Part shown: piece by piece, positions 1-64,000 of the stretch
Layout: the number at the start of each line of letters is the position of its first letter
Position numbering within the stretch: the stretch's first letter is position 1
NCBI RefSeq assembly: GCF_004135205.1
Contig: NZ_CP035490.1
Span: forward strand, 186,001-250,000
From: Hahella sp. KA22
GTDB lineage: Bacteria; Pseudomonadota; Gammaproteobacteria; Pseudomonadales; Oleiphilaceae
Direction: 5' to 3'
DNA: 64,000 bases
Translations under genes and position numbers: made by a program
The notes under the pieces: model-generated
What the model was told of the DNA's origin: nothing
Database searches by the model: none
The model's input: only the letters and a program-made list of their open reading frames with translations

Positions 1-576
1 CGCCGCCCCGTCCTCCGTCAAACGCAGGACTTTGCCAGCATGGGATTGCAGGTTCTGCGCATTACGACGATCTCCCCGGTCGCCGATGGTCATGTATAAA
101 AAGCCCTGGTCATCAAACGCCAACCGCGATCCAAAATGTCTGCCCTCGCCGCTCACTGCGCGAGCGCTGAGCAGGACTTTTGTTCCCGTCAGCTTATCGC
201 CCTGCAGCCGCCCTCGCGCCAGCGCAGTGGTATATCCGTCCGACTTTTTCTGCGTGAACGTCAGGTAGACCCATTGGTTCGTATCAAAGTCAGGGTGCAG
301 CATGACGTCCAGCAAACCGCCCTGCCCATGAACCACGGACTCAGGCGTTCCCTTCACTACGGTGAAGTTTTGCTGCTTGAGGTTTATGTGTAACAAATCG
401 CCGGTTTTCTGGGTGACAAGCAGGCCGCCATCGGGAAGGAACGCCATGCTCCATGGCTGATCCAGATACTGCAACACTGTCTCGACCTTGAACTTATCTG
501 CGCCATCAGCGCTTTGCGACGTCAATAACGCGATGAACATCAGTCCGCGAATGACGCTGGAAGCCAATCCTTTCAT
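1..576 (-). CDS. PQQ-dependent sugar (aldose) dehydrogenase, N-terminal part
   Basis: The reading frame is open from the ATG at 576 to the window edge, giving the first 192 residues; the C-terminus lies outside. The protein starts with a signal peptide (about residues 1-25), so it is periplasmic. It matches the soluble quinoprotein glucose/aldose dehydrogenase family (YliI/Asd type): QPWSMAFLPDG at 40-50, HGQGGLLDVMLHPDF at 83-97, a candidate catalytic histidine in RHFGSRLAFD (H147), and YMTIGDRGDR at 161-170. In the family the enzyme oxidises aldose sugars with PQQ and passes electrons to the respiratory chain; the sugar used here cannot be told. The gene is transcribed leftward and starts 103 bp from the next gene, which has the same strand. 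Confidence 0.88.
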   Translation of the reverse strand, partial: MKGLASSVIRGLMFIALLTSQSADGADKFKVETVLQYLDQPWSMAFLPDGGLLVTQKTGDLLHINLKQQNFTVVKGTPESVVHGQGGLLDVMLHPDFDTNQWVYLTFTQKKSDGYTTALARGRLQGDKLTGTKVLLSARAVSGEGRHFGSRLAFDDQGFLYMTIGDRGDRRNAQNLQSHAGKVLRLTEDGAA

Positions 577-679
577 TCCACCCTCAATGTCTAAACCGGG
601 CTCAATGATACGAAGGCGGGAAAACCTGCTTCCCGCCTGTGTAGGATGGCGGCGCTGTACTCACCGCCGGTGATGGGCG

Positions 680-1225
680 TCAAACGATATGAACTTTGCC
701 GTCTTCCGACGTAAAAGGATTGATAATCGTTGAATCTTCGCCTTGCTCGACAGCGTCAGGATGCTGCTGAGCCAATAACGTTTTTACGACAGCCTCGTCT
801 TCTTTCGGCACGTCAATCATCAACAGATGCATGCCTTTATCAATGGCGTCATGGAAACGACGAATTTTATAATTTTCCATGTTGACGCCCGCCATGCCGC
901 CAATCCAGGTGCCAGCCAGCACGCAAAACACCAACAGCGCAATCCATACGGCAGGCGGGGCCAAGTCCCCCAACTCACTGAATATCATTGCGGTAATGAC
1001 AAAACTTCCGCCCAACAGACCGCCGCATAGCAAGCCTCTCTCCATGGAATGAATCAGATCAAGCTTGTGCAGCACGTTCGCGGAATGCAGACGTCTACGG
1101 GTCAAACCCGCCTCGTCCTTGCTGAGGATATGAAAATGCCAGTCAGTAACGCCATGCTCATGCAGACTTTCAGACACTCTTTCTGCGCTTTGCAACGTGG
1201 GCGTCAGATAATAAAGCCTTTTCAT
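680..1225 (-). CDS. Conserved two-helix membrane protein of unknown function
   Basis: 181 residues with a textbook ribosome site (AAGGAGGT, 5-6 bases before the ATG). The first 55 residues look like a small alpha/beta domain (MKRLYYLTP start, then ESLHEHGV). Two glycine-rich membrane helices follow at about 63-83 and 91-113, then a soluble tail that begins HDAIDKGMHLLMIDVP. The overall plan recalls DUF1269-like membrane proteins and similar proteins often mislabelled as NAD/FAD-using division enzymes. No catalytic motif is visible and no function is claimed. It is a single gene, with an inverted repeat upstream at 1252-1270. Confidence 0.75.
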   Translation of the reverse strand: MKRLYYLTPTLQSAERVSESLHEHGVTDWHFHILSKDEAGLTRRRLHSANVLHKLDLIHSMERGLLCGGLLGGSFVITAMIFSELGDLAPPAVWIALLVFCVLAGTWIGGMAGVNMENYKIRRFHDAIDKGMHLLMIDVPKEDEAVVKTLLAQQHPDAVEQGEDSTIINPFTSEDGKVHIV

Positions 1226-1251
1226 CGAAGACCTCCTTCGCTGAAAAAATT

Positions 1252-1270
1252 TACACTCAGTATTAGTGTA
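1252..1270. promoter_or_regulatory. Inverted repeat upstream of the 680-1225 membrane protein
   Basis: TACACT and AGTGTA form perfect 6-bp arms around a 7-base spacer, about 27-45 bases upstream of the ATG at 1225. The spacing suits an operator or a leader hairpin. No regulator could be assigned. Confidence 0.3.
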
Positions 1271-1374
1271 CGCCGTTTAACCAGCCTAGGATTAGATTAA
1301 CTGGCAATATACTTGCGGCGCTTGCAACCAATTGGAATAACAGCAGGCGTTCAACCACCATAAGAGGCATAGCT

Positions 1375-1962
1375 ATGTCAAAAATTACCCGTGTCGCCGG
1401 AGCCGCCATTCATCCCTGGCTGGACGAACTCGCCAAACTGCGCATCAGGATATTCCGGGAGTTTCCTTATCTTTACGATGGAGATATGGAGTACGAGAGG
1501 AGCTATCTGGCCAACTACGCCGACTCCGCCAACAGCCTGTTTGTGCTGGCGCAGGAAGGAAACAGGGTAATCGGCGTATCCACCGGATTGCCCCTAAGCG
1601 ATGCGGATGAAGAGTTCCAGCAACCCTTCCGGGATCGCCATATTTCTGCCGGTAATGTGTTTTATTTTGGAGAATCCGTGCTGGAGCCGGAGTTTCGCGG
1701 ACAGGGATTGGGGCACTGCTTTTTCGATGAGCGGGAGTCTTTCGCCAAGGAGCTGGGCTATACCGTCACTGCGTTTTGCACCGTGGATCGTCCTCTCGAC
1801 CACCCTATGCGTCCACCGGGCTATCGCCCGATGGATTTATTCTGGGTGAAACGGGGCTACATCAAGTATCCCAATATGGTCACCCAGTATTCCTGGAAAG
1901 ATATTGGAGACAGCGCAGCCAGCTCTAAACCGATGATTTTCTGGCTGCGACCGGGAGCCTGA
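1375..1962 (+). CDS. GNAT-family N-acetyltransferase
   Basis: 195 residues, start chosen at the ATG preceded by AAGAGG. The acetyl-CoA-binding motif of the GNAT fold is visible as EPEFRGQGLGH (residues 105-114, R-G-Q-G-L-G). Before it lies the beta-strand region FVLAQEGNRVIGVSTG, where the cofactor-binding sheet usually starts. The family moves an acetyl group from acetyl-CoA to an amine on a small molecule or protein; the acceptor is not predictable here. The gene ends 7 bases before the end of the convergent DMT transporter, so no independent terminator fits between them. Confidence 0.85.
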   Translation: MSKITRVAGAAIHPWLDELAKLRIRIFREFPYLYDGDMEYERSYLANYADSANSLFVLAQEGNRVIGVSTGLPLSDADEEFQQPFRDRHISAGNVFYFGESVLEPEFRGQGLGHCFFDERESFAKELGYTVTAFCTVDRPLDHPMRPPGYRPMDLFWVKRGYIKYPNMVTQYSWKDIGDSAASSKPMIFWLRPGA

Positions 1963-1969
1963 CGCCTCC

Positions 1970-2836
1970 TTAGGAAGTTTGTTGCGCCATCTTCGGCTGA
2001 GGTTTGGCCTTGGCGAACTGCGCCAGCGTCACGCTGAGCAGCACCATCGCGATCCCCGCATACTGCGCAGGCGTAAACCATTCCTCCAGCACCAGACGTC
2101 CGCTGATTACCGCACTGACCGGACTCAGCAGCGCCAGGAAGCTTAGAGCGCTTACAGGCAGACGACGCATCGCGATAAACCAGGCGAGATAGCCCAACGC
2201 GGTATTCACCAGATCCACCCACAGCAGTCCCAGCATCGCTTCACGGTTCAGCGTCGGCATGGGTCCCTCCAGTAAAAAGGCCAAAGGCAATAACACCATC
2301 CCGCCGAGAAACAACTGTAATCCGGTAAACGCCAGAATACCTTTGGGCGGAGACCATTTCTTGGCCAGGAACGTGCCCACCGTCAGGCTGACAACCGCGC
2401 CAAAAGAAGCGGCGACGCCAACGGGATCAACTTGAGAAGAAGGCTGGAATATCACCACTCCCACGCCGATCAAGCCGCCGAAAGCGCACAACAGCTGAAT
2501 GGGATTCGGCGCCTGTCGTTGCCACCACCATAGAAACAGCAGCGTGGTCAGCGGCGTCAGCGCCATCAACGTGCCCGCCACGCCGCTGGGTAACCGAAGC
2601 GCCGCAGTGAACAGGAAAAAGAAAAATACGCTGATGTTCAACGCGCCTAAAATGGCGCTGCGACGCAGGTCCATATGACGCAGGGATTTCAGATCCAGAC
2701 ACATCAACAATAACCCGGCGGGCAATGCTCTCAATACGGAGACCCACAAGGGGCCGAGATCCTGCAACCAAGCCTGAGTGACGACATAAGTGGTGCCCCA
2801 TACGGCAGGGGCGAGTACGCCAAGCAACCAATACAC
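1970..2836 (-). CDS. EamA/DMT-superfamily inner-membrane transporter
   Basis: 288 residues, almost entirely hydrophobic, with about ten predicted helices in two repeated halves, the layout of EamA (RhaT/YdcZ-like) exporters. Typical features are the N-terminal PAVWGTTYVVTQ helix, the segment GVAGTLMALTPLTTLLFLW in the first half, and SFLALLSPVSAVISGRLVLEE in the second. These proteins export amino acids, metabolites or drugs; the substrate is unknown. The gene is divergent from a MarR regulator, the usual arrangement for an efflux gene under local repression. Confidence 0.88.
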   Translation of the reverse strand: MYWLLGVLAPAVWGTTYVVTQAWLQDLGPLWVSVLRALPAGLLLMCLDLKSLRHMDLRRSAILGALNISVFFFFLFTAALRLPSGVAGTLMALTPLTTLLFLWWWQRQAPNPIQLLCAFGGLIGVGVVIFQPSSQVDPVGVAASFGAVVSLTVGTFLAKKWSPPKGILAFTGLQLFLGGMVLLPLAFLLEGPMPTLNREAMLGLLWVDLVNTALGYLAWFIAMRRLPVSALSFLALLSPVSAVISGRLVLEEWFTPAQYAGIAMVLLSVTLAQFAKAKPQPKMAQQTS

Positions 2837-2872
2837 AACAATTCCTTCAAGTTTTCTGTTTACGCTCGTTTC

Positions 2873-2934
2873 TAACGTGATATCTTTATGTGGAGATATT
2901 CCTCTTTAACTAGCTTAACGTCAAGTATCTTTAT
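2873..2934. promoter_or_regulatory. Candidate MarR operator region between divergent transporter and regulator genes
   Basis: The 98-bp gap holds two related direct repeats: TAACGT followed 2 bases later by TATCTTTAT (2873-2889), and TAACGT followed 4 bases later by TATCTTTAT (2916-2934). The first overlaps a perfect inverted repeat, ATATCT-N8-AGATAT (2880-2899). MarR proteins usually bind short palindromes in such divergent promoters, so these are good operator candidates; that link is inference. Confidence 0.45.
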
Positions 2935-3453
2935 ATGAAGAAAAATAATCAGAACGATCAAAAAGACCATGTTGACGCTATACTGCGGCAGTGGAAAACC
3001 GAAAAACCCGACCTGCAGGCCCAGCCTATGGGTATTTTTGGACGCTTACACCGGATACACGCATTCACTCACCAAACGATCAAGGAAACGCTGGCTGGCT
3101 ATGGACTCTCGATTGATGAGTTCGATGTGCTCGCCACATTACGCCGCTCAGGCGCACCCTATCGCCTTACGCCCACACAGCTCTATACCGCGGCGATGCT
3201 CTCCTCCGGCGCCATGACCAACCGTCTGGACAAGCTGGAACGCAAACAACTGATACAGCGCCAACCCGATGAAAGCGACCGTCGCAGCGTCATCGTCGCG
3301 CTCACTGACGCGGGAATGGAGCTGATCGACAAGGCGGTGGAAAGTCACGTGGAAACTGAGTGGGAGCTTCTCAAGCAGCTGGAAGGGGACGATCAGGAGC
3401 AGCTAGCCGGTCTACTGCGCAAATGGCTGGTCACCATCGAAAACAAGCAATAA
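2935..3453 (+). CDS. MarR-family transcriptional regulator
   Basis: 172 residues, usual length for MarR. The winged helix-turn-helix lies at about 65-125: LTPTQLYTAAMLSSGAMTNR is the helix-turn-helix and RQPDESDRRSVIVALTDAG is the wing, with the conserved D-x-R-R of the family at 115-117. Dimerisation helices flank it. MarR proteins usually repress an adjacent transport or detoxification gene and leave DNA when they bind a small aromatic or other ligand. The divergent DMT transporter is the obvious target. No clear ribosome site precedes the ATG, so a slightly different start or a leaderless message is possible. Confidence 0.88.
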   Translation: MKKNNQNDQKDHVDAILRQWKTEKPDLQAQPMGIFGRLHRIHAFTHQTIKETLAGYGLSIDEFDVLATLRRSGAPYRLTPTQLYTAAMLSSGAMTNRLDKLERKQLIQRQPDESDRRSVIVALTDAGMELIDKAVESHVETEWELLKQLEGDDQEQLAGLLRKWLVTIENKQ

Positions 3454-3466
3454 TCCTGTCCTGCAA

Positions 3467-3490
3467 GACGCAGCTTATCCGGGCTGCGTC
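3467..3490 (+). terminator. Hairpin downstream of the MarR gene
   Basis: GACGCAGC and GCTGCGTC form a perfect 8-bp stem with an 8-base loop, 14 bases after the marR stop. It lacks a good U-run, so it may be a weak terminator or an RNA-stabilising hairpin. Confidence 0.45.
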
Positions 3491-3661
3491 GCTATCTATT
3501 CTCAACGCCCCCATCTCAACACATCAAAATAAAACAAATTTTCTTTTTTATTGACCAAAGAGAATATTTATTCTAATTTTGTGATCAAATAATAAACTGA
3601 CCTGCAAGATACTACCCACTTCCTTGCCCAATAAAATAAAAAGTCCATTGGGAGCGCTGTT

Positions 3662-4537
3662 ATGCACAAGCTCGCTTACGTCTTGTTTATGGCGATATTA
3701 ACCGTCGCCACCACCTTACCGTCTTCACACGCCGTCGCCACGGATGTGTATGTTCACCCTAAAATCGACTTACGGTTTCACGATGTGCTGGAACTGCTAA
3801 AGTCCGCGCTGGAAGCCACTACGGAGGAATATGGCCCTTATGAATTACGCGCCACCAAGGCGGACCTGATCGAATCCAGAACGCTGTCGGAGACGGAAAA
3901 GAACCGTTTGGTCAACATCGCCTGGAGCTCCACCAGCATCGAAAAGGAAGCTCGTCTGCGCGCCATACGTATTCCGTTACGCAAAGGCATTCTCGGTTAT
4001 CGCATCAGTCTGGTGACGGATAAAGGGCAGAAGAAACTGCGCGATGTAGAGTCACTGGATGCGCTACGGGCTCTGAAAGTCGGGCAAGGAGAGGACTGGG
4101 GAGATGTCGCCGTTTACAAACACAACAAGGTAAAAGTGCTGGGCGTGTTTCAATACAATGATTTATTTACCAAATTGGCGCGCAACCGTTACGACTTATT
4201 TCCCAGAGGCATCAACGAAGCCTTTGACGAACTGACGGCCCATCAAAAAGATTACCCTAATCTGAAAATAGAAGAAGACATTCTGCTGTATTATCCCTGG
4301 CCCTATTACTTCTTTATGTCAAAGGACAACGAGCGTCTGGCGCAACGAGTGGAAGACGGCCTCAATAAATTAATCGCCGACGGCAGCTTCGATAAAATTT
4401 TCCAGCGTCGTTTTGGCGACGACATCGCCCGCGCCCATATCAGACAACGCCGCATCATCTATCTCGACAACCCCATGCTGCCGGCGGACACGCCTCTGCA
4501 AAGGAAAGAGCTTTGGTTCAAGCCGGAAGACGCCTGA
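3662..4537 (+). CDS. Exported solute-binding-protein-like protein (SBP_bac_3 type), orphan
   Basis: 291 residues with a signal peptide (about 1-26), so periplasmic. The body reads like a distant family-3 periplasmic binding protein: an N-terminal lobe, a hinge region with SLDALRALKVGQGEDWGD, and the closing helix NERLAQRVEDGLNKLIADGSFDKIFQRRFG, which is typical of amino-acid binding proteins. No permease or ATPase gene is next to it, so it may act as a sensor partner or a stand-alone binding protein rather than as a transporter part. The ligand is unknown. Its end is 24 bp from the convergent AraC gene. Confidence 0.7.
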   Translation: MHKLAYVLFMAILTVATTLPSSHAVATDVYVHPKIDLRFHDVLELLKSALEATTEEYGPYELRATKADLIESRTLSETEKNRLVNIAWSSTSIEKEARLRAIRIPLRKGILGYRISLVTDKGQKKLRDVESLDALRALKVGQGEDWGDVAVYKHNKVKVLGVFQYNDLFTKLARNRYDLFPRGINEAFDELTAHQKDYPNLKIEEDILLYYPWPYYFFMSKDNERLAQRVEDGLNKLIADGSFDKIFQRRFGDDIARAHIRQRRIIYLDNPMLPADTPLQRKELWFKPEDA

Positions 4538-4561
4538 TCAAAAGCGACAAGGATGTCCTGA

Positions 4562-5320
4562 TTATTTCTCACGACTCAGAAAGCGCCGTTTGTAGTCCCC
4601 TGGCGACATGCCGAACACCTGCTTGAACACCGCGCAGAAGGTGCTGACGCTTTGATAGCCCACCGCAAACGCCGCACTGCTGACGGACTCATTCGCCGCC
4701 AGTAGTTCCAGGGCGCGCAGGAGTTTGGCGTGTTGCGTCCATTGACTAAGCGACATGCCGGTTTCCTGCATGAATTTACGGGTCAAAGTACGCCGGCTGA
4801 AACCAAATTCCAGCGCCAGTGCGTCCAGACCAGGATTGCTTTCGGGAGCCCGCCACAGCGTATTCGCCATGCGCAGCAGCCTGGTGTCATAAGGCATTGG
4901 CAGTCGTTGCCGTAAAGGCGTCGCCTCTCTCGCCTCATACAGAAACACCTGTAATAAGTGCTCATGCCGCTCCAGCCAGTCTGATTCAGTACACAACTCA
5001 ATCAGTCTGAGCAGCGTCGCTTCCAGCAATCGATGCGGCTCCAGGGTCACTGGCTCTTGCGGCAAGGCGGACGCCAGATCCTCCCGCAGAAGCAGCAGCG
5101 TCCCTCTCACCATCGATAGAGGCCGGGCGCCATGCTGACAACCTGGGGGAATCCAGCTCAGTTGTCGAGGAGCGGTCAGCCAGTGATAGCGATCGCTGCG
5201 ACAGAGAATCGCGCCCTGCTCCAACCAATACAACTGCCCATCGGAATGGGTATGCAGATCGCGGGATTGATCCGCCTCGGCAGCCAGACGCGACACTTTC
5301 AACGGCGAAGATACAGTCAT
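4562..5320 (-). CDS. AraC-family transcriptional regulator with cupin-like N-terminus
   Basis: 252 residues. The first 90 residues contain a cupin-like sensing domain (HTHSDGQLYWLEQGAI, then RQLSWIPPGCQHGA). The C-terminal 100 residues hold the two AraC helix-turn-helix motifs: LDALALEFGFSRRTLTRKF and then VSSAAFAVGYQSVSTFCAVF, closing with FGMSPGDYKRRF. The architecture matches AraC activators that sense small molecules. No divergent target gene is present; the upstream neighbour runs in the same direction 169 bp away, so the target could be itself or distant. Confidence 0.87.
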   Translation of the reverse strand: MTVSSPLKVSRLAAEADQSRDLHTHSDGQLYWLEQGAILCRSDRYHWLTAPRQLSWIPPGCQHGARPLSMVRGTLLLLREDLASALPQEPVTLEPHRLLEATLLRLIELCTESDWLERHEHLLQVFLYEAREATPLRQRLPMPYDTRLLRMANTLWRAPESNPGLDALALEFGFSRRTLTRKFMQETGMSLSQWTQHAKLLRALELLAANESVSSAAFAVGYQSVSTFCAVFKQVFGMSPGDYKRRFLSREK

Positions 5321-5427
5321 AATAATTGCGCCGCGACCTGCTCTGATTCAAACATAAAAAAACACCTACTTCTTTAACAAGCCAACGACGTACTCCGACA
5401 GCTTCACCCGGCAACGCATCAACAGGC

Positions 5428-5479
5428 GGCCGGCTCTTTCCACATAGGCCCTAAGCCAAGGCGCAGAACGGAGCCGGCC
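5428..5479. other. Long-loop hairpin between two leftward genes
   Basis: GGCCGGCTC (5428-5436) and GAGCCGGCC (5471-5479) are perfect complements with a 34-base loop, just downstream of the gene ending at 5490. No U-run follows on the minus strand. It may be a weak transcription end or an RNA structure in the leader of the araC-type gene. Confidence 0.35.
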
Positions 5480-5489
5480 TTTAACGATG

Positions 5490-6347
5490 TCATCCCGCTG
5501 CGGTCCCCTCGTTGAAGAGAGATTCGCCGCCCAACTCCTGATTGCGATCCTTAAGCTGCTTTTCGTAAAGCTTGGCCATCAGATCCGCCTGCGCTTTTTG
5601 CTCATCCGACAGGGTCTGGTATTTGTCTGTGCTGCGGAACCAGTCAACGCTGAGCTGGTCTCCCAGCTTTTCCGCCACTATGTTCCAGGCATAGGCTTCA
5701 ACCATCCGGTCTTCGGAGAAATAAGCTTCGGACAGAATCGCCGCAGCGTGCTTATGTCCCCTTTTCAGCGCTTCGCCAAAGTAGCTTTTCGCCAGCGCGG
5801 GATAATTCACATCTTTACGGAAGTCTGGGTGTCTGGGATTGTCTTTGATGAAGTACAGATAGCGCTCTCCCAAATGCACCATGGCGTTGGTGTCGCCCTG
5901 CGTCGCCAGAGATTCCAGCGTAGTGAGATCGTAGCTGTGCAGTTCTGGTGGAATGAGGTATCCCATGTCTTCAAGCCACTGTTTGGGATAGCGCTCCGCC
6001 AGACTCATTTCCGCCGCCGGGTCTTCCACATCGGCTTTGTCCGCTTTGTCGGCTTTTTTCGCGTCTTTATCTGCGCCGGACTGCGCCGTCGACGCGCCAT
6101 TTGCGACTGTCGGACTGAACGCCGTTGCGTCCATTGTCGCATCCGCCAGTGAATCCTCGTCTGTCTTCGCTGCTGCATCGGCCGCTGCGGACTTTACCGC
6201 CGCCTTCTGTTCAACTTCAGATCGGGCGACCGCACCAGTCTCCGCCGCCAGCCATCCCTGAGTAAAACTGTTATCAGTGGCGAGCACCGCTGCGCCGACG
6301 GCCAACATACCGCCGCTCAGGGCGAATAAGGTTTTCTTCCCTATCAT
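5490..6347 (-). CDS. Exported Sel1-like repeat protein
   Basis: 285 residues with an N-terminal hydrophobic signal segment (about 5-22) and AGGAG 3-4 bases before the ATG. Residues of about 35-110 are a low-complexity Ala/Asp/Lys/Glu linker (KDAKKADKADKADVED). The C-terminal half carries Sel1/TPR-type helical repeats: LATQGDTNAMVHLGERYLY and YFGEALKRGHKHAAAILSEAY, followed by SEDRMVEAYAWNIVAEKLG. Such repeats hold proteins together, often in the periplasm or envelope. It is transcribed in the same direction as the protease gene upstream, 156 bp away. No enzyme motif is visible. Confidence 0.7.
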   Translation of the reverse strand: MIGKKTLFALSGGMLAVGAAVLATDNSFTQGWLAAETGAVARSEVEQKAAVKSAAADAAAKTDEDSLADATMDATAFSPTVANGASTAQSGADKDAKKADKADKADVEDPAAEMSLAERYPKQWLEDMGYLIPPELHSYDLTTLESLATQGDTNAMVHLGERYLYFIKDNPRHPDFRKDVNYPALAKSYFGEALKRGHKHAAAILSEAYFSEDRMVEAYAWNIVAEKLGDQLSVDWFRSTDKYQTLSDEQKAQADLMAKLYEKQLKDRNQELGGESLFNEGTAAG

Positions 6348-6476
6348 TGCTCCTCTCCATCACCTGTTGTCAGGTTGCGATTGGTTAGGTTTACGCATGG
6401 TCCCGGGCCTTCAGCCCGACGCCCCCAAGCCCAGGGTCGCCGGACTGGGGTCCGGGTAAACGTTGCGTCTCAGCAT

Positions 6477-6495
6477 GCCCGGCTCAAAGCCGGGC
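6477..6495 (-). terminator. Strong hairpin just past the protease gene
   Basis: GCCCGGCT and AGCCGGGC form a perfect 8-bp GC-rich stem with a 3-base loop, 9 bases beyond the stop of the gene ending at 6504. There is no clear U-run, so it may act with Rho or as a message-end stabiliser. Confidence 0.45.
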
Positions 6496-6503
6496 TGACT
6501 GTC

Positions 6504-7553
6504 TCAGTGATCGAAGCGTCCGCAGATCCAGGGCGGGCAGCCGGGAACGCTCCCGTTGCTTCCACCACCGCACAACCAGGGCGGACAAGGAATCGTGCCG
6601 CCGTCTCCGCCGCACAACCACTCAGGACAGGGGATACCGTGATCGTCGCCGCCATCGCCGCATAACCAGGGCGGGCAATGGCCGTCGTCGCCACCGTCAT
6701 CGCCTCCATCGTCACCGCCGTCGCAGATCCAGGGTGGACAGTCTCCGTCATCGCCGCCGTCGTCACCGCCATCATCGCCACCGTCGTCTCCGCCATCGCA
6801 AATCCAGGGTGGGCAGTCTCCGTCATCGCCGCCGTCGTCTCCGCCGTCGCAGATCCAGGGCGGGCAGTCTCCGTCATCGCCGCCGTCGTCACCGCCATCA
6901 TCGCCACCATCGTCTCCGCCGTCGCAGATCCAGGGTGGGCAATCGCCGTCATCGCCGCCGTCATCTCCACCATCATCACCGCCGTCGTCCCCACCGGGAT
7001 CGCCGCTAATGGCGAAACAGCCTTCCTCACGCTTCTGATAGCCCTCACGGGTATAGCTTTCGCGCTGTTGCGGCGTGCCGTGTTCGGAGTAGTCAGCGGC
7101 GTCGCGCGCTGAGCGCACGGCGTTTTCAATGAAAGAGGCGTAGCCTAAGTCGGATTCCGCATATTTATCGAAGTTTCCAGCGAAGCAATCCGCCTGCAAT
7201 TCCATATAAGGCGCTTGTAAACGGATGTTCTTGGTGAATTGGATAGTGTGTCCCCACTCGTGCGCCAGAATAGACTTGGCCACATACTGGCCGTACTGGC
7301 TCTCCTGACCGCTCATGAAACGAGTGCCGACACTGATGCGATTAGGGGAACAGGCTACCGCGCTGGGACTGGGTTCCCCGCACGCCTGTTGATCGACGTA
7401 GATCTGAGACTGGACATGGCGACCATATAAGCCTCTGATTTCTTCACCGCTGTCCCGCAGATACTGTTCATCCACATCCGCCATGACGCCGGCTGCCGAA
7501 GACAGCAGCAACAAGGCGGCGCAATACTTAAGGAAACGATTTCTCCTTATCAT
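6504..7553 (-). CDS. Exported zinc metallopeptidase with a Gly/Asp and CPPWIC repeat tail
   Basis: 349 residues; signal peptide at 1-24 and GAGG before the ATG. Residues 25-185 are a short gluzincin-like domain: HEWGH at 98-102 and ELQADCFAG at 118-126, the same pair of motifs as in YpfJ-type neutral zinc metallopeptidases, where the two histidines and the second glutamate bind zinc. From about 187 to the end the chain is low complexity: runs of GGDD broken by eight C-P-[PE]-W-[IL]-C motifs (first four CPPWIC, then CPPWLC, CPEWLC, CPPWLC, CPPWIC). The tail is rich in acidic residues and paired cysteines, so calcium binding and disulfide-pinned loops are plausible in an exported protein. The tail's role is unknown, and the DNA repeats are prone to expansion and contraction. 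Confidence 0.75.
   Translation of the reverse strand: MIRRNRFLKYCAALLLLSSAAGVMADVDEQYLRDSGEEIRGLYGRHVQSQIYVDQQACGEPSPSAVACSPNRISVGTRFMSGQESQYGQYVAKSILAHEWGHTIQFTKNIRLQAPYMELQADCFAGNFDKYAESDLGYASFIENAVRSARDAADYSEHGTPQQRESYTREGYQKREEGCFAISGDPGGDDGGDDGGDDGGDDGDCPPWICDGGDDGGDDGGDDGGDDGDCPPWICDGGDDGGDDGDCPPWICDGGDDGGDDGGDDGGDDGDCPPWICDGGDDGGDDGGDDGHCPPWLCGDGGDDHGIPCPEWLCGGDGGTIPCPPWLCGGGSNGSVPGCPPWICGRFDH
6528..6995. repeat. In-gene tandem repeat encoding the Gly/Asp-Cys tail
   Basis: On the plus strand the tail appears as repeated blocks of (CCGTCATCGCCGCCGTCGT...)-type triplets separated by a CAGATCCAGGGnGGGCA motif that encodes CPPWIC. Repeat length varies between 3 and 5 GGDD units per cysteine motif, which points to slippage or recombination. 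The antisense open frames across it are shadows. Confidence 0.7.
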
Positions 7554-7879
7554 TTAAAACCTCGACGTTAATTTAACCTGAAAGACCGAGCGTTCCACTT
7601 CCCATGGCGGCGCATCAGGCTTGGCCAATCCCTCTCACATCCTGGGGACGGCGATGCAGCTCACAGAGGACAACCAAAACGCGGATCAAACCGCGCCTAC
7701 ACACATTCAACTGTTGGATTCGGGAAGATGTTTACAGCTTGGTTTAAGACTGCCGTTAAGCTGCAGGGTAATCGTAGAAAGGCCACAACCCCATGTAAAT
7801 CATGACATTTTCATAATCCAGGGATAGACCGGGGGGTAAAACTGGTGGAAAATTGGCCTACGTCCGCAGGCTTCGCCGG
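7554..7879. other. Intergenic region without a recognised gene
   Basis: 326 bp between two leftward genes, holding the upstream region of the protease gene. One rightward open frame (7621-7827) has no ribosome site, no recognisable motif and atypical composition and was not accepted. Confidence 0.5.
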
Positions 7880-8368
7880 TTAGACTTGTCGTTTATAAAA
7901 CTTTTTGTCCACCGCCATAACGGGAAAGCTTTGCGGAAGATCTGCGGGGGAAACTTCAGTAAATCTGTTTTTTTCGTAGAAGCGGTGAGCAGCGAGAAAT
8001 TGCGGTGTAGTCCCCAGGAAAATTTCATGCACTTTTTTCTCTTCACACCATTGCACCAGGGTTTGCAGTAACTTCGCCGCCACACCCATTTGGCCGCCTC
8101 GATAGTCCTTATGCACGAACATCTTGCGCAATGCGCCCTGCCCTGCGCCAATGTCCAGCAGCGACACCGTGCCGACCACAAGGTCCTGCTCCACGTCCAT
8201 GGCCACCCAGAAATTGCCGGCGCCGGACTGGTAATAGTCCTCAATATCCATCAGGTCAGGCTGTTCTTCCGCTGTAATCGACACACCGAACTCATTGCGC
8301 TGAATATTGACGATTAAGGACAGGACGCCGCTTTGATGGCGCGACTCATAGGGAAGTACTTGCAACAT
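7880..8368 (-). CDS. GNAT-family N-acetyltransferase
   Basis: 162 residues with GAGG upstream of the ATG. The acetyl-CoA site is visible as ALRKMFVHKDYRGGQMGVA (R90-G-G-Q-M-G95), preceded by the strands FWVAMDVEQDLVVGTVSL and followed by a helix LLQTLVQWCEEKK. The C-terminal AAHRFYEKNRFTEV is the usual Tyr-containing closing strand of the fold. Substrate unknown. It stands alone between unrelated genes. Confidence 0.88.
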   Translation of the reverse strand: MLQVLPYESRHQSGVLSLIVNIQRNEFGVSITAEEQPDLMDIEDYYQSGAGNFWVAMDVEQDLVVGTVSLLDIGAGQGALRKMFVHKDYRGGQMGVAAKLLQTLVQWCEEKKVHEIFLGTTPQFLAAHRFYEKNRFTEVSPADLPQSFPVMAVDKKFYKRQV

Positions 8369-8593
8369 AGCCGGACCTCATTGTTTTTATCTCTTAGGGT
8401 AATCGGGGCGCCGCCGGGGATTTCAAGCGACAGCCGCCATGACGTCCCGAAATCTTAATAAAAACAGCTCAATATTGACGGGTTTTCACGCAGATTAACG
8501 CTTTCAGTTCGTTTGTCATCAAATTCGAAGTTCCTCGCAGGCTCTCCCTAACGCCTGCGATTTTAGTTCATGCAAGAACGCAAGGAGTTTTAT

Positions 8594-9583
8594 ATGGGCG
8601 CTGCAAATATGACGAATTCTCTCTTCGTTGACTCCACCGAAAGTAAGGTCAGACGCTATTTTCCAGACTCTAAACTCGCTCAACTTTATCTGGCGCTTGA
8701 CGCCACGGATGAATTTTACGGCGCAGGCGTCACCTTCATCGCACTGCGTCCCGTTACCTTTGTCGTCGGCGGCGATCCATTAAATCCGCCTCCCTTATTT
8801 GACGTCAGAGTGCTGCGCCAAAGCTGCCGCGCTGATGGCAAAACTGTCTACATTCGGGAAGTTCAGCTTCCGCCCAAAGCCAGTAAGGAAGAAGTCGTGG
8901 CGACGGCCAAGTCCAGTCTCGGCAAAGAACTCACCAACGCAGGCCTGAGCTGCGCCGGCGCAGCCATCGGCTGGATACTGGTGGTTGGTGAAGCCGGCGG
9001 CGGCACAGTGTCCGCAGGCGCAGCCTGGGCGGCCATGCCGCTGACCATGGCCGCCACCAGCGCCGCCACCTTCCAGTGCGGTGTCGCTATCGGACGCACG
9101 ACCAACGTGGTGCGCGGCAACGCTCACTACAATGAGTGGCTGGACGAGTCCCCAGAATTCGGCGCGCTTATGATCGCCCTGGATGTCATTCAGATCGCCG
9201 ACGTCGCCAAAACACTGGGGAATCAGGCTATCCTCTATCGCTTCCTGTCCAACAAAGGCATTGGTAGCGGCAACCTCTTGAAGATGTACCAACAACTGTC
9301 TCGCGCCAGCAGAAAACGTCTGGCGGAAGAGCTGCTGAAGTTTGAACATCCCGAGCTGTTGAAAAGCCGCAAGCTGCTCAAGGAAATTCTCAGCGGCGCC
9401 AGAATGCTCGACGACGGCAGCAAGGCGGTGAAAGTGTATACCCAGACCCAGGTGCAGATTCTGATGCGCACCAAGTTCCTGGAACTGCTGGGCTCCGCCA
9501 TTACGGTCAACGGAAGCAGCGCCGGCGCAATGACCGCAGCGCAGGGCGGCATCGGCTTCATTATTGGTTTCGGGCAAAAATAA
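8594..9583 (+). CDS. Protein of unknown function with a Gly/Ala-rich hydrophobic hairpin
   Basis: 329 residues from the ATG at 8594, chosen because AAGGAG lies 8 bases upstream; a longer frame from 8570 lacks one. There is no signal peptide. Residues of about 115-168 are a long Gly/Ala/Ser-rich hydrophobic stretch (GAAIGWILVVGEAGGG, then SAGAAWAAMPLTMAATSAA) that could form a membrane hairpin or glycine-zipper pore. The flanks are soluble; the C-terminal part has basic helices (YQQLSRASRKRLAEELLKF). The stop is 19 bp before a lipoprotein gene, so the two are probably one operon. The architecture recalls small pore-forming toxins or effectors, but no family was recognised and no toxin function is claimed. 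Confidence 0.7.
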   Translation: MGAANMTNSLFVDSTESKVRRYFPDSKLAQLYLALDATDEFYGAGVTFIALRPVTFVVGGDPLNPPPLFDVRVLRQSCRADGKTVYIREVQLPPKASKEEVVATAKSSLGKELTNAGLSCAGAAIGWILVVGEAGGGTVSAGAAWAAMPLTMAATSAATFQCGVAIGRTTNVVRGNAHYNEWLDESPEFGALMIALDVIQIADVAKTLGNQAILYRFLSNKGIGSGNLLKMYQQLSRASRKRLAEELLKFEHPELLKSRKLLKEILSGARMLDDGSKAVKVYTQTQVQILMRTKFLELLGSAITVNGSSAGAMTAAQGGIGFIIGFGQK

Positions 9584-9602
9584 ACAGACAGGAAGGCAAA
9601 CG

Positions 9603-10427
9603 ATGCGCGCAATCACTTGGACCGGTTGCGCCCTGCTTGCGTTAGCGACGGGGTGCTCCCAAATGACCGCAAAGAGCGCTCCGCCCTGGCTGCAGGACTC
9701 ACTCAGGGACGGTAGCGAAGCCCCTCAATTGGTCATCGTACCCGCGGGCGTCGGCGTAGTCGGCGACCAGCCCAGTGGCGTCTCCACCGACGAGGGACCT
9801 CGTCATGAAGTCGTGGCGCAACATTCATACGCAATTAGCGCCACCGAAGTGACATTCGCGGACTACGACCGCTTCGCCCTGGCGACGCACCGCACCTTAC
9901 CTTCGGATGAAGGCTGGGGCCGCGGCGAGCAACCAGTCATCAACGTCAGTTGGGATGACGCCGTCGCCTACACGGACTGGTTGAGCGAACAAAGTGGACA
10001 CCGCTACCGCCTGCCCAGTGAAGCGGAGTGGGAATACGCCGCTCGTGGCGGAACGCAAACCCACTACTGGTGGGGTGACGACTATATTCAGGGCGTCGAT
10101 CATTGCGATAAAGACATCGACGGCTGTCCTTCTGGGACCGCGTTGTTCCATCCAGGACCGGTAGGGCGCTTCAGCGCTAACCCTTACGGTCTGTACGATG
10201 TCTCCAGCAACGTGGCGGAATGGACGCTGGACTGCTATCACGACAGTCATGAGGGCGCGGGGGAAAGCATGGCGCCCAGAATGGACGGCGACTGTAACGC
10301 CAGGGTGGTGAAAGGCGGGACCTGGATGAACACCAGTCCTTATGTGCAACCGTCCATCAGAGCCGGCGTCGAGCCGGAAGAGCGAGTCAGAACCATCGGT
10401 TTCAGGGTTTTGCGAGAAATCCCCTGA
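9603..10427 (+). CDS. Lipoprotein with formylglycine-generating-enzyme (SUMF1/FGE-sulfatase) fold
   Basis: 274 residues. The start at 9603 follows AGGAAGG and gives a lipoprotein signal with the cysteine at residue 18 (ATGC). The rest is a single FGE-sulfatase domain: ISATEVTFADYDRF, PVINVSWDDAVAYTDWL, YRLPSEAEWEYAARGG, then NVAEWTLDCYHD, VVKGGTWMN and the closing IGFRVLREI. The family contains true formylglycine oxidases and many non-enzymatic binding relatives; the two cysteines of aerobic FGE cannot be assigned, so a binding role is more likely. Position directly behind the hydrophobic-hairpin gene suggests the products work together at the envelope. Confidence 0.85.
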   Translation: MRAITWTGCALLALATGCSQMTAKSAPPWLQDSLRDGSEAPQLVIVPAGVGVVGDQPSGVSTDEGPRHEVVAQHSYAISATEVTFADYDRFALATHRTLPSDEGWGRGEQPVINVSWDDAVAYTDWLSEQSGHRYRLPSEAEWEYAARGGTQTHYWWGDDYIQGVDHCDKDIDGCPSGTALFHPGPVGRFSANPYGLYDVSSNVAEWTLDCYHDSHEGAGESMAPRMDGDCNARVVKGGTWMNTSPYVQPSIRAGVEPEERVRTIGFRVLREIP

Positions 10428-10461
10428 CCGGTGCGACAACCCTCTCAACAGGAGCGCAACA

Positions 10462-10773
10462 ATGAAAACCACCTGCCCCCGCTGTAAAAGAGCGTTTTCA
10501 GCCAGACAGTTTATCCAGACGCATCGCAGTGGAGTGAATGTAGAGCGCAAATGCCCGAATTGCGGCTGCTGGTTCCGCCTCACGTCACAGATGGCCTGGC
10601 TACATATCGCCGGCCTGCTGGGTTTGTTGATTCCCAGTCTGGCGAATCTTGCGCTCGGTTCCGGACCTCACCAGATTCCTCTGGCGCTGGCCTCCTTTCT
10701 CAGCGGATGCGTCGCCCTCGGCGCTATGTTGTACGGAAAAATGGTGGTAGTCAGGCGTCGAGATCACCACTGA
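10462..10773 (+). CDS. Small zinc-ribbon membrane protein
   Basis: 103 residues, start chosen at the ATG after AGGAGCG. The N-terminus has two CxxC pairs, C5-P-R-C8 and C31-P-N-C34, 22 residues apart, as in cxxc_20_cxxc-type zinc ribbons. Two membrane helices follow at about 45-65 and 71-93, then a basic tail VVVRRRDHH. It starts 34 bp after the FGE-like lipoprotein and is probably in the same message. Function unknown. Confidence 0.7.
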   Translation: MKTTCPRCKRAFSARQFIQTHRSGVNVERKCPNCGCWFRLTSQMAWLHIAGLLGLLIPSLANLALGSGPHQIPLALASFLSGCVALGAMLYGKMVVVRRRDHH

Positions 10774-10911
10774 TGTCGCCGACTGCTCACAGTTCGTTAC
10801 AGTCATTGACAGCAACACCGCCGATTATCAACTAAAATTATCTCTATCCTCAGGGTTGCATGACTTGCTGTCTGCAACCGCCTTGTTTTTCAGAAGTTTG
10901 GGATTTAACAA

Positions 10912-11535
10912 ATGGTCAGACGCATTTTTGTCGTAGCTGCGCTGCTGAATCTTTCCGCATGCGCCACCATGAACGAAAACGAATGCCGCAACGCAGACTG
11001 GCGCGTTATCGGTTATGAAGACGGCGTAGCCGGCCGTTCAGCCACTTACCTCTCGCAGCATAGAGAGGCCTGCTCGGATTACAATGTTTCGCCTGACCTG
11101 GACGCTTATCGCGCCGGTTTTGACGACGGCGCCCGCAATTACTGCAAGCCGCAGAATGGTTTTGACCTGGGTCGCGGCGGCAATACCTACAAAGGCCAAT
11201 GTCCGCCAGATCTTGAGCCGGTATTTATGCGCGCCGTGGAAAGCGGGCAATTTGTCCGTTATATGGAGAAGGAAATCAAGGACTCGGAAGGCATGCGCAC
11301 ATCCGCCGAGAAAGATTTGGATAAGAACCGCGATAAAATTGACGCCATTGAGAACGAATTAGTCAACGGCTCCGGCGACGCACAGAAGCGCCGCGACTTG
11401 CTGAAGCAGATGCGCGAGCTGGAAAACCATCGGGATGACCTGAATTACGAGCTGCGTCACCTGGATGCGAAGATACGGGAATACCGAAGTGTGATAGACA
11501 GTATTATTGTCGAACAACCCTGGATGAAACCCTAA
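10912..11535 (+). CDS. DUF2799 (YfiM-like) lipoprotein
   Basis: 207 residues with a lipoprotein signal ending LSAC (cysteine 17). The DUF2799 core is clear: ADWRVIGYEDGVAG, then the cysteine-bearing HREACSDY, LDAYRAGFDDGARNYC and FDLGRGGNTYKGQCP. The C-terminal 90 residues form a charged coiled coil (ENELVNGSGDAQKRRDLLKQ and onward), longer than in short members. The family is of unknown role at the outer membrane. A strong terminator follows. Confidence 0.85.
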   Translation: MVRRIFVVAALLNLSACATMNENECRNADWRVIGYEDGVAGRSATYLSQHREACSDYNVSPDLDAYRAGFDDGARNYCKPQNGFDLGRGGNTYKGQCPPDLEPVFMRAVESGQFVRYMEKEIKDSEGMRTSAEKDLDKNRDKIDAIENELVNGSGDAQKRRDLLKQMRELENHRDDLNYELRHLDAKIREYRSVIDSIIVEQPWMKP

Positions 11536-11579
11536 GCCGTTCCTGGCGAATCATCCATTGATTTGCTCCGACTGAACAA

Positions 11580-11605
11580 GGGCGTCTTTGTGACGCCCTT
11601 TTTTA
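11580..11605 (+). terminator. Rho-independent terminator
   Basis: GGGCGTC (11580-11586), loop TTTGT, GACGCCC (11592-11598), then a run of six T. A classic intrinsic terminator ending the DUF2799 gene. Confidence 0.9.
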
Positions 11606-11643
11606 TTGCCGTGATTTATCAAATACAGAGGGTGTCAGTCGAT

Positions 11644-12810
11644 CTAAATCCGTTGCGCCAGCCAGATCAGTCCCACCAGACTGGTCAATAACGAGGAAAC
11701 GCCGCCGAGCTTCAGGCCATGACGCCACTTAAACATGGCGTAAGCCGGTATCAGCAACAGCGCGATAATCGCCACCTGCCCTATCTCCACGCCCAGGTTG
11801 AACATAAGCAGCCGGCCCCAGACGCCCTCCCCGGAACTCAGTTCCCGCAGCAGATAGCTGAAGCCCACGCCGTGAATCAAACCAAAACAGAAGATCACCC
11901 ACCAGCGATTGCGATATACCTTGCCCCAGTCCACGTCTGCGCGATTTTGCCGCGCCAGGTAATACAGATTCTCCAGCCCCAGAAAAACGATGGTGAGGGC
12001 GATCAGAGGCTCTGTCACGGAGGGCGGGATGGAGATGACATCAAATGCGGAAAGCGCCAGGGTAATCGAGTGCGCCAGAGTGAACGAGGTTGCCCATAGC
12101 AGGATGCGCCCCAAAGAAGCCGGCGCCAGGAGCAGACACAACAGAAACAGAATATGATCCGCTCCCTGCCAGATGTGCTCCATGCCCACCCACAGGAACG
12201 CAGGATCGATAACGCCGCTTTGCGCTGCGGTTTCCTGATCATTCGCCAGCGGATTCTCCCAGCCTTCCACATCCAGGCGTCGATGCGGGTCCATGGCCAG
12301 GAAGTCCGGCGTCAGACGCGCGCCCCATTCCCGCAGCAGTTGCGCCACGGGCAGATCGAGTTTCTGTCGATCAAAGGTGAAACGCATGCGCATGCGGTTG
12401 TCCGCCATAAACACCCGCACATAATTCTGATGGCCGCGCCACTGTTCATTGAAAAGCTCGTAGCGGATGCTGACCGCCTCCATGCCCTGCGGGCACTGGT
12501 AGGTCAGGGTGTATTGGTAGGAGTCGATTTCCGGTAACGACTTCGCCTTGCGGTCCTGCAAAAAACAGGCGCGCTTGCCCGCCGCCACGAACCAGCCGGC
12601 GGCGACCTGCGTGGTGTAATCCTCTGGCGGCGCCACACGCATGTCTACATTGGGATCCAGTTCCAGCAGATTATCGCTGGGCAGCGTGTAAATGACCTTT
12701 ACGCCCGGCTCTGCGATCTGAATAGAGGTGTCGGTGAATCCGCTTAAATGCGCGGACGCCGTCATAGACAGCATCCACAAACTGACTGAGATTATTATTT
12801 TCCTTAGCAT
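11644..12810 (-). CDS. HupE/UreJ-family exported membrane protein
   Basis: 388 residues. A signal peptide (1-20, ending ASA) leads into a periplasmic domain of about 180 residues, then a C-terminal membrane domain with about six helices. The membrane part has the HupE/UreJ signatures: WVGMEHIWQGADHILFLLCL, FTLAHSITLALSAFDV, IVFLGLENLYYL, CFGLIHGVGFSYLL and MFNLGVEIGQV, with histidines placed as in nickel/cobalt-handling relatives. No hydrogenase or urease genes are near, so the substrate is open; metal transport or sensing is inference. Confidence 0.85.
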   Translation of the reverse strand: MLRKIIISVSLWMLSMTASAHLSGFTDTSIQIAEPGVKVIYTLPSDNLLELDPNVDMRVAPPEDYTTQVAAGWFVAAGKRACFLQDRKAKSLPEIDSYQYTLTYQCPQGMEAVSIRYELFNEQWRGHQNYVRVFMADNRMRMRFTFDRQKLDLPVAQLLREWGARLTPDFLAMDPHRRLDVEGWENPLANDQETAAQSGVIDPAFLWVGMEHIWQGADHILFLLCLLLAPASLGRILLWATSFTLAHSITLALSAFDVISIPPSVTEPLIALTIVFLGLENLYYLARQNRADVDWGKVYRNRWWVIFCFGLIHGVGFSYLLRELSSGEGVWGRLLMFNLGVEIGQVAIIALLLIPAYAMFKWRHGLKLGGVSSLLTSLVGLIWLAQRI

Positions 12811-12852
12811 AATAAACGCCTACGGCTGGTTTCCTTCAGTATTCAGGCCCCG

Positions 12853-12870
12853 CCGCCGCATCTACGGCGG
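12853..12870 (-). terminator. GC-rich hairpin after the cohesin-like gene
   Basis: CCGCCG and CGGCGG form a perfect 6-bp stem with a 6-base loop, 20 bases past the stop of the gene ending at 12891. No U-run on the minus strand; moderate support. Confidence 0.45.
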
Positions 12871-12890
12871 CAGACGCCATGATTTCCCTG

Positions 12891-13454
12891 TTAGCGGACG
12901 CCGGCGGCTTTCCTTCTCACCAGCAGTCCCAAGCCTCCCAACGCCAACATCCACATTGAAGCAGGCTGCGGCACGGAGTAGATGCGCATGTCCTTGCGCG
13001 CATTGATCACATCGCTTCCCGACAAATACAACAGCCCCAGATCCGGATTCGCGGCGCTATCGCCAAACAGGCTCAACTGGGACAGTCCTGCTGCGACGGC
13101 GCTGAAGCTCAAGCGCGCCAGCAGCAGGCCAGCGCCGCTGTCGTCCGTCACGCCGGGAAATGCGGACCCCGCCACATCAATCCCGGGAAACAGCGCGGAA
13201 TCATCGTCCCAAGGAAATCCCACTGTACTGTCGACAAGCTGGAGCACACCGGCGTCATAGCCAAGATTAAAGCCAAACGCCAATAGCTCATCGCCATCGA
13301 ACAGGCCGTCAAACGGTTTCTCCAGGATGACGTCCACATAGAACGCATCGCCCACCACAATATGGTCCGTCGACACCTGGAAGGAAATGTATGAGGCCCG
13401 CGCGGAAGCCGACAGGGCAAGCAGAATCACAGCGAAAAAATGCAACAACTTCAT
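12891..13454 (-). CDS. Cohesin-like domain protein with PEP-CTERM-type sorting tail
   Basis: 187 residues with AGGAG before the ATG and a signal peptide (1-20). Residues 22-150 look like a cohesin or cohesin-like beta-sandwich: HIVVGDAFYVDVILEKPFDG, then LLAFGFNLGYDAGVLQLVDS and LLLARLSFSAVAAGLSQLSL. The last 27 residues are a PEP-CTERM-like sorting signal: V-P-Q-P, a hydrophobic helix, then RRK. Such proteins are exported and processed by an exosortase at the envelope; no exosortase gene is in this window. It lies 56 bp behind a dockerin-ended phosphoesterase and is probably cotranscribed, suggesting the two proteins bind. Confidence 0.78.
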   Translation of the reverse strand: MKLLHFFAVILLALSASARASYISFQVSTDHIVVGDAFYVDVILEKPFDGLFDGDELLAFGFNLGYDAGVLQLVDSTVGFPWDDDSALFPGIDVAGSAFPGVTDDSGAGLLLARLSFSAVAAGLSQLSLFGDSAANPDLGLLYLSGSDVINARKDMRIYSVPQPASMWMLALGGLGLLVRRKAAGVR

Positions 13455-13510
13455 GGAGTACTCCTGACTACTGAATAGTAAAAGCTATCGAAACCGGAGG
13501 AGCCGGGGCC

Positions 13511-16168
13511 TCAGCCCCCGCTCTTGAACATCGCGTACCACAACCGGTAATCCTGACGACCAATGCAGCCGTCTCCGTCGTAGTCCGCGTCCGTCTGATA
13601 CCCAGCGTCGCCATCGCATTTTCCGAACATGCTGCGCAGCAGATCCCGGTCGGCGCTGTCCGCAACGCCATCACCGTTCAGATCTCCCGCCACCGCCGCT
13701 TCGCCGACACTGAAAGTCACCCGATTGGAGACTTCGGTGTAGGAGTCGTTGGTGTACATGGCCATAAAATACTCGCCGTCAGGTAAATTATCGGTAAAGG
13801 TGACGCTGCCGCTGGCGGCGCCGTCAAAATACAAATACGCCACCAACTCGCTGCCAGTCTGACCCGGCACGGCGCCCTTCTCGAAAATGCCGATGTAATC
13901 CTTGGCGACGCCGGGACCGCCGCTGAAGTTGGCGACGATGTCCTCACCGGACTCAAAGTGGGTTTTCAACAGTCTCAGTTCCGCAATACGATCGCCGACC
14001 GAGAAATAAACCCGGTTAGAGGCTTCGGTATAACCGTCGTTGATAAAGAAAGCGGCGAAGTAATAGCCTTTAGCCAGACCGGAAAAGTCCACGGTTCCTG
14101 CGGTTTCTGGCGCATATTTCCATACGCTGGAAGACTGTTGACCGGGAACTTCGCCCACGCGATATACACCGATCCAGTCCTTGGCGCCGCCGCTGGAGCC
14201 GCTCCAGCTGACTGTCGCCGTTTCTCCTTCATCGTATTCCGTGTCCGTCATGGACAGCTCCGCCACCGGACCGATGTAGAAATAAGCGCGCTCCGCCATT
14301 TCCGAATAGCCGTCGTTCTCGAAGAAACCTACAAAGTACTCGCCGTCGGCAAGGCCGCTGAATGTAACGCTGCCGGTCGGAGCGTTCACGTAGGACCATT
14401 TGGTGGCGCGCACGGCGCCGGGAACCTGGCCTTTTTTATACACGCCCACCCAGTCTTTTGGGTTGCCGTAGCCATTCTGATGGTGCGCCACCACATCTTC
14501 GCCGCTCTGATATTTGTCCTTGCTGACGCTGAGACCCGGCTCGCCATCGGTGCTGCCGGAGACAGTAAACGCCTTGGCTTCGGACCAGTCTGACCAGAGG
14601 ATGTTTTTATCGCGATGGCGCACGCGGATGTAGTAGTCGCCATTGGGCAGGCCATTGACGGGAATTTCCCAAGCCAGAATATCCACCCCCGCGTGGATAT
14701 CCACCGGCTCATATTCCGGCGCGCCGGTGTCTCCGAAGATATTTTCAAAATCACGGATTTTATCGATTTTCAGATCGTTGAAACCTGCATCGGCGGCGAT
14801 CTGAAACTGGGTGCTGTTCATCTCTTCCGGCTCGCCGCTGCTGAAAGGCGAGCTGTTAAAGACGAAAGGCAGGCTGACAGGCCCTTTCACTTCCGTGGCG
14901 ATGCTCGGCTGATAAGGCTGTTGCAAATCCAGTTTGCGGTGGAAGGAGTCGATAAGCCGGCTGTTGTAATGAAAACCTTTGGTTTTGTATAGCAACGGAT
15001 GCGCTTCCGCATAGGTTTCCACCGTCATTTCCCGCGCCGGCAGATCAAGGTCGATGACTTGCCATGCCCAATTGGCGATGGTTTTCTGCACGTCGTCGAA
15101 ATCCTGCTCCGTGGACTGCCCCCAATACTGATCCCAGGCGGTGCCGCCGGAAATCATGTGATAGGACGGCCACTCCCGGGTCTGACCGCGGGCGTACAGG
15201 TGATGGTGTCCGCCAATATTAAGCACATGTTTTTGCGAGCTGGACAGAATCGCCATCCAGGCGTCGCGCAGCGGATGGGAGATGTCGCCAATGTACTGCT
15301 CCGCCTGATAGGGGTGGTGAATAATGCTGATAATCCAGTCCACGCTGGCGTCTGCATCCGCAGCGGCGACCACCTGGGTCAACCAGTTCTGCTGCACGGC
15401 GTCCGCCTTCATGCTGTTCATGTGAATGACCACCAGCCGCCCCACTTGATAGGCGTAGTAGCTTTCGTTGGGCGCGCCGGAAATGCCCTGATAACTCAGA
15501 CCGTCGTAGAAAAAGTGGGCGCGATAGTTGTTGAGGTCGCCATCATAATAGTATTCATGGTTGCCCACGGTGGTCATGATGGGCACATTCGGAGAAATCG
15601 CTGCGGATTGCGCGAAGTGCAGGTTGGCGTAGTGATCCAGCGTACCAACATCCACCTGATCACCGTCATTGAGAATCAGGTTAACGGCTTCTTCAATCGG
15701 CTCAGCGTATTTGTTTTCCAGTTTGGCTTTCGCCGCTTTCACCAGCTGTTCATAGCGGTTCTCGTTGCGGATCTGATGGTCGCCCATGACCAGAATGCGG
15801 TAGTGGCCGGAACCATCGCCCCGCGCCGGCTGGGTTTTAAAGCGGTACACCGCGGAAATTTCCGAGCCGGTTTTCACCCGATAGTAATACAGCGTATCCG
15901 CCTGCAGCCCCTGTAATTGCACGCCGTGATACTGGTAGTCCGAGCTTAACGACTGCACGCCGCCGTTGGCGCTTTGGTCCAGACGATCCGCCGCGACGCC
16001 GTATTCGACCTTCGACTCGGAGCCGGACGCGGTCTTCCACGAAATCCAGATTGATGTGTCCGTCGGACTTTGCAGATAAGGTTTGATTTCCGCCGACGCC
16101 GCTCCAGCGAGCAGCGCCAATAAAAACGCCAGGCATGCCGCAGCAAACCTGTGATGACTGGGTTGCAT
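13511..16168 (-). CDS. Exported purple-acid-phosphatase-like metallophosphoesterase with three beta repeats and a dockerin end
   Basis: 885 residues from the ATG at 16168, chosen because GAGGGA precedes it and a signal peptide follows (to ASA, about 26). Domains in order: an N-terminal fibronectin-like purple acid phosphatase domain (about 27-120); a calcineurin-like phosphoesterase domain with all metal motifs present (VMGDHQ, NDGDQVD, TVGNHEYYY, IIHHPYQ, GGHHHLYARG); a connecting region; three repeats of about 90 residues, each with a K/R-D-[WY]-[IV]-G-[IV]-[YF] strand and a GEYF/YYFAxFxNDxY strand; and a C-terminal dockerin-like pair of calcium loops (GDLNGDGVADSADRDLL and DADYDGDGCIGRQDY). 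It should hydrolyse phosphate esters outside the cell; the substrate is unknown. Confidence 0.88.
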   Translation of the reverse strand: MQPSHHRFAAACLAFLLALLAGAASAEIKPYLQSPTDTSIWISWKTASGSESKVEYGVAADRLDQSANGGVQSLSSDYQYHGVQLQGLQADTLYYYRVKTGSEISAVYRFKTQPARGDGSGHYRILVMGDHQIRNENRYEQLVKAAKAKLENKYAEPIEEAVNLILNDGDQVDVGTLDHYANLHFAQSAAISPNVPIMTTVGNHEYYYDGDLNNYRAHFFYDGLSYQGISGAPNESYYAYQVGRLVVIHMNSMKADAVQQNWLTQVVAAADADASVDWIISIIHHPYQAEQYIGDISHPLRDAWMAILSSSQKHVLNIGGHHHLYARGQTREWPSYHMISGGTAWDQYWGQSTEQDFDDVQKTIANWAWQVIDLDLPAREMTVETYAEAHPLLYKTKGFHYNSRLIDSFHRKLDLQQPYQPSIATEVKGPVSLPFVFNSSPFSSGEPEEMNSTQFQIAADAGFNDLKIDKIRDFENIFGDTGAPEYEPVDIHAGVDILAWEIPVNGLPNGDYYIRVRHRDKNILWSDWSEAKAFTVSGSTDGEPGLSVSKDKYQSGEDVVAHHQNGYGNPKDWVGVYKKGQVPGAVRATKWSYVNAPTGSVTFSGLADGEYFVGFFENDGYSEMAERAYFYIGPVAELSMTDTEYDEGETATVSWSGSSGGAKDWIGVYRVGEVPGQQSSSVWKYAPETAGTVDFSGLAKGYYFAAFFINDGYTEASNRVYFSVGDRIAELRLLKTHFESGEDIVANFSGGPGVAKDYIGIFEKGAVPGQTGSELVAYLYFDGAASGSVTFTDNLPDGEYFMAMYTNDSYTEVSNRVTFSVGEAAVAGDLNGDGVADSADRDLLRSMFGKCDGDAGYQTDADYDGDGCIGRQDYRLWYAMFKSGG

Positions 16169-16361
16169 GTTTCCCTCCCCCTCGTTGCCGTATTGTGCAG
16201 GCGACTTCCGCTTCACCTCCGGGACAGTGTAGTCGCTGGAAGGGAATCAGCCTGTTTTTTCGGAATTTGATGTTTTGAAATGAAAAATCCCGGCTATTAG
16301 AGAGGGAGCGCGTTTCAACTTAAGGTCAGTTAAGTGACGCTTGTGCGACAGTTTTATGAAT

Positions 16362-18524
16362 TCAAAAGGATTCGACTACACTGGTTCTCACCAGCTCCGC
16401 CGAGTCAGAGTGAGCGACGATTTGCTCCGGCGCCTCCAGGTTGCGGCGTTGCAGAGCGTCTCTCACGCTGCCGCACAACGCCTCGCTTTTCCGTCGACAC
16501 AAGCGCATGCTGCGGGCGGCGACAAACTGCAGATCCGGCCTCACGAAATAACGATTCAAACGCAGGTAATCATCCAAAAACAGATTGAAGGTGTCCATGT
16601 AGCGCGTTTCGTCCAGCCAACCGGGCTCCTTGCGTAACAACAGGGTCTGGTACTCATGCTCCACCACCGCCGTGGCGAAGGTATTTTTCGCCTGCAGTCC
16701 CAGCATGCGATTGAGTTTAATGTCCGCCATCAGTTCATCCAGACTGCTTTCTCGCGCCAGCGTTTCCGATTTCACCCGCATCTCCACCGCTTTCATTTCC
16801 TGCAGCAGATAATAGGGCGGCGTGATCTGATGGGTGCCGATAATATCCATCGCCTGCGCGATAGCGCTCTCCGCCAGAGTCAACTTATCTCTGTACAAAT
16901 AGGCCTTCGCCAGCCACATCAGCGCCTCCAGGTTTTCCGGGTCGCCGGCGCCTTTCACTGCGCCGATCACTGTAGAGGCTTTGGCGAAATATCCAGCGGC
17001 AAGCTCGGGCTGGTTCATGAACATGTACTGTTCGCCCAGATAGCGATAGGTTTTGCCCACTTGGTAATGATTTTCGGGGTATAACTTCTGCCGTATCGCG
17101 AGAGCTTTCAGCATGTAGCGCTCTCCGGACTCCAGGTCGCCGCCCCAGGTGGCGAGGGTGCGACTGAGTTCCGCATAAGCCGCGGCGGTTTTCTCGTCCA
17201 GTTCCCCCAGATTGCTCAGATAGATGTCTAAGGCGCGGCGACTGATTTCCACCTTGCGCGCACTGTCCCTGACGAACCAGTTCAGTAGCCAAAGCGCGTC
17301 GCCGGTCTCCGTAGCGTCCGCGCCAAGGCTCTCAGAAAACAGGGCGATGGCCATCTCTGCATTCTGTTTCCCGGACGCCAACGCTTTTGGGCGATCGCAA
17401 TAGGGATAGATGCACTCCAGCTGCGCCATGGCCATCCAGTAATATCCACTTCCCAGCAGCTCTTTATCCGATTCGTGCGCAGATCGGATGAGGTCCAGGG
17501 TATAACGCGCCGTGTCGTACGCCGCCTGTCTTTCGTTCATCGCCACCAGGGTTTCCACCAGCGCGAACTTTATGCGAATCACTTCTTCGGCGTCCTTACC
17601 ATGAATCTCCTCCCCCATTCTGACGCTTTGATCCAATACCATACGCGCGTCAGCGTAATGCCCGCCGGCCAGATAACAGGCAGCGAGGAAACGTAACTGT
17701 CGCAGGCGTTCCGCCGGAGACAGTTTACGTTGGTCAATGCGGGGGCGCTCTTCGTCGAGCATTGCTTTCAGCGCGCTTTCATGACGACTGCCCGTGGTTT
17801 TGTAACGCGCCAGCATATCCAGCATGAAACGGCTCATTTGCGCTGAGCCGTTCTGAAGTTGCAGATTCTCATCCTGCGCTTGTCGCAACGCCTGCTTCTG
17901 CGCCATTCCCCAGATCAGCAGAAATAAAAAGAAACCGCCAACGACCAGACGCTTGAAATCAAAGCGGGAACGAATCGGACTGGAAGGCTCTATATCGATT
18001 GGCGCAGGCGAAACCCTGACATCGGGCTGCGCCTGTTCCGCCTCGGCGCTGACAGGGGCGAGCGGAACCGTCGTCTCCGGCTTAGATGGCGGTTGGGGCT
18101 GGATTTGTGGTTGTGGCTCTGGGGGATCGGGACGCACTCGCGCCACCGCCGCTTTCAGCCGATAACCGCGCTTGGGCGCAGTGGCGATGTAGTCGCGGGA
18201 TTTATCCTCGAAAATATGGCGCAGTTCGAAAATACTGCGCTTAAGGACGTTCTCACCCACGAAACGTCCTTCCCATACCTGATCGAAAAACTCTTCCGTC
18301 GTCACCACCCGGTCGTGGTGTCGAATCAATAAAACAAGCACGTCGCAGGTTTTTGCGCGCACCTGATGAACCAGGCCATCGGCCCGGGCGATAGTTTGAT
18401 TGCGAGGGTTGAATAACCAGACGCCGGCGATGTTGTATTCTTCCACCGCGTCGTCAAAGGCTTCTTTACCGCGCGTATGCAGAATAGGAGAAGCGACTTC
18501 CAAGTCCGTCCCTTTGCCGTCCAT
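16362..18524 (-). CDS. CadC-like membrane regulator: winged helix, one transmembrane helix, TPR region
   Basis: 720 residues with AAGGA before the ATG. Residues 36-125 are an OmpR/PhoB-type winged helix (LVLLIRHHDRVVTTEEFFDQ, FVGENVLKRSIFELRHIF, DYIATAPKRGYRL). A Pro/Gln-rich linker follows, then one membrane helix at about 193-208. The rest, some 500 residues, is helical and TPR-like (SGERYMLKALAIRQKLYPEN, ELAAGYFAKASTV). This is the CadC/ToxR plan: DNA-binding head in the cytoplasm, sensor outside. Its start is 356 bp upstream of the divergent VWA gene and its end 193 bp from the phosphoesterase start; either operon could be its target. Confidence 0.85.
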   Translation of the reverse strand: MDGKGTDLEVASPILHTRGKEAFDDAVEEYNIAGVWLFNPRNQTIARADGLVHQVRAKTCDVLVLLIRHHDRVVTTEEFFDQVWEGRFVGENVLKRSIFELRHIFEDKSRDYIATAPKRGYRLKAAVARVRPDPPEPQPQIQPQPPSKPETTVPLAPVSAEAEQAQPDVRVSPAPIDIEPSSPIRSRFDFKRLVVGGFFLFLLIWGMAQKQALRQAQDENLQLQNGSAQMSRFMLDMLARYKTTGSRHESALKAMLDEERPRIDQRKLSPAERLRQLRFLAACYLAGGHYADARMVLDQSVRMGEEIHGKDAEEVIRIKFALVETLVAMNERQAAYDTARYTLDLIRSAHESDKELLGSGYYWMAMAQLECIYPYCDRPKALASGKQNAEMAIALFSESLGADATETGDALWLLNWFVRDSARKVEISRRALDIYLSNLGELDEKTAAAYAELSRTLATWGGDLESGERYMLKALAIRQKLYPENHYQVGKTYRYLGEQYMFMNQPELAAGYFAKASTVIGAVKGAGDPENLEALMWLAKAYLYRDKLTLAESAIAQAMDIIGTHQITPPYYLLQEMKAVEMRVKSETLARESSLDELMADIKLNRMLGLQAKNTFATAVVEHEYQTLLLRKEPGWLDETRYMDTFNLFLDDYLRLNRYFVRPDLQFVAARSMRLCRRKSEALCGSVRDALQRRNLEAPEQIVAHSDSAELVRTSVVESF

Positions 18525-18880
18525 TTTCCATTTCCTTGTTATTCCTTTTCTACGCTGAGGTCCACTGGTTGATTATCGGCGGACAGTCGCCGTGATGACT
18601 TGGCGCCAGTCATTATTTGATGTAGCGGGCCTCTTTCCAACGCCGTGGCTGGAACGCGCCATTCTATCAGTATTTTTTGCGCTACCGCTTACTTCTTTTG
18701 GCTATCGCCAGCGCTTCGCTCCCCCGCGATAACCGTAAATTCAACAAAAATTTCAGGTTTTTTCCTTGCGTTTACAAAACTTTTTCAGGTTTTCACAGCG
18801 ACGAATCATTAGTTTGAGCGGGCGTCTCAAGGGCGCAGATACAACAACAATTTTTACGGCATATAGGAAAAGGAAACTTC
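18525..18880. other. Divergent promoter region between the CadC-like gene and the VWA gene
   Basis: 356 bp with no open frame accepted. It is AT-rich near 18735-18880, with runs of T and A that suit the promoter of the rightward operon. No clear operator was seen. Confidence 0.45.
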
Positions 18881-19687
18881 ATGAAAAAGTTAACTTTGGG
18901 CGTTCTTTGCGGCGCCGCGCTACTAGGCTCCATGGCGGGAACCGCAGCGGCGGATACCCGCGGTGTGCTCTTATTCGATAAAACCGGTTCGATGGCTTCC
19001 CCACGTTGGGACGGCGCCAGTCGTTGTGAATTCGGCAAGACGTTGATGGTCTCCAAGGCCGCTTCCTTCGTCAGCAGATTCAACGGCGATTATCTGGACA
19101 TCCGCGTGTTCGACGGCCGCGGTTCACTGCGCTCCATCAGCGGCGGTTATCAGCATGTAGCGTCCGTACTTCCGGTTGGCAGCACCCAGTGGAACACATT
19201 CCTCAATAAGCTTCGTTCCGACCTGAGCGGCGTCTCCTGCTCCGGCAACACCGCCCTGGGGGATGCCCTGTGTGAAAGCGCCGACTCTCTGCGCAGCCTC
19301 TACGCTGACGGCGACAAACTGATGATGACCATCGTCACTGATGCGGGCGAGAACGCGTCCGGCACATGCGGCGGCGCCAACTATGTGGACAACAAGGTGA
19401 AGCCGAAGATCCTGGCTAACCCTGTCATCCAGTTCGACGTGGATATTCTTGTCAGCGGCAACGTGGGACTGCGTGCGGCCAGAGCCGACAAAGATCTGGT
19501 TGAACTGGGTAATCTGGAAGAAATGCTGGCGGTGTCGGATATGGAGCGCAGCTCCCTGGCGCGCACCATGCCCACGGATGAAATCAGTCAGCTGAAGTCG
19601 CTGGCGGTGCAAAGCGGCGGCACGGCGAAAACCATCGCCGACAAGGACACCTGTAACGGCGAGTGCGATCCGGACGGTCCCTGGTGA
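18881..19687 (+). CDS. Exported von Willebrand factor A (VWA)-domain protein
   Basis: 268 residues with AAAGGAAA before the ATG and a signal peptide ending at A24. The first strand carries the metal-ion-dependent adhesion site LLFDKTGSMAS: D33-x-T35-x-S37, where the usual first serine is a threonine. The second MIDAS elements are plausible in SGNTALGDAL and the aspartate of MTIVTDAGENASG. Four or more cysteines suggest disulfides in the periplasm or outside. VWA proteins bind other proteins through the metal. It is followed 91 bp later by a PKD-domain gene, and the two hairpins between them suggest one processed message. Confidence 0.82.
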   Translation: MKKLTLGVLCGAALLGSMAGTAAADTRGVLLFDKTGSMASPRWDGASRCEFGKTLMVSKAASFVSRFNGDYLDIRVFDGRGSLRSISGGYQHVASVLPVGSTQWNTFLNKLRSDLSGVSCSGNTALGDALCESADSLRSLYADGDKLMMTIVTDAGENASGTCGGANYVDNKVKPKILANPVIQFDVDILVSGNVGLRAARADKDLVELGNLEEMLAVSDMERSSLARTMPTDEISQLKSLAVQSGGTAKTIADKDTCNGECDPDGPW

Positions 19688-19692
19688 TCTAA

Positions 19693-19756
19693 GGCGCTAG
19701 CGCCAGTCAACCAGACAATTAGCCATTACCCCGTACGGGCGCGCCTTGTCGCGCCC
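19693..19756 (+). promoter_or_regulatory. Two palindromes between the VWA and PKD genes
   Basis: GGCGCTAGCGCC is a perfect 12-bp palindrome at 19693-19704. GGGCGCG (19737-19743) and CGCGCCC (19750-19756) form a 7-bp stem 22 bases before the next ATG. They could set relative expression through partial termination or RNA processing. Confidence 0.4.
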
Positions 19757-19778
19757 GAACTTCCCAAAGGAATTCATT

Positions 19779-21404
19779 ATGTCCGCACACCGTTCCCTGG
19801 CCGGCTTTTGCAAAAAGCTTGCGGTCGCCGGTTTTGCATTGTCTTTCCTGATCTCCGGCGCGGCTAGCGCTGAGACGAGCGTCAACGAAACCGTTCTGAT
19901 ATCCGGCGACGGATTCGAACTTAAACAGATCACCACTACCGACGATCAGGGCCTGTCCCGCAACGTCGAGCTTTACTATATCCACAGCAGCGAAGGCGTT
20001 GAAAACGCCTATTTGTACGGCGGATTGCCGCAGGCGGAAAAAGAGGAGCTGGAGCAGGAAATCCGCGAGGATAACGGCAACTGGCTCACCGCCAACCGCA
20101 CAGGTGAGGATCGCCCCTTCGCCGACACCTTCGACGCCTGGATCATCGACCGCCGCGGCGCCAACCTGACCTCCCAGGCGGAAGCGCAGCTCTATATGGA
20201 TGAATTCGGCCTGCAGCCTGATACAGACGAGAGTCCTTTAGGCGCGCGCTCCGCACGTCTGTTCGGATGCGGCGGCTGGAAGGATAAAAGTAAGTCCTTC
20301 GATAAGAGCATCGACAAGACGTTCAGCCACAATAAACGTTTTGGTCAAGACAACGCCTACATTGATTTCGCAGGCAATATGAACGTGGACGCCGACGTGC
20401 GCCTGGAGTTGCATTACAAGTACAAGCGCAAATTCTGCATCCCCTATAAGTTCAAAGTGCGTCATGTGGTGGCCAAGTCCAACTACGACGTCTCCGGGGA
20501 GTTCAGCCTGACCGGCGTGGCCAAGCACGACTTCGGCAACCTCAACTGGGAAATCGCCGAACCCAAGCTGATGGAAACCGTGTTCTTTGTCGGCCCGGTT
20601 CCTGTCCTGGTGAAACTGAAGCTGCCTATCGAAGTAGGCACCGGCAATATTCAGGTACAAGCCACCGGCAAGATCGCCGCAGTGAAACCCCTCCGTTACA
20701 AGGGTGATTTTGACTACACCTGCACCACCCATTCCTGCACCAAGAACAGCGCGCATCACCAGAATCTGAGCGGCGACCTGCGCAACAGTCTGGGCGCGGA
20801 AATCAGCGCCAAGATCAACCTGGAGCCCTATCTGCAAGTGGCGGCGAAAGGCATCGTCTACGGCGAGTGGTTCCTGTATGCACAAGTCGGAGCCAAACCG
20901 TCTTTCCCCATTGAGCTGTTCGGCTACTACGGCAACCTCTGTGGCGATGGCGACAACAACGGCGTTCGCGAAACGGTCAACGCCGCACTGGGAACCGTGG
21001 ATTTTCGCTTCGGCCTGACCGCTGAAGCTAAGGTATTCGGCGCCTATATTCTGCGTCCGCAATACTGGCAGATCTGGCGCACCGGGCTGGTTTTCTTCGA
21101 CTTCCTGAATCCCTATAGCACCGCCCTGTCCCCGGAACTGCGTCCCGCCTACGACACAGCTGTTCCGACCAAGGTCAACCTGCCGGTCTCCATCCGCAGC
21201 TGCGTCAGCGACATCGTCTCCAGACATCCCCGCGACTACACCGTAGACTGGGGCGACGGAACCCGTGTGGCCCTCAATAACCTGGGCTCACAACAAACCG
21301 TCTCCCACAACTACAGCGTCAACGGCTACTACGTGGTCCGCGTCACCCAAAAAGGCGGCGCTTATACGGAAGTACCGGTGATTATTGACGATGATGAATG
21401 GTGA
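19779..21404 (+). CDS. Exported PKD-domain protein of unknown function
   Basis: 541 residues from the ATG at 19779, preceded by AAAGGAA; an in-frame ATG at 19746 lacks a site. Signal peptide to about residue 30 (AASAE). The central region is beta-rich with several cysteines (YKRKFCIPYKFKV, YTCTTHSCTKNSA) and a calcium-loop-like LCGDGDNNGVRE. The last 80 residues are a PKD-type domain (DYTVDWGDGT, SHNYSVNGYYVVRVT). PKD domains mediate binding at the cell surface. It is probably cotranscribed with the VWA gene and ends at a strong terminator. Function not recognised. Confidence 0.75.
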   Translation: MSAHRSLAGFCKKLAVAGFALSFLISGAASAETSVNETVLISGDGFELKQITTTDDQGLSRNVELYYIHSSEGVENAYLYGGLPQAEKEELEQEIREDNGNWLTANRTGEDRPFADTFDAWIIDRRGANLTSQAEAQLYMDEFGLQPDTDESPLGARSARLFGCGGWKDKSKSFDKSIDKTFSHNKRFGQDNAYIDFAGNMNVDADVRLELHYKYKRKFCIPYKFKVRHVVAKSNYDVSGEFSLTGVAKHDFGNLNWEIAEPKLMETVFFVGPVPVLVKLKLPIEVGTGNIQVQATGKIAAVKPLRYKGDFDYTCTTHSCTKNSAHHQNLSGDLRNSLGAEISAKINLEPYLQVAAKGIVYGEWFLYAQVGAKPSFPIELFGYYGNLCGDGDNNGVRETVNAALGTVDFRFGLTAEAKVFGAYILRPQYWQIWRTGLVFFDFLNPYSTALSPELRPAYDTAVPTKVNLPVSIRSCVSDIVSRHPRDYTVDWGDGTRVALNNLGSQQTVSHNYSVNGYYVVRVTQKGGAYTEVPVIIDDDEW

Positions 21405-21437
21405 GATGGGCGCTGAATAGCTCGTACCACTCGTAAC

Positions 21438-21480
21438 AACACCGCCAGTCTGTTCGATACAGCGCTGGCGGCGTTCTTTT
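21438..21480 (+). terminator. Terminator of the VWA-PKD operon
   Basis: AACACCGCCAG (21438-21448) pairs with CTGGCGGCGTT (21465-21475) with one mismatch, followed by CTTTT. The repeat array begins 8 bases further on. Confidence 0.75.
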
Positions 21481-21487
21481 AATGAGA

Positions 21488-21525
21488 CGCTCTGGAAAGT
21501 CCTTCGACAGGCTCAGGGCGAACGG
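21488..21525. repeat. Solo copy of the GIY-YIG element end repeat
   Basis: CGCTCTGGAAAGTCC continues into TTCGACAGGCTCAGGGCG and AACGG. It differs from the right-hand inverted repeat of the GIY-YIG element (22722-22760) at only a few positions and has the same orientation. It marks the left edge of the 55-bp array. Confidence 0.8.
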
Positions 21526-22140
21526 CGGATACTGGATAACATGGCTCAGTGGGACCCTTCGACAGGCTCAGGATGAACGGCGGATACTGGATAACATGGC
21601 TCTATGAGGTCCTTCGACAGGCTCAGGACGAACGGTGGATATTGGATAGTATGGCTCTGTGAGGTCCTTCGACAGGCTCAGGGCGAGCGGTGGATACTGG
21701 ATAGCATTGCTCTGTGAGGTCCTTCGACAAGCTCAGGACGAACGGCGGATACTGGATAACATGGCTCAGTGAGGTCCTTCGATAGCTCAGGACGAACGGT
21801 GGATACTGGATAGCATGGCTCTGTGAGGTCCTTCGACAGGCTCGGGATGAACGGTGGGTACTGGATAGCATGGCTCAGTGGGCCCCTTCGACAGGCTCGG
21901 GATGAACGGTGGGTACTGGATAGCATTGCTCTGTGAGGTCCTTCGACAGCTCAGGATGAACGGCGGATACTGGATAACATGCCTCAGTGGGCCCCTTGAC
22001 AGGCTCGGGATGAACGACAGGCTCTGTGAGGTCCATGAACGGCTCAGGATACTGGATAGTATGGCTCTGTGAGGTCCTTCGACAGGCTCAGGATGAACGG
22101 TGGATACTGGAGGGCTCTGTGAGGTCGACAAGCTGGATAT
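21501..22140. repeat. Tandem array, about 12 units of 55 bp
   Basis: The core CCTTCGACAGGCTCAGG starts at 21501, 21556, 21611, 21666, 21721, 21776, 21830, 21885, 21940, 21994, a degenerate unit near 22033, 22076 and a broken end near 22124. Units are 54-55 bp: the core, then GAACGGTGGATACTGGATA and a GGCTCTGTGAG-like join. The units near the right end are the most decayed. Long open frames across it (for example to 22407) simply translate the repeat and are not genes. Confidence 0.9.
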
Positions 22141-22270
22141 TGGTGTGGACGGAGTTATATTGGGTAAAGTCTGGAGGAGCGGAGTAACCTCCAAATATCC
22201 CGACGCACTCCTTTTGAAGATCCCAATCCCTTTCGTCATAGCAATACACTGTTGAATCCTCATGATGCAC

Positions 22271-22296
22271 CGTTCGTCCTGAGCTTGTCGAAGGAC
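22271..22296. repeat. Inverted core repeat copy
   Basis: CGTTCGTCCTGAGC then TTGTCGAAGGAC: the core in the opposite orientation to the array on its left, 66 bases before the left end repeat of the GIY-YIG element. Confidence 0.8.
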
Positions 22297-22361
22297 CTCC
22301 CAGAGCACCACAAATACAATTCCAAGGCCCAAAAGAATAATCCTACACTCCCAGCCACACC

Positions 22362-22760
22362 CCGTTCGTCCTGAGCCTGTCGAAGGACTTTCCAGAGCGA
22401 CCACCAATACTATTTATCCCTGGACTTGGACAAACGCACCACCGCCTCCCAATCACCATTAATCAACGCTTCCTTCTTCGCCCGACCCCATCCCTTGATC
22501 TGTCTCTCTGAGGCCAAGGCTTCTTCACGCGTCGCAAACATTTGAGAATAAACCAGCGTCAAAGGTCTACGGTTAAACGTATAGCAATCAGGAAACACAC
22601 CCTGATTATGTTGGTAAATACGCGCTTCAAGATTCTCCGTGTGTCCGGTGTAATAACTGTTATCCGCACACTTCAGGATGTAGGTGAAAAAACTCAATCT
22701 CAAACTCCTTTTTGATATTCATCGCTCTGGAAAGTCCTTCGACAAGCTCAGGACGAACGG
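22362..22760 (-). mobile_element. GIY-YIG nuclease unit bounded by 39-bp inverted repeats
   Basis: The left end 22362-22400 and the right end 22722-22760 are reverse complements over 39 bp with a single mismatch (inside ...GAGCcTGTCG / ...GAGCtTGTCG). The outer part is the core CCGTTCGTCCTGAGC and the inner part is GACTTTCCAGAGCGA. Between them lies only the GIY-YIG nuclease gene, with 9 and 24 bases to spare. The layout is that of a minimal mobile or repeat-mobilising unit of 399 bp. No target-site duplication was identified, since the flanks are themselves repeats. Mobility is inferred. Confidence 0.6.
22410..22697 (-). CDS. GIY-YIG family endonuclease
   Basis: 95 residues. No ATG is available; the TTG at 22697 is chosen because AGGAG lies 7 bases before it (a TTG at 22703 would be too close). 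The protein is a minimal single GIY-YIG domain of the UPF0213/YhbQ kind: FFTYILKCADNSYYTGHT supplies the T-Y-I and Y-T-G strands, LEARIYQHNQG the conserved arginine, and EALASERQIKGWGRAKKEAL the catalytic glutamate helix. Members cut nucleic acid; cellular roles of the short family are poorly known. The gene is enclosed by inverted repeats and surrounded by hundreds of bases of related repeats, so a role in making or maintaining them is a reasonable hypothesis. Confidence 0.85.
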   Translation of the reverse strand: MSFFTYILKCADNSYYTGHTENLEARIYQHNQGVFPDCYTFNRRPLTLVYSQMFATREEALASERQIKGWGRAKKEALINGDWEAVVRLSKSRDK

Positions 22761-22880
22761 TGGATCATTAGGGCGACAGCAAGTATTACTAATAAAATGG
22801 GCGGGGTTCTAGGGGGAAGCGCCTCACAACATTCCGAATGGTATCCTTTCATCATATCTATCCCTCTTGCTCTGCCATAC
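22704..22880. other. Spacer between the GIY-YIG unit and the 91-bp array
   Basis: Contains the right end repeat (22722-22760) and about 120 bp of AT-richer unique sequence with no open frame accepted. Confidence 0.5.
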
Positions 22881-23290
22881 CCCGTTCGTCCTGAGCCTGT
22901 CTAAGGACCTCCCAAAGCGCCACACCATAAATTCACAAACCACCACATAATCCCAAACTCACCTGCCATATCCCGTTCGTCCTGAACCCGTCGGAGGACT
23001 TCCCTGAGCGTCACACCATAAATTCACAAACCACCGCAAAATTCCAAACTCACCTGCCATACCCCGTTCGTCCTGAGCCTGTCGAAGGACTTCCCTGAGC
23101 GTCTCACCATAAATTCACAAACCACCGCAAAATTCCAAACTCACCTGCCATACCCCGTTCGTCCTGAGCCTGTCGAAGGACTTCCCAGAGCGTCTCACCA
23201 TAAATTCACAAACCACCGCAAAATTCCAAACTCACCTGCCATACCCCGTTCGTCCTGAGCCTGTCGAAGGACTTCCCAGAGCGTCACCCT
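22881..23290. repeat. Tandem array, five units of exactly 91 bp
   Basis: The core CCCGTTCGTCCTGAGC begins at 22881, 22972, 23063, 23154 and 23245, a constant 91-bp step; the last unit is cut short near 23290. Each unit is the core plus AAGGACTTCCCAGAGCG, then a spacer reading CACCATAAATTCACAAACC and AAACTCACCTGCCAT. Units 3-5 are nearly identical, unit 2 has several changes in the core, and unit 1 has changes in core and spacer, so the array probably grew by recent duplication at the right. Orientation is opposite to the 55-bp array. Confidence 0.9.
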
Positions 23291-23300
23291 CCAACAAACA

Positions 23301-23336
23301 AGCACTACCCAATATCCCAGCACTACCCAATATCCC
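23301..23336. repeat. 18-bp perfect tandem duplication
   Basis: AGCACTACCCAATATCCC occurs twice head to tail, between the 91-bp array and the end of the Thg1-like gene. It is probably a slippage product. Confidence 0.75.
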
Positions 23337-23390
23337 AGCTCGTCCCAGGCTTGTCCGGATCACTGCGAGCAAGCAGCACGTCCGGGTTCT

Positions 23391-24152
23391 CTATTGTTGC
23401 AGGATCACCGTTTCGATAAATGCGCTGTACTTATCTTTCATAGGCAGTTCGTAGTCGACTTTGAGTCGCTTACGCATAGCCGTTACGGTCTCGCCGGTCT
23501 TTGGGTTGAGGGCTTCCTTCTCGTATTGTTCCCAGTACATTCCCACGCCGCGCTTTTGCCAATTGGGCAGTTCATTGAAGTTAACGCCTTTTTGAAACAG
23601 GTGTTCGTTTTTATTGGCGATGGAGACTTTGCTCAATCTCGCCGTGGCGGTTTCCGGGTCTACGCCCTCTTTGCGCATGGCCCAGTAGCAGTGGGCGTTC
23701 AACGCATTGCGATGGGCGTCTTCGTTACGCCAGCGAAAGTAATCCACCACCAGACGCGGATTCGGCAGTTGGCAGATACGGCAGTCAAACGCGCCGATGT
23801 CTCCCAGCATCAGACTGAATTTAGCGCTGGCTTCTCCGGCCAGCAGGGAGTTGAGTTTGCGCTCCTTGCGGTTGAAGCTGTTGTCGTCAGGGTGAAACAA
23901 AAGCGAAATTTCATCGCTTTGCGTGTAGCCATAAACAATGTTGAATCCGCTGTTCATCAGATGGTCCACTGTCGCCACCATCATGTCCCGAAAACGCACA
24001 TCAAAAGGCGCTTCAAAGTCGTGCGCTTCCTTGGTCAGCTTGGTGAATCCCCTGCCGTCAATGCGCGCCACTATGTACATGCCAGGCAACACGCAAAAAT
24101 CATGGGCGGTCTCATATACCCGCATCTTTTTATCGAGATCGTTAAATTTCAC
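23391..24152 (-). CDS. Thg1-like protein (tRNA-His guanylyltransferase family, 3'-5' polymerase)
   Basis: 253 residues from a GTG start; the upstream kinase gene overlaps it by 11 bp. The family signatures are intact: MYIVARIDGRGFTKLTK with D32, GYTQSDEISLLF with the metal-binding D80 and E81, FDCRICQLP, YFRWRNEDAHRNALNAHCYW and GVNFNELPNWQKRG. In eukaryotes Thg1 adds G to the 5' end of tRNA-His. Bacterial Thg1-like proteins instead add templated nucleotides in the 3'-5' direction to repair 5'-truncated tRNA. Translational coupling to a polynucleotide-kinase-like protein supports a tRNA or RNA repair role. Substrate is inference. Confidence 0.92.
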   Translation of the reverse strand: MKFNDLDKKMRVYETAHDFCVLPGMYIVARIDGRGFTKLTKEAHDFEAPFDVRFRDMMVATVDHLMNSGFNIVYGYTQSDEISLLFHPDDNSFNRKERKLNSLLAGEASAKFSLMLGDIGAFDCRICQLPNPRLVVDYFRWRNEDAHRNALNAHCYWAMRKEGVDPETATARLSKVSIANKNEHLFQKGVNFNELPNWQKRGVGMYWEQYEKEALNPKTGETVTAMRKRLKVDYELPMKDKYSAFIETVILQQ

Positions 24153-24588
24153 TGCGCCACTCTTCCACTATAAATTCACCATCGTCGAGCCGGACGTAAT
24201 ACAGCGCGTCAAACCCTTCCGCGTATTCCGGCAATTCCATCTTTGCGTAAACGCTGCGCAGTCCGGCATCGGGAATTCGCTCCTTGCCTTCTCTGCCGCT
24301 ATTGCGAGCCATACAGTCCGCCAAAGAGGAGCTGAAGTAATAACCCGCCACGCTGAAACGTCCACGCCGAAACAGGTCGATATACTTGCCGCGCCCTTCC
24401 CGGGTCGGGTTGGTATTGTCGATGACCACCGACTGTTTGGCTTCAATGCATGCGCTAAGCAGGATGTTCTCCCGTCGCCGGGTCTTCAACATATCCATAT
24501 TCAGACGCAGATGCGTCCTGTAAAACTGCTGCAGATAAAACGAGGACTTTCCACTCGCCTGCAACCCAATAAAAATCACACCCTGCAC
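24142..24588 (-). CDS. Polynucleotide-kinase-like P-loop ATPase
   Basis: 148 residues; GTG start with a strong AGGAGG 4 bases upstream. Walker A is GLQASGKSS (residues 8-16). NMDMLKTRRRENI and VVIDNTNPTREGR (54-66) match the AAA_33/T4-Pnkp kinase group, as do the late IPDAGLRSVYAKMELP and EYAEGFD. The group transfers phosphate from ATP to 5'-OH ends of nucleic acid or to small molecules. Its 3' end overlaps the Thg1-like start by 11 bp (GTGAAATTTAA), so both are made together; a kinase that restores 5' phosphates would prepare broken RNA for the polymerase. Confidence 0.85.
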   Translation of the reverse strand: MQGVIFIGLQASGKSSFYLQQFYRTHLRLNMDMLKTRRRENILLSACIEAKQSVVIDNTNPTREGRGKYIDLFRRGRFSVAGYYFSSSLADCMARNSGREGKERIPDAGLRSVYAKMELPEYAEGFDALYYVRLDDGEFIVEEWRSEI

Positions 24589-24903
24589 GCTTCCTCCTGT
24601 TTTTTGTCCGCATCAGGCGGACATATCGTGATCGCATCGGCAAGACTTACGATTCTTCATCCGCCGCGGCATCGCTTCGCGATCATGTCCCTCCCTTAAC
24701 ACCTCAAACCGCCATCACAAAGCGCCTATCTTACTGATTTGGTGAGACATGTCAGCCAGAATGCCTTCGCCCTTCCATGAAAAAAGATCGCACGCCGACG
24801 CCATCTTCACGGACTCATCTATACTCACTATAACCAAGAAAAACACCAGCGCCCGCCATTCCCGGGTTTACGGCGGACCTGACGGGGACTTTCAGGAATC
24901 AGC
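24589..24903. other. Divergent intergenic region
   Basis: 315 bp between the leftward kinase operon and the rightward binding-protein operon. Apart from the palindrome at 24606-24622, no feature or gene was seen. AT-rich stretches near 24815-24850 may hold the rightward promoter. Confidence 0.4.
24606..24622. promoter_or_regulatory. Palindrome upstream of the kinase-Thg1 operon
   Basis: GTCCGC and GCGGAC are perfect 6-bp arms around ATCAG, 17 bases before the GTG start and just outside the ribosome site. It may be an operator or a hairpin that gates translation. Confidence 0.4.
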
Positions 24904-25974
24904 ATGCGTATTTTCACGCCCTTGTTAAGAGGCGGCCTCGCGCTCACTTTATGCCTCGTGTTATCAGGCATTGCGGCCAGTGCGACGGCCGTTGCGGAGG
25001 ATACTTTGGTGATTCTCACCTGGGAAGATTACATGGCTCCCGAGGTGATCGAGGCCTTTGAGGCCAAATACAAGGTCAAAGTGCGACAGGTCTATTATGA
25101 GGACGATGACGAACGCGATCTGATCATGGCCAACACCGGCGGGGCCGGGTTCGACCTGCTGGTCTTTGATGAGTTGATGCGCGAGCCCTATCACGCCAAA
25201 GGCTGGCTGGAAACTTTCCGCAAATCCGACCTGCCCAACCTGAGATACGTACGCTACCCCCTGAAAAAACAGGATCTCCCGCAGGAGCTGCAGACCGTTC
25301 CCTACGCCTGGGGCAGCATCGGCATTATCTATCGCAAGGATCTGGCGCCGCGACCGCCGACCTCATGGATGGACCTGTTTCGCCCAGTGGAGGCGCTGAA
25401 GGGCAAAATCCTGGTCATCAACACCGCCACGACGGCTTTCAGTATGGCGTTGAAGTCGTTGGGGTATTCCGTCAACTCCGTTGACGAAGACGAACTGAGC
25501 GCCGCCGCGGAACTGTTGCGCAAACAGCGTCCTTACGTTCGCGCCTACCGCAACCCCCTGGCCGGCGAAGGCGCAGACTTGTTCAGCGGCGAAGTGTGGA
25601 TGGCGATGGCCTACAACGGCGACGCTTTGAACCTGATGCAGCGCAACGCCAACATCGACTTTGTCTACCCCATGGAAGGCAGCGGCCTGTGGCTGGATTC
25701 CATCGCCGTCCTGACTAAATCCAACAACAAGAATCTCGCGTTGCAGCTCATCAACTTTATTCACGATCCGGAGATCAACGCCCGCAATACACAGAGCATC
25801 TTTTTCGCCACCGCCAATATCGGAGCGGAGCAGCGACTGCCCAAAAGTTTTCTTAATAACCCCGTGATTTATCCCTCCGCCAAGAGCCTTGCGCGCTTTG
25901 AGCAATTAGAGCGCCTTCCCGCCTCGACGATGCGGAGAGTGATCGCAGACTTCGTCACCATCACGTCTCAGTAA
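24904..25974 (+). CDS. PotD/NspS-like periplasmic polyamine-type binding protein
   Basis: 356 residues with a signal peptide (to about 31). The start of the mature protein, DTLVILTWEDYMAPEVI, carries the W-x-x-Y motif of spermidine/putrescine binding proteins (PotD/PotF). GFDLLVFDELM, YAWGSIGIIYRKDL and FSGEVWMAMAYNGDALNLM are family features. There is no potABC. Instead the stop is 3 bases before a membrane GGDEF-EAL gene, as in the NspS-MbaA pair of Vibrio, where the loaded binding protein sets c-di-GMP output and biofilm formation. The polyamine ligand is inferred from the family. Confidence 0.88.
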   Translation: MRIFTPLLRGGLALTLCLVLSGIAASATAVAEDTLVILTWEDYMAPEVIEAFEAKYKVKVRQVYYEDDDERDLIMANTGGAGFDLLVFDELMREPYHAKGWLETFRKSDLPNLRYVRYPLKKQDLPQELQTVPYAWGSIGIIYRKDLAPRPPTSWMDLFRPVEALKGKILVINTATTAFSMALKSLGYSVNSVDEDELSAAAELLRKQRPYVRAYRNPLAGEGADLFSGEVWMAMAYNGDALNLMQRNANIDFVYPMEGSGLWLDSIAVLTKSNNKNLALQLINFIHDPEINARNTQSIFFATANIGAEQRLPKSFLNNPVIYPSAKSLARFEQLERLPASTMRRVIADFVTITSQ

Positions 25975-25977
25975 CGC

Positions 25978-28476
25978 ATGTTCAAACTGAAAACCCGAAT
26001 TACATTGATGCTGCTGCCATTGATCATGTTGCCACTGATCGTCGCGGGACTGCTGCTGTATCACCGCCAGTCGGAAAACTTTCTGGAGCAGGTGAATGAT
26101 CAACTGGTGGACCAGCTGAATGTAGCCCAGGCGAACCTGCAACGCCGGGTCGATGTCGCACAGGGCAATCTGCGCCTGATCTCCAAATCAAATCTGATCC
26201 GTCAGTACTTCATGACTGACGACGAGGAACAGCGCTTCTTCCTGTTTTATCGCCCCGTGCTGGAGCTGTTTCGTTCTTATCAGGAAATTTTCCCTGAATA
26301 CATTGATATGCGGATACTGGATACTGACGGCAAGCCGCAAACCAGCCTTCCCCAGGCCGCATTCAAAGACAACGCCGACGCCATAACGCAGGCCTGGATC
26401 AACGCGGACAGGGGTCAGCCTGAAAAAGAAAAGACCTGCGTCATTCGCGCTGTCTCAGGGGCGCCGTTGCTTCTGGTGGGGGCGTCTATTTCGCTATCCA
26501 CTTTCACGGACTGGAGAACCATTGATGAAAGCGATCGCGCCGGCAGTCTGGTGATCGCCAGCCGCCTGGACGATATCGCCAGAAACATTCAGTCCACCCA
26601 TATCGGCAAGCACGGCCACGTAATGCTGGTCGACGCATCAGGAACGCCTTATCTGCCGGAAGATGGAGCGCATCATTCTGGCTACCGCGAAATATTCAAG
26701 CATCTGCCCCCTCCCTCTGAAGACGGGGCGGCGGTCGTTATTGGCGAGCCCGGCAATTACTATCTGACCTTACAAAAGGAAGTGCTGCCCGACTTGCGTA
26801 TTGTCGGCGTCTGGCCGATGAGCGAGCTCAAGGAAAACGCCTTCTATCTGGCTAATCAAGTCGCCTGGCTGACCCTGGTGCTCATAGTAATTACCAGTGC
26901 GCTGATATTCAGCGTAGTGCACGGACAGCTAATCAAGCCGATTTCCCGGGTCACCCAGCTGGCGCAGATACTGGGCGAAAGCCATGCGGAAACCCCGCCG
27001 GAAGCCGCGCGGGATTTTCAGTCCACCCTGCGACGGCGGGATGAAATCGGCGAACTGGCCAGAGCCTTCAAGAACATGGACGGCAACCTGCGCGCCACGG
27101 CGTCCAAACTGACTTTCATCGCCTATCACGACAGCCTGACCGGGCTGGCCAACCGGCATACGTTCGGCGCGTTCCTGCATCGCGCCATTACCGAAGCGGC
27201 GCGGCATAATTTCCGCCTTGGCCTGCTGTACATCGACATCGACGGTTTCAAGGACGTTAATGACTCACTTGGCCATGAAGCCGGCGACCTGGTGCTGAAG
27301 GAAATTTCCCAACGCCTGCACAACGTCTTGCGCGCCGAGGATCTGGTGGCGGATATGTCCGCGCAACATGAGGCCATGGAGGCGACCAAGATGTCGCGCA
27401 TCGGCGGCGACGAATTCGCTATCGTGGTCAACCATCTCCACTCACCCATGGATATCTCCAACATTGTCAAGCGGTTGCTGGACGCCATGCAGGCGCCGTT
27501 TATCATTGAATCCCACAGCTTCCTGCTGGGGGCTTCCGTGGGCATCGCCGTCTATCCGGAAGATGGCAAAGACGCCCATGAGTTGCTGAAGTGTGCGGAT
27601 ATCGCCATGTACCACTCCAAGCGCCAGGGCCGTAATGGGTTCGAGTATTTCGACACGAAAATGAACCAGATGGCGGTGGAGCGCCACCAGATTATCACCG
27701 ACATTCGCAGCGCCCTGCAGAAAGGACAGTTCGAGCTGTACTATCAACCTCAGGTGTCCGCGCTGGCGGGTAACGTGACTGGCTGCGAAGCGCTGTTGCG
27801 CTGGCGTCATCCTGAGCGCGGCTTTGTCTCCCCGGCGGAATTTATTCCTATTGCGGAGGAAACCGGACAGATCATAGAAATCGGCAGTTGGGTGTTGAAG
27901 GAGGCCTGCCGCCAGTGCCGGCAATGGCAGGCCGAGGGCCTGGATGAAATCCGCATGTCAGTAAATATTTCCGCGCTGCAGTTCGGCAGCGCCACCGATA
28001 TCGTCGCTGTCACCCGGGAGGCGCTGGCCCGAAGCGGCCTGAACCCGGACTGCCTGGACATGGAAATCACCGAGACCGCCATGATGCAGTCCGGCAAAGT
28101 GGGCGTAGACAAACTGAACGCGCTGAAGAACCTGGGAGTAAGCATCTCTATGGACGACTTCGGCACCGGCTACTCCTCGCTCGCGTCTCTGCGCGACCTG
28201 CCCATCGACCAGCTCAAAATCGACAAATCCTTCGTCGACAAAATCAATCACGACAGCCAGGGTCGGGCGATCATCAAGGCGATTCTGGCGCTGGCCAAAG
28301 AGCTCAGTATCGAGGTGGTGGCGGAAGGCGTGGAAGAACGCACGCAACTGGATTTCCTCAGTCTGCATCGCTGCGATCTGATCCAGGGCTACTATGTCGC
28401 CAAGCCGCTACCAGCAGACGGCATGCGCGATTTTCTGCGCCAACATACCCAAGTGGAGTCGAGCTGGCGCCCCTGA
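25978..28476 (+). CDS. Membrane GGDEF-EAL c-di-GMP enzyme (MbaA-like) with insertion in the GGDEF domain
   Basis: 832 residues. Layout: membrane helix about 8-28, a large periplasmic sensor (30-295), helix about 297-318, HAMP, GGDEF domain from about 382, EAL domain from about 580. GGDEF is intact (RIGGDEFAIVV, about 474-484) and so is EAL (GCEALLRWRHP, about 603; DDFGTGYSSL later). Between the I-site-like RAED and RIGGDEF lies an extra stretch of about 15 residues (DMSAQHEAMEATKMS) that most diguanylate cyclases lack. It should make and/or break c-di-GMP under control of the binding protein encoded just upstream. Confidence 0.9.
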   Translation: MFKLKTRITLMLLPLIMLPLIVAGLLLYHRQSENFLEQVNDQLVDQLNVAQANLQRRVDVAQGNLRLISKSNLIRQYFMTDDEEQRFFLFYRPVLELFRSYQEIFPEYIDMRILDTDGKPQTSLPQAAFKDNADAITQAWINADRGQPEKEKTCVIRAVSGAPLLLVGASISLSTFTDWRTIDESDRAGSLVIASRLDDIARNIQSTHIGKHGHVMLVDASGTPYLPEDGAHHSGYREIFKHLPPPSEDGAAVVIGEPGNYYLTLQKEVLPDLRIVGVWPMSELKENAFYLANQVAWLTLVLIVITSALIFSVVHGQLIKPISRVTQLAQILGESHAETPPEAARDFQSTLRRRDEIGELARAFKNMDGNLRATASKLTFIAYHDSLTGLANRHTFGAFLHRAITEAARHNFRLGLLYIDIDGFKDVNDSLGHEAGDLVLKEISQRLHNVLRAEDLVADMSAQHEAMEATKMSRIGGDEFAIVVNHLHSPMDISNIVKRLLDAMQAPFIIESHSFLLGASVGIAVYPEDGKDAHELLKCADIAMYHSKRQGRNGFEYFDTKMNQMAVERHQIITDIRSALQKGQFELYYQPQVSALAGNVTGCEALLRWRHPERGFVSPAEFIPIAEETGQIIEIGSWVLKEACRQCRQWQAEGLDEIRMSVNISALQFGSATDIVAVTREALARSGLNPDCLDMEITETAMMQSGKVGVDKLNALKNLGVSISMDDFGTGYSSLASLRDLPIDQLKIDKSFVDKINHDSQGRAIIKAILALAKELSIEVVAEGVEERTQLDFLSLHRCDLIQGYYVAKPLPADGMRDFLRQHTQVESSWRP

Positions 28477-28549
28477 CGCCTCCCCTTGGGCTGGCGCTAA
28501 GTATCTGATAGATTACGGCCCTCAACGTTAACGCCGCATTGAGGAGCCT

Positions 28550-29533
28550 ATGCTGATCGCCGCAGCCGCTATTTTCGTCGGGTTAATCGTCCTGCTCTGG
28601 AGCGCGGACCGTTTTGTGGACGGCGCCGCCGCCACCGCCAAACACGCCGGCATGCCCGCGCTGTTGATCGGCATGGTCGTCGTCGGCTTCGGCACCTCGG
28701 CGCCGGAAATGGTGGTGTCCGCCCTGGCGGCGCTGGAGGGCAGTCCCGGTCTGGCGCTGGGTAACGCCGTCGGCTCCAACATCACCAATATCGCTCTGAT
28801 CCTCGGCGTCACCGCCCTGTTAAGCCCTATCGCCGTTAAGTCCGGCATCGTACGACGAGAGCTACCCATCCTGATCGGCGTCAGCGCTGTCGCTATCTTG
28901 CTGTTGCTGGATAAACACCTGAGCAGAACCGACGCCTTCATCCTGCTCGGTATTTTCGTGGTAGTGATGGGCTGGTCGATCATGACCGGGCTAAAGGGAG
29001 ATGGGGACGCGCTGGTGGGCGAGCTGGAATCGGAATACGAACAGGATCATATGAGCCTGAAAATGGCGCTGTTCTGGCTCGTGGTGGGTCTGGTGCTGCT
29101 CACCGCCAGTTCCCGCATGTTGGTGTGGGGCGCGGTGGAGACCGCCTCATTCTTCGGCGTCAGCGATCTGATTATCGGCCTGACCATCGTCGCCATCGGC
29201 ACCTCGCTGCCGGAGCTGGCCTCCGCCATCGCCGCCACCCGCAAGGGAGAGCACGATATCGCCCTGGGCAACGTCATCGGCTCCAACCTGTTCAACACAT
29301 TGACGGTTATCGGCATCGCCGGCGCTATCCACCCATTGACCACGGAGTCGGATATTCTCTATCGGGATTTCCCTGTCATGGGGTTCCTCACTATCACCCT
29401 GTTCGCATTCTGTTATAGCCGCGCTAACCAGGGGCTGATCAACCGCACCAAAGGCGGTTTGCTGATCGCCTGTTACGCCGCCTACACAATCTGGTTAGTG
29501 CAGTCGGCGCTGTCGCAGGCGTCTCTCGCCTGA
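28550..29533 (+). CDS. yrbG: Calcium/sodium antiporter, CaCA family
   Basis: 327 residues, about ten membrane helices in two inverted repeats. Both alpha repeats are present: GFGTSAPEMVVSALAAL with GLALGNAVGSNITNIALILG, and IGTSLPELASAIAAT with DIALGNVIGSNLFNTLTVIG. These supply the ion-binding Glu/Asn residues. The central acidic loop (GELESEYEQDH) separates the halves. It exchanges Ca2+ for Na+ or H+ across the inner membrane. Its 3' end overlaps the convergent phosphoesterase gene by 52 bp. Confidence 0.92.
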   Translation: MLIAAAAIFVGLIVLLWSADRFVDGAAATAKHAGMPALLIGMVVVGFGTSAPEMVVSALAALEGSPGLALGNAVGSNITNIALILGVTALLSPIAVKSGIVRRELPILIGVSAVAILLLLDKHLSRTDAFILLGIFVVVMGWSIMTGLKGDGDALVGELESEYEQDHMSLKMALFWLVVGLVLLTASSRMLVWGAVETASFFGVSDLIIGLTIVAIGTSLPELASAIAATRKGEHDIALGNVIGSNLFNTLTVIGIAGAIHPLTTESDILYRDFPVMGFLTITLFAFCYSRANQGLINRTKGGLLIACYAAYTIWLVQSALSQASLA

Positions 29534-30384
29534 AACACCAGTTCCTCGGGAAAAGAGAGAAGTGCGCCTTGCTGCGCGCGCTCCGCAGGAGGCAGCACGT
29601 CCATACTGGGCCATAATCCGCTGGACAGCGCGCTGGCGTAGCCATTATCGAGACCGCTGCGGCGCATCCTCTCCTGAGCGAGGCGATAATCGTAACTCAG
29701 GCGATGGTGGCGAATACGCAGGCGTCCCTCGCTATCCAACCTCAGCAACGCCCACCACACATCCGGGGAGCCATCATTGGCGGGCATGCCGATGACGCCC
29801 GGGTTATGCCAGATCGCGCCATTAATCGCCTGGGTGAAGGGAATGCCGCAATGGCCGGCGATCATCAGATCCGCATTGCAGTGCGCCACTTCCTCCCGCT
29901 TGGTCCCAATGGCGGTGGAGGCGAAGATAAATCGATTCAGAACCTCGGCGCCGCCATGTATCACCGCTGCGCGCCAGGGCCCAAATTGAAACCGGATACG
30001 ACGGGGCAAAGCCCCCATCCAGGCCCTGGCCTCCGCGGACAAAGCCTGTCGACAGTAGCTGTACCAGTCTTCCGACAGCACCGCGCACTGACTGCCGGCG
30101 GTGAATCCGCACCCGCAATCGGCGGCGTCTTCAGCCAGCGACTCCTCGCAGTTTCCCATCAACACCTGCACGCCCCAGTCGCGCAAAGCCTCCACCACCT
30201 CCTGCGGCTCTGCGCAATAGGCGGCGACATCCCCGGTGCAAATGATTCGATCCGGGGTGAGGCCCAACGCCTCCGCCTGCTTGCGCAACGCCAGGGTCGC
30301 CTGAAGGTTGCCGTAGGGACCGCCAAACACCATGACAGCGTCATCGAAGGTTCCGAGATCAAGCGTCTTTTGCATCAAGGTCAT
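29482..30384 (-). CDS. Metallophosphoesterase-family protein with altered metal motifs
   Basis: 300 residues from the ATG at 30384, 11 bases after the stop of the symporter gene; a longer frame from 30468 would overlap that gene by 73 bp. The fold is the calcineurin-like type, but the motifs differ from the classical ones: VFGGPYGNLQATLAL replaces D-x-H-G-N, IICTGDVAAYC keeps G-D, VLMGNCEESL has N-C in place of N-H, and IAGHCGIPF replaces G-H-T-H. This subfamily pattern suggests changed metal use or loss of activity. It is cotranscribed with the symporter and ends inside the convergent antiporter gene. Confidence 0.78.
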   Translation of the reverse strand: MTLMQKTLDLGTFDDAVMVFGGPYGNLQATLALRKQAEALGLTPDRIICTGDVAAYCAEPQEVVEALRDWGVQVLMGNCEESLAEDAADCGCGFTAGSQCAVLSEDWYSYCRQALSAEARAWMGALPRRIRFQFGPWRAAVIHGGAEVLNRFIFASTAIGTKREEVAHCNADLMIAGHCGIPFTQAINGAIWHNPGVIGMPANDGSPDVWWALLRLDSEGRLRIRHHRLSYDYRLAQERMRRSGLDNGYASALSSGLWPSMDVLPPAERAQQGALLSFPEELVFQARDACDSADCTNQIV

Positions 30385-30395
30385 GAGATCCGCCT

Positions 30396-31799
30396 TCACT
30401 CCAGCACCGGTTGCGGCGTCCGGGGCGAACGAAACGGAAAGCGCGCCCCCACCCAAAAAGCGGCGCATCCCACCGCCATCACGACCAGGGAAATCAGCAA
30501 CAGTTTGCTGTATTTGTGACTAACGCCGAAAAGCGGCTCAATCAGGTTGCTATATCCGGACGACTCGGTGAAATACAGCGCCGCGCCCCCTACCGCCACG
30601 CAGAAGCTGGTTAAATAGCTCCATAGCGGCACATCACGCCAATCGCGCCACAAAGAGAAAAACACCACGGGAGTCAGATACATGGAAGCGGTTCCGCTCA
30701 CCGCCACGGCGGCGAACAGGTCCTTGCCGCCGAAGAAGACGCACAGCAAACCGGCCGCCATGAACAACGCCATCGCGACGCGGCCGTTAGCCAGCGTTGG
30801 CCGCAACAAAGCCATATCCACCGCCGCCAGCTTGGCGGAGCTGGCCAGCGTGGAATCCAATGTAGACATCGCGGACACCACCAGCGCGGCGCTGAATATC
30901 AGCATCGGCGTTTCCCCCAGCAATCGGGTCAGCGCCGCGTTCATGTCTTCGCCCTGCAGCGCCTGCGCGCCGGCGAATACGCCCAGACACCCGAACAAGG
31001 TAATGCACAGACTGCTGATCCAGGCGGCATGAACAAAGCTCTTCCGCGTGGTTTGCCGGTCCGCCAGAAAGCCGCGGTCCATCATGACCGGGTCATGCAT
31101 GGGATAACTCCATATCTGCAACAGCGCCACCGCCAGCAGGACAGGACCAGGGTCGTCAATGACGAAGGGTTTGAACAACAGGGTCGCGAAACTAAAGTCG
31201 TCCGCAGTGAGGGCTATCGCTATCAGCGCAGCAAGCACAACCAAAAAGACGCCCATCTGAAAGACATCCGTACGCAAAGAGGCGTGCAGGCCGCCCAATG
31301 CTGAATACAGAAGCGTAATGGCGGAAAATCCGAGAATGGCGATCACATAGGCATGGCTGCCATCGGAGCCGAAGAGAATGCCGATCACTAATAAATTGGC
31401 GAATACTTCGCTGACCAAACGAATTGCAATCACCAGGTTATAACAAGAGGCGCCTGCGCCACCGAAGCGCAACCGTAAAAATTCCTGAACGCTGTCGCAA
31501 CCGTGACGAAATCGCAGACTGTCGATAATGGCCGCGCCAGTCAGAAAAGAAAGGTAATAGGCCGCGTAGGCCAATGCGCCCCACAGGCCATAGTAATATC
31601 CCAGGATCGCCGCATTCATCAGGGATCTGGCGAATATCCAGGTGGTGACCTGTGAAAATATCAGCGTTATTAAGCTGGGTTGGCGGCCATCCGGTGAGAG
31701 GCCTTTGAAGAAAGCGCCGTCACTTTTTGCGCGCGGCGAGAGAAAAATACTGAAAATGGCGATGATCGCCACAAACGCTGGCAAAAACGTCGCTGCCAT
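30396..31799 (-). CDS. Sodium:solute symporter (SSS) family protein
   Basis: 467 residues, about 12-13 membrane helices. SSS features: SLITLIFSQVTTWIFARSL, RFRHGCDSVQEFLRLRFGG, SEVFANLLVIGILFG, ITLLYSALGGLHASLRTDVFQ and ALVVSAMSTLDSTLASSAKL, with the S-T-L-D-S segment in the core sodium site region. It moves a solute with sodium; the solute is unknown. The phosphoesterase-family gene follows 11 bases later in the same message. Confidence 0.88.
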   Translation of the reverse strand: MAATFLPAFVAIIAIFSIFLSPRAKSDGAFFKGLSPDGRQPSLITLIFSQVTTWIFARSLMNAAILGYYYGLWGALAYAAYYLSFLTGAAIIDSLRFRHGCDSVQEFLRLRFGGAGASCYNLVIAIRLVSEVFANLLVIGILFGSDGSHAYVIAILGFSAITLLYSALGGLHASLRTDVFQMGVFLVVLAALIAIALTADDFSFATLLFKPFVIDDPGPVLLAVALLQIWSYPMHDPVMMDRGFLADRQTTRKSFVHAAWISSLCITLFGCLGVFAGAQALQGEDMNAALTRLLGETPMLIFSAALVVSAMSTLDSTLASSAKLAAVDMALLRPTLANGRVAMALFMAAGLLCVFFGGKDLFAAVAVSGTASMYLTPVVFFSLWRDWRDVPLWSYLTSFCVAVGGAALYFTESSGYSNLIEPLFGVSHKYSKLLLISLVVMAVGCAAFWVGARFPFRSPRTPQPVLE

Positions 31800-32293
31800 G
31801 AAACACCCCTACAGGCCTGTAATTACATGCGAATATAGGACCAATTATTTGCATTAAAGTTTCCTTAACTTTCTAAAATTAGCTTGATTTCGAACGAATA
31901 GACATTATTTACATATGTACTCATGAAGCCTATTTGAAAAATCACGGAGTGTGGTTATATTGATAGGTGTGACGTTATTGTAGTCGTCTCTTATAGTGGG
32001 TCAGGCGCATTCCGCGCCGCCGATCACCAGCAGTAATCGTGCGTTATGAATGAAGATCCGAACAAGGACTTATCGGAGCGGTATCATTTGTGGCGCCCCT
32101 CGGTTTGGTATCAACATCTTTAGGGAGATTGTATGGACTGGGAAGCGTTATCTGATAGATAGTTGCCAAGGTTGATCCAATACCACCGCTTTAGCGTATT
32201 GATATTCAATTCTTCGAAAACTATCCAGTTCTGAATTCGTTATACGAAATCAGCTTGATAAAGCTCCTCATTCCTCAAGCAAAGTGAATTGAT
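31800..32293. other. Intergenic region with two very short open frames
   Basis: 494 bp between the divergent symporter gene and the next rightward gene. Two tiny frames are visible: 25 codons from the ATG at 32046, and nine codons from an ATG at 32133 that follows AGGGAG. Neither has a recognisable motif. They may be leader peptides or gene remnants. No repeat or RNA was recognised. Confidence 0.35.
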
Positions 32294-32896
32294 ATGGGCA
32301 TTACCGTTTTCAAAGACAGCAGCGACAGCACTCGTACCTACCTGCGAATTACCCGCGCCATCAACGGGCGCGAGCAACAACGCTACGTGCGGGTTGAAGG
32401 GGCCTCGAAATCAGCCATGAAAAGGGCGATGAAAGAGGCGAAGGAAATCGATCAGCGGTTGGAACAATGGCAGTCCGCCGTTCGTCAGCTCATGATGTTG
32501 AAAGGCGATACATTGATCCACGAGGATGGCACCATCCTCGGGTTGCAATTGCAAACCCGGCATCGGGAGGGCCGCAAGCCCGCCACGGAATTTAAACTAC
32601 GGGTGAAGCTTCCTGGGCGGAAGCCGTTGTTTAAATCGGTATCGGTGGACAAGCATGGCTTTGAGAAAGCGTTCGAGCTATCCGTGAAACGCATCTGCGA
32701 ATTACGGGGCATAACCGAGGATTCGGAGGCTTATGGCAAGATGCTGATGTGCATCGACGCCTACAAGGAGAAATATGACCTTCCCCCGGGTCTGTCGGAA
32801 GCGACCGCCATGCATTTGGACCGAGAGGATTCGCCTGAGAAAGCCGCCAACGAAAAAGGTTGGCTGGATCAGATTTCAGGCTGGTTCAAACGCTGA
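32294..32896 (+). CDS. Basic protein of unknown function, possibly DNA-binding (AP2-like)
   Basis: 200 residues, rich in Lys and Arg, no signal peptide. N-terminus MGITVFKDSSDSTRTYLRIT reads like a short beta sheet, then a long charged helix (KSAMKRAMKEAKEIDQRLEQ). Residues of about 90-135 (EFKLRVKLPGRKPLFKSVSV, then a helix) resemble the three-strand-plus-helix plan of AP2-like or integrase arm-binding domains. The match is by eye and weak. The ribosome site is poor. It stands alone. Confidence 0.6.
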   Translation: MGITVFKDSSDSTRTYLRITRAINGREQQRYVRVEGASKSAMKRAMKEAKEIDQRLEQWQSAVRQLMMLKGDTLIHEDGTILGLQLQTRHREGRKPATEFKLRVKLPGRKPLFKSVSVDKHGFEKAFELSVKRICELRGITEDSEAYGKMLMCIDAYKEKYDLPPGLSEATAMHLDREDSPEKAANEKGWLDQISGWFKR

Positions 32897-33121
32897 TCCC
32901 AGTTTTCCGTAACTGATGTGGCGCGCCGCAACTGCATTGCGGCGTTTCCCGCACATACCGCCAGGCACAGGCGGGGCAGCCGTCCAGGAGGACCTTTGCG
33001 CCCGACACGCAGCCAAGCCTGACCGGCGGTTGGAAACACGCCGGGCTTTGCTCCGCACCAACCTCTTTATCACCGCCAGTGACAAAGCTTAACGCTGGTC
33101 GCCTCGTTGCGGCCATTGCGC

Positions 33122-34021
33122 TTAGTCTGCGACGGGCGCCTCAGGCGGTTGATAAGACGTGTTCGGTATTGGCGCGGATGCGACGGCGTTACGCCCGGCT
33201 TCGCTTTCACGTGCGCCGTCCCGCTGTGGACGGGCGATATGATGGGCGCGGAACTGGCGCTCAACCCGCATCACCACATCGCTTTGGAACGCCTTCTCGA
33301 AGCGAACGTCCAATACATAAGCCTTGGCCGTCAGGCGCACCGCCAGACGATCCGCCAGCGCCACTTCCGTCATGACGCAACTAATCGGCTTCTTCAGAAA
33401 AATGAAGCGGCTGGTGGCCAGCACTTCATAAACCAGGTTTTGCGCCAGCTCCAGGTCCGCATCAAGCGACAGATAAAACTCCGTCACCACCATCATGTCC
33501 AACGCGCCAGTGTTGCCGCTGGAAACCGTCTCAGTAATAAAGCGGGAGTTGGGAATCGTCACCATGTTGTCGTCCAGCGTGCGCAGACGCACGGAACGCA
33601 GTCCAATGCTGACAATCTCACCGTAGTCGTCGCCGAACGCCACCCGGTCCCCAACCTGAAAAGGTCGGTCAAACAACAACATAATGCCGGCGATCATGGA
33701 CGCGGCGATGTCCTTCAGCGCAAAGCCAATGGCCACCACGGCGCTGCCGCCTATGGCCAGCAGAAATTCTTTCGGCGGTTCGATTACTGTGACCAGCAAC
33801 CAATAGGTTCCGCCGATGTACCAGATAAAGCTGAATAAGGTGATCACCTGCAAGGTCAGGAAACGCTGGCTGGGCAGCTTGTCCATCAGGCTGTCGGAGA
33901 GATGCCGGGCCGCCCGGTTAACGCCCCAGAGGATGAAAATACCCAGGGCCAGCAGCGCGATTTTGCCGGGCTCGAACAGCCCACCCAGTTGCAACAGGTT
34001 TTCGACTGATTGGTTATCCAT
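33122..34021 (-). CDS. MscS-family mechanosensitive channel
   Basis: 299 residues. About three membrane helices, the last being pore-lining (FLLAIGGSAVVAIGFALKDI), lead into the MscS beta domain: LFDRPFQVGDRVAFGDDYG, IVSIGLRSVRLRTLDDNMVT and IPNSRFITETVSS. The C-terminal alpha/beta domain follows, then a disordered Ala/Pro tail. The start ATG overlaps the stop of the membrane ATPase gene by 8 bp (ATGGATAA), so the two proteins are translationally coupled. It should open under membrane tension or under control of its partner. Confidence 0.9.
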   Translation of the reverse strand: MDNQSVENLLQLGGLFEPGKIALLALGIFILWGVNRAARHLSDSLMDKLPSQRFLTLQVITLFSFIWYIGGTYWLLVTVIEPPKEFLLAIGGSAVVAIGFALKDIAASMIAGIMLLFDRPFQVGDRVAFGDDYGEIVSIGLRSVRLRTLDDNMVTIPNSRFITETVSSGNTGALDMMVVTEFYLSLDADLELAQNLVYEVLATSRFIFLKKPISCVMTEVALADRLAVRLTAKAYVLDVRFEKAFQSDVVMRVERQFRAHHIARPQRDGARESEAGRNAVASAPIPNTSYQPPEAPVAD

Positions 34022-36962
34022 GCAGAATATTCTTCCTGCCCAGGTAAGTGGTTAAAGCCGGATACCAGAGCGCATGCACGCGATATCTGTCTTTCTCATC
34101 CCCCCACAAAATACCCGCCGCGCAGCCGGATTTCAGCGTCTGCCGCACCATCGCCAACGGCAGGGTGGTGGCCGCGGCGATTTCCTGCGGGGTGAGATTC
34201 TCATGCTGGATCACCGCCGCCAGCATAAAGCACTCATCGTCCTGCAAAGCGTTCAACACGGAGGTCGCCACACGCTGGGGAATGCCGATCTCCACCGTGC
34301 GGTGATCGAAACGGGCGGATTCCAGCCACAGATGCAACGCGGTCAATGGATTGCCCGCGCTCAGTTCCCACATCAGGTTGAAGACGCGGGTGTCAGCGGC
34401 TTTGAAGGACGCAGACTCCGTTCCCGCCAGCGCCGACAGTAACAATTCATCGTAACGCAAGCGTCGGTGTGAGGCATGATGACGGGACAACAGCAGCTTA
34501 CGAATATCTGTAGGACTCCACTTGGGCATAGCGATGATCGTGGAAAACTGATGATGACGCTGGAAGACTCGGCTGAGATAACGCCAGGTCGGCGCATGCA
34601 TGACGACAATCCAGAATGTGTCTGGAGAAGCGTCATTGAGATGCTGCAGGAAGACTTTGACGCCATCCAATGTCCCGACCTGCGCCAGTAAAAAGTTTTC
34701 CGCCTGATCGACAATCACGACTTTTTTCTGCGCAGCCGGCGCGTCCTCCTCCTTTCGCTCGGCGCCGGCGGCCGCAGACTCGGCGAGAAAGGCCGTCACC
34801 GCCTCCACGGATGTCAGCTTCGGCGGCGCGCTGAGAAAACGCACCGGCGTCTTATCCCAATTTTTCTCAAACTGGCTAACCAGAGAAGTCTTGCCGCTGC
34901 CGTGCTCGCCCACCAGCAACAGCATATTGTCCTCGCCCGGCTTCTCCGCCCAGTCGGCCGCTGGTTTGGTCAATGTCGCCAATAGCGCGTCATGAGCAAT
35001 CACCGCCTGCTCCTCGCGAGGGCGGTCCAACATCCAGTAACGATAAGAGCGGGCCTGATATTCATCCGTTTCCGCATTTTCTTCCTCCGTCTCCGCGCTG
35101 GTGGCGGTTTCCAGATGCAGGCGCAGAATGCGTACGCTGAGAGAGCGGTAGGCGTCGAACTGTCCCAGCAGTTGATGCAAGCGCAGTAACAGATCCCAAC
35201 CCTGCGCGACGATGAACAGCAGCGGCCACCAGGGAATGATCCAGAGACGATCCAGCAGAAGGGAGCAGGACTCGCGCGAGTTCACTGTACTCAACCGGCA
35301 GATAAACTTGTGGCAGACGTCGCCATGACGACGCAACGACAGTACCGCCAGACACCACAGATACAGAATCACGGCGCTCTGTACGATGAAATAAACGTAT
35401 CCGCCTCCTGTGGCTAACGCCATTTCCCGCAACGCCCAGCACACCACAGCGCTGACCGCCAGACGTCCCGCCTCAGCCCGCAGCAGTTCGCCGGTTTGCT
35501 GAGTAACGAAAACGCCGCTTTGCCCATACATGCGGGAAAACAGCCACTCGCTCATGACCCGGATGCCGCGAAACAGCGCGTAAGCCACACCCAGGGGGCG
35601 CAGCAGATGAAACAGATACCAATGAGAAGGAGACAAATTGCTGAGAGTGACGGACAGCCACCAGATCATCAGCCAGGGCGCATTGGGCTTCAGCACCCAA
35701 AACAGACCGTTGACCAGCCGCATGGCGGCGGTCTGCCCCAGCAGTCGCAACAGTCGTCGCTGCAACTGCGACAACGCCTGCGTTGACCAGGCCGCCGCGC
35801 GCGCCATCAACCAGGCGGCCAGGGCCAGCAGAATCACCTGCAACGACCACAGCGACAACAGCGTTATTTGTTCCTGGCGTTCACGGGCCAGTGTGTATTC
35901 TTCCATCACGGGGCCGATCAACGCATTCAGGGTCATTTCCGGCAGCATGACCAACTCCTGCCGCAATCCTGTCCATTCCCGCTGCGGTTCACGCCAGGTA
36001 CGCAACGCCGCTCTCACGCCATCGTCCGCAATGCGGTGATTGCGCAGATAAGTCGCCTGCACCCGCAGAGACTCTATAGCTTCAGCCAGCGCCTGGGGCC
36101 GCGCTTGCAAATCCGGAAGCCGCATCGCCAGCTCCCGCACGGGATTGCCGCTCAGCGCCAGGATCTGCGGCCACAAGTCGTCCAGGCTCCCGGACGCAGC
36201 GTCTACATATAAATGCGCAGCCAATTCCGCCAGCAATGTCTGCGTGCGCTGACTTATCACCGCCAGACGCTCCACGGCGGCGGTGCGTCGCACCGCTTCG
36301 GCCTGGGCTTCCGCGTCGGTTGTGGTTTTACCGGTCTCCGGCGCAGAGGGTGTCGGGCTCGCTACCGCCGCGTCAGGACCAACGTTTTGCGACGCCGCCT
36401 GGCGTTGCGCCAGTTCCGCCGTCAACGGTTGCAGGCGCTCTAGCTTCAACAGCAGGCGCTGCAACGCCCATCGGATATCCGCGGATTGAGTAAGCAACGT
36501 CAGCCGCGCTTCCCGCAATTGGGCTAATTGAGCGATCAGCTCCGCCTGCAGCGCCTGCATCGGTTTGAGCAGGCGCGCGCACTGATCCAGCCCCGACGGT
36601 GAGATAGGCAGATAGCCGTCGGAGCGCAGCACTTGCAGGTAATCCGCTACGGCGGAATCATCATCCAGCGCCACCGGCGTTAAATGCGATAGTTGAAATC
36701 CAGGCTCCACCTCGCCCCGTCGCAAAGCGGCGAAAGAGGCCAGATCACGTTGCGACTCCGCCAGACGCACGCGCCATTGTTGCTCCAACAGGGAAATGGC
36801 GTCGCAGGGATCGCGGGCGAGAGCAGGTTGATGCATCGCCAACAACGCAAAAAGCCCAATCAGGGCCCAGCGCCATCGCGACAATAAGACGGCAGGAACA
36901 GGAACGCCGCAGCGGCGGCTGGCGCCGCACGCTACGGAAAGAAAGGTGCGCATCGAAGACAT
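34014..36962 (-). CDS. Large exported/membrane protein with P-loop ATPase domain, partner of the MscS channel
   Basis: 982 residues from the ATG at 36962 (a TTG one codon earlier and an ATG at 36953 are alternatives). A signal segment (about 30-50) is followed by a long helical, coiled-coil-like region (60-340), several membrane helices (about 360-560), and a C-terminal cytoplasmic AAA/STAND-like ATPase: Walker A LLVGEHGSGKTSLVSQF (near 683), Walker B VVIVDQAENFLLA (near 745), then a winged-helix-like end (LTPQEIAAATTLPLAMVRQT). It resembles an ATP-driven regulator fused to a membrane sensor. Coupling to MscS suggests it gates or monitors the channel; no described family was recognised. Confidence 0.78.
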   Translation of the reverse strand: MSSMRTFLSVACGASRRCGVPVPAVLLSRWRWALIGLFALLAMHQPALARDPCDAISLLEQQWRVRLAESQRDLASFAALRRGEVEPGFQLSHLTPVALDDDSAVADYLQVLRSDGYLPISPSGLDQCARLLKPMQALQAELIAQLAQLREARLTLLTQSADIRWALQRLLLKLERLQPLTAELAQRQAASQNVGPDAAVASPTPSAPETGKTTTDAEAQAEAVRRTAAVERLAVISQRTQTLLAELAAHLYVDAASGSLDDLWPQILALSGNPVRELAMRLPDLQARPQALAEAIESLRVQATYLRNHRIADDGVRAALRTWREPQREWTGLRQELVMLPEMTLNALIGPVMEEYTLARERQEQITLLSLWSLQVILLALAAWLMARAAAWSTQALSQLQRRLLRLLGQTAAMRLVNGLFWVLKPNAPWLMIWWLSVTLSNLSPSHWYLFHLLRPLGVAYALFRGIRVMSEWLFSRMYGQSGVFVTQQTGELLRAEAGRLAVSAVVCWALREMALATGGGYVYFIVQSAVILYLWCLAVLSLRRHGDVCHKFICRLSTVNSRESCSLLLDRLWIIPWWPLLFIVAQGWDLLLRLHQLLGQFDAYRSLSVRILRLHLETATSAETEEENAETDEYQARSYRYWMLDRPREEQAVIAHDALLATLTKPAADWAEKPGEDNMLLLVGEHGSGKTSLVSQFEKNWDKTPVRFLSAPPKLTSVEAVTAFLAESAAAGAERKEEDAPAAQKKVVIVDQAENFLLAQVGTLDGVKVFLQHLNDASPDTFWIVVMHAPTWRYLSRVFQRHHQFSTIIAMPKWSPTDIRKLLLSRHHASHRRLRYDELLLSALAGTESASFKAADTRVFNLMWELSAGNPLTALHLWLESARFDHRTVEIGIPQRVATSVLNALQDDECFMLAAVIQHENLTPQEIAAATTLPLAMVRQTLKSGCAAGILWGDEKDRYRVHALWYPALTTYLGRKNILHG

Positions 36963-36995
36963 CAAATTTCGATTACGTCCGCAGACAGGAGGGGG

Positions 36996-37649
36996 TTATC
37001 CCACTTCCCCTTTTTCGATGACTTGCGTTTCCTGCTGGGCATGGGTCAGCCACTCCTGCATTAACGAATCGCTCCAGGTCGTTTCAATATAGCCTGCGCA
37101 AACCGCGTTGACTTCAACTCCATAGGTACGGAAACGGGACGTCACCGGCGCGTAGAAGGCGTCAGCAATACTCCATTCTCCAAACAACCAGGGACCGCGG
37201 TTCGCGAAGGCCTCCCGACACTGGGTCCAGATTTCGCAAATACGCGCGACTTCTTCCCGAGTCGCCTCATCCAATTCCACCCGACGGCCGCTTGCGCGAC
37301 AGTTCATCGGCATGGCGCCGCGCACACCAGGAAAACCAGAGTGCATTTCCGCGGTCACAGCGCGGGCCCACGCCCGATCCAGGGAGTCCCGGGGCCAGAA
37401 TTCAGGCTTCTGTTCCGCCACCCATTCGGCGATGGCCAACGAGTCCCATATCGGACGACCATCAAGCAACAGCGCCGGCACTTTTCCAGCCGGTGAGTAT
37501 TCCAACAGTTTTTCTTTGTAACCCGGCGTCATCAGGGGGACAAACACCTCTGAAAACGCCAGCCCGCTGCGCTTCAATGGCAGCCACGCGCGTAAAGACC
37601 ACGACGAGTAATTCTTATTGCCAATAACGAGAGTAAGTTCAGTTTGCAT
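36996..37649 (-). CDS. Glutathione S-transferase family protein
   Basis: 217 residues. The thioredoxin-like N-terminal domain has NKNYSSWSLRAWLPLKRSG with the catalytic serine region, SPAGKVPALLLDGRPIWDSLAIAEW (cis-proline and the SLAI glutathione loop), and a helical C-terminal domain (RGPWLFGEWSIADAFYAPV). It conjugates or reduces with glutathione in the cytoplasm; substrate unknown. Related to the stringent-starvation/zeta-like bacterial GSTs with NYSSWSLRAW. Confidence 0.9.
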   Translation of the reverse strand: MQTELTLVIGNKNYSSWSLRAWLPLKRSGLAFSEVFVPLMTPGYKEKLLEYSPAGKVPALLLDGRPIWDSLAIAEWVAEQKPEFWPRDSLDRAWARAVTAEMHSGFPGVRGAMPMNCRASGRRVELDEATREEVARICEIWTQCREAFANRGPWLFGEWSIADAFYAPVTSRFRTYGVEVNAVCAGYIETTWSDSLMQEWLTHAQQETQVIEKGEVG

Positions 37650-38017
37650 AAGTCCTCCTTTGACTGGACAACTTTAGATCAAATTATCCGGCAATCCTAG
37701 ATGGCGAGTGAAAGAAGTATTAATTTCATAGAGTTGCGCGTGTTTGGCCGGAAAAATCTTTTTACGCAGGCGAACTATGAAAACGGCCGCTTTTCTGTCA
37801 ATTTATGGGGCCGGATAAGAAACTGACTCAGCATTTAATGCGAATCCGTCTATTATTATTTAATTACAACTGTTCCTTGAACGGCTGCAGCATGCTTCCG
37901 AGGCGTTTCCGCAGGGAGAATTCGAGGTCCAAAGCCCGAAAAAAATTTGCCTGTCCGTCATTCAAAGCTCATGCTTGTCGGTTATTTTTATGAAGGAAAT
38001 GGTCATTTGAGGGCGTC
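37650..38017. other. Divergent intergenic region
   Basis: 368 bp between the leftward GST and the rightward periplasmic protein gene. AT-rich patches near 37680-37760 and 37840-37870 suit promoters. No gene, repeat or RNA was seen. Confidence 0.4.
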
Positions 38018-38524
38018 ATGAAAGCACTGCGTCTTATTTTGGTAGTATTCGGGCTGGGATTGATTTGCGCCCCCGCCCTCGCAGAGGGACTCAATGCGCC
38101 ACAGGGAAGGGCCGTGCTTACCGTCAGCGGTAAAATCGCCAACACTAACGGTAGGAACGTAGCGAAATTCGATCTGGCTATGCTCGATCAACTGCCCCAG
38201 CACAGTATCAAGACCAGTACGCCCTGGTTTGATGCGCCGAAGACATTTTCCGGCCCGCTGGCGCGTGATCTGATGAAACTGGTGGGAGCGCAGGGCGGCA
38301 AGGTCAAAGCCATCGCTCTGAACGACTACGCCACCAACATCCCGATTCAGGATTTTCAAACCTATGATGTCGTGCTGGCCACGCGTATAGATGGAGAAAC
38401 GTTAAACATCAGGGAAAAAGGTCCGGTTTTCGTCATCTATCCCTTCGACCTTGTCCCCGAAACCAAAAATGAAATTTTCTTTCAACGTTGTATATGGCAA
38501 CTTGTTCAGATAAAAGTTGAGTAA
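38018..38524 (+). CDS. Periplasmic SUOX-fold (molybdopterin-binding-like) small protein
   Basis: 168 residues with a signal peptide (to about 22, ALAEG). The remainder matches the oxidoreductase molybdopterin-binding (SUOX) fold: FDLAMLDQLPQHSIKT, PWFDAPKTFSGPLARDLMKL, KAIALNDYATNIPIQDFQ and GPVFVIYPFD. The catalytic cysteine and cofactor segment of sulfite oxidases are not evident, so it is more likely a ligand-binding relative. It precedes a hybrid histidine kinase by 34 bp and probably feeds that sensor. Confidence 0.75.
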   Translation: MKALRLILVVFGLGLICAPALAEGLNAPQGRAVLTVSGKIANTNGRNVAKFDLAMLDQLPQHSIKTSTPWFDAPKTFSGPLARDLMKLVGAQGGKVKAIALNDYATNIPIQDFQTYDVVLATRIDGETLNIREKGPVFVIYPFDLVPETKNEIFFQRCIWQLVQIKVE

Positions 38525-38558
38525 CCCGCATAACGCGTCATTTTCAGAGTAGATATTT

Positions 38559-40358
38559 TTGGTAAAGCGAATTCGGTCGATTCTCGGTGTTGTATTAGCC
38601 GCCGCCACAGTCATACTCGCCATCGCCGTTACCGCCACCATAGTCACGTTACGCGAAGGTGCGTTGGAGGTGCGAGTCGCGAAGGACGATTTGTATTGGT
38701 CTATTCATCAGATCGAAGTGGAAGTGATGAATATGCTGATCATCGCCCATGCGCTGCAGCATGGCGACCACCTGCCGGAAGATCTGGATATCCGTTACTC
38801 GGTGCTGCTCAGCCGCACCGACCTGTTCAAGAAAGGCGAGTTTCGCGAGGCCATCAGCCTCCTGCCAAAAACTCAGGCTTTGATGACCTCCGTCACTTAC
38901 CAGATCGAAGCCCTGTCGCCTTTATTCGACAACGCCGTCAATGACCCCGACCCGATACTCCCCGAACTGATCGACAAGCTCGACGAAACCCGCCGCATCG
39001 CCCATGAACTGACGCTGATCGCCCATCAGGAACAGGTGACGCTGCGTGTAGCCAAACGAGACGAACTGGCCAATATCTTCTTCTATGCGGAAGTACTGCT
39101 GTCTGTGTTGGCGGTGACCGTATTGATCGGTTTCATTTCTCTGTACTGGCTGATGTATCTGGCCAAGCAGGCCAAGGTCGAAGCGGATTTCCATCGCCGT
39201 CGGGCGGAAGCCAACAGCGACGCCAAGAGCCGTTTCCTATCCAACATGAGCCACGAACTGCGCACGCCGCTGAATGCGGTCATGGGATTCGCCCAGCTCA
39301 TGCAGATGGAAAGCCGCAATCTGTCCCGGGAACAGATGCAGAACATTGACGAAATCTACAAAGCCAGTGAACACCTGCTATCGCTCATCAACGACATCAT
39401 GGATCTGTCCAAGATCGAGAGCGGCCAGCTCAGCATCAGTATCGAGCCCTGTTCGGTACAGTCTCTGGTCAATGAGTCCGTGTCCATGATCCGCTCCATG
39501 GCGATGATGAACAACATCAGCGTCTATGAACCGGAAGTGCGTCTGGATTATCTGATCAAGGTGGATCGCACCCGCATGGTTCAGGTGTTGACCAACTTCC
39601 TTACCAACGCCATCAAGTACAATCGCAAAGGCGGCTGGGTCAAGATCGAGCTGGAGCACGAAAGCCGCAGCGGCATGCTGTGCCTGAGCGTGGCGGACAA
39701 CGGCATCGGCATTCACAAGAAAGATCACCATAAAGTATTCAAACCCTTCGAGCGCCTGGCTCAGGATATGGCCATCGAAGGCACCGGCATTGGTCTCGCC
39801 CTCAGTCAGCAACTGGTGTTATTGATGAACGGGCAAATCGGCTTCAAATCAAAAGAAGGCCAAGGCAGTCTGTTCTGGGTGAAATTCCCGATTCTCGATG
39901 TGGTCAAAGCCCAGGACCGCAGCGCCGTCAAAGCCGTGTCGCCGCGTCCGCCGGATTTGGAAATCCTCGCCGCGCCCAAAGCCACGGTGCTCTATATCGA
40001 AGACAACTACTCCAACATCCGCTTGATGGAGAGTCTGTTCGCCAGTATGCGCAACATCCAGTTGCTGACCACCAACAATGGCGAGCAAGGCATCGCCATG
40101 GCCCGCACTTACCGTCCGCAACTGGTGCTGTTGGATCTCAACCTGCCCACCACTTCCGGACTGGATGTCTGCTCCCGCTTTCAGGAAGATCCGGAACTCG
40201 CCGACATCCCTATCGTCGCCGTCACCGCCAATGTGAACGGCAGCCAGGAAGCCAGTCGGCTCGGCCTTAAATTTCAGGAGTTCATCCTTAAGCCCATCGA
40301 CGTGGAGCAGATGAAATCCACTATCTTCAAATACCTCGGTCGACCACAGGCGCACTAG
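38559..40358 (+). CDS. Hybrid sensor histidine kinase with receiver domain
   Basis: 599 residues from a TTG start at 38559, needed to include the first membrane helix. Layout: helix about 8-30, periplasmic region to 165, helix about 168-190, HisKA (SRFLSNMSHELRTPLNAVMG with the phosphate-accepting histidine), HATPase_c (LTNFLTNAIKYNRKG, VADNGIGIHKKDH, GTGIGLALSQQL) and a C-terminal receiver (VLYIEDNYSN with its acidic pocket, LVLLDLNLPTTSGLD with the phosphorylated aspartate, FILKPID). Signal flows from the periplasm, through the SUOX-like partner, to an internal receiver; the output partner is elsewhere. Confidence 0.9.
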   Translation: MVKRIRSILGVVLAAATVILAIAVTATIVTLREGALEVRVAKDDLYWSIHQIEVEVMNMLIIAHALQHGDHLPEDLDIRYSVLLSRTDLFKKGEFREAISLLPKTQALMTSVTYQIEALSPLFDNAVNDPDPILPELIDKLDETRRIAHELTLIAHQEQVTLRVAKRDELANIFFYAEVLLSVLAVTVLIGFISLYWLMYLAKQAKVEADFHRRRAEANSDAKSRFLSNMSHELRTPLNAVMGFAQLMQMESRNLSREQMQNIDEIYKASEHLLSLINDIMDLSKIESGQLSISIEPCSVQSLVNESVSMIRSMAMMNNISVYEPEVRLDYLIKVDRTRMVQVLTNFLTNAIKYNRKGGWVKIELEHESRSGMLCLSVADNGIGIHKKDHHKVFKPFERLAQDMAIEGTGIGLALSQQLVLLMNGQIGFKSKEGQGSLFWVKFPILDVVKAQDRSAVKAVSPRPPDLEILAAPKATVLYIEDNYSNIRLMESLFASMRNIQLLTTNNGEQGIAMARTYRPQLVLLDLNLPTTSGLDVCSRFQEDPELADIPIVAVTANVNGSQEASRLGLKFQEFILKPIDVEQMKSTIFKYLGRPQAH

Positions 40359-40615
40359 ACGCGCCTGGCCCTCCAGCTACATTCCCACCTGCTTTTCGTC
40401 ATCGCGTCGCTCTGTGTCCAACGAAACTTGGATATTTCACGGCTTTTCGTTTTATATTAACAGCATAGGTCTATTCACGCTGGCGCAGCCCCGCACGGCT
40501 GGCGTGCGCGCGGCGACGCTTGCTGTGCGGGTAGGCCATCAAAAAAGAAAAAGGGTTCAGGACGGCGTCGGTCGGATGCGCTCCGGCAGCGCCGACGATA
40601 CTAATAAGCATAGAA
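40359..40615. other. Intergenic region
   Basis: 257 bp. Short open frames here have no ribosome site or motif. A possible hairpin-rich stretch lies near 40490-40520 (GCACGGCTGGCGTGCG). No gene accepted. Confidence 0.35.
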
Positions 40616-41428
40616 ATGGATGCGATTATGGACAAAGCAGTACACGCCTGCAGGATCTGCCTGGGCGGTGTGAAATATATGGGCGCCACGGACTTCAACA
40701 AATCCGGCAGTGATCATTTTGAAGGCCGCCGGGTCTTCCCCCCGTCCCTCATTCAAGTCGATTACTACCGTTGCCGCGAGTGCGGCTTCATGTTCACGCC
40801 CTATTTCGACGATTGGAGCGATGCGGACTTCGAGCGGCAGGTGTACAACAGCGAATACCTGAAAGCCGATCCGCCCTTCGCCGGCGAGCGAGCAGCCCGC
40901 CTGTCGCAATTCCTGACCCGCGCTTTGGGCGATGATCTAAGGGATGAATCCCTGCTGGACTTCGGCGGTGGCGAAGGGCATCTGGAGCGTCTGTTGCGTC
41001 ATCAGGGCTTCAGTGATTGCGCCACGTACGACCCTCACCATCACGCCAACTGTAAAAAGCCTTCCCGGATTTACAACTTGGTCACCACCTTCGAAGTGGT
41101 GGAGCATGTCAGCGATCAGCATCATCTGTTTAAAGAGTTATGTTCGTTGGTGGCGCCGAACGGCGCGCTGTTACTGAGCACGCTGTTGCAGCCCAGAGAT
41201 ATTGAAATGCAGGGGGTGGATTGGTGGTACGCCTGTCCGCGCAACGCGCACATGGCGTTTCATACCCGACGCAGTCTGCAGCACGTACTGCAGACTCACG
41301 GCTTTTATCTGGAATCGCTCAGCGAAGAATTGCACATCGCATTCCGCCGCCCGAACGTGATCAGCGACAAGTTCCTCAGTCTGGGAGCCGCGTCTGTGCA
41401 GGTCAACGACACCGTCTGCACGAACTAG
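40616..41428 (+). CDS. Class I SAM-dependent methyltransferase with N-terminal zinc-binding pairs
   Basis: 270 residues from the ATG at 40616; an ATG four codons on is an alternative, and neither has a strong ribosome site. Two cysteine pairs near the start (CRICLGG and YYRCRECGFM) can bind zinc, as in the methyltransferases found with C-methylation and cell-surface clusters. The SAM motif is LLDFGGGEGHLERLLRH, followed by IYNLVTTFEVVEHVSD, where the acidic and V-E-H residues match the family. Substrate unknown. It is followed by a shared terminator. Confidence 0.82.
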   Translation: MDAIMDKAVHACRICLGGVKYMGATDFNKSGSDHFEGRRVFPPSLIQVDYYRCRECGFMFTPYFDDWSDADFERQVYNSEYLKADPPFAGERAARLSQFLTRALGDDLRDESLLDFGGGEGHLERLLRHQGFSDCATYDPHHHANCKKPSRIYNLVTTFEVVEHVSDQHHLFKELCSLVAPNGALLLSTLLQPRDIEMQGVDWWYACPRNAHMAFHTRRSLQHVLQTHGFYLESLSEELHIAFRRPNVISDKFLSLGAASVQVNDTVCTN

Positions 41429-41444
41429 TCGATGATGTCGAGAA

Positions 41445-41465
41445 CCGCCGCACTCACTGCGGCGG
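41445..41465. terminator. Bidirectional terminator between convergent genes
   Basis: CCGCCGCA and TGCGGCGG form a perfect 8-bp stem with loop CTCAC, placed between the methyltransferase and the convergent cysteine-synthase-like gene. U-runs are weak on both sides. Confidence 0.6.
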
Positions 41466-41472
41466 ACGACGC

Positions 41473-42525
41473 TCAGTTCAACTCACCGCTGCATTCAAAA
41501 CGCTTGAGTTGCTCTTCATAGGGCGCCGTGTTGAAGCCTTTGTCCTGCAGCCATTGAGGATTGTAGTAAGTATCCAGGTAACGCTCGCCGCCGTCGCAGA
41601 TCATACTGACGACTGAACCGGATTCGCCCCGGGCGCGCATTTCCGCCAGCAACTGCACGGTGGCGTATAGATTGGTCCCCGTGGAGCCGCCGCAGCGGCG
41701 ATTCAATAAATGCTGCAGCCAGCGCAGCGACGCCATGGAGGCCGCATCCGGCACTTTGATCATGCGGTCCACAATACCGGCGATAAAGGACGGCTCCACC
41801 CGCGGACGGCCGATGCCTTCAATGCAGGAGGGCTGCGCCAGGGTCAGGGAGGCATCGCGGGTCTGGTAGTAATCGTAGAACACCGAGTTTTCCGGGTCCG
41901 CCACACACAGCTGCGTCGCATGCTGCTGATAGCGCAGATAGCGCCCGATGGTGGCGGAGGTGCCGCCAGTGCCCGCGCTCATCACAATCCAGGTGGGAAT
42001 AGGAAAAGGCTCCGCCCGCATCTGCTGGAAGATGGATTCGGCGATATTGTTGTTGCCGCGCCAGTCCGTCGCCCGCTCCGCGTAAGTGAACTGATCCATA
42101 TAATGGCCATCGACTTCCCGCGCCAGTCGCTCCGCTTCGTCATAAATACTGCCGGTGCTGACCTTATGGCATTTGCCGCCGTAAAACGTGATCTGATCCA
42201 GCTTCTGCTGCGAGGTGGACGCCGGCACCACCGCGATGAAAGGCAGTCCCAGCAAGCGGGCGAAATAGGCTTCGGACACTGCCGTGCTACCGGAAGACGC
42301 TTCTATGATTGTCGTTCCCTCGCGAATCCAGCCGTTGCACAGCCCATATAAAAACAGGGAGCGCGCCAGACGATGTTTCAGGCTGCCGGTGGGATGGGTG
42401 GACTCGTCTTTCAAATAGAGATGAATATCTGGAATGCAGGGCAGATCGACCTTGATCAAATGCGTGTCCGCCGAACGTTGGAAATCCGCCTCAATCTTCT
42501 GAATCGCCTCACTGACCCAACTCAT
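41473..42525 (-). CDS. PLP-dependent cysteine-synthase-family enzyme
   Basis: 350 residues. The fold-type-II signatures are present: [18 protein letters not shown] with the PLP-binding lysine, [20 protein letters not shown] for the substrate loop, [19 protein letters not shown] for the phosphate cup, and [18 protein letters not shown] near the end. It is longer than CysK (about 310) and lacks a CBS domain. Family members make or break cysteine-like amino acids; the nucleophile is unknown. No sulfur genes are adjacent. Confidence 0.87.
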
Positions 42526-43047
42526 GCCCGATTACCTCTTAGTTCTATGGTTAGTTTTCAGAGTTATAAGTATATAGCCTTCAGCTATTAAACCCACTAC
42601 TCAATTTGTCGGGTCTTTTTGTCCAGACCTTATTAAACATATACCAGAGCAGGTGAGTCGTTCCGTTATCTTACATTCGGTTACAAACGCTGACATTTTA
42701 ACCGCTGCGACGGATGGGATTTCCTTGTAAATACCGGGGGCTTTCTGTAGCATTCGCGCCCTCCCAAATCCTGCAGCAATTTTCCGGCCAGTTCCCGTTG
42801 CGCGCCTACGTGCGTGGCGATTGGCAGCGCGCGCGTTATCCCCAGATGTCGTCGGGAACCGGAAAGTCGTGTGCTCAGGCGCTGTGGAGCGAAAAGTATT
42901 TCGTCGCCAGGGACGGCATCGGCTTAACCGCCAACCCGGGAGCCGGTCGCAACGCCGGTCTCCCACCCTTTTTCCTGGCGTCTATACGCTTGTCGCTCTT
43001 CCTCTGCTTTGGCATGATGCCCCACTGACGTTTCACGGGAGCCCGCC
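42526..43047. other. Divergent intergenic region without an accepted gene
   Basis: 522 bp between the leftward PLP enzyme and the rightward patatin gene. Open frames on both strands (for example 42714-43028 and 42601-42966) have no recognised motif and no good ribosome site. Part may be a gene remnant. A promoter for each flank is expected but was not pinned down. Confidence 0.35.
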
Positions 43048-44109
43048 ATGTCATCCGCCCTCACTCTGATCGCCGGCCCAAAGGCCTTGCAACACATCCG
43101 CAATCGCGGTCTGAAAGCGAATGACTTCAATCTGCTGGCCGGAGCATCCGGCGGACCCAAATGGTTCATCCTGTTCGGGCTGGACAAGTATCTGTCCGGT
43201 GAGTTTTTCAAAGATCGCAGTACGCCGCTGCACACCCTCGGCTCTTCCGCCGGCGCCTGGCGCATGGCCTGCTTCGCCCAGAACGATCCGGTGGCGGCGA
43301 TCACCCGGCTGGCGGAGCATTATTCCCAGGAACGCTACTCCGACAAACCCGACGTGGCGGAGATCACCGCCAAAGCCAGGCTGATGGTGCAAACCACGCT
43401 GGGCGCCAATGGCGCAGCGGAAGTCGCCGCTCACCCTAGTATACGCACGCATATTCTGGCGGACCGTTGCCGCGGTCCCGCCGCTTCGGAAAAAGTCTGG
43501 CTGCAGTTATTCGGTCTGGCGCTGGCGGCCGGGGCCAATACGCTGAGTCGGCGAGCGCTGGGATTGTTCTTCGAGCGTGTGCTGTTCCACACCGGCGCCG
43601 AACCGGCGTTGCAGTTAAAGGATCTGCCGACCCGCACCGCTCCTCTCCATGCGCAGAATCTGGAGCAGGCGCTAATGGCGTCAGGCGCAATACCGCTGGT
43701 ACTCTCCGGCGTATCCGGCATTACGGACGCCCCCAAAGGCGTTTACCGTGACGGCGGCATTCTGGATTACCACTTTGATCTGCCTTTTAACCAAAGCCAG
43801 GGGCTGGTCCTTTACCCGCACTTCAGTCAGCAGGTAACGCCAGGATGGCTGGATAAAAAGCTGCCTTATCGACGCGTCGATCCCCGCCATTATGACAACG
43901 TGTTGATGCTGGCGCCGTCCAGGGATCTGGTGGCGAAACTCCCCTACGGCAAAATATCCGATCGTAATGATTTCAAGCATCTGGATGCGGACAGCCGCCT
44001 CAAATACTGGCGCACAGTGTTGCAGGAAGGCGAGCGCATGGCGGACGCCCTGCACGAAATGGTCGCCACCGGCAAAGGCCTGGACGACATTCAGCCCTTC
44101 CAGCCCTGA
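43048..44109 (+). CDS. Patatin-like phospholipase
   Basis: 353 residues. The patatin catalytic elements are visible: a Gly-rich oxyanion segment (NLLAGASGGPKWFILFGLDK), the nucleophile motif THLGSSAG-like LGSSAGAWRM (G-S-S-A-G), and the D-G-G motif in VYRDGGILDYHF. The enzyme should cleave acyl ester bonds of lipids. No signal peptide, so it is cytoplasmic or peripheral. ATG preceded by a GGGAG-type site. It is convergent with the pyruvate carboxylase operon, 103 bp away. Confidence 0.88.
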   Translation: MSSALTLIAGPKALQHIRNRGLKANDFNLLAGASGGPKWFILFGLDKYLSGEFFKDRSTPLHTLGSSAGAWRMACFAQNDPVAAITRLAEHYSQERYSDKPDVAEITAKARLMVQTTLGANGAAEVAAHPSIRTHILADRCRGPAASEKVWLQLFGLALAAGANTLSRRALGLFFERVLFHTGAEPALQLKDLPTRTAPLHAQNLEQALMASGAIPLVLSGVSGITDAPKGVYRDGGILDYHFDLPFNQSQGLVLYPHFSQQVTPGWLDKKLPYRRVDPRHYDNVLMLAPSRDLVAKLPYGKISDRNDFKHLDADSRLKYWRTVLQEGERMADALHEMVATGKGLDDIQPFQP

Positions 44110-44212
44110 CCACAGGAACTTAATTGCAAGGAAACGGAGAGGATAGGCTAAACGAGGGGAAACCACCGCCGCCCCCTCAGGGACGACGATGGTGAATGCC
44201 TGACAGGCGGGA

Positions 44213-46009
44213 TCAGGCGGTCTCGATATCCACCAGGATTTCTCCCGGCGTGACGCGGTCGCCTTTCTTGGCGAAAACGCCTTTCACCACGCCTGCGACG
44301 CCGACTTTGATCTCGGTTTCCATCTTCATGGCTTCGATAATCAACACTGCGTCGCCAACGGCCACGGTCTGACCTTCCTTGACCAGCACATCGACAATGT
44401 TGCCGGGCATGGCGGTAGTGATATGACCGGGCGCGGAAGCACGCTGACGCTTGCCGCCGCCTTCAGCCGGCGTATAAGCGCCGGTGGATTCGATCATGAT
44501 CTCTTCCGGCTCGCCGTCCACCGTCATGTAGAAACGACGCTCGCTCTCGCTGCCGGGGCTGACGCCCGTGACATGAATGTCGTAGGTTTCGCCGTGAACA
44601 GTGATCTTGAACTCGGTCGCCACGCCCGCCGCCTTGGCGTCCGCCTTCGGCTGCAACGGCTCCGGCTTGAGAGTGCCCGCTTTGCGCCCTTGCAGGAAGG
44701 GCTTGGCCACTTCCGGGAACATAGCGTATGTCAGCATGTCTTCATCCGACTCCGCCAGATCGCCCACTTCTTCTTTCAGCTTGTGCAACTCCGGCTGCAA
44801 CAGGTCTGCGGGACGACAGTCGATCACGTCTTCCTTGCCAATTGCCTGCTTCTGCAACTCCTGATTCACCGGCGCCGGCGCCTGACCGTACCAGCCCTGC
44901 AGATAGCGCTTCACTTCGTTGGTGATGGTTTCGTAACGCTTGCCGGTAATGACGTTAAGCACCGCCTGAGTTCCCACGATCTGGGAGGTCGGCGTCACCA
45001 GCGGCGGATAGCCGAGGTCTTCGCGCACCCGTGGAATTTCGGCGAACACGTCGCGAATGCGATCCAGCGCGCCCTGCTCTTTCAACTGGTTGGCCAGGTT
45101 GGACATCATGCCGCCAGGCACCTGATTGATCAGCACACTGGTGTCGACGCCGTTGTATTCGCTTTCAAACTGATGGTACTTCTTGCGCACTTCACGGAAA
45201 TGCGCCGCCACCTCGCCCAGAATTTTCATATCCAGACCGGTTTCGTAGCCCGCCGCTTTCAAGGTCGCCGCAATGGTTTCCGTGGGCGGATGGCTGGTGC
45301 CGCCGGCGAAGGAGGAAATACAGGTGTCGAGATGATCCACGCCCGCTTCCACCGCCTTCAACTGGCACATGGACGCCATACCCGAGGTGTAGTGGGAATG
45401 CAGGAAGATCGGCAGTTTCAAGGACTGCTTAAGCGCGCTGACCAGATCGAAAGTCACTTGCGGCGTCAGCAGACCCGCCATGTCTTTGATGGCGATGCTG
45501 TCCGCGCCCATATCCGCCATACGCTTGGCCTGGTCCACGAACGCCTCGACAGTATGCACCGGGCTGGTGGTGTAGCAGATCGTGCCTTGAGCGTGCTTGC
45601 CGGTTTTCTTCACCGCCGCAATGGCGGTTTCCAGGTTGCGCACGTCATTGAGGGCGTCGAAGATGCGGAATACGTCGATGCCATTGCTGGCGGCCTTTTC
45701 CACAAACGCCGTCACCACGTCATCGGAGTAGTGTCGGTAGCCCAACAGGTTCTGACCGCGCAGCAGCATCTGCAGACGCGTGTTGGGAATGGCTTTACGC
45801 AGTTGACGCAGTCTCTCCCAGGGGTCTTCCTTCAGGAAGCGCACGCAGGCGTCGAACGTGGCGCCGCCCCATACTTCCAGAGACCAGTAACCGGCTTTGT
45901 CGAGTTTTTCCGCCACCGGCAGCATATCTTCCGTGCGCATGCGGGTGGCGATCAGCGACTGGTGGCCGTCGCGCAGGATGACGTCAGTGATGTTTATTTT
46001 CTTACTCAT
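44213..46009 (-). CDS. pycB: Pyruvate carboxylase subunit B / oxaloacetate decarboxylase alpha subunit
   Basis: 598 residues. N-terminal carboxyltransferase domain with TDVILRDGHQSLIATRMRTEDM, LRGQNLLGYRHYSDDVV and AIKDMAGLLTPQ (metal and substrate residues), then the PYC_OADA domain (GGMMSNLANQLKEQGALDR) and a C-terminal biotinyl domain with EAMKMETEIKVG, where K is biotinylated. Subunit A lies 15 bp upstream in the same operon. No oadB/oadG membrane subunits are present, so anaplerotic pyruvate carboxylation to oxaloacetate is favoured over the sodium-pumping decarboxylase. Confidence 0.92.
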   Translation of the reverse strand: MSKKINITDVILRDGHQSLIATRMRTEDMLPVAEKLDKAGYWSLEVWGGATFDACVRFLKEDPWERLRQLRKAIPNTRLQMLLRGQNLLGYRHYSDDVVTAFVEKAASNGIDVFRIFDALNDVRNLETAIAAVKKTGKHAQGTICYTTSPVHTVEAFVDQAKRMADMGADSIAIKDMAGLLTPQVTFDLVSALKQSLKLPIFLHSHYTSGMASMCQLKAVEAGVDHLDTCISSFAGGTSHPPTETIAATLKAAGYETGLDMKILGEVAAHFREVRKKYHQFESEYNGVDTSVLINQVPGGMMSNLANQLKEQGALDRIRDVFAEIPRVREDLGYPPLVTPTSQIVGTQAVLNVITGKRYETITNEVKRYLQGWYGQAPAPVNQELQKQAIGKEDVIDCRPADLLQPELHKLKEEVGDLAESDEDMLTYAMFPEVAKPFLQGRKAGTLKPEPLQPKADAKAAGVATEFKITVHGETYDIHVTGVSPGSESERRFYMTVDGEPEEIMIESTGAYTPAEGGGKRQRASAPGHITTAMPGNIVDVLVKEGQTVAVGDAVLIIEAMKMETEIKVGVAGVVKGVFAKKGDRVTPGEILVDIETA

Positions 46010-46024
46010 ACTTAATTCGCTCCC

Positions 46025-47497
46025 TTACATGCCCGCCTGCGCGGCGACCGCCGCTGCGAGCGCGGCGGCCAGCGATTCCGGCCGACGTTTGATGGAATAG
46101 TTGATCAGTTCAGGATGGGCTTCGACGAAACCGGTATTGAAGTCTCCCGCGCGGAACTCGGGATGCCGGAGAATCTCGCGATAATAGGGGATCGTCGTAC
46201 GAATCCCGTAAATCTGCATATCCTCCAACGCCCGCTCGGCGCGCTCCAGCATGTCCTCCCAGGTCAGATTCCAGACGATAAGCTTGGCGCACATGGAATC
46301 GTAGTAAGGAGGAATGGTGTAACCGGTATAAATCGCCGCATCGGTCCGTACGCCCGGGCCGCCGGGAGAGTAGTAGCGGCTGATGCGTCCGAAGCTGGGC
46401 AGAAAGCCGTTTTTCGGGTCTTCCGCGTTGATGCGGAACTGGGCGGCGAAACCGCGATAGCTGATGTCCGCCTGCAGGAAAGGCAGGGGCTCGCCTGCGG
46501 CGATGCGGATCTGGGTTTTGACAATGTCGATGCCGGTGATTTGCTCGGTGATAGTGTGCTCCACCTGCACCCGGGTGTTCATCTCCATGAAGTAGAAGCT
46601 GCCGTCATGATCGAGCAGAAACTCCACCGTCCCCGCATTTTCGTAACCCACTTCCCTGGCGACTTTCACCGCCAGTTCGCCCACATAGTGGCGCTGTTCG
46701 TTGGAGAGCTGCGGCGAGGGCGCCAATTCGATCAGTTTCTGATTACGGCGCTGAATGGAGCAATCCCGCTCGTACAGATGCACGACGCCGCCATGAGCGT
46801 CCGCCAACACCTGCACCTCGATATGACGCGGGTCGACGATGCACTTTTCCAGGAACACTTCCGCACGGCCAAACGCCTTGGTGGCTTCAGAAATAACCCG
46901 TTGATAGTTGCTGCGCAGGTCTTTCTCGTCGTTACAGCGGCGAATGCCGCGTCCGCCGCCGCCGGAGGTGGCTTTCAGCATGACCGGGTAGCCTAAGCCC
47001 GCGGCGACTTCCACCGCGTGCTCCAGATCCCTCAGGTTGCCTTCGCTGCCGGGAGTCACAGGCACGCTGGCGCGCTTGGCGCTGTTGCGAGCCTCGGTTT
47101 TATCGCCCATTTGTCGAATGACGTCGGCGCTCGGACCAATAAATTTCACCCCCCGCTGGGCGCAGATTTCCGCCAGCTCAGCGTTTTCGGAGAGAAATCC
47201 ATAGCCCGGATGCAGCGCGTCACAGCCTGTCTCCACCGCCAGATTCACGATCTGATGCGGGTTGAGATAGCCCTGCAACGGATCGGACCCCAGGCAATGG
47301 GACTCGTCCGCTTTCTTCACGTGCAAGGCGTAACGGTCTGCTTCCGAATAGATCGCAACAGATCGAATGCCCAGTTCGCGACAGGCGCGGGCGACCCGCA
47401 CCGCGATCTCGCCGCGGTTGGCTATCAATACTTTTTTGATCGACAGCCTGGGTCTCGATGATGATTGTGGTTGTGATGATGTAGAAGTTACAGGCAC
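46025..47497 (-). CDS. pycA: Pyruvate carboxylase subunit A, biotin carboxylase
   Basis: 490 residues from a GTG start with GAGGGA upstream; a Ser/Gln-rich leader of about 18 residues precedes the domain. Biotin carboxylase features: KKVLIANRGEIAVRVARACRE, HPGYGFLSENAELAE, the ATP-grasp loop MLKATSGGGGRGIRRCNDEK, ECSIQRRNQK-like DCSIQRRNQKLIELAP, NAGTVEFLLD and FYFMEMNTRVQVEHTITE. It carboxylates biotin on PycB with ATP and bicarbonate. No accessory regulator gene is adjacent. Confidence 0.93.
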   Translation of the reverse strand: MPVTSTSSQPQSSSRPRLSIKKVLIANRGEIAVRVARACRELGIRSVAIYSEADRYALHVKKADESHCLGSDPLQGYLNPHQIVNLAVETGCDALHPGYGFLSENAELAEICAQRGVKFIGPSADVIRQMGDKTEARNSAKRASVPVTPGSEGNLRDLEHAVEVAAGLGYPVMLKATSGGGGRGIRRCNDEKDLRSNYQRVISEATKAFGRAEVFLEKCIVDPRHIEVQVLADAHGGVVHLYERDCSIQRRNQKLIELAPSPQLSNEQRHYVGELAVKVAREVGYENAGTVEFLLDHDGSFYFMEMNTRVQVEHTITEQITGIDIVKTQIRIAAGEPLPFLQADISYRGFAAQFRINAEDPKNGFLPSFGRISRYYSPGGPGVRTDAAIYTGYTIPPYYDSMCAKLIVWNLTWEDMLERAERALEDMQIYGIRTTIPYYREILRHPEFRAGDFNTGFVEAHPELINYSIKRRPESLAAALAAAVAAQAGM

Positions 47498-47632
47498 TGG
47501 AATTATCCCTCTTCTTTTCTTTAGTGACTAAATGAGAGTCATTTAGCCGGCGATAAGTCTAGCGGGAAATACGTATGTCTGTGAAGAAAAGTAACGTCAT
47601 TGTGTCGATAAAGTTTATTAATCGACTCTCTG

Positions 47633-47652
47633 AGCGGCCTGATCAGGCCGCT
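47633..47652 (-). terminator. Perfect 20-bp palindrome at the end of the nitrate transporter operon
   Basis: AGCGGCCTGATCAGGCCGCT is fully self-complementary and overlaps the nrtC stop codon. It can form a 10-bp cruciform or hairpin. No long U-run follows, so termination is likely but not certain. Confidence 0.55.
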
Positions 47653-48524
47653 TCTTGCGCCTTTCGCGGCGATTGAGAAGGCTTTTTCGCGCCGTTTTCA
47701 ATCACTGTACTGGAGTCCTCTTCCACAGAGGGCGCTGTTTTATCCCCGCGCCGCTCATGCAGGAAACGCAACACTTCGGCCCTTAAGTGGTTATAGCGGC
47801 TGTCATCCGCCAGCGCCAGCCGATCGCGCGGACGCGGCAGGTCTACAGGCAGCACTTCGCCAATGGTCGCCGCCGGCCCGTTGGTCATCATAACGATGCG
47901 ATCGGACAGCAGCACCGCTTCATCCACGTCGTGAGTGATCATGACGACCGTGTTGTTAAGCGCATTCTGGATTTCCATCAAAGAGTCCTGCAAATGCGCC
48001 CGGGTTAACGCGTCCAGCGCGCCGAAAGGCTCATCCATCAGCAGCACCGAGGGCTCCATCGCCAAAGCGCGGGCGATGCCGACCCGCTGCTTCATGCCGC
48101 CGGAAATTTCTGACGGCTTCTTGTGCATGGCGTGATCCATATGCGCCAGACGCAGATTGTGCTCGATCCACTCCTTCATTTCCCGCTTGTTCTTTTTGCC
48201 GCGAAATACCTGACGCACCGCCAGCTCCACGTTTTCATAAGCGGTCAGCCAGGGCAACAGGGAATGGTTCTGAAACACCACCGCCCTCTCCGGCCCCGGC
48301 TCGTTTACTTCCCTGCCGTCCAGCACGATGCCGCCTTCCGTGGCCTGCAACAGCCCAGCGATGATATTGAGCACCGTGGACTTACCGCATCCCGAATGCC
48401 CAATCAGGGAAACAAATTCCCCTTTCGCAATGCGCAGATTGACCCGATCCAGGGCTTTGAATTTCCCTTTTGGCGTATCGAATTCTATGCTGACATGGTC
48501 GATCAACAAATGTTCAGCGGACAT
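47643..48524 (-). CDS. nrtC: Nitrate-type ABC transporter ATP-binding protein
   Basis: 293 residues from the ATG at 48524, chosen because GAGGAG precedes it; the longer frame from 48710 overlaps the permease gene. Walker A LIGHSGCGKSTVLNII, Q-loop VVFQNHSLLPWLTAYENVEL, signature ISGGMKQRVGIARAL, Walker B VLLMDEPFGALDAL and H-loop MITHDVDEAVLL are intact. It lacks the extra substrate-binding domain fused to cyanobacterial NrtC, so it corresponds to NrtD/NasD-type ATPases. It powers uptake with the two genes upstream. Confidence 0.9.
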   Translation of the reverse strand: MSAEHLLIDHVSIEFDTPKGKFKALDRVNLRIAKGEFVSLIGHSGCGKSTVLNIIAGLLQATEGGIVLDGREVNEPGPERAVVFQNHSLLPWLTAYENVELAVRQVFRGKKNKREMKEWIEHNLRLAHMDHAMHKKPSEISGGMKQRVGIARALAMEPSVLLMDEPFGALDALTRAHLQDSLMEIQNALNNTVVMITHDVDEAVLLSDRIVMMTNGPAATIGEVLPVDLPRPRDRLALADDSRYNHLRAEVLRFLHERRGDKTAPSVEEDSSTVIENGAKKPSQSPRKAQEAA

Positions 48525-48564
48525 AGGCGACTCCTCTTGATTAAAGCTCACAGGTTCAATTTGT

Positions 48565-49581
48565 TCAGCGTATGTCCGCTGTTTTATCCCAGGCGATGCG
48601 ACGCTGTATGGCCAGCATGACGCGGTCCAGCGCAAAGCCGATAAAGCCGATGGTGAACACCTCCACCATGATGCGCCCCAAGGAATTGGAGCTGCCGTTC
48701 TGAAACTCATCCCACACGAATTTGCCGAGCCCCGGATTCTGCGCCAGCATTTCGGCGGCGATCAGCACCATCCAGCCCACACCCAATGACAAGCGCATGC
48801 CGGTGAAGATCATCGGCACGGCGAACGGCAGCACCACTTTGCGCACCTTGGTCATCCAGGACAGGCGCAGCACCAGACTGACATTGTTCAGGTCCTTGTC
48901 CAATCCGGACACGCCCACGATGGTGTTGACCAAGGTCGGCCACATGCAGCACAGGGTGACGGTGATGGCGGAGTTGATGAACGATTTCTCCAGCAACGGA
49001 TCATCGGTGACGTACACCGCGCTCACCACCATGGTCACCAACGGCAGCCAGGCCAGTGGCGACACCGGCTTGAAGATCTGAATCAGTGGATTCACCGCCG
49101 CGTACATGGTCTTGCTTAACCCACACACGACGCCAACCGGCACGGCGATCAGCACCGCCAGACTGAAGCCCACGAAGACGGTATAGAGGCTGGTGACAAT
49201 CTGATCCAGATAGGTCGGACGTCCGTTGTAGGAACGCCACTTCACTTCCGCGGCAGGGTCCTGCGCCAGCTTTTTCGCGTTGCGCTCTTCCTGACGTTGA
49301 TAGAACGCTTTCGCCTTTGCCCGCTCTTGTCGGTGCTCCAGCCATAGTCCCTGCGCCTGTTCCCAGACTTGCGCCGGCCCCGGCACAGCCCCCAACGAGG
49401 TCTGAATGCGCGACGCCGCCGCGTCCCAGACGCCCAGAAACAATAGAAAAGCCAGTAGCGGCACGCCAACGCCCCGCACAATTGCAGAGAGCTGCTCACG
49501 GGGATTTTCCCCTTTCAGCAACCGCACCCAGGGCGCCAGCCAAGCCGCGCTTTCCAGCCGTTGAGAGAGTTGAGCCATCAT
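48565..49581 (-). CDS. nrtB: Nitrate-type ABC transporter permease
   Basis: 338 residues with a cytoplasmic N-terminal extension, a first membrane helix at about 36-56, a charged periplasmic loop (KAKAFYQRQEERNAKKLA) and then the BPD_transp_1 core: FVGFSLAVLIAVPVGVVCGL, VSPLAWLPLVTMVVS, the EAA-loop-like SWMTKVRKVVLPFAVPMIFT and GVGWMVLIAAEML. It forms the channel with the NrtC ATPase and receives substrate from NrtA. It starts 48 bp after nrtA and ends 40 bp before nrtC. Confidence 0.9.
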   Translation of the reverse strand: MMAQLSQRLESAAWLAPWVRLLKGENPREQLSAIVRGVGVPLLAFLLFLGVWDAAASRIQTSLGAVPGPAQVWEQAQGLWLEHRQERAKAKAFYQRQEERNAKKLAQDPAAEVKWRSYNGRPTYLDQIVTSLYTVFVGFSLAVLIAVPVGVVCGLSKTMYAAVNPLIQIFKPVSPLAWLPLVTMVVSAVYVTDDPLLEKSFINSAITVTLCCMWPTLVNTIVGVSGLDKDLNNVSLVLRLSWMTKVRKVVLPFAVPMIFTGMRLSLGVGWMVLIAAEMLAQNPGLGKFVWDEFQNGSSNSLGRIMVEVFTIGFIGFALDRVMLAIQRRIAWDKTADIR

Positions 49582-49629
49582 TTATCCGTCCTCACGCCAA
49601 AGGCGTCGGGCGCGCCCGACGCAGAGCCG

Positions 49630-50991
49630 TTATTCCACTGTCTCGTCGCCTTTCAGACCGATGCTGAAGCGCGCGAGATAAGCATTAGGTTGGCGACCAT
49701 CGTAGGTGACGCCATCAATAAACTCGGACTGCGGCGGACGGAACCCGTCTTCACTGGCGAAGTCGGGAAAGTCGGATTTCGCCATCTTGCCTTCCGCGAT
49801 CAATGCTTCCGCCGCTTTGCGGTATATATCCGGGCGATAGACCTGCTTCGCGGTTTCCATATACCAGCTGTCAGGCTTGGCTGCGGGAATCTGCCCCCAA
49901 CGACGCATCTGGGTGAGATACCAGATGGCGTCGGAGTAGTAGGGATAAGTGGCGTGATAGCGGAAGAACACGTTGAAGTCCGGCAGAGCGCGCTTATCGC
50001 CTTTTTCGTACTCAAACGCGCCGGTCATGGAGTTGGCGATTACCTCATAGTCCGCGCCGACGTAATTGGACTGGGACAGGATTTTCACCGCCTCGGGGCG
50101 ATTGGCGTTGTTGTTTTCATCCAGCCATTTGGCGGCGCGAATCATCGCTTTCACCACGGCGATATGGGTATTGGGATATTTATCCGCCCAGGCTTTGGAA
50201 ACGCCAAACACTTTCTCAGGATTATTTTTCCACAGCTCGTAATCGGTGATGACCGGCACGCCAATGCCTTTGAAGACCGCCTGCTGATTCCAGGGTTCTC
50301 CCACGCAGTAGCCGAAGATCGTGCCCGCCTCCAAAGTGGACGGCATCTGCGGCGGCGGCGTCACGGATAGAAAAGCGTCGGCTTTGATCTGACCAGTGAT
50401 GTCGCCCTTATGCGGCGCGTAGTAACCGGGATGAATTCCGCCCGCCGCCAGCCAGTATCGCAGTTCATAGTTATGGGTGGAGACGGGAAACACCATGCCC
50501 ATCTTGAAGGATTTGCCTTCGTTCCGGTACTTCTCCAGAACCGGCTTGAGGTAATCCGCCTTGATAGGATGCACCGGCTTGCCGTTCTCCATCGGGATAT
50601 GCTTTTTCATCTCCCGCCAGACATCGTTGGACATGGTGATGCCATTGCCGTTCAGGTCCATGCTGAACGCGGTAATAATGTGCGCCTGAGTGCCAAAGCC
50701 GATAGTGGCGCCCAGCGGTTGCCCCGCCAGCATGTGCGCGCCGTCCAACTCTCCGGTGATCACCCGGTCCAGCAGTACTTTCCAGTTGGCCTGAGCCTCC
50801 AGTTCCACGTACAAACCTTCGTCTTCAAAAAATCCCTTTTCCCGCGCAATCGCCAATGGCGCCATATCGGTTAACTTGATGAAACCAAACTTCAAATCTT
50901 CCTTCTCCGGCTCCGCTGCAAAAGCGCCGCTTACGCAACAGGACAGGACAATCCCCTTCACCAGATTCTTTAGCGTTATCGTGACTTTCAT
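49630..50991 (-). CDS. nrtA: Nitrate-type ABC transporter periplasmic binding protein
   Basis: 453 residues, signal peptide to about 25. Features of the NrtA/CmpA family: [71 protein letters not shown] and [20 protein letters not shown]. Unlike many NrtA it has no lipobox. It binds nitrate or nitrite in the periplasm; a bicarbonate (Cmp) role cannot be fully excluded. No nitrate reductase genes are in the window. Operon order is nrtA-nrtB-nrtC. Confidence 0.9.
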
Positions 50992-51316
50992 GGTCCGCTC
51001 CGAGGTTAAGAACTGACCACATCAATCCAACATTCATACCATTGGCGGATTTTTATCTTTTAAATCATTATGTTGACATTCAGTCATCTTAACGACGCAC
51101 TTTTTTGGCGCTGGCGAAAATCACCTGACGCACCAAGTTATCCCAACACCATGCACTATGTCCGGCGCGTATCGCACCATTTGAGTGAACATTGACCACC
51201 CCGCTCGCCCCATCACTTTGGCTTTTCCTCACAGGTAAGCGATACTTTGTCATATTCCTTTCTCGAACTGCTTGAACGGCAAGAACTGCATGAATTACAT
51301 AAACTGAGAGGCATCT
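50992..51316. other. Divergent promoter region of nrtABC and the next gene
   Basis: 325 bp. AT-rich around 51050-51070, close to nrtA, which suits its promoter. No sigma-54 site or clear operator could be read with confidence. No gene accepted. Confidence 0.4.
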
Positions 51317-52432
51317 GTGGTCAGAGGCGCGTCGTTATGGGTCGCTCTGCTGTTTTATTGCTGCGCAGCAAATGCTGCGCAATATCGCTTCGCCCTGTTG
51401 ATTCCCAACGACACTCCGTTTTGGAACCGGGTGGCGTTGTTTGCGCAAAGCGCTGCGGAAGACCTGGATGTGGAGCTGCATGTGCTGGACGGCGACGCCG
51501 ACCGCCATTTGATGCTGCGGCAGTTCGAACGCTTGCTGAAAGAGCGGCGTAAGTTCGACGCCATTATTTTTCCGAACTTTCTGCAGACGGCGGAAGCCTT
51601 CATCCCCCTCTGTGAAAGCTCGCCGGTGATTTGCGTGCTCTATAACAGCGGCCTCGAAGGAGAGGCCGCCGACACGCTGGGGAGTCCCAAGCAGCGCTTC
51701 GAACACTGGATCGCCCAACTGCTGCCGGACGATATCGGCTCCGCCACCGCCGTCACTGTCGCGCTGATTCGTAATGTCAGAGCCAACGCTCCCGGACGCC
51801 GGGTCAATATGATCGCCATCAATGGCTTCGCCGCCGATGGCCCGGCCATCGCCCGGGAGAAAGGGTTGCGCACGGCGGTAGGCTTATTCGACGACGTCAC
51901 GCTTAATCAGGTGGTGTACACAGACTGGAGCGCCGAAGATGCGGAAAGTCGCACGATGGGGCTGCTGGAGCGCTTTCCTGACACCAACGCCATTTGGTCC
52001 GCCAACTATCGCACGACTGTAGGCGTCCTGGCCGCGTTAGAGAAATACCAGCGCACGCCGGGCCGGGATGTCTGGGTCAATTCCTATGACATCAACCCGA
52101 CCTCTCTGCGCCAGGTAAGCGAAGGCGCGCTCACGATCACCGCCGGCGGCCACTATGTCGAAGGGGCCTGGGCGGTCATCCTGGCCTTCGATCATTTACA
52201 GGGTAAGCCCCGCCCGGTGGCCACCAGCGTGTTTCATACCCCTCTGCTGCTGGCCAATCACCGCAACGCCGGCAAGATCATCGCCGTGCTGAAGCGCCTG
52301 GAAGACTATCCACAGACCCTGCGCAAAGTCGACTTCTCCCGCTATTCCCTTGCCTTGAACCCAACCATCTCGGCCTACAACTTTTCCCTTGAATCCGTAA
52401 TTGAACAAATGGCGCTAACGAGCAATTATTAA
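51317..52432 (+). CDS. Orphan periplasmic sugar-type binding protein (Peripla_BP family)
   Basis: 371 residues from a GTG start after GAGAGG. Signal peptide to about 20. The chain matches ribose/galactose-type binding proteins: YRFALLIPNDTPFWNRVALF, FDAIIFPNFLQTAEAFIPL, MIAINGFAADGPAIAREKGL and WVNSYDINPTSLRQVSEGAL. There is no transporter gene nearby, so it may feed a sensor. Its stop lies inside the start of the five-hairpin repeat described below. The ligand is unknown. Confidence 0.82.
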   Translation: MVRGASLWVALLFYCCAANAAQYRFALLIPNDTPFWNRVALFAQSAAEDLDVELHVLDGDADRHLMLRQFERLLKERRKFDAIIFPNFLQTAEAFIPLCESSPVICVLYNSGLEGEAADTLGSPKQRFEHWIAQLLPDDIGSATAVTVALIRNVRANAPGRRVNMIAINGFAADGPAIAREKGLRTAVGLFDDVTLNQVVYTDWSAEDAESRTMGLLERFPDTNAIWSANYRTTVGVLAALEKYQRTPGRDVWVNSYDINPTSLRQVSEGALTITAGGHYVEGAWAVILAFDHLQGKPRPVATSVFHTPLLLANHRNAGKIIAVLKRLEDYPQTLRKVDFSRYSLALNPTISAYNFSLESVIEQMALTSNY

Positions 52433-52573
52433 CATGGCAATGATATTGGCATGTTGATCATCAGGCGCATGGACGCGCCTGCGCGGCGTTAAGCCGCGGG
52501 AGACAGGGCCTGACATGTGCAGGCCCTGTCGTTGCAGACAAATAGAAGGAAGCTATTTGTCTGCCTGATTAAT
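52424..52573 (+). repeat. Five-hairpin 150-bp repeat cassette, copy A
   Basis: Five stem-loops in a row: AACATGGCAAT/ATTGGCATGTT (52431-52455, one mismatch), CAGGCGC/GCGCCTG (52462-52481), CGCGGC/GCCGCG (52482-52498), GACAGGGCCTG/CAGGCCCTGTC (52502-52530), GCAGACAAATAG/CTATTTGTCTGC (52534-52564). It overlaps the upstream stop (52430-52432) and the stop of the convergent gene (52569-52571), filling the gap exactly. The other copy at 61680-61829 is inverted with four differences by eye. Likely roles are an RNA 3' end or a mobile non-coding element. Confidence 0.85.
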
Positions 52574-53762
52574 CGTCATCCTGTTTGATAAAGGTGACGC
52601 CAGCGATACCCGCCACGGTGGAGGATTTGCCTCCCTTGCTGTCGAAATGATAGAAGCTGACGCGCTCGGTGCGCCCATCATCGAACTGCAGGGTGAGCGC
52701 GTATTCGCTCAGGCGATATTTCCCGGCGGCGCCAGCGTTGGCGTAGGTGGAGACGCCCGCGCCTGCAGACGCCACAGAGCCGCCGGAAGACCGGTTCAGT
52801 TCAAAACGTCCGTCACGGGTGAAAGTGATGGTTTGCGCTGAGGCGATGACATCCATCATGCCCATTTCAGCGCTGGGCATGATCATGGTTGAACCGGCTT
52901 TCCAGGTTCCATCCAGTTTCGCGTTCTTGTCTGCAGGCCATACTGGATAAACTTGGGGAACCTCCCTGGGATCGTCTCCGGGAATACTAAAAATGTAGGT
53001 ATCGCCCTGCTCCTTCCAAGTACCCCAGGCTCTGGGCCGGACGCGCCGGGAAGCTGTTACATCCAGGTCTTCCAACGCCAGGTCGAAATCACGATACAGA
53101 TCGCCGTTACTGAACAGAATCTGAGGTTTAAATATCAGGCTGAAGCCGTTTGTCGAGGAGATCAGCACTACCTTCTCCACCTCATCCCAATCCGGGCCGC
53201 TCCCCTGTTTCAGGTACTTATCCATCTCAGCGGAAATAAGGGACACCTTCACCGCAGGTTTATCGCCTTGGTTCCGGGATGAACTGGGAGCCGCCTTTGC
53301 AGCGTCGGCATGGTGTGGAGAAGTCTTCAACGTTCGATAAAAATCCGGATTATTGCGGACCGGATTGAATTCATCGCTGGCGATGGCTTCCGCCATCGCC
53401 TTACATAGTCGCGGCATCTTACTTTCCAGAGAGCGGCGCATTTTGAGTTTGGCGGTCTCCAGAAGATAGCCCGCTTTCGGGTTGTCCTCAGCGCGACGAC
53501 GCACCACGGCCTCCACCTGCGCAACCTGATTGCGCTCCGCCCACTGCTGGTAAGTCACTTCGCTCACCACAGACAACTTCGCCTCGTTACAGAGCGCCCG
53601 GCTGATGCGTATGGCCTCGATACGTTGATAAACATCCGCCAGCCCGTCGGCGGCGCGTGCAGGCGACGACGCCAATACAGAGACGGCGATAATCGCCAGC
53701 GCCAAAATCGGCGTGCTGCGCCAGGCGTGAATAAATAGGGTCGACCGACAAACGCATAACAT
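52569..53762 (-). CDS. Exported protein of unknown function
   Basis: 397 residues from the ATG at 53762, chosen because AGGGG lies 11 bases upstream and a signal peptide follows (hydrophobic to about 36). N-terminal part is helical (VYQRIEAIRISRALCNEAKL, then EAVVRRRAEDNPKAGYLLE). C-terminal half is beta-rich and has the look of a lipocalin-like or META-like sandwich (GTWKEQGDTYIFSIPGDDP, LSEYALTLQFDDGRTERVSF). The last line GVTFIKQDDD is typical of such folds. No family recognised. It is convergent with the binding protein gene, separated only by the hairpin cassette. Confidence 0.75.
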   Translation of the reverse strand: MLCVCRSTLFIHAWRSTPILALAIIAVSVLASSPARAADGLADVYQRIEAIRISRALCNEAKLSVVSEVTYQQWAERNQVAQVEAVVRRRAEDNPKAGYLLETAKLKMRRSLESKMPRLCKAMAEAIASDEFNPVRNNPDFYRTLKTSPHHADAAKAAPSSSRNQGDKPAVKVSLISAEMDKYLKQGSGPDWDEVEKVVLISSTNGFSLIFKPQILFSNGDLYRDFDLALEDLDVTASRRVRPRAWGTWKEQGDTYIFSIPGDDPREVPQVYPVWPADKNAKLDGTWKAGSTMIMPSAEMGMMDVIASAQTITFTRDGRFELNRSSGGSVASAGAGVSTYANAGAAGKYRLSEYALTLQFDDGRTERVSFYHFDSKGGKSSTVAGIAGVTFIKQDDD

Positions 53763-53902
53763 GATGATTGATCCCCTGACTGGAAAATTGGAATATTGAT
53801 CTGCTGTTGAAACGCTCCAGTTAAACAAGCCCCGCCTGGGGCGATAACTGGGGAAAACCCCAGGCGCCAGCAGTATTTCATCAAGAAAACCAGGAAACTT
53901 TT

Positions 53903-54865
53903 ATGACGCAGCCGAATCGATACGCGATCGCCATTCATGGAGGAGCGGGGACCCTGTCCAAAGGAATGCTCACAGAGGACCAGGAGAACGAAGTACACGC
54001 CGCCCTGCGGCAAGCGGTCATGGCGGGCAAACAGATATTAGCCCAGGGAGGAACCAGCCTGGACGCCGTCGAGGCGGCGGTGCGCGAGTTGGAGAACAGC
54101 GAGTGGTTCAACGCCGGCAAAGGCTCCGTCTACAACTACGATGGCGACCATGAACTGGACGCCTCCATCATGGACGGAGCCACCCTGAAAGCCGGCGCCG
54201 TGGCGGGCATCCGCAACAGCCCAAATCCTGTGACCGTGGCCCGCGCGGTCATGAATAAGTCCGAACATGTCCTGTTGGCGGGTGAAGGCGCTGACCGTTT
54301 CGCCAAGGCCATGGGATTGCCCCAGGTGGAAAACTCCTGGTTCGGCACCCCCATGCGCCATAGCCAGTGGCGTCAGGCCCAGGATAAAGCCAAGCCCAGC
54401 CTGGAGCCGGGCGCAGAGGACTATAAATTCGGCACCGTGGGCGCTGTCGCCTTTGATCAGGCCGGCAACCTGGCCGCCGCCACGTCCACTGGCGGCATGA
54501 CCAATAAAAAGTACGGCCGTGTGGGCGACTCTCCACTGATCGGCTGCGGCGCTTACGCCGACAATCGCAGTTGCGCCGTCTCCACCACCGGACATGGCGA
54601 ATATTTTATCCGCCATGTGGTGGCGCATGAGGTGTGCGCCCGTTATCGTTATCTGGGCGAATCGCTACAGCAGTGCGCGCACCAGGTATTGTTCGAGGAG
54701 TTACAGCCCAGAGGCGGCGAAGGCGGACTGATCGCCATCGACCATACCGGCGCAGTGGTGTTGAATTTTAATACGGAAGGCATGTATCGGGGCTGGAGCG
54801 AAGGCGATGGCGAGGTTTTCACCGGCATCTACGGTGACGACGCGGTGCGCCCCAGTAAGGCTTAA
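53903..54865 (+). CDS. iaaA: Isoaspartyl peptidase / L-asparaginase (Ntn hydrolase)
   Basis: 320 residues with AGGAAAC before the ATG. Family features: YAIAIHGGAGTLSK at the start, GTSLDAVEAAVRELENSEWF, FNAGKGSVYNYDGDHELDAS, then the autocleavage site FGTVGAVAFDQAGNLAAATS with the nucleophile T178, and GGMTNKKYGRVGDSPLIGCG plus TGHGEYFIRHVVAHEV. The precursor cuts itself before T178 to form alpha and beta chains and hydrolyses beta-aspartyl dipeptides from damaged proteins and asparagine. Cytoplasmic. Confidence 0.93.
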   Translation: MTQPNRYAIAIHGGAGTLSKGMLTEDQENEVHAALRQAVMAGKQILAQGGTSLDAVEAAVRELENSEWFNAGKGSVYNYDGDHELDASIMDGATLKAGAVAGIRNSPNPVTVARAVMNKSEHVLLAGEGADRFAKAMGLPQVENSWFGTPMRHSQWRQAQDKAKPSLEPGAEDYKFGTVGAVAFDQAGNLAAATSTGGMTNKKYGRVGDSPLIGCGAYADNRSCAVSTTGHGEYFIRHVVAHEVCARYRYLGESLQQCAHQVLFEELQPRGGEGGLIAIDHTGAVVLNFNTEGMYRGWSEGDGEVFTGIYGDDAVRPSKA

Positions 54866-55008
54866 CGGCCATAGCCGCTAAGATTTAGCATTATTTTTAG
54901 CCAAAACAGTGGGATAGACTATTCTTAAAGAAGGTTTTTGACAAAAGCCCTCTTCTCTTCCGTCAGGACGCGAGGGGGCTTTGCGCCGTTTGTCAGTACT
55001 TTCTGGGG

Positions 55009-56958
55009 ATGTCTATGCCTAAATTGCTGCGTTTTTTCACCACCCGGCTGTTGCGGCCGGTGCTTATCGTGTTGTGCGTTGCGGTGGCGCTGCAGATTGT
55101 CGCCAATATTCTGCTCGGACAATTTCAGTTAAACAATCTGGTCAAAGAGGTCGAGTCCGGCCTGCGTGACAGCCGCCAGAAGGTCAGCACTGAATTGAGC
55201 GCGGCTGAAAGCACCGTCGCCACACAATTACAGACCATGTCCGACAACGCCCAGCAGCAGCTACAGAGTAAGCTGGGCGCGCAGTTGGAGAATCAGCGCA
55301 AGGATATCGCCCAGAATCTGCGACAGACCCTGGATGAAGGGGTTAAAAACCTCACCGGCATCGTCGCCGCTATCGCCCCGCCCGCTATCTGGGACCGGGA
55401 CACGCCTGAATTGACGCGCCTGGCGCAGTTGGTGGATAACAGCGACTCTATCGTGTTCGCCGGCTTTTATGGCTTCTTCGGTCAGGAACCCGAGCAGTTG
55501 ACCCGCTATGTCGACCGCACCGATGAGAAAGTGCAGGAGTTGATCAAACAGGGCGAAGGCAAAGGCTCGCTGGCCAAAGTCATCGATGCGGCGGAGAAAG
55601 ATCCCGGCATCGTTGTCATTCGTACGGACATTGCGCCACAGGGAGCGGTGATCGGCCAGTTCGTGGTTGGCGTCAGCACTTCCCGCATCGACGGTCAGAT
55701 GGAGCGCCTGAAAGGCCAGTTCTCAGATCTTACCAACCAGAGCAAAGTGGCGGTGGCCAATGTCCTCGGCAGTGAATTGTCACGCGTGTCAGAGGCGCTG
55801 CGACTGTCTCTGAAAAACACCGAAACGCAAACGGACGAGTCCATTTCCTCTGCCGTTCTACAAATTCGCGAGGGAGCGGAGTCGTTAATTGGCAGTCTGA
55901 CCACGGCCTCTCTTGCAGCAGGAGTTATTTTGGTCGTGCTGATATCCCTGGTGCTGGGCGTACGGGTAGTGTTGAAGGTGGATGTGCTGAGCAAAGCCAT
56001 CTGGAACATCGCCGAAGGTGAAGCGGACCTGACGCAACGGGTGAGGATTCAGGGCAATGACGAAATCGCCGATGTGGGCAAAGGCCTCAACGTCTTTATC
56101 GAGCGGATACAGAAAATCGTGTTGAACGTCAATAAATCCGCGGAACTGGCTTCGTCGCAATCTGATGAATTAAAGCAGAACACCCAGCACGCCGATGAAG
56201 CCGTGGCGCATCAAAAGCAGGAAATTGAACAGATCTCTTCCGCCATCTCAGAAATGTCCAGCAGCATTCATCATGTGGCGGAGCATGTGCAGCTGGTGGC
56301 CAATGATGTCGACCACATCAAGTCGGAAACCAAGAAGTCCGGCTCTATCTCGCATAATCTGCGCAATATGTTGCATTCGCTGCAAACGGAGATGAGCAAT
56401 GCGGAAGAAGTCGTCAATCAACTCGACTCTCACAGCAAAGAAATCGGCTCCGTATTGCTGGTGATACGCACCATCGCCGAACAAACCAACCTGCTCGCGC
56501 TTAACGCCGCCATCGAGGCTGCGCGGGCGGGAGACAGCGGGCGCGGTTTCGCGGTGGTGGCGGATGAAGTGCGCACTCTCGCCAATAAAACCCAGCAGTC
56601 CACCACAGAGATTCAAAACCGCATAGACAGCCTGCAAACCGGCAGTCAAAGCGCCGTACGTTCCATCAGCGCCGCGTCAGAACGGGCCAAGCGCTCCAGC
56701 GAGGCGTTCACCGAGTCTGACAGCAGTCTGGAGAACATCAACCAGTTAGTGATTGGTCTGTACGATCGCACCACTGAGATCGCTTCCATGGCGGAGGAGC
56801 AAAGCGGCGTCGCGGAGGAGATCAACCGCAATATCGTCAATATCGCCGACGCGTCGGAGCGCACACAGCAGTCCGCCGCCGAATCCGCCCAAGCCGGAGC
56901 CAGCATTCAGCAGTCCGTGTCGGATTTGCGACGGCAGGTATCTGAATTTGTGGTGTAG
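55009..56958 (+). CDS. Methyl-accepting chemotaxis protein
   Basis: 649 residues from the ATG at 55009; the ATG at 55015 is an alternative with better spacing to GGGGA. Helix about 13-35, periplasmic sensor rich in coiled coil (residues 40-290), helix about 300-322, HAMP ([20 protein letters not shown]) and a full signalling domain with the hairpin tip [20 protein letters not shown] and [20 protein letters not shown]. No CheW-binding changes are seen. It links an outside stimulus to the chemotaxis kinase; the ligand is unknown. Confidence 0.92.
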
Positions 56959-56979
56959 CGCCCGACGTTTTCTAAGGGA

Positions 56980-57435
56980 CTAATAGGGCCGATACGTGCT
57001 CATGCACTGGGCGATGTGATTGGACGCGTCATTGAGACACTCGAAGAACTGACGTTGTTTGCCTTGCGCCTGCGAACACTCGCGCTGGGTTAGCTTGCCT
57101 TCAATGCGCTTCAACTCAGGCATGCCCTCATCGTATTGCGCCTGCGTCATGTGGCCGGAGTTCAGGTTTTTCCTGGCGACATCTCGCATGCTCGACAGCC
57201 AGTCCTTGCCATTGCTGATGGATTTAGAGCAGAAATCCGATCCCAGCGCTTCCCCTGACGCCGAACCTTCATCGTCCGTAGCGACGGGCGCCGCATCCTT
57301 TTTGATTTGCTCCTGCTTCTGCCCCGGGCAGGGACGATCCGAAAACGTCATATTGCCCGACGCATCCGTACACTTGTAAATACCCGCTTCAGCCATCCCT
57401 GGCAATAACAAGAAAACCACCGCCAACTTCCGCAT
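56980..57435 (-). CDS. DUF4124-domain exported protein
   Basis: 151 residues from the ATG at 57435 after GGAG. Signal peptide to about 17, then a DUF4124 start: IYKCTDASGNMTFSDRPCPG, a small cysteine-containing envelope motif. The C-terminal part is helical with several more cysteines (LTQRECSQAQGKQRQFFECL, IAQCMSTY), so disulfides are likely. Role unknown. It lies 21 bp from the end of the convergent MCP gene. Confidence 0.8.
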   Translation of the reverse strand: MRKLAVVFLLLPGMAEAGIYKCTDASGNMTFSDRPCPGQKQEQIKKDAAPVATDDEGSASGEALGSDFCSKSISNGKDWLSSMRDVARKNLNSGHMTQAQYDEGMPELKRIEGKLTQRECSQAQGKQRQFFECLNDASNHIAQCMSTYRPY

Positions 57436-57554
57436 TTCCAACTCCAAATACTCAGCCCACGCCACTCCTAACGAGCAGCCTTACAAAATAACCAGAATAG
57501 ACCATCAATCCCAGGATACAAATAAAGGCGGAAATTCACGCCAGCCGGCGGCTA

Positions 57555-58370
57555 CTAATCGCCTTTCCACTCGCCAATTGAGGCGCGCCGCTCATCATCG
57601 TCCGCTAATGCATGGCTGGCGACCAGTCTGCAGGGTTCGCATTGGTAGGGGAATAACCAGAGGTCGCTGCCCCCCTCAATAGAATGACCTGTCCGCCAAT
57701 CTCCACCGCACCCTGGACACCGACGTTTTTCCTCATTTTTGCGCCGGCCCCAATACCGAAAGAGAAAGTAGTATGTAGGTACGCCAGTGGCGGCTTCAAT
57801 GATCCGACACACCTCTTTCCCAGCTATGGTCAGCGCGCTTTTGGCGTCAGCAAGTTCCTTATAGGTTTCTGACTCAAGCACGGCGGACCTCATCCACATT
57901 GAATCGCACTGACGGCAATCCCGTTGCCAGAAATAAGCCTGCTCACGCTCATCTGCGTCACAAGGAACGGTATACAGGGTGATATTTTCTCCATTGTCGC
58001 CCCGATATAACGGCGACTCGCCGTCATTTTCGAGCGTATGCAGGTACAGGAATGGGGCGCCTTTCCATGAGGCTTCTGTCTTTGCCGCGTTATCCTCCAA
58101 CGTTTCCCAAACCGGTTCACCGCCGAAATACCCTTTAAGCTCTTCCAATGACCTCAAGCCATAACGGTTATAGAACCTCAGCTCCGTGGCGCTGGGTCCA
58201 AGCGTATTAACATATGCGCAAACAAGCCCCTGCTGAACTGCGCAGACATAATCATCTACATTTACTTGCCCATTATGCGCAAGCGTAGAGAGAAAGCTGA
58301 ACGCCAACTCCAGCGCCTCATCTTTATCATCATTAACCAGCGAACCAAAGGTTACTTTATGTAGAATCAA
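57555..58370 (-). CDS. Zn-ribbon protein of DUF2310 family
   Basis: 271 residues from a TTG start at 58370. The N-terminal half is an alpha/beta domain (DEALELAFSFLSTLAHNGQV). The C-terminal part has two cysteine clusters, RDCRQCDSMW and the zinc-ribbon pairs CPGCGGDWR and YQCEPCRLV. The pattern matches DUF2310, described as possibly nucleic-acid binding. No partner is evident; it is 22 bp upstream of no gene and precedes a small membrane protein in the same direction. Confidence 0.78.
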   Translation of the reverse strand: MILHKVTFGSLVNDDKDEALELAFSFLSTLAHNGQVNVDDYVCAVQQGLVCAYVNTLGPSATELRFYNRYGLRSLEELKGYFGGEPVWETLEDNAAKTEASWKGAPFLYLHTLENDGESPLYRGDNGENITLYTVPCDADEREQAYFWQRDCRQCDSMWMRSAVLESETYKELADAKSALTIAGKEVCRIIEAATGVPTYYFLFRYWGRRKNEEKRRCPGCGGDWRTGHSIEGGSDLWLFPYQCEPCRLVASHALADDDERRASIGEWKGD

Positions 58371-58392
58371 TGCTTATCCCCAATCCCTGAAC

Positions 58393-58614
58393 TCAGACCA
58401 AGCTGTATATAAAATACGCCCCAAATCCCACGACAACCCAGAACAATATCCCAAACACGATCGCAAATAATCCGTCCAGGTCGGCATGTTTACCGGCGAA
58501 CAGTCGATGAATCAGATACCCGGGGCCTTTGATCAGAAATTCCATCACGAAAAAGAACACGCCTTGCGCTATGAAGCCCAGCAGCTTAAGGAAAAGGACT
58601 AACAGATCTTCCAT
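58393..58614 (-). CDS. Small two-helix membrane protein
   Basis: 73 residues, strongly hydrophobic: helices at about 3-26 and 50-72, joined by a short basic loop (LIHRLFAGKHADLDG). No motif recognised. It lies 22 bp before the DUF2310 gene and 33 bp behind the oxygenase gene and may share a message with both. Confidence 0.6.
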   Translation of the reverse strand: MEDLLVLFLKLLGFIAQGVFFFVMEFLIKGPGYLIHRLFAGKHADLDGLFAIVFGILFWVVVGFGAYFIYSLV

Positions 58615-58647
58615 CTGAATACCGCATAAATTTAGAGAGTAAGAAGG

Positions 58648-59196
58648 CTACGCCATTTCCCGGTACATCACATCCGTGCGCAGCACATATTTAACGCCGC
58701 TTTCAACGGTGGAGCCTTGATGCATCGTGGCATGGGGAAATACTACCACGGAGCCTTTTTCGGGTTTGATTTTGTCCCAGCGGAAAGCGATTTCTCCGCC
58801 TTCGTAGTCTTCATTCAGAAAGATCAGGAATGACAGCAGACTCGCTTCTTTTTCGTTGCGGGCGTAGGAGCCGTCGCGATGCCATTTAAAGTACTGGCCA
58901 GGTTCATAGCGATAGAAGCGCAGGCGCTCGTTCAAGCCGATCAGTTCCCAGCCGTCAACTTCCTGCGGCAGCATGGCTTTGATTCGATTGAAGATATTAT
59001 TCGCCATGACAGCGTCGTCAAAAATCACGCGATCATTATTGCGAATATCTTTGTACATCTGCGATCCGCGCGCGGTTTGAATTTCCGCTTCGTCGTATCC
59101 CATCGCTTCACTGTCAGAAATATAAGCGTCGCATTCCTGGCTTGTTAGAAACCCTTGGATGGCGAAAACGCCTGCGCCGTATTCGATTTTTTTCAT
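58648..59196 (-). CDS. 2OG-Fe(II) oxygenase, prolyl-4-hydroxylase type
   Basis: 182 residues. The iron triad is visible: HRDG with H106 and D108 (YFKWHRDGSYAR), and H159 in ATMHQGSTVESG, with R173 in KYVLRTDVMYRE as the 2-oxoglutarate salt bridge. FLIFLNEDYEGGEIAFR and GSVVVFPH complete the double-stranded beta helix. It hydroxylates a protein or small molecule using oxygen and 2-oxoglutarate. Target unknown. The adjacent genes do not reveal it. Confidence 0.9.
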   Translation of the reverse strand: MKKIEYGAGVFAIQGFLTSQECDAYISDSEAMGYDEAEIQTARGSQMYKDIRNNDRVIFDDAVMANNIFNRIKAMLPQEVDGWELIGLNERLRFYRYEPGQYFKWHRDGSYARNEKEASLLSFLIFLNEDYEGGEIAFRWDKIKPEKGSVVVFPHATMHQGSTVESGVKYVLRTDVMYREMA

Positions 59197-59338
59197 GTCG
59201 CCAACTCACTCCTATGACTACGCGGCGAATGCCCAAATGGGCGGTAGGAGTCTGTATTATCCTTTGGCGGACAGGGAAAGCCATACGCATAAGCCGCCCA
59301 CGAGGGGCGGCGATAGGATGAGAAATAAGAAGGGGAAA

Positions 59339-59992
59339 TCAGTCTGCTGATGCTTCCACTTTCGCCTGCAATTGCGCCGCTATCTCTGCGTCTTTGGCCA
59401 GCACTTCACTGAAACTGCGGCGACTGGTGACGCGTTTGATATAAGCGTCGATCACCTCCGTGCGCGCAACCAATCCAAACTGGGTACACCAATGGAAAGC
59501 CATTCCCCACAATACATCCGCCGCCGAGAACTTTTCGCCCAGAATATAGGGGCCACTGGCGATACGCTCGACGACAGCGTTCAACATGACGTCATAATCC
59601 GCATAGGGACTGGTGTCCCGAGGCGCGGGCTCTCTTTGCAGCGCTTTGTCCACCACCGCCGGCTCAAAACAACTGGCGTAATACACCATCCAGCGCAAAT
59701 AAGGCCCGCGCAGCGGATCAGTCAACGCCGGGGCCAGACCCGCCTGAGGAAACAAGTCCGCCAGATAAAGAAAAATCGCCACCTGTTCCGTGATCAGCGC
59801 ATCGCCATGCTGCAGTGCAGGCACTTTGCCCAAGGGATTCACCCGCAAATAGTCTTCTCGGCGGTTATCGCCATTGCGGATGTTGATCAGTTTCACCTCA
59901 TAATCCGCCTCCAGCTCCTCCAACAATACCATGGAGCCGGTGGAGCGGGTTTGGGGACAGTGAAACAACGTGATTTTCAAATCAGAAGCCAT
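59339..59992 (-). CDS. Glutathione S-transferase family protein
   Basis: 217 residues. Thioredoxin-like domain with ITLFHCPQTRSTGSMVLLEE, VNPLGKVPALQHGDALITEQ and the SAI-like loop VAIFLYLADLFP; the helical domain contains PYILGEKFSAADVLWGMAF. The catalytic residue is probably a serine or tyrosine in the first loop. Cytoplasmic thiol chemistry; substrate unknown. It is divergent from a WYL regulator, with a candidate operator between them. Confidence 0.9.
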   Translation of the reverse strand: MASDLKITLFHCPQTRSTGSMVLLEELEADYEVKLINIRNGDNRREDYLRVNPLGKVPALQHGDALITEQVAIFLYLADLFPQAGLAPALTDPLRGPYLRWMVYYASCFEPAVVDKALQREPAPRDTSPYADYDVMLNAVVERIASGPYILGEKFSAADVLWGMAFHWCTQFGLVARTEVIDAYIKRVTSRRSFSEVLAKDAEIAAQLQAKVEASAD

Positions 59993-60045
59993 GACGCATA
60001 TCCTTTTGGTTGGAAAATAAACTCAGTGGCATAATACGACCTCAT

Positions 60046-60066
60046 ACCTGTCAACTTTTGTCAGGT
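60046..60066. promoter_or_regulatory. Candidate operator between the GST and the WYL regulator
   Basis: A 21-bp near palindrome, ACCTGTCAAC-T-TTTGTCAGGT, with 8 of 10 arm positions complementary, 31-51 bases upstream of the regulator's ATG and 54-74 bases upstream of the GST start. It lies where both promoters would be controlled. Binding by the WYL protein is inference. Confidence 0.45.
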
Positions 60067-60096
60067 TTAAAATAAAAAGTTCGCAGCAGGTTATTT

Positions 60097-61074
60097 ATGC
60101 GCGCCAGCCGTCTCCTGAACATCCTTATGACCCTTCAAGCCCGCGGACAGACCACGGCGCCGGTGCTGGCGAAGGAGTGCGGCGTGTCCCTGCGCACGGT
60201 CTACCGCGACATAGAGACCTTGAGCGCACTGGGCATTCCCGTTTATAGCGAACGGGGCGCCGAAGGCGGATACCGTCTTTTGGACGGCTACCGCACCCGG
60301 CTCAACGGACTGTCGTCGCAAGAGGCGGAAGCCCTGTTCCTGACCGGATTATCCGGCCCCGCCACCGATATGGGCCTGGGCGCCGCCGTTTCCGCCGCAC
60401 AGACGAAACTGCTGGCTGCCCTGCCCCAGGAAATGCGTTCCGGCGCGGAGCGCATGCAATCCCGGTTTCATCTTGACGCCCCCGCCTGGTTCGCGGAGTC
60501 AGAACACCCGGATCACCTCCGGGACATCACCCAGGCAGTCTGGGAACATCGAGCGATCGAAATGCGCTACCAGAGCTGGAAAGGAGAAAAGCAACGTCAC
60601 GCGGAGCCCCTTGGGGTCGTCCTGAAAAGCGGTTCCTGGTATCTGGTGGCGCAAGTCGATGGCGATCTCCGCACCTATCGCATTTCTCGCATACTGGATC
60701 TGGCCATTTCGGAGACCCGTTTTGAACGCCCAGCTGAATTCGATCTGGCCGATTATTGGCGCGCCAATACTCTCCGACTGGAAGAGGAGCTGCACACCTA
60801 CGTCGCTGAAGTGCGCCTGTCCGAAAAAGGCGTCTGGATGATGGACGCGCTCAACTCACCCTATGTACGCGCCGCCACCACGTTAGACCCGACTCCAGAC
60901 GCTCAAGGCTGGCGCAAAGCCACGCTGCCCGTCGGCGCTCTGCGTCAGGCTTGTGTGGAACTCTTGCGGTTCGGCGCTGAGCTGGAAGTGCTGGGGCCAC
61001 CGGAGTTACGGGAAAAGATGGCGAGTATCGCGGAAGAGATGGCGCAGTTGTATGCGGCGAAGAAGCGCCAATAG
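60097..61074 (+). CDS. YafY-type transcriptional regulator (HTH plus WYL domain)
   Basis: 325 residues. N-terminal winged helix HTH_11 (RLLNILMTLQARGQTTAPVL, SLRTVYRDIETLSALGIPV, then the wing EGGYRLLDGY). The middle and C-terminal region hold a WYL domain, with GSWYLVAQVDGDLRTYRISR. WYL proteins sense nucleotides or nucleic-acid products and repress or activate nearby genes. The divergent GST gene is the likely target. Full length for the family. Confidence 0.92.
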   Translation: MRASRLLNILMTLQARGQTTAPVLAKECGVSLRTVYRDIETLSALGIPVYSERGAEGGYRLLDGYRTRLNGLSSQEAEALFLTGLSGPATDMGLGAAVSAAQTKLLAALPQEMRSGAERMQSRFHLDAPAWFAESEHPDHLRDITQAVWEHRAIEMRYQSWKGEKQRHAEPLGVVLKSGSWYLVAQVDGDLRTYRISRILDLAISETRFERPAEFDLADYWRANTLRLEEELHTYVAEVRLSEKGVWMMDALNSPYVRAATTLDPTPDAQGWRKATLPVGALRQACVELLRFGAELEVLGPPELREKMASIAEEMAQLYAAKKRQ

Positions 61075-61093
61075 GTCTCGCACCTGCTTAGCG

Positions 61094-61546
61094 TTATCCA
61101 AGGTCACGGGCGCGTTGGTGAATATCAGCCAGCGTCCCGTAAATAGCCGCATTGTCGCTAACGACTAAGATAGTCTGCTGCAGCGGAATGGGAAGCTGCG
61201 CCACACCGTTAAGGAACTGGCGAATCTTGATCGGATCGCTCGCCAGAGCTTCCTCTCTGCAATACACCACAATAATCTGCGGACCGTAATTACTGGCCAC
61301 TCGACCACGTAAAAAACCGCCGTAATCCGGCTCATCCAACAAAATATGTTTGAAGCCCTTCGGCGTGTTGTTCTTGTGTGAGTCTTTGGCGTCGAATAAA
61401 TCCCCATCCGGATAAATCCAGAATACATAATCCGGCGCCAGATGAGTGAAGGCCTTAATCGCCTTCCGTCGTCCACGATAATGTTGCGCGAGAAAAGGAA
61501 AGTCCTCACAGGCCTTTTCTCTGGGAATAGAGCCTATTGTGATCAT
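61094..61546 (-). CDS. Hypothetical cytoplasmic protein
   Basis: 150 residues, no signal peptide. Hydrophobic strands alternate with charged turns (DYVFWIYPDGDLFDAKDSHK, GPQIIVVYCREEALASDP, QTILVVSDNAAIYGTLADIH), suggesting an alpha/beta fold. No motif recognised and no clear ribosome site, so the start is uncertain. Its end faces the convergent WYL gene, 20 bp away. Confidence 0.55.
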   Translation of the reverse strand: MITIGSIPREKACEDFPFLAQHYRGRRKAIKAFTHLAPDYVFWIYPDGDLFDAKDSHKNNTPKGFKHILLDEPDYGGFLRGRVASNYGPQIIVVYCREEALASDPIKIRQFLNGVAQLPIPLQQTILVVSDNAAIYGTLADIHQRARDLG

Positions 61547-61628
61547 GAAGGGAAAGAAGAGATATTACCGATAGCCCTTCCAAAGGCCTATCGCCTAACT
61601 AATTGCGGAATGAAGAAACCAGACAAAA

Positions 61629-61664
61629 CGCCTCGCTACACATTAAGAAGAACCTAGCGAGGCG
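61629..61664 (-). terminator. Terminator downstream of hairpin cassette copy B
   Basis: CGCCTCGCTA (61629-61638) and TAGCGAGGCG (61655-61664) form a perfect 10-bp stem with a 16-base loop; on the minus strand it is followed by TTTTGTC. It ends the message that runs leftward from the CusF-like gene through the repeat cassette. Confidence 0.7.
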
Positions 61665-61679
61665 CTAATGTTCCGTATT

Positions 61680-61829
61680 ATTAATCCGGCAGACAAATAG
61701 CTTCCTTCTATTTGTCTGCAACGACAGGGCCTGCACAGGTCAGGCCCTGTCTCCCGCGGCTTAACGCCGCGCAGGCGCGTCCATGCGCCTGGTGATTAAC
61801 ATGCCAATATCATTGCCATGTTAATAATT
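61680..61829 (-). repeat. Five-hairpin 150-bp repeat cassette, copy B
   Basis: Inverted copy of 52424-52573 with four base differences by eye over 150 bp. The same five stems are kept; the differences fall in loops, spacers or flanks. Relative to the leftward gene upstream it begins 5 bases after the start of the stop codon (61828-61830), giving the same gene-then-cassette orientation as copy A. An intrinsic terminator follows 16 bases later. Confidence 0.85.
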
Positions 61830-62154
61830 ATGTACCTTTACCACTGCCATCGTTCATTTCAACAACTTCGTAGTCACCGTCTTCTCTGATATTTAATTTA
61901 AAGAAGACTTTTTTTCCTTCAAAAATGCCATCCAGAGGTACGTTGCTGGTAACGTGGAAGGAAGACGTTTGAGTGCGCAAACCAATCTCAGGCATAGAGT
62001 TATGCGAAATAGACACCCTGCTATCCACAGCGTTGACGCTTTTCACATAGCCGCTACCTTCAGCGAAATGCGCCTTATCTGCTGAGAACACTGCTCCAGA
62101 TAATGCAAAAAACATAGCACCTATGGCAGTTTTAACAGTTCGCGTTGTTGACAT
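61828..62154 (-). CDS. CusF-like periplasmic OB-fold protein with altered copper site
   Basis: 108 residues from the ATG at 62154 after GGAGGG. Signal peptide to about 24. The domain follows the CusF pattern: GSGYVKSVNAVDSRVSISHN, then EIGLRTQTSSFHVTS, then GKKVFFKLNIREDGDYEVVE. In CusF the corresponding segment reads close to H...GWPAMTM, supplying Trp and Met ligands; here the histidine is kept but W and both M are gone. So the fold is kept but copper(I) binding is doubtful. No cus efflux genes are near. Confidence 0.7.
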   Translation of the reverse strand: MSTTRTVKTAIGAMFFALSGAVFSADKAHFAEGSGYVKSVNAVDSRVSISHNSMPEIGLRTQTSSFHVTSNVPLDGIFEGKKVFFKLNIREDGDYEVVEMNDGSGKGT

Positions 62155-62594
62155 CTTTAATACCCTCCGGGAAGTGTATTCCGGCTTTCCCATATCATGT
62201 AGCTGTGAATATATACCTTCTCAACATCCAACTCTAGTTGAATTCCTGGAAGAAATCGCGACCTGATGCGCATATGCAACAAACTCTACAAAAGTCCCAC
62301 AGTCGGTTGCAATCGGGCATAAGTCCGAGCCGACAGAGAAGCCTCCAATCAGATAGCTCTTTCATAATTCCTTTATCAATCTCCCCTGCCCCACAATATA
62401 TCCCAAACCCCGTCAGATATAGGCTTTATTAGGGATACTCCCCTCCCTCTTCCACATGCACAATTTCCTGACGGTTTTAACCAGTTTTTCATATTGCTGT
62501 GAATAATTAAGGCCGCGTTCACACCCCGTTTACTGAACAGGATGAAATGGGGACGCCTCATTGAACAATAATTAAAAAAGGACTCTTTAAAATC
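62155..62594. other. Intergenic region without an accepted gene
   Basis: 440 bp between the divergent CusF-like and phosphatase genes. Short frames on both strands have no ribosome site or recognisable product. AT-rich stretches near 62200-62225 and 62560-62590 may hold promoters. No repeat seen. Confidence 0.4.
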
Positions 62595-63578
62595 ATGCAT
62601 AAACTCTCTTTTCTGGCTGGCGGGTTGCTCGCCGCCTCACTCAGTCTGACCGCTAACGCTGAATATTGCCCTGACTACGACAGCGTGCTGCATGCTCCAG
62701 GACTGCAGAAGCCGGCGCAGAAGTCGTTTCACCATTGGGGTAACCGTCTGCTCGCTTCTTTGAATAAGCCGTTCCATATGGTCCACGACCAGATCGTCAA
62801 AGCCGGCGATTCCGCCACCATGGTGGGGAAATTCGACTACTCCGCCCTGTTCCATAAAGACCTTGAGGACGAGGACATACATGTCTACGTCTACGGAACC
62901 GGTATGTCCGGTTGGGAGTATCTGGGAGAACATCGCACCAATAGCGATGGCAAGATTTACGTCAACCTCAACAAGCCTGAGGGCGACTATGTCGTACGTA
63001 TGGTGGTGGAAGGCGATCATACTGAAGCATCCGGTTACCTGACCGTGGTGCAACCCGGCCGTAAAACCGTACTCTTCGATATCGACGGCACGCTGACCCT
63101 GAACGACTTCGAAGCCATCGACGACTACCTGGGCACGGATACCGCGGAAATGCACAACTACGCGGCGGAGGTAGTATGGGACTATGTGGAGAAAGGCTAT
63201 CAGGTAGTGTATCTCACCGGTCGCCAGTACTGGATGGCCAAAACCACCCGCAACTGGTTCAACACCAAAGGCCTGTTCCAATGGCATCTGCGCACGGACA
63301 GCAACGCGGAAAACCCGGCCAGCCCGCAGACTCAGGCTTATAAAACCGCCTACATTCGTCACCTGCTGAACGACGTGCAATTGGATATCGTACGCGCCTA
63401 CGGCAACGCCGCCTCCGATATCGCAGCCTACGCCGACGCCGGCCTGTCCAAGTCCGAGACTTACATCATCGGGCCGGAAGCTGGTCAAGAAGGGACGCAG
63501 GCGGTTGATGGCGATTACACCTATCACTACTCCACCGTTGTGACGGAAACTCCCGCCGCCGGCTGCGAGTGGCGATAA
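62595..63578 (+). CDS. Exported LNS2/lipin-type HAD phosphatase
   Basis: 327 residues with AAAGGACT upstream and a signal peptide to about 22. Residues of about 60-150 are a beta-sandwich (EDIHVYVYGTGMSGWEYLGE, DYVVRMVVEGDHTE). The C-terminal part is a HAD domain with TVLFDIDGTLTLNDFEAID (D162 and D164), VVYLTGRQYWMAKTTRNWF for motif II, and IVRAYGNAASDIAAYADAG for motif III/IV. It resembles the LNS2 domain of lipins and PITP-related proteins, which act on phosphatidate. Lipid or phosphate substrate in the periplasm is inference. Confidence 0.85.
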   Translation: MHKLSFLAGGLLAASLSLTANAEYCPDYDSVLHAPGLQKPAQKSFHHWGNRLLASLNKPFHMVHDQIVKAGDSATMVGKFDYSALFHKDLEDEDIHVYVYGTGMSGWEYLGEHRTNSDGKIYVNLNKPEGDYVVRMVVEGDHTEASGYLTVVQPGRKTVLFDIDGTLTLNDFEAIDDYLGTDTAEMHNYAAEVVWDYVEKGYQVVYLTGRQYWMAKTTRNWFNTKGLFQWHLRTDSNAENPASPQTQAYKTAYIRHLLNDVQLDIVRAYGNAASDIAAYADAGLSKSETYIIGPEAGQEGTQAVDGDYTYHYSTVVTETPAAGCEWR

Positions 63579-63601
63579 TCAACACTGCTAAAGCGGCAAT
63601 A

Positions 63602-63630
63602 AACAGGGAAGCCTTTGTTTCCCTGTTTTC
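63602..63630 (+). terminator. Terminator after the HAD phosphatase gene
   Basis: AACAGGGAA (63602-63610) pairs with TTCCCTGTT (63619-63627), then TTC. The stem is sound but the U-run short. Confidence 0.6.
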
Positions 63631-63680
63631 ATCTGATCAGGGTGGAAACGGAAATTCTTCTCCCTCTACCACAGGCAACG

Positions 63681-64000
63681 TCAGGACTTGTCCAGCTCCC
63701 GCAAAAACGTTTCCATAAAAGCGTCCACCACCGCCGGATGCTTGCCGGTAATCAGATTGCCGTCCACGAAGGTGTCCACCGCCTGGTTATTCTCTACCTG
63801 CAATATCCCGCCAGCGTTACGGACATCGGCGACAATATTATGCGCAGCGGTGACCTTGCGTCCCTGCAGTAAAGTCGGGTCCGCCGTGAACAGCCATAGC
63901 GAATGACAAATAGCGCCAATTTTTATGCGATTGGTGGCAATGACTTGACGCAAAAACGCCACCGCCGGGGCGCGGGAAACGCCATCGTCGCTCAACTCGG
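63681..64000 (-). CDS. DJ-1/PfpI family protein, C-terminal part
   Basis: The frame runs off the right edge, so only the last 106 residues are seen. The TTG at 63995 is inside the gene, not its start, because the frame stays open through the edge. PfpI features: SRAPAVAFLRQVIATNRIKI, then the nucleophile elbow IGAICHSLWLF with the catalytic cysteine, GRKVTAAHNIVADVRNAG, and FVDGNLITGKHPAVVDAFM. Family members act as proteases, glyoxalases or stress chaperones; which applies here is not clear. Confidence 0.87.
   Translation of the reverse strand, partial: ELSDDGVSRAPAVAFLRQVIATNRIKIGAICHSLWLFTADPTLLQGRKVTAAHNIVADVRNAGGILQVENNQAVDTFVDGNLITGKHPAVVDAFMETFLRELDKS

What the first reader, a model, noticed from the sequence alone, without database searches (positions are those of the whole stretch)
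22362..22760. GIY-YIG nuclease gene enclosed by 39-bp near-perfect inverted repeats
The two ends (22362-22400 and 22722-22760) are reverse complements over 39 bp with one mismatch and enclose almost nothing but the nuclease gene. The same end sequence appears alone at 21488 and as the core of both flanking tandem arrays in opposite orientations. This looks like a non-transposase partner of the repeat family, comparable in logic to REP sequences and RAYT proteins but using a different nuclease fold. I know of no described system of this exact form; that is memory, not a search.
Basis: partly seen in the sequence, partly recalled or inferred. Interest (0 to 1): 0.88.

Follow-up and report, generated by a model that had tools for sequence, protein, structure and literature searches.

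The report
Nuclease gene bracketed by dispersed repeats
A tiny DNA-cutting enzyme gene sits between two inverted copies of a short repeat that is scattered through the genome, and the same enzyme-repeat pairing recurs in many distant bacteria, which suggests that this enzyme family is the missing partner of a common class of bacterial repeats.

Summary
In detail: two 39-bp ends match in 38 of 39 positions and enclose a 97-codon GIY-YIG gene. The ends are whole copies of a dispersed repeat (81 core copies in this 6.96-Mb genome). The repeat is REP-like: conserved tag CCGTTC and a short stem with compensatory changes.

Relatives of the gene in several phyla are bracketed by inverted repeats: 24 of 38 loci against 0 of 760 random windows. 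Within Hahella, gene and repeats occur together. A sister GIY-YIG clade is bracketed by CGTC-tagged REPs, including dRS3-like copies in Neisseria. That REP class was reported in 2013 to lack a dedicated enzyme (PMC3733652, passages). On the YhbQ-like side of the tree 27 of 27 genes have no such repeat.

Best explanation: a REPtron-like system whose enzyme is a GIY-YIG nuclease instead of a HUH transposase. Association, architecture and presence/absence at orthologous sites are shown; cleavage and mobilisation are inferred. Against: some repeat-rich genomes lack a partner, no target duplication was found, and the unit sits at one site in all four Hahella carriers.

The parts
22410..22703 (-). 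GIY-YIG nuclease gene (97 codons from TTG 22703; likely start TTG 22697)
   Evidence: PF01541 E 2.3e-19; alignment of 26 proteins with invariant Y18, G20, R28, H32, E66; AlphaFold model pLDDT 93.4; closest solved folds UPF0213 BH0048 and EF2693, then Slx1
22722..22760 (-). upstream end (in gene sense): full REP-like repeat, tag CCGTTC outward
   Evidence: 38/39 inverted match to 22362-22400
22362..22400 (+). downstream end (in gene sense): full REP-like repeat, tag CCGTTC outward
   Evidence: 38/39 inverted match to 22722-22760
22362..22760 (-). whole 399-bp repeat-gene-repeat unit
   Evidence: 24 tag-outward units (this one included) were measured among the repeat-bearing rows; 23 of them span 352-421 bp between motif edges, one 597 bp
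21488..22016 (+). left tandem array of the repeat, 55-bp period, 9.5 copies (TRF 21499-22016)
   Evidence: core copies listed
22064..22100 (+). further repeat copy
   Evidence: (22076-22092)
22270..22306 (-). single repeat copy in the opposite orientation
   Evidence: (22278-22294)
22872..23287 (-). right tandem array of the repeat, 91-bp period, 4.6 copies

Best explanation
The locus is the home site of a REPtron-like system: a compact nuclease of the UPF0213/Slx1-like GIY-YIG fold plus its cognate repeats. Shown: (1) the gene lies between two whole, inverted, tag-outward copies of a dispersed hairpin repeat; (2) the same layout recurs across phyla; (3) the repeat type follows the enzyme clade; (4) the repeat stem co-varies, so structure is under selection; (5) gene and repeats occur together within Hahella, and units are present or absent at orthologous sites in other genera. 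Inferred: the nuclease recognises the cognate hairpin (as cruciform, single strand or inverted pair), cuts it, and repair of the cut spreads the inverted repeat pairs as non-autonomous elements and occasionally moves the whole ~400-bp unit. A sister clade would do the same for the CGTC REPs (dRS3 and kin). Loss of the unit appears to leave one hybrid palindrome, because the palindromic stems supply short direct repeats.
For: Bracketing: 24 of 38 relative loci have an inverted repeat scoring >=15 across the gene, against 0 of 760 random windows (39 loci found, L053 dropped for short flank). Clade matching: on a tree of 112 deduplicated GIY-YIG proteins the 67 repeat-bearing rows need 5 changes of repeat type, against a mean of 26.9 and a minimum of 19 in 300 shuffles; no row held two types. 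Negative control: the YhbQ-like side of the 127-row tree has no repeat in 27 of 27 rows. Same-host control: in 6 of 8 genomes with repeat-bracketed genes of both clades each gene has its own type. Co-occurrence: Hahella with the gene have 83, 88, 47 and 58 copies, Hahella without it 0, 2 and 0, and G043 (with it) 232. CGTC class: of 30 loci returned from an even sample of the phylum, 29 measured, inverted repeat 18 of 29 against 0 of 371 windows, CGTC hairpin on both sides 12 of 29 against 0 of 371. Genome level: of 299 genomes, 25 have both >=10 copies and the gene, 10 repeats only, 54 gene only, 210 neither; odds ratio 9.7, p 3e-9 (odds ratios 6.0-7.4 at cut-offs 1, 5 and 20). Structure: stem pairs 97, 95, 91 and 74% Watson-Crick in 194 distinct copies, above all 1000 shuffles, with no excess at the next four offsets. 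Orthologous empty or hybrid sites.
Against: No cleavage, binding or movement was observed. 14 of 38 relative loci lack a scoring inverted repeat. 10 of 35 genomes with >=10 CGTC-pattern copies lack a strong partner: 7 of those 10 have no GIY-YIG gene except UvrC-sized or marginal matches, the small GIY-YIG genes of two more have no such repeat beside them, and the third was not located by the script. 45 of 79 genomes with the GVT gene have only 0-2 hits to that one sub-pattern. G021 has 12 window-type copies without a close partner, G029 has the gene and only 4 copies. The three gene-free Hahella are drafts of 140-160 contigs, which may hide repeats, although the draft G005 shows 58. The unit lies at one site in all four Hahella carriers. 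No target-site duplication could be defined. A single window-type repeat folds no better than shuffles; only the inverted pair does. The hybrid palindromes can be explained by ordinary deletion between short direct repeats without the nuclease (reading). The genome-level test ignores relatedness of the sampled genomes.
Confidence: 0.66

Rival explanations
1. Maintenance, not mobilisation: the GIY-YIG enzyme is a structure-selective resolvase that removes cruciforms or hairpins formed by these repeats, kept next to repeats that are spread by something else.
For: The model's nearest solved folds after UPF0213 are Slx1 structures, a structure-selective endonuclease family (PMC9071465, abstract start seen in search listing). 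The gene sits at one place in four Hahella species like a resident gene.
Against: A resolvase need not lie inside a tag-outward pair of whole repeats with a conserved spacing of about 350-420 bp, nor need each clade match its own repeat type. None of the five proteins scanned at this locus is a transposase.
Confidence: 0.17
2. Homing endonuclease that targets the repeat: the gene invades single palindromes, so repeats are its insertion sites rather than its own ends.
For: Sites without the gene in Sphingobium TYG64/TYG74 and Sinorhizobium K101 hold one palindrome made of the outer halves of the two flanking repeats, as expected of an unoccupied target. GIY-YIG is a known homing endonuclease fold (established knowledge).
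Against: Each flank is a complete hairpin, not a half-site. Repeat pairs without gene share the outward layout (26 of 26 close pairs among the 68 listed G043 copies, 21 of 28 near neighbours among exact G000 copies outside the window locus). The protein has one domain of 97 aa; that GIY-YIG homing enzymes usually carry an extra DNA-recognition domain is recalled.
Confidence: 0.12
3. Transcript-level role: the repeats act as terminators or mRNA stabilisers around a small gene, and the association reflects selection on expression.
For: REPs are often downstream of genes and many are plausibly transcribed (PMC3733652, passages and abstract). The G043 pair forms a strong foldback.
Against: Does not explain specificity for GIY-YIG genes (0 of 760 and 1 of 542 random windows), clade matching, or absence at YhbQ-like genes.
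Confidence: 0.04
4. Chance or assembly artefact.
For: Many of the 39 relatives are metagenome-assembled genomes with possible mis-binning (record titles).
Against: Complete genomes and named isolates show it too; controls are at or near zero.
Confidence: 0.01

Closest known systems
CGTC-tagged REP superfamily, including Neisseria dRS3 (Di Nocera et al. 2013, PMC3733652)
   Same: The sister GVT clade is bracketed by repeats with CGTC (or TGTC) tag, mostly AT-first 8-9-bp stem, 4-5-nt loop and usually CCA tail, e.g. L248, L320, L321, L322.
   Different: The paper (passages) reports no dedicated enzyme; here a GIY-YIG gene lies between such repeats. The window's own repeat has tag CCGTTC, a ~5-bp stem and an 11-nt loop, so it lies outside the published definition; L272 (CCTC tag, ATCCT stem, window-type loop) looks intermediate.
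REPtron: REP plus RAYT/TnpA-REP (HuH transposase)
   Same: One resident gene bordered by palindromes with cognate repeats spread genome-wide (PMC8266576, passages). Likeness of the gene-free inverted pairs to REPINs is recalled, with PMC3116915 seen in search listings only.
   Different: Different enzyme superfamily (GIY-YIG, not HuH) and different tag (CCGTTC or CGTC, not GTAG).
UPF0213/YhbQ single-domain GIY-YIG proteins; Slx1
   Same: Same fold by sequence (UPF0213) and by model (UPF0213, Slx1).
   Different: Genes on the side of the tree that I call YhbQ-like (by motif and small size) have no repeats in 27 of 27.
GIY-YIG homing endonucleases
   Same: GIY-YIG nuclease possibly driving its own spread.
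   Different: One 97-aa domain, no intron match at the locus; ends are complete dispersed hairpin repeats.

Membership tests
CGTC-tagged REP (window repeat) | CGTC/TGTC/CCTC tag at one end | tested here: not met
   the six bases before the stem are CCGTTC in the majority at each position of 194 copies (156-188 of 194)
CGTC-tagged REP (window repeat) | 8-9-bp stem, 4-5-nt loop, CCA tail | tested here: not met
   covarying stem of 4 positions plus one fixed by the search pattern, 11-nt loop, no conserved CCA tail
CGTC-tagged REP (repeats around the GVT clade) | tag, AT-first stem, short loop, CCA tail | tested here: met
   27 of 42 GVT rows carry the hairpin, examples printed; both sides in 12 of 29 sampled loci. 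Motif taken from the paper's text; its figure was not seen
CGTC-tagged REP (repeats around the GVT clade) | inverted (HH) dimers predominate | tested here: inconclusive
   nearest repeats on the two sides of the gene are tag-outward in 13 of 22 rows; genome-wide dimers not counted for this class
REPtron (RAYT/REP) | HuH transposase gene in the unit | tested here: not met
   only a GIY-YIG domain in the enclosed gene
REPtron (RAYT/REP) | GTAG tag | tested here: not met
REPtron (RAYT/REP) | gene bordered by palindromic repeats whose kin are dispersed genome-wide | tested here: met
REPtron (RAYT/REP) | enzyme processes cognate REP | not testable with these tools
   needs biochemistry
GIY-YIG homing endonuclease | GIY-YIG catalytic domain | tested here: met
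GIY-YIG homing endonuclease | separate DNA-recognition domain or intron/intein setting | tested here: not met
   97 aa, single domain; no Rfam match at 21000-24000
Insertion sequence | classical transposase between terminal inverted repeats | tested here: not met
Insertion sequence | target-site duplication | tested here: inconclusive
   intergenic flanks too diverged to place junctions exactly

The most novel reading that the evidence does not exclude
GIY-YIG nucleases define an ancient, very widespread class of mobile element of about 350-420 bp, far smaller than ordinary insertion sequences: one single-domain nuclease gene between two hairpin ends. Its members created and still maintain the CGTC REPs (dRS3 and kin) and the TTCGACARGCTCAG repeats, with each nuclease clade matched to its own hairpin.
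Probability: 0.42. Interest if true: 0.95.

Novelty: categorically new. Interest (0 to 1): 0.87.

Why it matters
CGTC REPs were reported from five phyla and left in 2013 without any enzyme to explain them (PMC3733652, passages). A matched nuclease clade makes their origin directly testable with a ~97-residue protein and a 40-nt substrate. It would also be a second, unrelated solution to spreading REPs beside the HuH RAYTs, and would give many annotated 'GIY-YIG nuclease family proteins' a function. I rate it categorically new because it fails a defining feature of each family considered, although it works like a REPtron.

Tried and rejected
Empty site for the Hahella unit: none found; the four carriers share the site, and in the three non-carriers only a 69% match to the neighbouring gene was found, in G006. 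Isolated Hahella pairs: L128's pair is conserved in place in G001, G002 and G005, and L137's two flanks match different places in the relatives. G043 relatives: flanks mostly 68-83% identical, no clean junction. Near searches from L326 and L325 gave no usable empty site. UvrC genes were meant as a further control, but 22 fetched UvrC-type stretches ended before the stop codon; with L242 (short flank) 23 of 98 stretches gave no inverted-repeat score. A further 17 were left out by its filters (product 130 aa or more, or frame 500 aa or more); some of these are GHT-type frames that read through into the repeat, e.g. L231 scores 11.5 from its stop codon whereas the same gene as L054 scores 33.5, so the GHT figure is an underestimate. 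A first, stricter CGTC hairpin rule missed 5-nt-loop types and was widened; the wider rule also raises the background (72 of 751 windows with any motif, 8 of 751 with the same type on both sides, against 39 of 112 genes with the same type on both sides). One search was a first run that read one strand only (17 loci: 10 with inverted repeat, 7 with both hairpins); one search replaces it. One fold (L244:1080-1120) missed the repeat and means nothing. Phage records: 23 hits, all under 60% identity, flanks not examined. NCBIfam, PHROGs and Rfam: no match. Literature: nine searches listed no paper that I recognised as linking GIY-YIG genes to REPs, and none holding the repeat sequence; these listings are capped, and most subscription papers and all preprints are outside that library.

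Full report
What is there. The window lies in a single-contig 6.96-Mb genome whose nearest named relative at this locus is Hahella sp. HN01 (94% protein identity, syntenic neighbours). The two ends at 22362-22400 and 22722-22760 match as inverted repeats in 38 of 39 positions and enclose a GIY-YIG gene. The core pattern with up to 1 mismatch occurs 81 times in the genome (41 +, 40 -), the backward control 0. Aligning 30 of those copies (loci L001-L030) shows that conservation covers just the 39-bp end, so the gene is bracketed by two whole copies of a dispersed repeat. Besides this gene the genome has two other PF01541 matches, a 146-aa frame and a 613-aa frame that I take for UvrC.

The repeat is a structured REP-like unit. 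194 distinct copies were collected from the loci held with a pattern that fixes the loop and one stem pair. The outer tag CCGTTC, not part of the pattern, is the majority base in 156-188 of 194 at each position. The next four stem positions pair in 97, 95, 91 and 74% of copies, with several compensatory pair types and more than in any of 1000 shuffles; the following four offsets show no excess. Copies from one genome are related, so shuffles overstate the significance, but pair types that differ on both sides are direct evidence. A single window-type copy folds no better than shuffles; an inverted pair from G043 folds far better (z -4.6), and a CGTC REP alone does too (z -4.6). Gene-free pairs have the same tag-outward layout: 26 of 26 close pairs among the 68 G043 copies listed (of 232), and 21 of 28 near neighbours among exact G000 copies outside this locus.

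The pairing recurs. A tblastn-confirmed scan gave 39 loci encoding relatives, from Pseudomonadota, Chloroflexota, Nitrospirota, Cyanobacteriota and others (record titles, origins). An inverted repeat scoring >=15 spans the gene in 24 of 38 (L053 dropped for short flank) against 0 of 760 random windows in the same loci. Among 58 genomes (own plus relatives) the close gene (E below 1e-30) is in six; copy numbers of TTCGACARGCTCAG are 83, 88, 47, 58, 232 and 4 there. Three Hahella without the gene have 0, 2 and 0; they are drafts of 140-160 contigs, as is G005 with 58 copies (130 contigs). Among the other 49 gene-free genomes the maximum is 12 (G021) and the rest have 0 to 2.

The pairing is wider than the window's type. 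PF01541 genes of 25 genomes holding such loci were listed; 100 stretches were fetched, 98 analysed, and 58 small genes passed the filters. Genes of the VYILAS..GTLYIGVT type (GVT) had a scoring inverted repeat in 21 of 27; GHT type 4 of 13 (an underestimate, see Tried and rejected); VGS type 4 of 7; others 1 of 11; random windows 1 of 542. The GVT repeats read CGTC + mostly AT-first stem + short loop + complementary stem + usually CCA, which is the CGTC REP anatomy described by Di Nocera et al. (PMC3733652, passages and abstract read; figures not seen). That paper says that CGTC repeats 'are not associated to transposase genes' and seem to lack a dedicated transposase. Species or genera it names show the pairing here: Neisseria (L320, an N. 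gonorrhoeae record filed as plasmid), Azospirillum lipoferum (L321), Sinorhizobium meliloti (L322), Novosphingobium aromaticivorans (L323) and Bradyrhizobium (L057, L059; and L238, L249 in the same genomes). From the plasmid records listed (21, 34, a few in both) I chose 12 to examine, not at random: 8 score 22.5 or more; L324, L328, L330 and L331 score 7.5-10, though L324, L330 and L331 carry a repeat on one side.

Clade and repeat match. On a tree of 127 rows the side that I call YhbQ-like has no repeat in 27 of 27 rows; the other 100 rows include 25 without repeat. After removing duplicates 112 rows remain. By motif, GHT: 25 of 29 with the window type; GVT: 27 of 42 with CGTC type, 2 with a window-like loop, 13 none; VGS: 7 of 11 with the Rhizobiales type (CCTGAGG...CTCGAAGG), 2 with the window type, 2 none; YhbQ-like: 23 of 24 none, the exception L321 grouping with GVT on the tree; unassigned 6 (1 window type, 2 CGTC, 3 none). 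No row held more than one type. The 67 repeat-bearing rows need 5 changes, shuffles on average 26.9 and never below 19 (300 shuffles). In 8 genomes with repeat-bracketed genes of both clades, 6 are fully matched; the exceptions G075 and G078 are the Chloroflexota genomes, whose GVT genes have window-like loops. The tree has few columns and many open forks.

A less biased sample. In 299 genomes of the same phylum, at least 90% complete, 79 have a strong GVT match (E <= 1e-20). With a CGTC sub-pattern (backward control 0 in all rows), 25 genomes have both >=10 copies and the gene, 10 copies only, 54 gene only, 210 neither (odds ratio 9.7, p 3e-9, not corrected for kinship). The pattern covers one loop type only, which may explain part of the 54; the protein search scored at most 17 candidates a genome and may miss genes. 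Of the 10 copies-only genomes, 7 have no GIY-YIG gene but UvrC-sized or marginal matches; the small genes in G319 and G360 have no CGTC hairpin beside them, and that of G291 was not located. So repeats can exist without partner, as relics or for a reason that speaks against the model. Of the 30 GVT loci returned, L371 was dropped because the script found no motif; 18 of 29 have the inverted repeat against 0 of 371 windows, 12 of 29 a CGTC hairpin on both sides against 0 of 371, and 20 of 29 on at least one side against 33 of 371.

Presence and absence. In Azospirillum the unit separates sufB from sufC in A. lipoferum 4B; the other 11 Azospirillum rows listed lack it, and four of them were aligned. 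In Sphingobium 7 of 11 records with the fnrL-regulator interval carry the unit; TYG74 and TYG64 have a single palindrome there, TYG72 and TYG65 neither. In Shinella the unit is in WSC3-e, WSD5-1 and HZN7 and absent from three aligned relatives. In Sinorhizobium K101 the gltA-lpxB interval, 93-94% identical to S. meliloti at the flanks, has one hybrid palindrome in place of the gene, followed by the outer right-hand repeat that S. meliloti has too. These hybrids join the outer part of the left repeat with the outer part of the right one. Since each palindrome contains the stem in both senses, an inverted pair always offers short direct repeats for deletion; whether the nuclease takes part is open. 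No duplication of target bases could be defined.

The enzyme. The AlphaFold model (pLDDT 93.4) matches UPF0213 proteins 1zg2 and 1ywl and then, more weakly, Slx1; sequence search gives the same two UPF0213 entries. Invariant columns of the window clade include Y18, G20, R28, H32 and E66, and the GVT clade keeps Y15, G17, R25, H29 and E62. That these correspond and belong to the catalytic set of GIY-YIG nucleases is recalled, not from a call. Units are compact: of 24 tag-outward units, 23 span 352-421 bp between motif edges and one 597 bp.

Mechanism and verdict. The simplest account is a REPtron-like system with a GIY-YIG enzyme: the nuclease knows its hairpin, cuts it, and repair copies inverted pairs elsewhere. 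Association and architecture are shown; recognition is suggested by the clade match; cutting and mobilisation are inferred. The rivals are a hairpin-clearing resolvase and a homing enzyme that targets palindromes; the biochemical and lacZ tests proposed would tell them apart. Nine literature searches listed no report of this pairing, within a library without preprints or most subscription journals.

Noticed in passing
window 52426-52576 (+) and 61679-61827 (-): A second, unrelated dispersed repeat of about 150 bp, 93-94% identical to a copy in G002, with dozens of copies listed in Hahella G000, G001 and G002 and many in G005, and a 76% match in G006; it folds strongly as RNA.
   Followed up: partly
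window 23391-24152 (-) and 24142-24588 (-): Next to the array lie a Thg1-like tRNA-His guanylyltransferase gene (PF04446, PF14413) and an overlapping AAA_33 gene; Thg1 is unusual in bacteria (recalled).
   Followed up: no
window 23301-23347: Short 18-bp tandem repeat right after the right array.
   Followed up: no
L322 (S. meliloti gltA-lpxB): The interval holds what looks like the 3' part of a second GIY-YIG gene with its own repeats before the full unit, as if the unit had been duplicated.
   Followed up: partly
G021: 12 exact copies of TTCGACARGCTCAG, 10 in one orientation, without a close GIY-YIG partner.
   Followed up: no
L038, L042, L070, L330: Variant repeat with a one-base-longer inner part (TTCGACTTCGCTCAG or TTCGACTCCGCTCAG) next to GHT-clade genes, a possible further subtype.
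   Followed up: partly
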